Source: a virus. From it: a stretch of 21,410 nucleotides of DNA. Positions 1 through 21,410 of this stretch are shown here, piece by piece (the stretch's first letter is position 1; each line of letters opens with the position of its first letter). The translations under genes and the position numbers were made by a program. The notes beneath the pieces are model-generated. The model ran no database searches and was not told the origin of the DNA. It saw nothing but the letters and a program-made list of their open reading frames with translations. The stretch lies in the IMG/VR virus record IMGVR_UViG_3300035565_000025, positions 1 to 21,410 of that record; one strand, given 5' to 3'.

Positions 1-792
1 AGAGAAGTCGGGAGGACGCTCCCCTCTGAGCATCGCGACGGCAGCTCTCTCTGCCGGGTTGCGGGGCGTAGGGAGACCGTCGAGCGCGGCGGGCGCCGCA
101 GGCTTTCGGAGCGGCGCGCCGAGCCCTGGATTCTGCGGTGGCTGCACCTGTGGGGCCCCATTGCCGGGAGCGGGAGGCGTCGTCGCCCCCGGCGTCTGAT
201 TGCCTGCCTGGACGAGCGGCGCGCCAAGACCTGGAGCCTGCGGCATGGGCTTCCGGGGAGGAGTGATCATGCCGCCGATCCCGCCCTCGGGAGTCATGGC
301 GCGAGTCTCGCCGGTCAACTTGTGGCGCCATGCGGATCCGCCGGTGGGGAGCGTGTACGGAACCCATTCGTCCTTGCCGAACTGGCGGTTCGCGAACGCG
401 GCCATGCTGCCGCCGTACTTCTCGGCGGTAGGCAGAACGTTCCGGAGCACCTGGACCGGCGTGCTCTCGTCGATCCCCAGCGTCGGCATGAACGTCTGGA
501 GCGCCCCGCGGAGCATCTTCACCGACTCCGGGTCCTGCCACGCCTGTTCCTCGGCCTGCGCCTTGCGGAGGTTCAGTGCATGGAGCGCACGTTCCGGCGC
601 TTGCGCCTGGAACGTCTGCTGCTGCTGCGCCTGCTGCTCGAGGCCCTGCCCCATCGGCGAGATGACCTTGTCGCCCGAGAGTTGGCCGATGAGCCCCATG
701 CGACGCATGGACTGGATGAGGTCACTCGCTCCCGGCTGGGCGAACAGGCCCGGGGTCGTGAGGGGGTCGGCGAGGGGATCGAAGTCTGCCAC
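1..792 (-). CDS. Gln/Pro-rich probable virion protein, C-terminus cut off by window edge
   Basis: I do not recognise a family. The frame is open from a GTG at 792 to the left edge (264 codons) with no stop. The start is chosen because GGGAGG lies five bases upstream of the GTG and ten bases separate it from the stop of the preceding gene. The first 60 residues are helical and end in a Gln-rich run (residues ~50-60). The middle (~90-165) has a mixed composition with many charged and aromatic residues. From ~175 on the chain is Pro/Gly/Ala rich, with the motif PGLGAPL appearing twice. It is the last visible gene of the head-tail block, where short-tailed phages usually encode internal (ejected) virion proteins or tail accessory proteins. 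That role is inferred from position only. Confidence 0.75.
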   Translation of the reverse strand, partial: MADFDPLADPLTTPGLFAQPGASDLIQSMRRMGLIGQLSGDKVISPMGQGLEQQAQQQQTFQAQAPERALHALNLRKAQAEEQAWQDPESVKMLRGALQTFMPTLGIDESTPVQVLRNVLPTAEKYGGSMAAFANRQFGKDEWVPYTLPTGGSAWRHKLTGETRAMTPEGGIGGMITPPRKPMPQAPGLGAPLVQAGNQTPGATTPPAPGNGAPQVQPPQNPGLGAPLRKPAAPAALDGLPTPRNPAERAAVAMLRGERPPDFS

Positions 793-801
793 GATGCCTC
801 C

Positions 802-1173
802 CTAGAACTCGTCGCCAGTGCCCGAGGAGGGGATCGTCTGCGGCTGCCACCCGCCGATTCCCAGTGCCGCGTTCCCGTACTGCTGGCGCCCCGCCTGCTG
901 GCGAGGGAAGGTGTCGAGCATGGTCTGCCTCGCCGCCTGCTGGTCCCGGATGCCCCGGTAGCGGTTTAGCGCGACCGCGAGGTGCTCGAGCGGCGAGGAG
1001 GCGACGTAAGTGTAGCCGAGCTTCGTCCCCTCGGCGCCAGGGGTCTGGGAGAGGTCCGTGCCCATCCCCATCTGCTTCATCGCGAGCCCCTGCTCGTCGG
1101 GGATCGTGCTCATCTGGCTCATCGCCTGGATGAGCTGCTGGATCTGCTCCTCGGACAGTTGCGCGCCGGGCAT
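802..1173 (-). CDS. Small Gln-rich protein, unknown function, tail/ejection region
   Basis: A 123-residue protein of unrecognised family. An AGGAG site sits six bases before the ATG, and the site overlaps the stop codon of the preceding gene, so the two are tightly coupled. The N-terminal third (LSEEQIQQLIQAMSQM) is a Gln/Met-rich amphipathic helix. The centre holds a Tyr/Leu-rich segment (residues ~52-75), and the C-terminus is rich in Gln, Arg and Gly. There is no signal peptide or membrane segment. It lies between two other Gln-rich proteins downstream of the tail gene, so it is probably a minor virion or assembly protein. Composition fits its neighbours, with no sign of separate transfer. 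Confidence 0.75.
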   Translation of the reverse strand: MPGAQLSEEQIQQLIQAMSQMSTIPDEQGLAMKQMGMGTDLSQTPGAEGTKLGYTYVASSPLEHLAVALNRYRGIRDQQAARQTMLDTFPRQQAGRQQYGNAALGIGGWQPQTIPSSGTGDEF

Positions 1174-1182
1174 GGTCGTCTC

Positions 1183-1974
1183 CTAGAACATCGCTGCGAC
1201 CGCAGGCACCGCCGAGGCGGCGCCGCTCATCTTCGAGTTCTTGCCGGCCTGCTGGGCTCCATAGCCCTGCATGTCGGCCGTGTACTTCGCCGCGTCCGCG
1301 GTGGCGTACGGCGTCGCCTGCGTGCCGGATGCGAACCCGCCCGCGAGGCCCTGGAGCTGACCGAGCTGCTGGTAGGGGAGTTCCTGCGAGGTCACTCCCT
1401 GGTTGAAGATCGCCTGCCCAGCCACGGTGCCCTGGCCGATGGCGCTGTTCATGGCGCCCATCTCGGCGTCGTTCCGTCCGCGGTTGAAGGTGTCCATCTG
1501 CGCCTGGGCCGCCTGGGTGGTCGGGTCGAGCCCCTGCGCGGCGAGCTGGGAGCGGGTCTGGGTCTCTCGCTGGTTCCATTCTGGATTCAGCCGGGACATG
1601 GCCTGCCCGTAGGCCGCGCTGATGGCCTGGTCTCGAGCCTGCTGGCCGGTCGGCAGAGATCCCTGGCTCCCGATCTGGCCCATGAGGTTGCTCGCCCCCT
1701 GCGCCAGGCCGCCGTTCAGGCTGACGTTCTGCGTCCGCTGCCCGGTGGTGGGATCCACCGACCACTGGCTCGAGGCGAAGGGGTTCGACTGGTTGGGGAT
1801 GGTGCTCATCCCCTGCTTCGCCGCGTCGGTCTGGAAGTCGGGGGCGGTCGGCACGCTCGGTCCGGTGTTCCAGACGAACCCGCCTGGATCGATCATGCGC
1901 TTGGTTTCGTTCTCGCCAAGCCCGGCCTGAGAGGCAGGGTTCATGATCGGGTCGGTGAAGCCGTTCTTTGCCAC
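1183..1974 (-). CDS. Gln/Ala/Gly-rich probable virion structural protein
   Basis: A 263-residue protein starting at a GTG at 1974, one base after the stop of the acetyltransferase gene, with an AAGGCGG-type site upstream. The frame is open further upstream, but that part runs inside the acetyltransferase gene and is discarded. Residues ~75-190 are long helices rich in Gln, Ala and Asn (for example QARDQAISAAYGQAMSRL and AQAQMDTFNRGRNDAEMG). The C-terminal ~70 residues are Gly/Ala/Gln rich and end in a hydrophobic tail. Proteins with this composition follow the tail genes in many podoviruses and are annotated as structural or internal virion proteins. That comparison is from memory and the function is inferred. 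Confidence 0.75.
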   Translation of the reverse strand: MAKNGFTDPIMNPASQAGLGENETKRMIDPGGFVWNTGPSVPTAPDFQTDAAKQGMSTIPNQSNPFASSQWSVDPTTGQRTQNVSLNGGLAQGASNLMGQIGSQGSLPTGQQARDQAISAAYGQAMSRLNPEWNQRETQTRSQLAAQGLDPTTQAAQAQMDTFNRGRNDAEMGAMNSAIGQGTVAGQAIFNQGVTSQELPYQQLGQLQGLAGGFASGTQATPYATADAAKYTADMQGYGAQQAGKNSKMSGAASAVPAVAAMF

Positions 1975-1975
1975 G

Positions 1976-2398
1976 TCAGGCCGCCTTTCGCTCTGCCTGC
2001 TGAATCCACCGGCAGTTCTCGCGCCGCATCTCCATCCACACGAGGTCGACGCCTCGCGCGCACCAGTCCCGACCTCGAGCGACTTCGCTGAACCCCAGAT
2101 GCCGGTTGAGCGCGATAGCCTTCTCGTTCGTCGAGAGCACCGCACCCACGACCACGCCCTTGCCCTCGAGCACAAAGGCGTACCGGAACGCCGGGTACAG
2201 AAGACGCCGTGCCGCGATGGGCGCCTCGAGCGCCACATGCATGCAGCAGGAGTTCACCTGCCAGCCGTCGAAGGCCACCATGCCGAGGATCCGCTCCCCG
2301 TCGATGGCCTCCATCGCTCGGAAGCCGGGACCGATGTTGAGGTCCGCCCTCTGGGCGATCCAGGGGTAGTGCTCGCGCGGCGCCTCGCGGAGGATCAT
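1976..2398 (-). CDS. GNAT-family N-acetyltransferase within the tail gene block
   Basis: A 140-residue GNAT-fold protein, expected to move an acetyl group from acetyl-CoA to an amine; the substrate is unknown. The ATG overlaps the stop of the tail gene by four bases (ATGA), which fixes the start. Fold signs in order: an opening strand and helix with the REAP/HYPW segment (residues 4-13), a central strand GERILGMVAFDGW (34-46), a hydrophobic strand VVVGAVLS (82-89), and the closing helix-strand STNEKAIALNRHLGFSEV (89-106), typical of the GNAT C-terminus. The acetyl-CoA loop (Arg/Gln-x-x-Gly-x-Gly/Ala) is not clear, so activity is uncertain. Acetyltransferases are known in podoviral structural clusters; they may modify virion or host proteins. 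Confidence 0.8.
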   Translation of the reverse strand: MILREAPREHYPWIAQRADLNIGPGFRAMEAIDGERILGMVAFDGWQVNSCCMHVALEAPIAARRLLYPAFRYAFVLEGKGVVVGAVLSTNEKAIALNRHLGFSEVARGRDWCARGVDLVWMEMRRENCRWIQQAERKAA

Positions 2399-4008
2399 GA
2401 CCCGGCCCCCGCTTCGAACCAGGCATACAGGTCGGTGATGGTGATGCGCGAGGTGGCGGAACCCCGGAAGGCCACCGCGACCTCCCTGCCCATCCCCCAG
2501 GCCCCGAAAACGTTGGTCTGCGGCACGTAGGAGCCTTCCCATTGCGCCTCGTCCCACAGACCCACGTCCCAGAGCGGACCGGAGGAGGACGCGACTACGG
2601 CAGGAAGCGGGGCCTCGGTGAAGTCGAACCCGTAGCGCGCCTCGGCGTTCAGGTTGACAGCGCCGCCCTCGGAGAGCGTGCGGATCTCGATGCGCTGGAC
2701 CTGCTTCTGTTCGGCCGTCCCCAGGTCCGAGAAGGCGGAGAGCCCGGAGAAGTCGATCGCGCTGTAGCTGCTCGGGTCCGCGAGCGTCACGCCATCGAGG
2801 TAGCCGTCGTTCACGAGGACTCGACCCGAGCCGTCCCCGCTGCCGAAGTAGAGCGTGCCGCCCCACGGTTCGGCGCAGACCCCCATCGGCAGGCCCCGGT
2901 AGCGGTGCCAACCACGGGTCGTCAGGCTCATGACGAGTTGCTCAGCGTTCTGGTTCGCAGCGATGGGGATGAGCACCATCAGCGCCGCATCCTGGGGGTG
3001 CAGCCGCATCGCCCAGCCGCGCAGGTTCGAGGTCTGCGCCTGGAGCTGGTTGAAGAGGTTCGCCACCTTCACGGTCGCGTACTGCGTCCGGTCGACGATC
3101 GGGTTCCCTTGGACGAGCTTCGAAAGGGGCAGGATCCCCATGGAGCTCATGACCGCGACGTCGCCGCCCATGTTCGTGGTGAGCCGGCGCCCGGCAGGAA
3201 CCGAGCCAGCGTACCAAGTTCCCACTATGCCGAAGGTGGCCGCGCTCGTCGGGTCGGTGCCCTCGTAGATGACCACGTCCCCGCCCCCGGACACGGCCAC
3301 GAGGCGCGTCTGAGGACCACCCTCGCCGTTCGTCCACACCGCCAGGCTGCGGAGGTCGCCGCCGTGCGGGAAGTGCGCGCCGAAGTTGAAGCGGGTGACG
3401 GTCCCGTACAGCGAGTCGAGGTCGGTGTACCAGGCAGCTTGGGAGTCCTTCTGCACGAACCAGTTGCGGTGCTGGAAGCTCACCACTGAGACGAACGACG
3501 CCGGATCGACCCCGCCGATCTCGCCGGCCCCGGGGCTCACGTCGTTCTGCACCACCTTGACCCAAGCCCCGCCCGCCTCGTGGTACGTGTAGTAGCCGTT
3601 ATCCTCGTCGCAGTAGAGGAGCCAGTGCCCGCCGTTCAGATCGGTAAACGCGGTGTGCTCCCCGAACCCGGATTCGCTGGTCTGGGTGCCGAAGGTGACG
3701 ATCCGGGACGGCCCAGTGCTCGATGCGGTGACGTCCCAGAGGCCCGAGAACGTGGCCGCGAACAGGCGATCGGCTGAACCATCCGCGAGCGACCCCATGA
3801 AGGCAGGGAGGGAGCGCGGGTCTCCGTCGAGGCCCGTCACCCACTCCCGGTGGCCGAGCCGCGTCCGCAGACCGAACTCAGCGCCAATGAGGTTCCACGA
3901 CAGGACCGCATCGCTCGCCGGCATCGAGGTGCCAGGCGAGACCGTGTTGAGCCCGCCCGTGGGGGCTGGGACGTGGATGGGCTGCTGCCGGTTGGGCTGA
4001 GCCCGCAT
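2395..4008 (-). CDS. Large probable tail (nozzle/hub-type) protein
   Basis: A 537-residue protein. Start at ATG 4008, sharing one base with the adaptor stop (TGATG); the longer open frame upstream lies wholly inside the adaptor gene. The N-terminus contains GGLNTVSPGTSMPASDA (residues ~18-34), a segment resembling the opening of podoviral tail nozzle/DNA-stabilisation proteins (P22 gp10 and T7 gp12 functional class). The rest is a succession of beta-strand-rich blocks with aromatic/Gly turns (SGLWDV, GGHWLLYCDEDNGYYTY, GGDVVIYEG, RGWHRYRG), consistent with a beta-propeller-like tail protein. There is no membrane segment. Its place just after the adaptor supports attachment to the head-tail connector. 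The exact role is inferred. Confidence 0.75.
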   Translation of the reverse strand: MRAQPNRQQPIHVPAPTGGLNTVSPGTSMPASDAVLSWNLIGAEFGLRTRLGHREWVTGLDGDPRSLPAFMGSLADGSADRLFAATFSGLWDVTASSTGPSRIVTFGTQTSESGFGEHTAFTDLNGGHWLLYCDEDNGYYTYHEAGGAWVKVVQNDVSPGAGEIGGVDPASFVSVVSFQHRNWFVQKDSQAAWYTDLDSLYGTVTRFNFGAHFPHGGDLRSLAVWTNGEGGPQTRLVAVSGGGDVVIYEGTDPTSAATFGIVGTWYAGSVPAGRRLTTNMGGDVAVMSSMGILPLSKLVQGNPIVDRTQYATVKVANLFNQLQAQTSNLRGWAMRLHPQDAALMVLIPIAANQNAEQLVMSLTTRGWHRYRGLPMGVCAEPWGGTLYFGSGDGSGRVLVNDGYLDGVTLADPSSYSAIDFSGLSAFSDLGTAEQKQVQRIEIRTLSEGGAVNLNAEARYGFDFTEAPLPAVVASSSGPLWDVGLWDEAQWEGSYVPQTNVFGAWGMGREVAVAFRGSATSRITITDLYAWFEAGAGS

Positions 4009-5243
4009 CAGGGGATCCCGTACCCGGCAGGAGGGATGTTCATCTCGTCGAGGAAGTGGACTCCGCCGCGCGGGCCCTCGAGCGAGAGCACCTGGCCACC
4101 AGCAGCGTTGCCGCGGGCGACGTTCAAGCGGTCCTGATAGGCCGAGAGGTCCGTCGTGGTGTCGAAGCCCTTCAGTGAGCGGTATCGGAGTCGGAGGCCG
4201 AGGATGAGGAGCTCCTCGTCGAAGAGGACGAGGTCCGATGCCGCGGTCGGATAGGGCTTGTCCGGAGCCGGGGATCCGTTCGACTGCGTCCAGTAGGTCG
4301 AGACGTAGGAGTAGTGGAGCGTGAGCCCGTTCGAGGGCGCCACCGGGAAGGCGAAGCGGTTCGAGAGGATCTGAAATGGGATGCGGAGAAGCCCGGCAGG
4401 CGTCCATGCTCGCAGGAACGCCGCGCGCTGCTCGGTGACCGGACCGAGCATGGGGATGAACCCGTTCCACCCGGTCTGGTCAACCATCATATTGTAGTCG
4501 GCCGGGACTGGGTACGACGTGGCTCCGCTCGCGGTGTTGATGGTGCCGATCTTGTAGAGCCCCGACTTGATGTCGTCGCCGAGGTCGTTCCCGAGCCCCC
4601 GGAGCAGGTCCACGAACAGGTTCGCGTCGGCGGTCGTCGATGCGTACGGGTCGTAAGCGGCAAGCTGGGCCTGGTTCAGGCTGAGGAGCGCGCACCGCAG
4701 CATGGCCCGGCCGATGATCTCGCCCGCTGCCGAGTAGTTCGCGGTCGACCCAACGGCGGTGCTGTTGTCGATGACGTCCGCGACCTCGGCGCCCCCGAAC
4801 ACGATCTTGAACGAGATCGTCTGGATGCCGCCGAAGGACGCCCACGGGACGTCGAAGTAGTACGCGCCCTTGCCGATCTCGGAGATGGGCGGCTGAGCAA
4901 GGTCCGCGAGGGTGTCGAGCCGCTTGAAGTAGCCCGCCGAGAAGTCCGGACCGCCACCGGCGTTCACGAGCCCGAGGTCGAAGGCGTAGCGCGATAGGGG
5001 TACCGAGGGGTTCGCGGGGATCGAGTCGAACACCTCCGCGCCGTTGAAGATGACCTTGAAGGTGAACGACCCGAGCGCCCCGACGTCGGCCTCGAAGTAA
5101 TACTGCCCGTCGGCGATCTCGTGGATGACGGGCGGGGTCAGGTCGCCGAGCGAGTCGAGGCTCTTGAAGAACCCTGCGGAGAAGTCGGGAGAGCCGCCAG
5201 CGTTCGCGACCCCGAGATCGAACACGTAACGCTGGACGGCCAT
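4008..5243 (-). CDS. Head-tail adaptor protein with tandem duplicated N-terminal domain
   Basis: A 411-residue two-part protein. Residues 5-78 and 85-162 are a clear tandem duplication with an 80-residue period: RYVFDLGVANAGGSPDFSAG versus RYAFDLGLVNAGGGPDFSAG, then FFKSLDSLGDL versus YFKRLDTLADL, then QYYF versus AYYF, and FKVIFNGAEV versus FKIVFGGAEV. The domain looks beta-rich. Residues ~165-411 match the common podoviral adaptor pattern (GP4/connector type): a helix with LFVDLLRGLGNDLGDDI, the segment YPVPADYNMMVDQTGWNG, then RIPFQILSNRFAF and a C-terminal helical part with LILGLRLRYRSLKG and DLSAYQDRLNVARG. It would sit between portal and tail. The start follows the previous stop by three bases. 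The duplicated domain is unusual for this family as I know it. Confidence 0.8.
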   Translation of the reverse strand: MAVQRYVFDLGVANAGGSPDFSAGFFKSLDSLGDLTPPVIHEIADGQYYFEADVGALGSFTFKVIFNGAEVFDSIPANPSVPLSRYAFDLGLVNAGGGPDFSAGYFKRLDTLADLAQPPISEIGKGAYYFDVPWASFGGIQTISFKIVFGGAEVADVIDNSTAVGSTANYSAAGEIIGRAMLRCALLSLNQAQLAAYDPYASTTADANLFVDLLRGLGNDLGDDIKSGLYKIGTINTASGATSYPVPADYNMMVDQTGWNGFIPMLGPVTEQRAAFLRAWTPAGLLRIPFQILSNRFAFPVAPSNGLTLHYSYVSTYWTQSNGSPAPDKPYPTAASDLVLFDEELLILGLRLRYRSLKGFDTTTDLSAYQDRLNVARGNAAGGQVLSLEGPRGGVHFLDEMNIPPAGYGIP

Positions 5244-5246
5244 CGG

Positions 5247-5852
5247 CTAGCCCTTCCCCTTCTTCGGGTCGGTCCGCTGGTTGAGAAGCCCGGTGAGCTC
5301 GGCGAGCTGCTCCCTCATCGCGTCGAGTTGCTCCTTCATCGCCTGGTTCTCGGCGCGGGCCTGGGTGAGTGGGGCCTGACCCTTCGCCATGTCGAGGAAG
5401 TCCTTTGCCTTCTGCCGGTCGGCGATGGCGCCGCGGATGAGGTTCTGATCCGGCAGGGCCGCGAGCTGCTCGACCGTGTATACGCCGGCCGCCTCGTAGC
5501 TCTTGGCCGTCGCCTGATCGATGAGCCCCCACTGCCGCAGGAGCGTACCCGTCACCTGGACCTTGTCGCCCGCCCTGAACTGCGCGTACTGAATGGGGAA
5601 GCGCTTCCGCGGGTCGGGGGTCATGTGGCGGACCTCGCCGGCCACGATGTTGTACTTGTCGCCTGGCGCCTGGATCTCGACCATCTCGACCGTCTTGAAC
5701 ATCGGGCGGCCTTCCTTGGCCTCCGCCTCGGGGTCGGCTATCTCGTCGCTATAAAAGCGCACCCGGAGGATCTTGTCGCCTTGGTCCGGATGCTCCTGGT
5801 ACTCGACTGCCTTGAAGAATGCTGCGTCGCTGAGTGGGTCGATGTCCGGCAC
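5247..5852 (-). CDS. Conserved phage protein of unknown function with C-terminal coiled coil
   Basis: A 201-residue protein starting at GTG 5852 with GGAG seven bases upstream; a GTG five codons earlier is possible, and the frame further upstream overlaps the preceding gene and a hairpin. The middle contains MVEIQAPGDKYNIVAGEV (residues ~62-79), RKRFPIQYAQFRAG (~86-99), and a helix-turn segment ATAKSYEAAGVYTVEQLAALPDQN (~120-143) resembling a short HhH-like motif. Residues ~150-190 form a coiled coil (ARAENQAMKEQLDAMREQL). Similar proteins sit next to capsid genes in many podoviruses, but I know no function for them. It lies between the capsid/decoration genes and the adaptor, so a head-completion role is plausible but unproven. 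Confidence 0.75.
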   Translation of the reverse strand: MPDIDPLSDAAFFKAVEYQEHPDQGDKILRVRFYSDEIADPEAEAKEGRPMFKTVEMVEIQAPGDKYNIVAGEVRHMTPDPRKRFPIQYAQFRAGDKVQVTGTLLRQWGLIDQATAKSYEAAGVYTVEQLAALPDQNLIRGAIADRQKAKDFLDMAKGQAPLTQARAENQAMKEQLDAMREQLAELTGLLNQRTDPKKGKG

Positions 5853-5879
5853 GGGGACTCCACGCACGGGGGCGAGAGA

Positions 5880-5919
5880 GGAGCCCGCCCCAGGCCCCGT
5901 GCGATCCGGGGCGGGCTCC
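5880..5919 (-). terminator. Perfect 12-bp-stem hairpin after the capsid genes
   Basis: GGAGCCCGCCCC at 5880-5891 is the exact inverse of 5908-5919, with a 16-base loop. It lies eight bases beyond the stop of the decoration-type gene and about 30 bases before the start of the next gene. In the leftward transcript the stem is followed by TCTCTCGCCCCC rather than a clean U run. It is therefore more likely a partial terminator/attenuator or an mRNA end protector for the abundant capsid message than a strong intrinsic terminator. Confidence 0.55.
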
Positions 5920-5926
5920 CGTGCTG

Positions 5927-6478
5927 CTAGACGTAGTTCGCGGCCTGCGGGTAGAACAGGAGCGCGATGGTGAAGTGCGCGGCCGTGGTGTCGGTCGTGC
6001 CGACGACCGCCGAGCCGCCCGCATCGAGGCCGATGGAGAGGCTGGCCCCGACGACCTGCTTGGTCGCGGTGTTCGCGTCCGACCACACCGCCGAGACGAT
6101 GGACGCTCGAGCAGCGGCTGCCACGTTCGCGGCGATGAGGACCGGCACCCGGCCACGGACGCAGTACCATCCGTAGTTCGAGGCCACGCAGATGCTCATG
6201 GCCACGCCGATGTGACCGGCAGCCGTGCCGCCCACGGCCAGCGCGGTCGTGAAGTCGGCGTTGATTTGCACCGGGCATCCTACCACCGTGGAGGCGACGC
6301 CCACGCAGTAGATGAACTCGGCGTCCCCGAGGATCGGGTCCGAGGCGATGACGCGGGTGCCCAGCGCGTAGTTCTGCGTGGTGGAGGTGGTTGCGATGCC
6401 CTGGACGCCGCCGGTGCTGAGCGGAGCGGGCTGGCCCATCGGGCCCTTGACGGTGTAGCTGGCTGCGAAGGTTGCCAT
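5927..6478 (-). CDS. Probable capsid decoration/structural protein
   Basis: A 183-residue protein directly after the major capsid gene, 12 bases downstream, with a GGAG site eight bases before the ATG. The chain is almost all small and hydrophobic residues (Ala, Gly, Thr, Val) with few charges, typical of a beta-rich shell protein. Motifs: GGVQGIATTSTTQNYALGTRVIASDPILGDAEFIY split over residues ~23-57, in the style of podoviral proteins encoded beside the capsid gene, and TDTTAAHFTIALLFYPQ near the end. Low charge and position support a capsid surface or head-fibre protein made in large amounts. No signal peptide. Assignment is by pattern and context. Confidence 0.7.
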   Translation of the reverse strand: MATFAASYTVKGPMGQPAPLSTGGVQGIATTSTTQNYALGTRVIASDPILGDAEFIYCVGVASTVVGCPVQINADFTTALAVGGTAAGHIGVAMSICVASNYGWYCVRGRVPVLIAANVAAAARASIVSAVWSDANTATKQVVGASLSIGLDAGGSAVVGTTDTTAAHFTIALLFYPQAANYV

Positions 6479-6490
6479 GGTCAGGTCTCC

Positions 6491-7450
6491 TTAGGCGAAC
6501 GCGAGGCGACCGAGGAGGTACGCGTTCGAGGCGGTGAAGTTGCACGCTGCGGCGAGGAACACGGCCTCGGCGTCCTGGTTCCAGGAGGCCCGCTTCGGCA
6601 GCGCCTTGAAGTTCCGGTTCTTGGCGACCCGGAGGCGCATGAAGTCGGTGTTGAGGAAGAACATCGTGGACGCGGTGTTATTGCCGTCCATGACGACCGC
6701 GGCCGACTTGTACTTGATGTTCTCGAACCCGAGCTCCGCCATCTTCGGGTCGGTCATGCGCTGGATGGTCTGCAGGCTCGCCTCGAAGCCGCCCATCGCG
6801 GTCGCGTCGGCGAGGATGACGTTCGGCTTGTCGGTGCCGCGGACCAGGCTGTAGTACATCGTGTTCATGAAGCCCTGGCACGTGGTCGCCGAGATGGCGC
6901 CGACCGCGGTGTACTTGTTCCTCCACCAGGCGTTCGACGCGGTGGCCCGGTTGATCCCACCGTACGTGCCGGTGGTCGGGGTCGCGCTGAGCATGGCGAG
7001 GAGGCCGGTGAGCTGCTTGCCGCCCGAGCCGGTGCCGTCGGAGTAGAAGCCCGTCGCCACGATGTTCGCCATGGAGCGGCGCGCGTTCTTGATGCGCTCC
7101 TCGAGCAGGTCGAAGCGCTGCGCCCGGCCGACGTTCTGGACGTCGGTCTCGAGGCCCGAATACACGATCGGAACCGCGATCTGCTTCCAGTCGTACTCGG
7201 AGTCGGTGAACTCTTCCTGCGGGTTCAGCGGGAGCTGGTCATACCCGCTGTAGTAGCCGCCGTTCGAGTTCGCGGCGTAGGCCACGGGCTCGATGATCTT
7301 GCGGCCGCCCTCCACGACCTTGTAGCCGTCGTGGGCCTTCATCCACGCCGTGGCCGCGTTGTTGCCGGTCACCGCGTCGACCACCTCGTCACCCATGTAC
7401 TCCAGGGTCGAGGCGATCAGGTCGGTGTAGTTGCTGTTCGGCGATGCCAT
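6491..7450 (-). CDS. Major capsid protein (HK97-like fold expected)
   Basis: A 319-residue major capsid protein, which forms the icosahedral head shell after scaffold-directed assembly. Family-typical segments are the N-terminal MASPNSNYTDLIASTLEYMG helix, GGYYSGYDQLPLNPQEEFT (residues ~64-82) followed by DSEYDWKQIAVPIVYSGLE, a spine-like helix RFDLLEERIKNARRSMANIVATGFYSDG, and a C-terminal domain with NFKALPKRASWNQDAEAVFLAAACNFTASNAYLLGRL. A GAGGTGG site precedes the ATG. It follows the scaffold-like gene after a 120-bp gap that carries inverted repeats, which may tune its expression. No separate protease gene is seen, consistent with assembly on a scaffold without a delta-domain. Confidence 0.92.
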   Translation of the reverse strand: MASPNSNYTDLIASTLEYMGDEVVDAVTGNNAATAWMKAHDGYKVVEGGRKIIEPVAYAANSNGGYYSGYDQLPLNPQEEFTDSEYDWKQIAVPIVYSGLETDVQNVGRAQRFDLLEERIKNARRSMANIVATGFYSDGTGSGGKQLTGLLAMLSATPTTGTYGGINRATASNAWWRNKYTAVGAISATTCQGFMNTMYYSLVRGTDKPNVILADATAMGGFEASLQTIQRMTDPKMAELGFENIKYKSAAVVMDGNNTASTMFFLNTDFMRLRVAKNRNFKALPKRASWNQDAEAVFLAAACNFTASNAYLLGRLAFA

Positions 7451-7460
7451 TGGTCCACCT

Positions 7461-7542
7461 CATCGAAAGATGCCTTCGCCCGTTTCTGCGCGTGGACGCC
7501 TATGCGTTCGCCGCGCCCCCGAGCGGTTGGGGGCTTTCGATG
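7461..7542 (-). promoter_or_regulatory. Inverted repeats in the major capsid mRNA leader
   Basis: CATCGAAAG at 7461-7469 and CTTTCGATG at 7534-7542 are perfect 9-base inverses 64 bases apart. Next to the right arm, CCCCC (7516-7520) and GGGGG (7529-7533) form a small hairpin. In the transcript the long-range stem ends right beside the GAGGTGG ribosome site of the capsid gene. It could control access to that site or protect the message. I saw no convincing promoter in this gap. Confidence 0.4.
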
Positions 7543-7570
7543 GGTGGGCCCTGGTGGCTCCCACTTGCTG

Positions 7571-8665
7571 CTAGTCGACGGCCATGCCCAGGTCGTCTGC
7601 TGCTCGTTCCAGTGATGCCCTGACACCCTTGGGCTTGCCCACGGGGGCTGGAGCCGGCTGGGACCTGACGCTCGTCGCTGCCCGCCTCTGCTGCTCGGTG
7701 ACCGGCTGCGGGGTCCGAGCCGCCTCGGCCTGCTTCGACTTCTGGATGCGCTCCCGAATCTCCGGGTTCATCCAACAGGCGCGATCGTATGCCTCCTCCG
7801 GGGTCATGTTCCGGAGCGCCGGGTCGTTGCTCTGAGACGCCGCGGTGAGCACCGCAATCATGTCGTTCGCCACGTCGTTCAGGTACTCGGGCTGCGTGGC
7901 GACGAATGCGCGCACCGTCTGGTCCGCGTGGCTCGCCATGACCTGCTGCCGCTCGGCCTGGATGATGCGCTGGACCTCGGCCTGGATGTTCACGGGCTGC
8001 TGCTGGGGAGCGTGCTGTGGCGCAGCCTGACCGTCCAGGAGCGACGCAACCTGCTGGATGAGGTCCTGACCGCCCTCGGCCAGCATCCGGGCCAGGATGG
8101 GCGCCCGCTGCGTCACAGGGCCAGCCTGGAGGATGGCTCGCTCCTGCAGCGCCTCGCCGGCCCAGGTCATCGAGTCCTGGCCCCTCGTTCGGGCCACGCC
8201 CTCGTAGGCGCTGATCGCCTGGTGGGTCGTCTGGGCGAACTGCCGAGCCTGGGCGGTCTCGTTCAGGGTCCGGGTGATCTCGGACTCGCGGCGGAGGGCC
8301 TCCTGCTGGACCTCCGGGGGTGCCTTGGCGAACGCCTCGCGAGCGGCAGGCTTCCAGCTCTGCGGTGCCTTGACCGAGATGGCCGGGGGTTCGGGGGTCG
8401 TCGGCTGCGGGGTCTGGGCGGTCGGGCCCTTGGGCGGAACGGGGGTGCGCGTCTCGGCCTTGGGTTCGGGGGGCTTGTCGGGCTTCTCGGGCTTGGGGGC
8501 AGAGGCGAACCGGCCCGCCTCGTCCCGAGCTCTCTGCGCCGCGGTCTGCTCCTTGGCCTCGGGAGCGGCCTCGACTGCCGTCGCCGGCTCGGGGGTTGCT
8601 GGGGTCTCGGCGGGCTCGGTCTCGAGCTCCGCCGCCGCCTTCTCCATCGCTTCGTGAACGTCCAC
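7571..8665 (-). CDS. Scaffold-like protein upstream of the capsid gene
   Basis: A 364-residue, highly charged and helical protein with the composition of a capsid scaffold, which shapes the procapsid and is then released. Residues 1-100 are disordered, rich in Pro, Glu, Ala and Lys (many TPEP/PKPEKPDKPPEPK-type runs). From ~100 there are long helices (SWKPAAREAFAKAPPEVQQEALRRE split at ~101-127) and Gln-rich stretches (~220-245). The C-terminus is basic, with QPAPAPVGKPKGVRASLERA, fitting the coat-binding tail of scaffolds. It lies between portal-linked small genes and the major capsid gene, the usual scaffold place. The ATG at 8665 follows the previous stop by 14 bases. Confidence 0.8.
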   Translation of the reverse strand: MDVHEAMEKAAAELETEPAETPATPEPATAVEAAPEAKEQTAAQRARDEAGRFASAPKPEKPDKPPEPKAETRTPVPPKGPTAQTPQPTTPEPPAISVKAPQSWKPAAREAFAKAPPEVQQEALRRESEITRTLNETAQARQFAQTTHQAISAYEGVARTRGQDSMTWAGEALQERAILQAGPVTQRAPILARMLAEGGQDLIQQVASLLDGQAAPQHAPQQQPVNIQAEVQRIIQAERQQVMASHADQTVRAFVATQPEYLNDVANDMIAVLTAASQSNDPALRNMTPEEAYDRACWMNPEIRERIQKSKQAEAARTPQPVTEQQRRAATSVRSQPAPAPVGKPKGVRASLERAADDLGMAVD

Positions 8666-8679
8666 GGGGCCTCTCCTCG

Positions 8680-9108
8680 CTACTTGGGCAACCTGCCCTG
8701 GTTGTAGAGCTTCCTCGCCGCCTGATCGAACGCCTCATGCGTCCGGCGGTCGTAGTGCCGATCCTTCTCGGCGTGCTTCCTCTCGCTCCAGCCGGGACCG
8801 AAGTCGCCCGCATCGGCGAGGCCCGTCTCCCGCTGCATCTCCCTGCGGCGGCGGCGCGTGCCTATGTCCCAGACGCGCTCTCCGTCGTCGAACGCCTGGT
8901 TCTCGTGGAGGCGGTCGGCGATGATCGGAGCGTTCACGGCCAGGGGCTCGGGGGTGTAGTCCTCGACCGGCACGAGGCCGTCCGGCGTCATGACCCACTT
9001 GCCGCGCTGGGGCTTCGTGTCGCCGAAGGTGCGGGCGTAGCCCTCGCGACCGGCCTCTGTCTGTGCCTGGGATACGATCGGCTCGCCGGCAGCCATCCCG
9101 CGCGCCAT
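8680..9108 (-). CDS. Small phage protein of unknown function, portal-scaffold interval
   Basis: A 142-residue protein. ATG 9108 is chosen two bases after the stop of the preceding small gene; a second ATG four codons on is possible, and the open frame further upstream is a shadow of that gene. Features: a region RGKWVMTPDGLVPVEDYTPEPLAVNAPII (residues ~35-63) that looks like a short beta unit, then a strongly charged helical C-terminus with RRRRREMQRETG and SERKHAEKDRHYDRRTHEAFDQAARKLY split across ~87-135. Proteins with this K/RWVMxxDGxLV-type opening are frequent between portal and capsid genes in podoviruses. I know no established function; a DNA- or scaffold-contacting role is only a guess. 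Confidence 0.7.
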   Translation of the reverse strand: MARGMAAGEPIVSQAQTEAGREGYARTFGDTKPQRGKWVMTPDGLVPVEDYTPEPLAVNAPIIADRLHENQAFDDGERVWDIGTRRRRREMQRETGLADAGDFGPGWSERKHAEKDRHYDRRTHEAFDQAARKLYNQGRLPK

Positions 9109-9110
9109 GG

Positions 9111-9305
9111 CTACTTCATCCCCCGCAGGTGCCTCTTGAGCGCCGCCGCGGTGGCGTGGGCGGGCAGGCGCTTCAGGTTCTTGCCCTTGTCCGCCTGGTT
9201 GAACTCCTGCGCCACCTCGACCGGGGGGGCGTCCATGCCGTCCGGCTTCCATCCGTGGGCGACGCCGGCCATCATGTGGGCCTGCGCCTGGCTCTTGCTG
9301 GGCAT
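9111..9305 (-). CDS. Small DUF3008-like phage protein
   Basis: A 64-residue basic protein. The opening MPSKSQAQAHMMAGVAHGWKP and the later VEVAQEFNQADKGKNLKRLP match the pattern of the small DUF3008-type family (M-P-x-K-S-x-x-Q-x-x-M ... EF-x-x-ADKG) found in many phages. The ATG shares one base with the portal stop (TGATG), so it is made by reinitiation after portal. The function of the family is not established. Its charge and size would allow binding to DNA or to the portal. It is often encoded near structural genes. Confidence 0.78.
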   Translation of the reverse strand: MPSKSQAQAHMMAGVAHGWKPDGMDAPPVEVAQEFNQADKGKNLKRLPAHATAAALKRHLRGMK

Positions 9306-11353
9306 CAGACTGCCTCCCCGGGCCTGACCGGCACGTTCGGGATCACTTCCTGCGCTGCCTGGCGGGCTCGCAGTTCCGCCATCTTCATGCCGAATTCCTG
9401 CTTCTTCGTCTCCACGTCGAGCTGCGTCGTGGCGATGTGGGCTTGGGCGTCCACCTGGGACTGCTGGATCCCGGCCTGCGCCTTGGCGGTCTCGGCCTGC
9501 CCCTTGACCTTGGCCGTCTCGAGCTTGATCGCCTCGACGGGGTTCGGCTGGGGAGGAGACGGGGGCGCGCTGGCTGCTTCCTCGAGGTCCGCCACCGCCC
9601 GGTCGATGATGCTCTCGTACCGCTCCGCGCCACGGAACTGACTGATCGATGCCTGGTAGAGCTCGACGAAGAACTTGGCGATCTTCGGGTTACCCATGAG
9701 CGGGGCCGCGTTCGCGAAGAACTGCGACGTGGCCTGCAGGATCTGCACGCCCTCCTGCTGGACGGAGTCGTAGTCCGTCATGGACAGGGAGTCCGCGTCC
9801 ACGTCGATGCGGTAGGCCGACAGGTCGCTCTTGAGCAGGGCCACCGCCTGATCGATGAGCGGCGTGTTCGGCACGTCCCCCTGCGGCGGAGGTGGAGGCT
9901 GTGGGGGCATGCCGGGCATCTGCGGCACCGGAGGAGGCTGGGGCGCTGGCATGCGCTCGGCCTGCTCGATATTCGAGCGCTTGATGAGCGTCGCCGCGTC
10001 GCACTTCGTCACGAGGATGTGCGCCCGGATCCGCTGGGCATCGGAGGCGAAGCGGGCGTAGCGGTCCTGGTCCGTCTGGGACCGCATCGAGAAGGCGCGG
10101 GCCTTGATCCGGTCGGTCGTCGCCGTCACGCGCTGCGCCTGCTGCCCGCGCATGACGTCCGAGAGCCCGAGCACCTCGGAGATGTCCGCGCGGACTAGGT
10201 TCCGCTGCTGGACGAGCTGGACGAGCGCCGCGACCTGCGGGTCGATCGGCATGATCCAGACGGGGTTCCCCATCCCGTCCTTGCCCAACAGGGCGTTCAT
10301 GTCGTCGATCGGGACGAGTGAGTTCTCGACCGCATCGTCAAGGATGCGCTTGATGCCCTCGTTCCCCTTGGCGTACGCGCCGACGACCTTGATCGCCTTC
10401 ACCAGGGCGCGGATGCGGCGCGTGTAGTTGTGCGCCTCCTCGTACAGGCTCTTGGCGAGCTGGTACGTGCTCTTGGGGATGTACTTCGCCGAGGTCGTGT
10501 TCGAGACGAGGGGGTCGGGGCCCGGGAAGAAGTTCGGCAGGCCGAGAGGGTCATCCTGGGTGTCGAGGAGCTGGCTGAACCCGGCCACGAACCAGTGGAC
10601 CTTGCGCGCCTCCTTGTCCCAGATTTCCCACACCCGGGCTCGCGCGAACACCTCCTCGATCTTCTCCTGCTGCGGGTCGTTCGCCTTGCCCTTCGTGTTG
10701 AGCGGGATCTTCGAGACGAGGTCGGCCCCGAGCGGGCCATCGAAGCGCTTGTGCAGCGCGTCCCGGCTCATGTCCGCGCCGTACGCCTCCCAGCGCTTCT
10801 CCTCCGGGGTGCGGCACGGGCTCCAGAGCAGGTCGCGCCAGTTGACGTGGTCGGTCTCCACGTCCTCGCCCGTCTTGACCGGATCCTCACCCTCCTCTTC
10901 GGCCTCGTCCTCGGTGAAGCCGTAGCGGAACCGGATCTGCCCGCAGTCGGTGAGGAGCCAGTCCTGCTTGGCGTTCCCGAGGGCTCGGCGGAAGCCGTCG
11001 GAGTCGCGCTCGATGTCCGTGTTGAGGAGCCGCTCGAGGATCTCGGCCGAGACGCGGGCCACGTCGTCCTTGGCGTCGGCGTAGCGGCGGCGGGCGCGGA
11101 TTCTGGGCTCACCCGAGAGCGTCGCGGCCTTCGTCTGGACGTCGGCGAACCAGAGGTTAAGGCGGGCCTTCTTGAACGTCTTGCCCTCGCCTAGGTACTC
11201 CTTGATCGACTCGTCCCCCTCCTTGCGGAAGTCCTCGAGCGCCTTCTCCGCGGTGGTGATCTCGGTCTGCCAGCGCGCCTGCTGGCCTTCGGGGGTCTCT
11301 GCGTACTCGGACTTGGACTCGACGCTGCTGGCGTTGTCGGGATCCTGGCTCAC
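9305..11353 (-). CDS. Portal protein (P22-like class)
   Basis: A 682-residue portal, forming the dodecameric vertex through which DNA is packaged and ejected. Start at GTG 11353, overlapping the large terminase stop by four bases (GTGA); the frame ten codons upstream lies within terminase. Length matches P22-type portals (about 700). Landmarks: a helical N-terminus (FRKEGDESIKEYLGEG), KARLNLWFADVQTKAATLSGEPRIRARRR (~55-83), the wing with NWRDLLWSPCRTPEEKRWEAYG, and the crown-stem region with FFPGPDPLVSNTTSAKYIPKS then YTRRIRALVKAIKV. Residues ~480-505 are a Pro-rich loop. The final ~80 residues form a long Gln/Ala/Lys helix like the P22 barrel. Adjacent to terminase as expected. Confidence 0.9.
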   Translation of the reverse strand: MSQDPDNASSVESKSEYAETPEGQQARWQTEITTAEKALEDFRKEGDESIKEYLGEGKTFKKARLNLWFADVQTKAATLSGEPRIRARRRYADAKDDVARVSAEILERLLNTDIERDSDGFRRALGNAKQDWLLTDCGQIRFRYGFTEDEAEEEGEDPVKTGEDVETDHVNWRDLLWSPCRTPEEKRWEAYGADMSRDALHKRFDGPLGADLVSKIPLNTKGKANDPQQEKIEEVFARARVWEIWDKEARKVHWFVAGFSQLLDTQDDPLGLPNFFPGPDPLVSNTTSAKYIPKSTYQLAKSLYEEAHNYTRRIRALVKAIKVVGAYAKGNEGIKRILDDAVENSLVPIDDMNALLGKDGMGNPVWIMPIDPQVAALVQLVQQRNLVRADISEVLGLSDVMRGQQAQRVTATTDRIKARAFSMRSQTDQDRYARFASDAQRIRAHILVTKCDAATLIKRSNIEQAERMPAPQPPPVPQMPGMPPQPPPPPQGDVPNTPLIDQAVALLKSDLSAYRIDVDADSLSMTDYDSVQQEGVQILQATSQFFANAAPLMGNPKIAKFFVELYQASISQFRGAERYESIIDRAVADLEEAASAPPSPPQPNPVEAIKLETAKVKGQAETAKAQAGIQQSQVDAQAHIATTQLDVETKKQEFGMKMAELRARQAAQEVIPNVPVRPGEAV

Positions 11354-12753
11354 TCGGCGGTCTCCCGGTCGAACTGCTCCCACGCCTCATCAAGGGTCGG
11401 CGGCACGGGTAGAGAGTAGTCCTTCCTGGGCTCATGTTTCTCGGGCCGGGTCAGGCGCTCCGAGTGCCGGTAGACCACTGCCACCCCACGGAAGGCGTCG
11501 GCTGGGTGCGAGCTCCAGTCGTGCTCGGGCTGATTCGTGAAGACCTTGCGGTCCTCGTCCCAGCCGTAGTGGTACGCCTTGAGCGCCTCGATGCCCTCCT
11601 GCGACCGGGGATGGAAGCGGACGGCCTTCTGCAAGAGCCAGCGGCCCGCCTGGATGCCCTCGAGGAACGACACCTCCGGGTAGATCGAGACGTTCTCGTA
11701 CCCCCAGCGCTTGACGCAGTCCTCGAGCACCGAGACGCCGGTGACGAGGCCCCCATGGCTCCTCGCGTCATGCGGCAGCCAGTGCTTGACCGGAGTGACA
11801 CCCAGGGCCCTGCAGCGCTGCTCGACCTCGTCCTGGTAGTGGGTCAGCGTCTTGCCGTGGTTCTCGTAGTAGTCGAGCAGGTCGATCCCGTCCTCGGTCG
11901 CCGCCCACAGCCAGAAGCAGGTCGCATCCCCGTGCGCCCCTGCTCCGCCGAGGTCCCAGGTCGTGAATACCCGCGTCTTGCTCTCGAACTCACAGATCCG
12001 GCCCGCCTTCTCGATCGCCTCGATGAGGTCGCCCCAGACCGAGCCCACGTTCGCCGCGGTCCAGTCGCAGAGGTACTCCTGCCTGATCAACGCCTCGTCC
12101 TTGCCCGCTGCTCGCTCGGCGGCCAGCGTCTCATCGGGCGGGTAGGCGTTCGTGTCGTAGAGCGTGAGGAGCTGGGCGAAGTAGTTCGGGTTTCCGGCCT
12201 TCATCTGCGCAACGAAGTTGTCGAACTTGCGCTTGCCGTGGTTGTTGCCGCGGGGCGTGTAGACGTACGCCTCCCACCCCTTGTTCTCCATGAGCATCGG
12301 ACTTATGAGGTCGGCAGCTTTCGGCCGGGCGATGCTGTACTCGCTGTGCAGCACGCCCACCGGGCCGGCGCCGACGGTCTCGATCTTGTCGGTGCCCACG
12401 ATGCGGTAGATTGAGCCGTTCTTGAGCTCGATGCGCATCTGCTGGTTGTCCCGGGCCCGGATCTGCTCGGGAGGGAACATGAGATCGACGATGCGATCCC
12501 CTGCGTCGGTGAAGCCCTCCCACACGGCCTTGCGACCCTGCTCGAAGGTCGGGTAGGTGTGCCAGTAGGCGCCTACCCTGCGCCAGGCGGCGACGTCGAG
12601 CACCGCCATGCCGTGCAGATCCTTGCCTCCGCGGCGATGGACTACCCAGGCAGCGCGCCGGCGTGAACCGTCGTGTCCGCCGCCGATGAAGTGCTCGATG
12701 AAGGGCTTCGCGTACCAGCGAGGCTTGAACTTCTCGCTCGGGATCGAGGGCAC
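11350..12753 (-). CDS. terL: Terminase large subunit (ATPase and nuclease)
   Basis: A 467-residue packaging motor that pumps and cuts concatemeric DNA at the portal. Start at GTG 12753, overlapping the stop of the fibre gene by one base (TAGTG). The ATPase N-domain has a phage-type Walker A, HRRGGKDL (residues 39-46), and a Walker B segment VGVLHSEYS with E138 as probable catalytic acid. The nuclease C-domain has VFTTWDLGGAGAHGDATCFW (262-281, D267), LPHDARSHGG (D329) and HPADAFR (D419), the acidic triad of the RNase H-like nuclease. Length is usual for short-tailed phage large terminases. It precedes portal directly. The upstream open extension is a shadow of the collagen gene. Confidence 0.93.
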   Translation of the reverse strand: MPSIPSEKFKPRWYAKPFIEHFIGGGHDGSRRRAAWVVHRRGGKDLHGMAVLDVAAWRRVGAYWHTYPTFEQGRKAVWEGFTDAGDRIVDLMFPPEQIRARDNQQMRIELKNGSIYRIVGTDKIETVGAGPVGVLHSEYSIARPKAADLISPMLMENKGWEAYVYTPRGNNHGKRKFDNFVAQMKAGNPNYFAQLLTLYDTNAYPPDETLAAERAAGKDEALIRQEYLCDWTAANVGSVWGDLIEAIEKAGRICEFESKTRVFTTWDLGGAGAHGDATCFWLWAATEDGIDLLDYYENHGKTLTHYQDEVEQRCRALGVTPVKHWLPHDARSHGGLVTGVSVLEDCVKRWGYENVSIYPEVSFLEGIQAGRWLLQKAVRFHPRSQEGIEALKAYHYGWDEDRKVFTNQPEHDWSSHPADAFRGVAVVYRHSERLTRPEKHEPRKDYSLPVPPTLDEAWEQFDRETAE

Positions 12754-13751
12754 TACGCCACCATCGCCGCGGTTCGTCCCGCCTCGTAGAGATTCGTGCC
12801 GTCGCTCACCCAGTTGATCACGAACACGCGAGCGGTAGTCGTGCCCGTGGCGAGCGTGGCGGTGGGCTTGAAGCCGGTCGAGAACGTGATCGTGTACGAC
12901 GTCGTGCCAGAGGTCAGGATGATGAGCTGACAGACCGTCCCCGCCGCAGGAACGGTCGTGGTGAACGAGGCGGTCGCCGTCGGCGTGACCTTGCGCGTCG
13001 AGACCGTGCCGAACGCCATCGCGGTGGACCCGTTGGCGAGAGCTCCATAGCTCGGAGCGTTGTTGCCAGGCGAGCCCTGCGCGCCGGTGCTGCCCGTCGA
13101 GCCCGTCGATCCGGTGTTGCCCTGGATGCCTTGCGCACCCGTGTCGCCCTTGACCCCCTGGATGCCCTGCACGCCTTGGATGCCCTGTGGCCCCGTGAGG
13201 TGCGGCGCGCCGGTCGTGCTGCCATCGACCGCGACCTGATCGCCCGACCACGTGAGCACCGGCGAGTGACCAGCGGCTCCCGCCGAACCTTGGGCTCCCT
13301 GCGATCCGGTATCGCCCTTGGGCCCAGCTGCTCCCGTGTCCCCCTTCGCGCCGGTCGTGCCCTGGAGACCCTGAATCCCCTGGATTCCTTGAGCTCCATC
13401 CGCCCCAGTGTCGCCTTTGGCACCTTGCGCGCCGGTCGCCCCAGTGTCGCCCTTCGCTCCCGGATCGCTTGTGTCGCCCTTTGGCCCCGTGGCGCCAGCG
13501 CTACCTTGCGCGCCCTGCAATCCTTGCGCGCCAGTGTCCCCCTTCGGACCAGCGGAGCCGGTGTCGCCCTTCACGCCCTGTGGTCCCTGCATGCCGCCGT
13601 AGGCAAGGACCGTCCAGGCGGTCGCGCCGTCCCCGACCTTGAACTTCCGGGTGTCGGTCTCGAGCCCGAACTCCCCGGTTGCGAGCACCGGGTTAGCGTC
13701 CGTCCACTGTGCCGCCGTGCCGCGTCGGAGCTGCAGTTGGACGGTCGCCAT
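12753..13751 (-). CDS. Collagen-like tail/head fibre protein
   Basis: A 332-residue fibre protein in three parts. Residues 1-53 ([36 protein letters not shown]) match the short N-terminal module of phage tail fibres related to the Mtd N-terminal domain. Residues 54-161 and 187-229 are Gly-X-Y collagen repeats (GDTG, GPQG, GIQG), interrupted at 162-186 by [16 protein letters not shown], a spacer that recurs in collagen-type phage fibres. One slip in the repeat occurs at GDTSDPG (~92-98). Residues 236-332 are a beta-rich head ending [16 protein letters not shown]. It should form a trimeric fibre for adsorption or surface decoration. It has a GGAGGAG site, and the ATG abuts the stop of the next collagen gene. 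Its place between terminase genes is unusual. Confidence 0.85.
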
Positions 13752-13982
13752 CTAGACGACTCCTCCTAGGTTGATCCGTGGAGTGCTCTCGTCGAACACG
13801 GTCGAGGGGGTACCGCCATCGAACGACGTCGCGCTCGAGGCGCCCGACGATTCACCAGGGGGACCGGGAGGGCCTGGCGGTCCCGGAGGACCGGGGGGGC
13901 CCGCTACTCCACCACCCTCGCCAACCTTCGCCGCAAGCGCTGCGAGCTGCGCCTTGATCTGAGCGAGCGCAAAGGCGGGCAC
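13752..13982 (-). CDS. Short collagen-like protein with ideal Gly-Pro-Pro repeats
   Basis: A 76-residue protein starting at GTG 13982, which directly follows the stop of the terminase small subunit gene, with AAGGAG upstream. Residues 1-22 are an Ala/Leu/Lys helix (IKAQLAALAAKV), likely a trimerisation coiled coil. Residues 28-43 are five perfect GPP triplets, the most stable collagen triplet without hydroxyproline. The tail contains SFDGGTPSTVFD and a Gly/Val end; DGGTP-type C-termini recur in small phage proteins. It is immediately followed by the larger collagen fibre, so the two probably work in the same fibre or one caps or anchors the other. That link is inferred. Confidence 0.8.
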   Translation of the reverse strand: MPAFALAQIKAQLAALAAKVGEGGGVAGPPGPPGPPGPPGPPGESSGASSATSFDGGTPSTVFDESTPRINLGGVV

Positions 13983-14330
13983 CTAGCTCTCCTTGCCTAG
14001 GTCGCGCACGGTGAACTCGATCGGACCGCCAGCGGCGCCCGTGTGCTCCATGCGCCCGAGCTTCGGGTGGCAGAACTCGGCGAGCTTCAACATGAGGTCC
14101 GCGGCCTTCCCGGGGTCTGCGTTCAGGCGCCCGAGCACGGTGACCGACTTGCCGTCCACGGTCATCGTCTTCTCGATTTCAATCCCGTTGCGCGTTTCGT
14201 CGATCATCTCGTCGAGATCGTTGAACTTTTTATCAAAGAGCTTCTGAAGACAATTCTTCATCTCGACGGTCGCCTTGTTCGGCGAACCCTTCGGTCTTCC
14301 TGCGCCTGGTCGTTTGCCGCCTGGAGGCAT
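13983..14330 (-). CDS. Putative terminase small subunit
   Basis: A 115-residue protein starting at ATG 14330 with a GGGGA site; an in-frame start at 14405 would overlap the upstream gene by 41 bases and is less likely. The N-terminus KRPGAGRPKGSPNKATVEMK (residues 6-25) is the basic hook and helix that opens many small terminases and similar phage DNA-binding proteins. A helical middle (QKLFDKKFNDLDEMID) follows. The end has DPGKAADLMLKLAEFCHPKLGRMEHTG (~73-99), close to the usual small-subunit C-terminal block (helix, then PKLxRxE). It would recognise the packaging site and feed DNA to the large subunit, encoded two genes later. Several codons are AT-richer than neighbours. Function is assigned by pattern. 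Confidence 0.72.
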   Translation of the reverse strand: MPPGGKRPGAGRPKGSPNKATVEMKNCLQKLFDKKFNDLDEMIDETRNGIEIEKTMTVDGKSVTVLGRLNADPGKAADLMLKLAEFCHPKLGRMEHTGAAGGPIEFTVRDLGKES

Positions 14331-14336
14331 CTTGAT

Positions 14337-14366
14337 TCCCCGCTGATTCAAGCGGGATTTTGAATC
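14337..14366 (-). promoter_or_regulatory. Mutually exclusive hairpins before the small terminase gene
   Basis: Two stems share bases. GATTCAA (14345-14351) pairs with TTGAATC (14360-14366) around an 8-base loop. CCCGCT (14339-14344) pairs with AGCGGG (14351-14356) around a 6-base loop. They cannot form together. The second contains part of the GCGGGGA ribosome site of the downstream gene, so it could hide it. The short AT-rich patch stands out in this GC-rich array. Confidence 0.4.
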
Positions 14367-14670
14367 ACCCCCCGTGGGTGGCGTGCTTGCTCGCCGCTTT
14401 CTCAAGCTGGATGCGCCTTAGACGCCTAGCTTGCTCGATCCGTTGTTCTTTCGGCACGTTCGCCCACCTGGCCTTACCTCCTTTGCGCTGCCAGGTCGTG
14501 AGCCGGGCGACCACGGCGCGTGTATACCCGGCGAGGGCTGAGCGCATGCGGGCCTTGGCACGCTCGAACGCGGCATCGTCCTCGGAGTCGGCGTCGGCGA
14601 GAGCGATGCCCGCCTCGTAGACGCGCTCGAGACTGCCGTGGGCGTCGTAGTCGTTCCGGGTCATGCGCAC
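14365..14670 (-). CDS. Small basic protein, unknown function
   Basis: A 101-residue basic helical protein. GTG 14670 is preferred because AAGGGG lies seven bases upstream; an ATG two codons later is the alternative. Acidic stretch DADSEDDAAFERAKARMR (residues ~26-43) is followed by TTWQRKGGKARWANVPKEQR and a Lys/Arg-rich helix (~57-93). The KGGKARW...EQR pattern recurs in small phage and mobile-element proteins, some of them DNA-binding, but I cannot name a function. It starts four bases after the stop of the preceding gene and precedes the small terminase. Confidence 0.65.
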   Translation of the reverse strand: MRMTRNDYDAHGSLERVYEAGIALADADSEDDAAFERAKARMRSALAGYTRAVVARLTTWQRKGGKARWANVPKEQRIEQARRLRRIQLEKAASKHATHGG

Positions 14671-14674
14671 GACT

Positions 14675-14959
14675 TCACCCCTTCGCGGCAGATTTCGCGT
14701 TTAACGCGGTTCCTTGCCCCGCTGGCGAATTCTGGGTGTCTTCCCGCCTCCTGATACGGGCAGGGTCGTTTGCGCGCGTCCTGGACGAAAGGAGCCCAGC
14801 TCGCGAGGCCTGTTTGAGCACGGTCTCGCTTGCTTTGAGCCGGGCGCACTCAGCCGCGAGGTAGGCATTTCGCTCCTCGTCCCTTCGGCGTAGTCGATCG
14901 CAGGGCTCGAAGATGCCGCCCCGTCCGTCGCCGACGCTGCCATGGGTGGCGATGGTCAT
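14675..14959 (-). CDS. Small charged protein, unknown function
   Basis: A 94-residue protein. ATG 14959 overlaps the previous stop by four bases (ATGA), and GGGGGC lies just upstream, so the longer upstream frame is discarded. Residues ~18-45 form a charged helix (CDRLRRRDEERNAYLAAECARLK), a pattern common in short phage proteins of unknown role. The C-terminal half is basic and probably disordered (RTRANDPARIRRREDTQN). There is no membrane segment. It is one of a cluster of very small genes between the replication and packaging blocks. Confidence 0.62.
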   Translation of the reverse strand: MTIATHGSVGDGRGGIFEPCDRLRRRDEERNAYLAAECARLKASETVLKQASRAGLLSSRTRANDPARIRRREDTQNSPAGQGTALNAKSAAKG

Positions 14960-15150
14960 GGCTTGCCCCCAAGGTCTCGCTCCCAAACCGGGAAGCGCTC
15001 CTGCCACAGCCGCTCGACTAGCCTGCGAATCGCATTGGCCCGGCGCCGGTCTAACCACCCGCGCCCGATGTCATCGGCAGCAAGCTTCAGGGCGCGGAGC
15101 ATGTTCATCTCGCCCTCGCACAGCCCTTGCCGGTAGTCTTGCGCGCTCAC
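14956..15150 (-). CDS. Small helical protein, unknown function
   Basis: A 64-residue protein starting at GTG 15150 with GGGGAGC seven bases before. It is nearly all helix: EGEMNMLRALKLAADDIGRG then RRRANAIRRLVERLWQERFP, with a net positive charge. It overlaps the next gene by four bases. I know no family for it. Size and context suggest an accessory replication or host-takeover peptide, but nothing in the sequence decides this. Confidence 0.65.
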   Translation of the reverse strand: MSAQDYRQGLCEGEMNMLRALKLAADDIGRGWLDRRRANAIRRLVERLWQERFPVWERDLGGKP

Positions 15151-15188
15151 GGCTGCTCCCCGCGCTTGTAGTCGTCAGCCCAGAGTAC

Positions 15189-15323
15189 CTAGACCAGCGC
15201 GGCGGCCTGCTTGAGCCAGAAGAACGCGAAGGTCTTCTCGTTCAATGGCTGCTGCGCGTTGGGCTCACCGATGTCGAGGATCTGACTGCAGAGCCTCCAG
15301 AGCATCCGCTGTTTCTCGTTCAT
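15189..15323 (-). CDS. Very small protein (44 residues), unknown function
   Basis: ATG 15323 overlaps the stop of the upstream membrane peptide gene by four bases (ATGA), with a GGGGGCGG site before it. The product opens MNEKQRMLWRLCSQILDIGE and ends with a Phe/Trp/Ala-rich helix (KTFAFFWLKQAAALV). It may form an amphipathic helix pair. The coupling to genes on both sides is the main evidence that it is translated. Function unknown. Confidence 0.6.
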   Translation of the reverse strand: MNEKQRMLWRLCSQILDIGEPNAQQPLNEKTFAFFWLKQAAALV

Positions 15324-15409
15324 GACCGCCCCCGCAGCTTGAGCCAGGCGGTGAGGGCGAGGATGGCCAGGGTAACTGCAGCGATGCCGACGATGATCCA
15401 GCCGTTCAT
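15320..15409 (-). CDS. 29-residue single-pass membrane peptide
   Basis: MNGWIIVGIAAVTLAILALT followed by AWLKLRGRS is one clear transmembrane helix (residues ~4-22) with a short basic tail, predicted to stay inside the cell. The ATG overlaps the nuclease stop by four bases (ATGA), and its own stop overlaps the next start. Such tight coupling on both ends argues for real translation. Phages use peptides like this as holin-like pores, antiholins or exclusion factors; the sequence alone does not say which. It sits among replication genes rather than next to an endolysin. Confidence 0.6.
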   Translation of the reverse strand: MNGWIIVGIAAVTLAILALTAWLKLRGRS

Positions 15410-15720
15410 GCGCTCTCCCTCTCTGCCCACTCTCGCGTCCACATCGTCACTGCCTTGCGCGCATGGGCCTCGGTGCGGATGACGAGGGGCCGCTCCCCGG
15501 CCGTCGCCGCTGCGTCGTGCCAGAGCGCCTGGTCGGGGTTCAGCATCTCGGCGTCGCGCTTCACTTCGCAGAGGTGCCAGCGCTTGAGGTAGCCGACGAG
15601 AAGGTCGGGCATGCCCTTCGCTGAGAGTTGGTAGACGACGCAGCCGAGCTCGCGGAGGGTGTTCATGATCTGCGGTTCGTTGATGTCGCGGCGAGCGGCG
15701 CGGCGAAGGATGGCGGTCAC
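15406..15720 (-). CDS. VRR-NUC-type PD-(D/E)xK nuclease
   Basis: A 104-residue stand-alone VRR-NUC domain, a DNA nuclease fold found in phages and in FAN1. Start at GTG 15720, overlapping the previous stop by four bases, with AAGGAG seven bases upstream. Active-site pattern: helix acid E15 (NEPQIMNTLRELG), G-M-P-D with D39 (AKGMPDLLVG), E52-V-K54 on the next strand (HLCEVKRD), and Q64 in the following helix (NPDQALWHD). All expected residues are present, so activity is likely. Phage homologues are thought to process branched or replicating DNA. It follows the helicase gene region, which fits a role in replication or recombination. Confidence 0.87.
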   Translation of the reverse strand: MTAILRRAARRDINEPQIMNTLRELGCVVYQLSAKGMPDLLVGYLKRWHLCEVKRDAEMLNPDQALWHDAAATAGERPLVIRTEAHARKAVTMWTREWAERESA

Positions 15721-16013
15721 TTGGGCTCCTTGGCGGCGAGAGCGCGGATCTCTTCCAGCGCCCCGTCGAACTCTTCCAGCGCCCAGGGTCGTGGCGCGGA
15801 GAAGACACCCGTGGGCGCCACGGCGAAGGCCCGCCGATGAGCCTCGACGACGCGGAGCGCCTCCTTCAGCGCCTCCCGGCGTGCGTCGGCCTCGGCGGAG
15901 CGGATGTGCCCCAGGATCGCCTCGAATACTTGGCGTTCCGGAACCGCCGATGTACCGAGAGCCAATTTGAGCAGCGACCCGGCGATCTCCAGCGCTCTCT
16001 CTTCGGCGGTCAT
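15717..16013 (-). CDS. Small helical protein, unknown function
   Basis: A 98-residue acidic helical protein beginning MTAEERALEIAGSLL. ATG 16013 overlaps the helicase stop by four bases and its own stop overlaps the nuclease start by four, so it is coupled to both. Residues 1-60 are one or two long helices (FEAILGHIRSAEADARREALKEALRVV split at ~30-56). Then comes a Pro-containing loop and a final helix (EEFDGALEEIRALAAKE). Short proteins with the MTxEERAxEI opening are frequent in phage genomes, with no known function. A helicase or nuclease partner is possible from position. Confidence 0.7.
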   Translation of the reverse strand: MTAEERALEIAGSLLKLALGTSAVPERQVFEAILGHIRSAEADARREALKEALRVVEAHRRAFAVAPTGVFSAPRPWALEEFDGALEEIRALAAKEPK

Positions 16014-16996
16014 CGCTCCTCCCGGTCTTCCTGCCAGTGCTGCGCCCCTGATGCCTCTTCGGTTGGCTCGGGCATGAGTTCCGGCACGAATTCCTCGATC
16101 TCGCGCGTGAGCGGCTTCGCCTTGAGATCGACCCAGACGCCTGGCGGCCCGTCGCGACTCTTCTCGATCCGCAGCTGGACCTCGTCCTTGGGCGCCTGCG
16201 GTCCCGTCTCGAAGCGATGCAGGAATGCCACCACATCGGCGTCGGCCTCAAGCTGCCCTGAGCCGCGGAGGTCGGAAAGTTGAGGCAGGCGAGGCTTGCC
16301 GTTCGGCGTATGCTCGATGTCTCGGGTCATCTGCACAAGCGCCACGAAGTAGACGGGGAGTTCGCGCGCGATGATGGCGATCTCCTTGCTCACGTTGCCG
16401 GTACGCTCCTCGATGTTCGCACCAGGCGCTTGAACGAGGCCCACATAGTCGAGGAACACGGCGTCATACGGAGCGCGGCGGCTCGTCTCCTTGACCTGTT
16501 GGAGCGTGATCCTGCGCTGATTCCACTTCACTATCGGGAGGGAGGCGAGCCGCTCTTCCGCTTCCTTGAGCGCAGTTCGCTCGGAAAAGCTGATTGAAAT
16601 CTGACGCCGTCCAAACGCGACGATCCTCCGTTCCGGGATACCCGTGAGCCGCGAGAGGGACCACAGCGCCATTTGCTCCGGCCCCATTTCGACGCCCAGC
16701 CACAGTACCGCCTTGCCCGCCATCGCCAGATTCAGGGCCATCGACCAAGCCAAGGTCGTCTTGAACATCCCCGGCCTCGCTGCCAGGATCACGTACTTGT
16801 GCGCGCTCGGTTGCGTGTACTCCTCGAACCGAGGATAGCCGAGGAGCAGGCGATCCGGGCCGATTCTCGAGAGCCGCGCCCACATGGCCGCTGCCGATTC
16901 CAGTTCCCCCACCACCAGCGCCTCCGGCGAACGGAACCCACCACCGCGCTTCCCAAGCTCTACGACATTCGACCCTGACTGCTTCGTCGAGTCCAT
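16010..16996 (-). CDS. DnaB-type replicative helicase lacking the N-terminal domain
   Basis: A 328-residue RecA-fold helicase that would unwind DNA at the phage fork, the same job as P22 gp12. It matches the DnaB C-terminal domain: Walker A ARPGMFKTT (residues 73-81), H1a-like WLGVEM (99-104), Walker B AVFLDYVGLVQ (179-189), H3 VALVQMTR (218-225), SDLRGSGQLEADADVV (241-256), and EKSRDGPPGVW (278-288), the DnaB KxRxGxxG finger region. The DnaB N-terminal helical domain is missing. The Gly before the catalytic Lys in Walker A is Phe (M-F-K-T instead of M-G-K-T). ATG 16996 has AAGGAA four bases before it; a TAG lies eight codons upstream in frame. The first 533 bases overlap the initiator gene frame. 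Confidence 0.88.
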   Translation of the reverse strand: MDSTKQSGSNVVELGKRGGGFRSPEALVVGELESAAAMWARLSRIGPDRLLLGYPRFEEYTQPSAHKYVILAARPGMFKTTLAWSMALNLAMAGKAVLWLGVEMGPEQMALWSLSRLTGIPERRIVAFGRRQISISFSERTALKEAEERLASLPIVKWNQRRITLQQVKETSRRAPYDAVFLDYVGLVQAPGANIEERTGNVSKEIAIIARELPVYFVALVQMTRDIEHTPNGKPRLPQLSDLRGSGQLEADADVVAFLHRFETGPQAPKDEVQLRIEKSRDGPPGVWVDLKAKPLTREIEEFVPELMPEPTEEASGAQHWQEDREER

Positions 16997-17690
16997 CGGC
17001 TTCCTTCTGCGCCCAACCTAGCGCGCCTGAGACGACCTTGGCCTGACAGCGATATCCGAGCTCGAGCCGGGCGAGGAGATCGACGGGGTGGACTCCCGCC
17101 TTGAGGTTGCGGTTCAGGATGGCGTAGCCAGCGGCAGCAGAGACGGGGCCCATGCCCAGCCGGGTAGCCAGGATGTCAGCCTGGCGGGCGACCTCTTTTC
17201 GAACGGCTGAGGCCGGGAGGCCGAAGAGAGTAGTTTCTCTCTTCTGCATACCTCTGCTAGATAGTCCCGCATCGCGAGTTGATGCTGTCCCGCATCCCTG
17301 TCCCACATTTCTCGCCTCGGACTCCGACGCGGCCTGGTAAAGCTCGAAATTTACACGTCTAATTACACTTGGTCCGGATACGTTGTCCTGTCCCGCTTCG
17401 CGCTCTTGATGCTGTCCCGCATCCGTTACCAATAGCCCGGCGTCAATGGCCTCCCGGAGCGCCCTCCAGGCCGTCATCCTTGGTACCTTCTGGGTGTAGT
17501 GCCGGCCAGACAGCATCTTGGCCAAGTAGCGGACGGTGGTCGTGACCTCGCCCGCATCGTTAGCGTTCTCTTCGACCCATATGACGACGAGCTTGGCTAA
17601 AACGCTGAGGCCTCGGAAGGAGGACTCCTCACGCCAGCGCTTGCGCCAGGATTTGCGCCAGGGGCGCGTACCTTCAGGAGGAGAGCTCAC
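16464..17690 (-). CDS. Winged-helix replication initiator (lambda O / P22 gp18 functional class)
   Basis: Starts at GTG 17690, overlapping the previous stop by four bases, with GGGAG five bases upstream. The frame runs 408 codons to 16464. Residues ~25-90 form a winged helix: SFRGLSVLAKLVVIWVEENA, then TVRYLAKMLSG and PRMTAWRALREAIDAGLLV, as in phage replication initiators. Residues ~90-145 are a low-complexity linker encoding the iteron-like repeats. Residues ~150-250 are a helical domain (ASAVRKEVARQADILATRLG, ILNRNLKAG, DLLARLELGYRCQAKVV) that probably recruits the helicase. Residues 232-408 lie opposite the helicase gene and are Gly/Ala/Arg-rich like an out-of-frame shadow. The true end is therefore uncertain: a long overlap, a frameshift or an assembly error. 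Confidence 0.75.
   Translation of the reverse strand: MSSPPEGTRPWRKSWRKRWREESSFRGLSVLAKLVVIWVEENANDAGEVTTTVRYLAKMLSGRHYTQKVPRMTAWRALREAIDAGLLVTDAGQHQEREAGQDNVSGPSVIRRVNFELYQAASESEARNVGQGCGTASTRDAGLSSRGMQKRETTLFGLPASAVRKEVARQADILATRLGMGPVSAAAGYAILNRNLKAGVHPVDLLARLELGYRCQAKVVSGALGWAQKEADGLDEAVRVECRRAWEARWWVPFAGGAGGGGTGIGSGHVGAALENRPGSPAPRLSSVRGVHATERAQVRDPGSEAGDVQDDLGLVDGPESGDGGQGGTVAGRRNGAGANGAVVPLAAHGYPGTEDRRVWTASDFNQLFRANCAQGSGRAARLPPDSEVESAQDHAPTGQGDEPPRSV
17264..17423. repeat. Iteron-like repeats inside the initiator gene (putative replication origin)
   Basis: GTCCCGCATC occurs at 17264-17273, 17287-17296 and 17414-17423, with variants at 17300-17309 (two mismatches) and 17390-17399 (one mismatch). 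The copies at 17287 and 17414 extend to a 17-base identity, GATGCTGTCCCGCATCC (17281-17297 and 17408-17424), which has dyad symmetry GATGC/GCATC. Those two copies are read in different codon frames, so protein repeats cannot explain both. The two clusters flank an AT-rich patch. Lambda carries its iterons and AT-rich unwinding zone inside gene O in the same way. Confidence 0.6.
17338..17370. other. AT-rich patch between iteron clusters (candidate unwinding element)
   Basis: These 33 bases contain only 10 G or C (about 30 percent) in a window that is roughly two thirds GC. The patch lies between the repeat cluster at 17264-17309 and the one at 17390-17423, where an origin unwinding element would be expected. 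It is coding sequence of the initiator gene, read as part of its linker (RVNFELYQ). Confidence 0.5.
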
Positions 17691-17992
17691 CAGTCTCCCG
17701 GATACAGCCACCTCGAGAAGTCCTCGCCCGACGGGTAGTCGACGGCGATGCCGTGCCGCGCCAGCCGCGCGTCCCGCCTGGCCTGCGCTGCCTGGCCGAC
17801 GAGCTGGCGGTGCGCCTCGGCCGGTGCGATGCCGCATAGGATGGCGTACTCTACCACCGTCATCGGCACGGCTTCGGGGTTAGCTTGGGCCCACCTCCAA
17901 GCTAGGTAAGCGTTCGGTTCGAGGGGGGGCAGTTCGGGCCGCTTGATTCCAGCCATGGCGCGAGCCAGCACCGTCGAGACGTGCTCCATCAC
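17687..17992 (-). CDS. Small protein upstream of the initiator, unknown function
   Basis: A 101-residue protein. GTG 17992 overlaps the previous stop by four bases; the next codon is an ATG and could also be used. The centre (NAYLAWRWAQANPEAVPMTVVEYAILCGI, residues ~27-55) has the look of a helix-turn-helix type segment ending AEAHRQLVGQAAQARRDARLARHG, and the C-terminus is DYPSGEDFSRWLYPGDW with three Trp/Tyr residues. There is no known family. Coupling to the initiator gene suggests a replication accessory role, inferred from position. Confidence 0.65.
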   Translation of the reverse strand: MMEHVSTVLARAMAGIKRPELPPLEPNAYLAWRWAQANPEAVPMTVVEYAILCGIAPAEAHRQLVGQAAQARRDARLARHGIAVDYPSGEDFSRWLYPGDW

Positions 17993-18228
17993 GCCACCGC
18001 CTTCGGCCCCAGTGTCTCACCGTCGATCGAAATCGCCAGTTGTATCTCGCACGGATGGCGCTCCTTGTGGCCCCAGTCCTTGAAGCCGCAGTCCGGGCAG
18101 CGTTTCCGGGCATCAAGGTGAATCGGGTAGCAGCGATCGCACCACTCGCGCGGGCGACCACCCTTGGGCGCGTCGTAGTACCACCAGCGCCCGCAGTTCC
18201 CGTGGCAGTAGACTCGGCGGACGGTCAC
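17989..18228 (-). CDS. Cys-rich zinc-finger-like small protein
   Basis: A 79-residue protein starting at GTG 18228, which overlaps the upstream stop by four bases. It has seven Cys and several His in knuckle-like spacing: YCHGNCGRWWYYD (C8, C12), EWCDRCYP (CxxC) and KRCPDCGFKDWGHKERHPC (CxxC plus H and C). Two zinc sites are likely. The C-terminal ~20 residues form a strand segment (EIQLAISIDGETLGP). Small zinc-ribbon proteins in phage early regions often bind nucleic acid or host RNA polymerase. No family is recognised, so the function stays open. Confidence 0.68.
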   Translation of the reverse strand: MTVRRVYCHGNCGRWWYYDAPKGGRPREWCDRCYPIHLDARKRCPDCGFKDWGHKERHPCEIQLAISIDGETLGPKAVA

Positions 18229-18449
18229 TCCCGCCTCCCGAAGCCCTGGTGCATCTGCACCACGCGGTAGAAGCTCTCGTCCAGGCGGTTCCGAACCAGC
18301 CGCGCGCCGATGGTGTCCAGCGCGGCCAGCTCGCGCGAGAGCGACGGTACGTCCCTGGCCTGCGCCCGGCCGCACCCGTGAGCGGCCAGGAGCGCCATCA
18401 GCACGCAGCCGGCGAAGCACAGCAGGGCCATGCGAGCCTCGGCGCGCAT
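18225..18449 (-). CDS. Small protein with N-terminal hydrophobic (signal/lipoprotein-like) segment
   Basis: A 74-residue protein whose ATG shares one base with the upstream stop (TGATG). A second ATG is six codons downstream. Residues 7-24 (MALLCFAGCVLMALLAAHGC) are a hydrophobic stretch that could be a signal peptide or membrane anchor. The LAAHGC sequence is only a weak lipobox (His at -2). The rest is a polar helix (SLSRELAALDTIGARLVRNRLDE) ending QMHQGFGRRE. An anchored helix next to another membrane protein resembles an outer spanin or an exclusion protein in layout, but no lysis enzyme is nearby. Confidence 0.6.
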   Translation of the reverse strand: MRAEARMALLCFAGCVLMALLAAHGCGRAQARDVPSLSRELAALDTIGARLVRNRLDESFYRVVQMHQGFGRRE

Positions 18450-18622
18450 CAGTTGCCCCAGCGCATCGACTGCGCCGCCCGCTGAGCCCGGCGCCGCGAG
18501 TGCTCCGCCTTCCACCGCTCCTCGGCCGTCTGGATGAGCGGCACCGCGAAGATGATGTAGAGCAGGGCGAGGATTACGAGGGCGAAGCGGGGATTCTCCG
18601 ACAACCACGCCAGGAGTGGCAT
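18449..18622 (-). CDS. 57-residue single-pass membrane protein
   Basis: Starts at ATG 18622 with GGAGG four bases upstream. MPLLAWLSENPRFALVILAL and the following LYIIFAVPLI form one transmembrane helix (about residues 12-30). It is followed by a strongly basic, Gln/Arg-rich cytoplasmic-type helix (EERWKAEHSRRRAQRAAQSMRW). Its stop overlaps the next start by one base. Size and layout fit a holin-like, inner-spanin-like or superinfection-exclusion peptide; nothing decides between these. It follows the HTH regulator by 12 bases and so should share its promoter. Confidence 0.62.
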   Translation of the reverse strand: MPLLAWLSENPRFALVILALLYIIFAVPLIQTAEERWKAEHSRRRAQRAAQSMRWGN

Positions 18623-18634
18623 ACCGCCTCCGGG

Positions 18635-18865
18635 TTAAGCAGAGCGGCCGTCGTCGAGCAGCGAACCGGCGGGGATCTTGAGGGCTCTCGCGATCTTCCG
18701 AAGGGTAGGCACGGGGAGTAGGCCGATGTGCCCGCTCTCGATGCGCGAGAGGTGGCCCTTGCCGCGCCCCGTCAAGGCTGCGAGTTCGCCCAGGCTGAGA
18801 CCCCTTGCCTTCCGTGCCTTCCGGAGCCTACTCCCAAGTCTCACCGCGTCAGGGTCGAGCGTCAT
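18635..18865 (-). CDS. Small Cro/CI-type HTH transcription regulator
   Basis: A 76-residue XRE-family DNA-binding protein. The helix-turn-helix covers LSLGELAALTGRGKGHLSRIESGHIG (residues ~23-48), with recognition helix KGHLSRIE, followed by PTLRKIARALKIP, the usual fourth and fifth helices. There is no peptidase or dimerisation domain, so it resembles Cro or a short repressor more than full CI. No ribosome site precedes ATG 18865, and the promoter places transcription start at about the A of that ATG, so it is probably translated leaderless, as lambda cI from PRM. It is the first gene of the whole leftward array and probably controls the divergent promoters beside it. Confidence 0.88.
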   Translation of the reverse strand: MTLDPDAVRLGSRLRKARKARGLSLGELAALTGRGKGHLSRIESGHIGLLPVPTLRKIARALKIPAGSLLDDGRSA

Positions 18866-18871
18866 ACGCGC

Positions 18872-18900
18872 ATGCTAGGAAACCCGGCGGCAGAAGTCAA
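18872..18900 (-). promoter_or_regulatory. Leftward sigma70-like promoter for the HTH gene
   Basis: On the minus strand, TTGACT (18900-18895) and TAGCAT (18877-18872) are separated by 17 bases. Six bases lie between the -10 box and ATG 18865, so transcription should start at or next to the ATG. The -35 box matches consensus at five of six positions and the -10 at four of six. Confidence 0.65.
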
Positions 18901-18931
18901 GAGACGGGGCCTATGGGAAATCGTGCGAGGG

Positions 18932-18945
18932 TTGCTTGACAGCAA
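18932..18945. promoter_or_regulatory. Palindromic candidate operator over the rightward -35
   Basis: TTGCT-tgac-AGCAA is a perfect 5-base dyad with a 4-base centre and contains most of the -35 box. A small HTH dimer bound here would block the rightward promoter. I did not find a second good copy in the gap, so the assignment as the binding site of the adjacent HTH protein is inferred. Confidence 0.5.
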
Positions 18946-18964
18946 ACGAGGGCCGCGCTAGCGT
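18936..18964 (+). promoter_or_regulatory. Rightward sigma70-like promoter for the early arm
   Basis: TTGACA (18936-18941, full consensus) and TAGCGT (18959-18964) are 17 bases apart. Seven bases follow before ATG 18972, so the first gene is probably leaderless or has a leader of about one base, and no ribosome site is visible. The layout mirrors the leftward promoter. Confidence 0.68.
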
Positions 18965-18971
18965 ACGAACC

Positions 18972-19190
18972 ATGAAGACCGACAACCTGCTGGCTCAGTT
19001 CCTCGCTCACCACGCCGCCAGCCACGTCGAGGCGCCGTATGATGTCGAGGACGTCATCGCGAAGCGGCGCAAGGAGGCGGCGCTGGGGAGGCTGGAGGAC
19101 GCGAACGCCGCGCTGGCCCGCGCCGCCGCCCGCATGCGCATCGGGTCCGACCTTGAGCGCGCAATCGCCGCCGTGAGGGTGCTCAAGTGA
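18972..19190 (+). CDS. First early gene, small helical protein of unknown function
   Basis: A 72-residue protein starting at ATG 18972, only seven bases after the -10 box, so the start is set by the promoter; an in-frame TTG further upstream lies inside the -35 and is rejected. The chain is helical and charged: NLLAQFLAHHAASHVEAPYD, then VEDVIAKRRKEAALGRLEDA and ALARAAARMRIGSDLERAIAAV. It lacks a known domain. As the leaderless first product of the early arm it may be a regulator or host-takeover factor. Its stop overlaps the next start by four bases. Confidence 0.7.
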   Translation: MKTDNLLAQFLAHHAASHVEAPYDVEDVIAKRRKEAALGRLEDANAALARAAARMRIGSDLERAIAAVRVLK

Positions 19191-19381
19191 CCGACCTCGA
19201 CTCCGACGCCTTCGGGACTGGCCTGGACGTGTGCGGCCCGACCGACCTGCCGATGAACTGGGAGTGCCCGGCTCAGCAGTGCATGGGCGACTGCGTAGCG
19301 TGCATCTCGATTCTCGGGGGATTGGCCTCCGAGGAGAAGCCGGTTGATCCCCTCGGTGTGCCCTTGGGAAGCCGGCGGTGA
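19187..19381 (+). CDS. Small Cys-rich protein, unknown function
   Basis: A 64-residue acidic protein with GTG 19187 overlapping the previous stop by four bases. Five Cys lie in a compact block: DVCGPTDLPMNWECPAQQCMGDC followed by VACISIL (residues ~15-43 together), spaced like a metal or iron-sulphur knuckle. The N-terminus is Asp rich (TDLDSDAFGTG) and the C-terminus is Pro/Gly rich. No family is recognised. It is followed by a strong hairpin. Confidence 0.62.
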   Translation: MTDLDSDAFGTGLDVCGPTDLPMNWECPAQQCMGDCVACISILGGLASEEKPVDPLGVPLGSRR

Positions 19382-19382
19382 C

Positions 19383-19427
19383 CTGGGAGCGGGCCGGCCG
19401 GCCAGCAACTGACAGGCCCGCTCCCAG
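19383..19427 (+). terminator. Perfect 13-bp-stem hairpin between early genes
   Basis: CTGGGAGCGGGCC (19383-19395) pairs exactly with GGCCCGCTCCCAG (19415-19427) around a 19-base loop. It begins two bases after the stop of the small Cys-rich gene and ends just before the GGAGGA ribosome site of the next gene. The bases after it are CCTTTCGG, only a short U run. It could be an early attenuator relieved by antitermination, or an mRNA processing or stability element. Confidence 0.55.
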
Positions 19428-19442
19428 CCTTTCGGAGGAACC

Positions 19443-20018
19443 GTGGACGAGCTAACGAAGGTCGCGCAGGAACTGGACCCCTACGTCGACGAGGAGCGCC
19501 CCGAGGTTAAGGGCCCGTGGCTCCCGGTCACGCGCCTCGACTTCGATTGGGCGTTCGAACGCCTTAGCCAGTGCCAGGGCGAGGCCGACGCGGTCGACGA
19601 GCAGTACGACGCCTGGCTCGCTCGCGTCCAGAAGCGCAGGGACGAGCTCAAGGCGCGAGCGATGCGGGGAGTGCACTTCTTCGAGGGGCGTATCAAGGTC
19701 GGCGCGCAGGCTGCCCGGGAAGCGTTGCTCAAGGGGAAGTCGAAGACCGCTACGTTCCTCTCCGGGTCGGTGAGCTGGAGGAAGCTGGGCGGGAGGCTGA
19801 CGGTCTCGGACAAGGACGCTCTGAACGAGTGGCTAGCGGCGCAGCCGATGGAGGCCGGACTCGCTCGGGTGAAGTTGGAGCCCGACATGAAGGCCATCCA
19901 AGCGCACTGCAAGGCCACTGGCGAAGTGCCGCCCGGCTGTGTCTGGGGTGAGGAGTACGAGGAAATCTACGTCAAGGCCGAGCCGCCTGCCGAGGCGCTC
20001 ACGAAGGGGACCCCGTGA
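19443..20018 (+). CDS. Mu Gam-like DNA-end-binding / host nuclease inhibitor protein
   Basis: A 191-residue protein of the Phage_Mu_Gam pattern; Mu Gam is Ku-like, binds DNA ends and blocks RecBCD-type exonuclease. GTG 19443 is preceded by GGAGGA. Signs: a long coiled-coil helix (ADAVDEQYDAWLARVQKRRDELKARAMR, residues ~47-74), RGVHFFEGRI, then the Gam-type block KSKTATFLSGSVSWRKLGGRLTVSDKDALNEWL (~99-131), a strand-turn-strand with the recurring RK and DKDAL. The C-terminal ~35 residues are a Glu/Pro tail. It overlaps the recombinase start by four bases. Together they form a recombination module: protect ends, then anneal strands. Confidence 0.8.
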   Translation: MDELTKVAQELDPYVDEERPEVKGPWLPVTRLDFDWAFERLSQCQGEADAVDEQYDAWLARVQKRRDELKARAMRGVHFFEGRIKVGAQAAREALLKGKSKTATFLSGSVSWRKLGGRLTVSDKDALNEWLAAQPMEAGLARVKLEPDMKAIQAHCKATGEVPPGCVWGEEYEEIYVKAEPPAEALTKGTP

Positions 20019-20662
20019 AGACGAGCGAGAGCATCAAGGGAATCGCAGCAGCGCTGGCCGCCGCCCAGGCCGAGATGGGCCGCGTGCTCAAGGATAAGAC
20101 CGCCCGCGTCACCATGAAGGCCGGGGGCGCGTACTCGTTCGACTACGCCGACCTTGCCACCGTGCTGGACGTGGTCAAGCCGGCGCTCTCGAAGCACGGG
20201 ATCGCCATCGTCCAGGCCGCCTCGCTCGACGCAGGCCAAGTCGTGCTCGAGACCCGGCTGGCGCACTCCTCGGGGGAGTGGATCGAATCGTCCCTGGCCG
20301 TGAAGCCCGAGGACACGGCCCCGCAGAAGATCGGCAGCGCCATCACCTACGCTCGCCGGTACGCCCTGAGTTGCATGGTCGGGGTGGCCTCGGAGGAGGA
20401 TGACGACGGGAACGCGGCCGAAGGGAACGAGGCGCGCACCGTCCAGCGGCCCCGCCCGCCCGCGCAGACCACAGCGCCCGTCCTGAACGCCCCGGTCGCT
20501 GCGCTGTGGGCCCGAGCGAAGGCCGAGTACGGCGAGGAGGCTAAGGAGCAGTTCGCCGCCGCCGCGCTCAAGGCGCTCGGAAAGGACCACCCGCTGTCGG
20601 GGACGTGGACCCCTGAGCAGACGGCCTCGGTGGAGAAGGTTCTCTTCGACATCGCGTACTAG
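20015..20662 (+). CDS. erf: ERF-family single-strand annealing recombinase
   Basis: A 215-residue Erf-type annealase, which pairs complementary single strands during phage recombination and genome circularisation (as P22 Erf). GTG 20015 overlaps the Gam-like stop by four bases. The ERF core is clear: YSFDYADLATVLDVVKPALSKHGIAI (residues 40-65), VVLETRLAHSSGEWIESSL (77-94), then QKIGSAITYARRYALSCMVGVASEEDDDGNAA (104-135), the family signature of SAxTYARRY and an acidic D-D-D-G-N end. Residues 140-165 are a Pro/Gln linker, and the C-terminal ~50 residues a helical tail that may bind a single-strand DNA-binding protein, though none is in the window. Confidence 0.93.
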   Translation: MKTSESIKGIAAALAAAQAEMGRVLKDKTARVTMKAGGAYSFDYADLATVLDVVKPALSKHGIAIVQAASLDAGQVVLETRLAHSSGEWIESSLAVKPEDTAPQKIGSAITYARRYALSCMVGVASEEDDDGNAAEGNEARTVQRPRPPAQTTAPVLNAPVAALWARAKAEYGEEAKEQFAAAALKALGKDHPLSGTWTPEQTASVEKVLFDIAY

Positions 20663-20664
20663 CC

Positions 20665-21117
20665 ATGACCAAGGCCGAGTCCAAGCGCGTCACCGAGTTC
20701 CTCGCCGAGGTGGCGTCCTACGACTACGTCGAGGACCCGATCCCGAAGTCCATCTGCGCGAAGGCCGCGGGGCTCATGGTCAAGCTGAACCCCGTGAAGC
20801 CCCGCCCCCGGAAGTCGCTCGCCCCCGGCCGGATGAAGCCTAGCCGCGAGGAGTACCGGACCGAACTCCAGCGCATTCGGGGCGAACTGTGCGACATCAG
20901 CAAGGGCCTCTGTGAGCGCTGTGGCCTCTGGGTCGAGCCCGGGTGCGGACACGTCCACCACACGATATCTGGTAGCGGGAAGCGTCGTCAGCAGCAGTCG
21001 GTGGAGACGTGCGCGTTCCTGTGCCCGTCGTGCCACCGCGCCCTCCACCGTGAGCCGCAGCTCGCCCGCGAGTTCCGCGAGCGCTTGAAGATCATCCGAT
21101 CATCGAGGACCCCATGA
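20665..21117 (+). CDS. HNH-type endonuclease-like protein
   Basis: A 150-residue protein. ATG 20665 lies two bases after the recombinase stop. Residues 1-75 are helical and basic (KPRPRKSLAPGRMKPSREEYR). Residues 76-130 carry an HNH fold: C83-E-R-C86, then GHVHHTISG (H96, H98, H99), then FLCPSCHRALH (C120, C123, H124, H128). The two CxxC pairs fit the structural zinc of HNH nucleases. The usual Asn before the second CxxC is replaced by Thr115, so catalysis should be tested. It may act in recombination or be a remnant of a homing-type nuclease; tight coupling to the next gene favours a phage function. Confidence 0.8.
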   Translation: MTKAESKRVTEFLAEVASYDYVEDPIPKSICAKAAGLMVKLNPVKPRPRKSLAPGRMKPSREEYRTELQRIRGELCDISKGLCERCGLWVEPGCGHVHHTISGSGKRRQQQSVETCAFLCPSCHRALHREPQLAREFRERLKIIRSSRTP

Positions 21118-21410
21118 CCCCTCCCCCCGACACCCGAGCCAGGAAGTCCGCACCGACTCTCGGCTGGTGGTTCGCCTCCGCCCAGCCCAACGGCTCGGTC
21201 ATCCTCCCGAACGGCGACGGCCGCAAGGTGATCGTCGGCGAGACGCTGACCGTCGAGGGCGAGATCGAAGCGTGCCACCGCGGCCTCCACGCCTCGGTGA
21301 AGCCGCTCGACGCGCTCGGCTTCGCGCCGGGGACGATGGTTGCCCGGGTCGCGCTCTCGGGGCGGATGGACCGGAGCGAGTCCGACAAGATCGCCGCCTC
21401 GAAGCGCAAG
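21114..21410 (+). CDS. Partial gene, DUF7666-like phage protein, C-terminus beyond the window
   Basis: Open for 99 codons from ATG 21114, which overlaps the HNH stop by four bases, to the right edge. The segment LGWWFASAQPNGSVILPNGD, then GRKVIVGETLTVEGEIEACH, RGLHASVKPLDALGFAPG and MVARVALSGRMDRSESDKIAAS matches the pattern of small phage proteins grouped as DUF7666-like (G-x-L-x-Y/V-G-x-T, C-x-x-G-L/F-H-A-S/C, V-x-x-SG, D-K-I-A-A). The function of that group is not known. Domain naming is from memory and needs a profile search. Confidence 0.68.
   Translation, partial: MTPPPDTRARKSAPTLGWWFASAQPNGSVILPNGDGRKVIVGETLTVEGEIEACHRGLHASVKPLDALGFAPGTMVARVALSGRMDRSESDKIAASKRK

Follow-up and report, generated by a model that had tools for sequence, protein, structure and literature searches.

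Replication origins located inside the initiator gene are established for lambda and the Stx phages (PMC3349717, PMC7466680), and SPP1 oriL, which lies inside gene 38, is likewise an established intragenic origin (PMC6316719). In lambda, binding of the initiator to iterons is followed by destabilization of the neighbouring weak duplex and loading of the helicase (PMC5043065, PMC3349717), and SPP1 oriL uses the same initiator and iteron scheme with a phage DnaB-family helicase (PMC6316719). Analysis of a viral record of 21,410 nucleotides (hereafter the window, meaning this whole stretch of DNA) revealed a repeat cluster that is most likely an intragenic iteron origin of the lambda/SPP1 plan, new in its sequence and not in its principle. 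We consider it highly probable that the cluster serves a tailed phage as its origin of theta-type replication, situated in the linker-coding part of the phage's own initiator gene and working by iteron binding, strand opening and helicase loading, a reading favoured by the gene context, a survey of initiator genes, the lambda-like spacing and the flanking weak duplex. With respect to this plan, clustered direct repeats inside a coding sequence and adjacent low-stability DNA are both present; as to the host gene, the adjoining DnaB helicase is clear and the initiator is assigned through weak profile matches. The features of the locus are as follows.

16998-17690, minus strand: putative initiator gene with a GTG start at 17690 and a predicted winged-helix N-terminal part, linker and helical C-terminal part
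16010-16996, minus strand: DnaB-type replicative helicase, C-terminal domain only, the next gene downstream (Pfam DnaB_C E=4e-38; phrog_19 E=5e-44)
17414-17423, minus strand: iteron A, exact GATGCGGGAC; the GCATC after it completes the dyad GATGC-N6-GCATC
17390-17399, minus strand: iteron B, GAAGCGGGAC, one mismatch, 24 nt past A and in the same codon frame as A
17300-17309, minus strand: iteron C, AATGTGGGAC, two mismatches, the weakest of the five copies
17287-17296, minus strand: iteron D, exact GATGCGGGAC, 13 nt past C, codon frame shifted, with a dyad like that of A
17264-17273, minus strand: iteron E, exact GATGCGGGAC, 23 nt past D
17406-17424, minus strand: first copy of the 19-bp exact duplicate GGATGCGGGACAGCATCAA
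17279-17297, minus strand: second copy of GGATGCGGGACAGCATCAA, 127 nt from the first and in a different codon frame
17337-17369, no strand: AT-rich patch between the iteron clusters, containing the least stable 20-mer of the window (17346-17365)
17224-17263, no strand: second low-stability tract, abutting iteron E directly 3' in gene orientation
17223-17244, no strand: GAAGAGAG-N6-CTCTCTTC, a perfect inverted repeat at the edge of the tract 17224-17263 that is farther from the iterons

The best profile matches of the putative initiator are weak (phrog_270, E=0.0044; phrog_4617, E=0.068), both being annotated "replication initiation protein", and its match to Pfam HTH_36 (E=0.1, 12.9 bits) falls below the gathering cut-off of 25. 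The TIGR01610 model (Phage O N-terminal domain) identifies orf73 of Pseudomonas phage D3 as a true lambda O domain protein (E=1.6e-38), whereas the window protein lacks any NCBIfam match and, by its sequence, is not a member of the lambda O family. Structure prediction from the single initiator sequence without an alignment was uninformative (pLDDT 43), and comparing its profile with those of other initiators gave an alignment of just 35 columns (E=0.23). The third-position GC profile revealed that the initiator coding signal ends near 17000, though the frame stays open to 16464, running in a frame different from that of the helicase and with no stop before the helicase start at 16996. Beyond 17000 the third-position GC of this frame falls to about 0.5; the open stretch (16464-17000, minus strand) reflects an indel close to the end of the gene, whether natural or from assembly, or else a long and unusual overlap. 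Scans for Rfam families and tRNAs returned nothing.

Elsewhere in the window, Gam-like end-protection and Erf-like annealing proteins are encoded in tandem at 19443-20662 (plus strand), forming a recombination module that points away from the replication genes, and the large terminase subunit at 11350-12765 (minus strand) is 47% identical to that of Myxococcus phage Mx9. Other terminase relatives exist, and none of the 22 such records tested carried a DnaB helicase match or this initiator, which suggests a mosaic replication module. The initiator had no close relative among 50,697 phage records, viral contigs or genomes, and searches of viral contigs and genomes for the helicase returned no close relatives and only distant ones (28-33%). 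Exact 18-mer matches in eight viral contigs led to no demonstrated origin, and none of these contigs carries a cluster of the 10-mer; tblastn in those eight contigs recovered no relative of the initiator, the helicase or the Erf protein, and one weak match (L004) falls in an apparent tape-measure gene. The locus gives a precise origin candidate in a lineage of phages for whose initiator no close relative could be detected.

Within 160 bp (17264-17423) the minus strand, on which the gene is encoded, has five copies of GATGCGGGAC, three of them exact, one with a single mismatch and one with two, and these bear out the five copies or near variants that a sequence-only reading of this DNA had placed at 17264, 17287, 17300, 17390 and 17414. 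Their spacing from A to E is irregular (24, 90, 13 and 23 nt). A GGGAC core is found once in each of the five iterons and nowhere else on the sense strand of the initiator gene, and the three exact copies, all in the cluster, are the only ones in the entire 21.4-kb record. When the 10-mer was counted against shuffled sequence, as the sequence-only reading had proposed, the bare count with at most one mismatch was not rare (6 in the window against 3.1 expected, with 10 of 100 shuffles reaching 6), and it is the clustering of the 10-mer, not its bare count, that is unusual. Among exact repeats whose copies lie within 200 bp of each other, the 19-bp pair is the longest in the window; 50 dinucleotide shuffles gave a maximum of 14. 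The pair sits within a 35-bp gapped match between the A-B and D-E blocks. Given this match, which has one indel, the locus has a duplication in its past, and since the dyads of A and D are copies of one duplicated block, the dyad counts as a single event. Among 19 window genes tested, the initiator gene has the top repeat score (z=8.3). The other high score (z=6.5) belongs to a collagen-like Gly-X-Y repeat protein adjoining the terminase (12753-13751, minus strand), in which the top spacings are all multiples of three.

Evaluating such repeats more broadly, we surveyed 66 initiator/helicase pairs plus the window gene, picked by helicase similarity alone and blind to repeats, with viral loci taken for helicases similar to an alignment that included the window helicase and named phages taken through a helicase search. 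Direct repeats in the ORF just upstream of each helicase were scored relative to dinucleotide shuffles, with a threshold of z=4. Scores above this threshold were obtained for 35 of the 67 upstream genes (window included; the upstream ORF was chosen automatically and some may not be initiators) and for none of the 67 adjacent helicases (Mann-Whitney p=5e-11), and after merging of similar genes repeat clusters were present in 27 of 48 sequence clusters. In the same test, lambda O as positive control reached z=6.2 and lambda P z=1.5. The surveyed repeat clusters lie mostly at 0.35-0.6 of gene length and their spacings peak at 23-24 nt, and the two blocks of the window have internal spacings of 24 and 23 nt. 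In 27 of the 31 genes tested, the 45 nt that follow the repeats were less stable as duplex than the average of the gene (p=1.5e-5); the same held in front of the repeats in 18 of 31 (p=0.02). The survey suggests that initiator genes adjoining DnaB helicases commonly carry mid-gene iterons with 23-24 nt spacing, followed by a weak tract, and this combination of mid-gene iterons and weak tract could serve origin prediction in uncultivated phages.

Compared with the described systems, the window resembles the lambda and Stx origins in its mid-gene repeats, dyad-containing units, 23-24 nt spacing (the annotated lambda iterons are spaced 20, 24 and 23 nt) and adjacent low-stability tract, as well as in having an initiator with an N-terminal DNA-binding part followed by a gene that serves the helicase step. 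It differs from lambda in that the iteron sequence is unrelated, that two clusters are split by an AT patch where lambda has one tandem array, and that the full dyad is present in only two of five iterons, whereas every lambda iteron is a near-perfect inverted repeat of 18-19 bp; the gene after the initiator encodes the loader P in lambda and a DnaB-type helicase in the window. The sequence-only reading had likened the plan to that of lambda ori, and this likeness holds for the mid-gene repeats, the spacing and the weak flank, but does not extend to the protein, which the TIGR01610 comparison places outside the lambda O family. SPP1 oriL shares with the window the repeats and an AT-rich unwinding element inside the gene for the origin-binding protein and a phage-encoded DnaB-family helicase (PMC6316719), but in SPP1 there is also oriR, a second origin, and the loader is a separate protein, gp39; the likeness to the window drawn here is one of layout. 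Pseudomonas phage D3 (orf73/orf74) and Myxococcus phage Mx9 (p49/p50) likewise encode a DnaB-type helicase in the gene after the initiator; in D3 a 23-nt palindromic repeat occurs three times in the initiator linker, and Mx9 has repeats plus a purine-rich tract there, though the iterons of both differ from those of the window.

The AT patch that the sequence-only reading had described between the two clusters is real, as its 20-mer minimum attests, but that reading overlooked the tract at 17224-17263 behind the last repeat. Both regions stand out, with 17224-17263 and 17334-17373 being two of the three least stable 40-mers in the window, and the former appears the likelier unwinding element because weak duplex lies mostly behind the repeats in the surveyed phages. 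Cumulative GC skew, which the sequence-only reading had suggested checking for a turn at the iteron locus, reaches its minimum at 18523, about 1.1 kb from the iterons and near a divergent regulatory region; gene orientation also switches near 18523, so the skew is confounded and neither supports nor excludes an origin at the iterons. We propose that the predicted N-terminal winged helix of the initiator would bind the GATGCGGGAC iterons, probably as dimers at the dyad-bearing copies A and D, that the assembled complex would strain the adjacent weak duplex at 17224-17263, possibly also that at 17337-17369, until it opens, and that the phage's own DnaB-type helicase, encoded next door, would be loaded at the opened duplex. 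A bipartite arrangement, with clusters A-B and C-D-E flanking a central unwinding patch and the DNA opened between two complexes, seems to us unlikely; it would depart from lambda, which opens DNA on one side of a single array. The 21.4-kb record, perhaps a fragment, leaves room for a second origin beyond its ends.

This repetition could also arise if a 35-bp piece of flexible linker had been copied recently and neutrally within the gene, with one indel and no replication function. Linkers tolerate insertions, the A-B and D-E blocks do align with a single gap, and no relatives were found that would show retention; against this, iteron C is not part of the duplicated blocks, which themselves contain additional core copies (B and E), the cluster is located where unrelated initiator genes carry repeats, two of the window's three weakest duplex stretches flank it, and the third-position GC bias is relaxed over the repeats (0.50-0.56, recovering afterwards), such that we regard a neutral duplication as improbable. 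A role in regulation, whether in initiator autorepression or as an operator for another phage regulator, is very improbable as the sole purpose of the repeats: clustered sites bearing dyads are typical of operators too, and binding of the initiator could also control its own operon, yet the sites are buried in the coding sequence at over 260 nt from its start, and nowhere else in the window, the divergent regulatory region near 18.9 kb included, is there an exact copy.

We find it scarcely credible that the DNA repetition merely follows a [DEN]-[AV]-G-Q peptide in the linker. One codon frame is common to four of the five iterons, which encode DAGQ, EAGQ, NVGQ and DAGL, and this sharing limits the argument from frame to DNA-level selection that the sequence-only reading had made; only the copy at 17287 (D) is shifted. 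At that copy, however, 19 identical bases translate as GCGTAS, against DAGQHQ in the first block, and because the same bases are read in two frames the repetition there is not peptide-driven; the two frames had been recognized correctly, whereas the identity, given as 17 bases, is 19 bp long. Synonymous-codon shuffles, which keep the encoded protein unchanged, also never attained the ungapped repeat score of the gene (19 observed; maximum 15, with 0 of 2,000 shuffles reaching 19). Common spacings in other phages, for example 23 nt, are moreover not multiples of three.

Returning to the intragenic iteron origin that we favour, no general purine bias was found behind the repeats of the surveyed genes (p=0.66). 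In several unrelated phages (L052:1935-1976, L095 and L098) the iterons are shortly followed by purine-rich repeats in tandem, about 12 nt long (ACAGAGACTAC-like), and the window contains the loosely similar GCAGAGGTATGCAGAAGAGAGAAACTAC; such repeats may be a motif for single-strand binding in the unwinding element. Short TTCG-loop hairpins lie shortly behind the iteron region in both D3 (L020:1430-1455) and Mx9 (L047:23360-23385).
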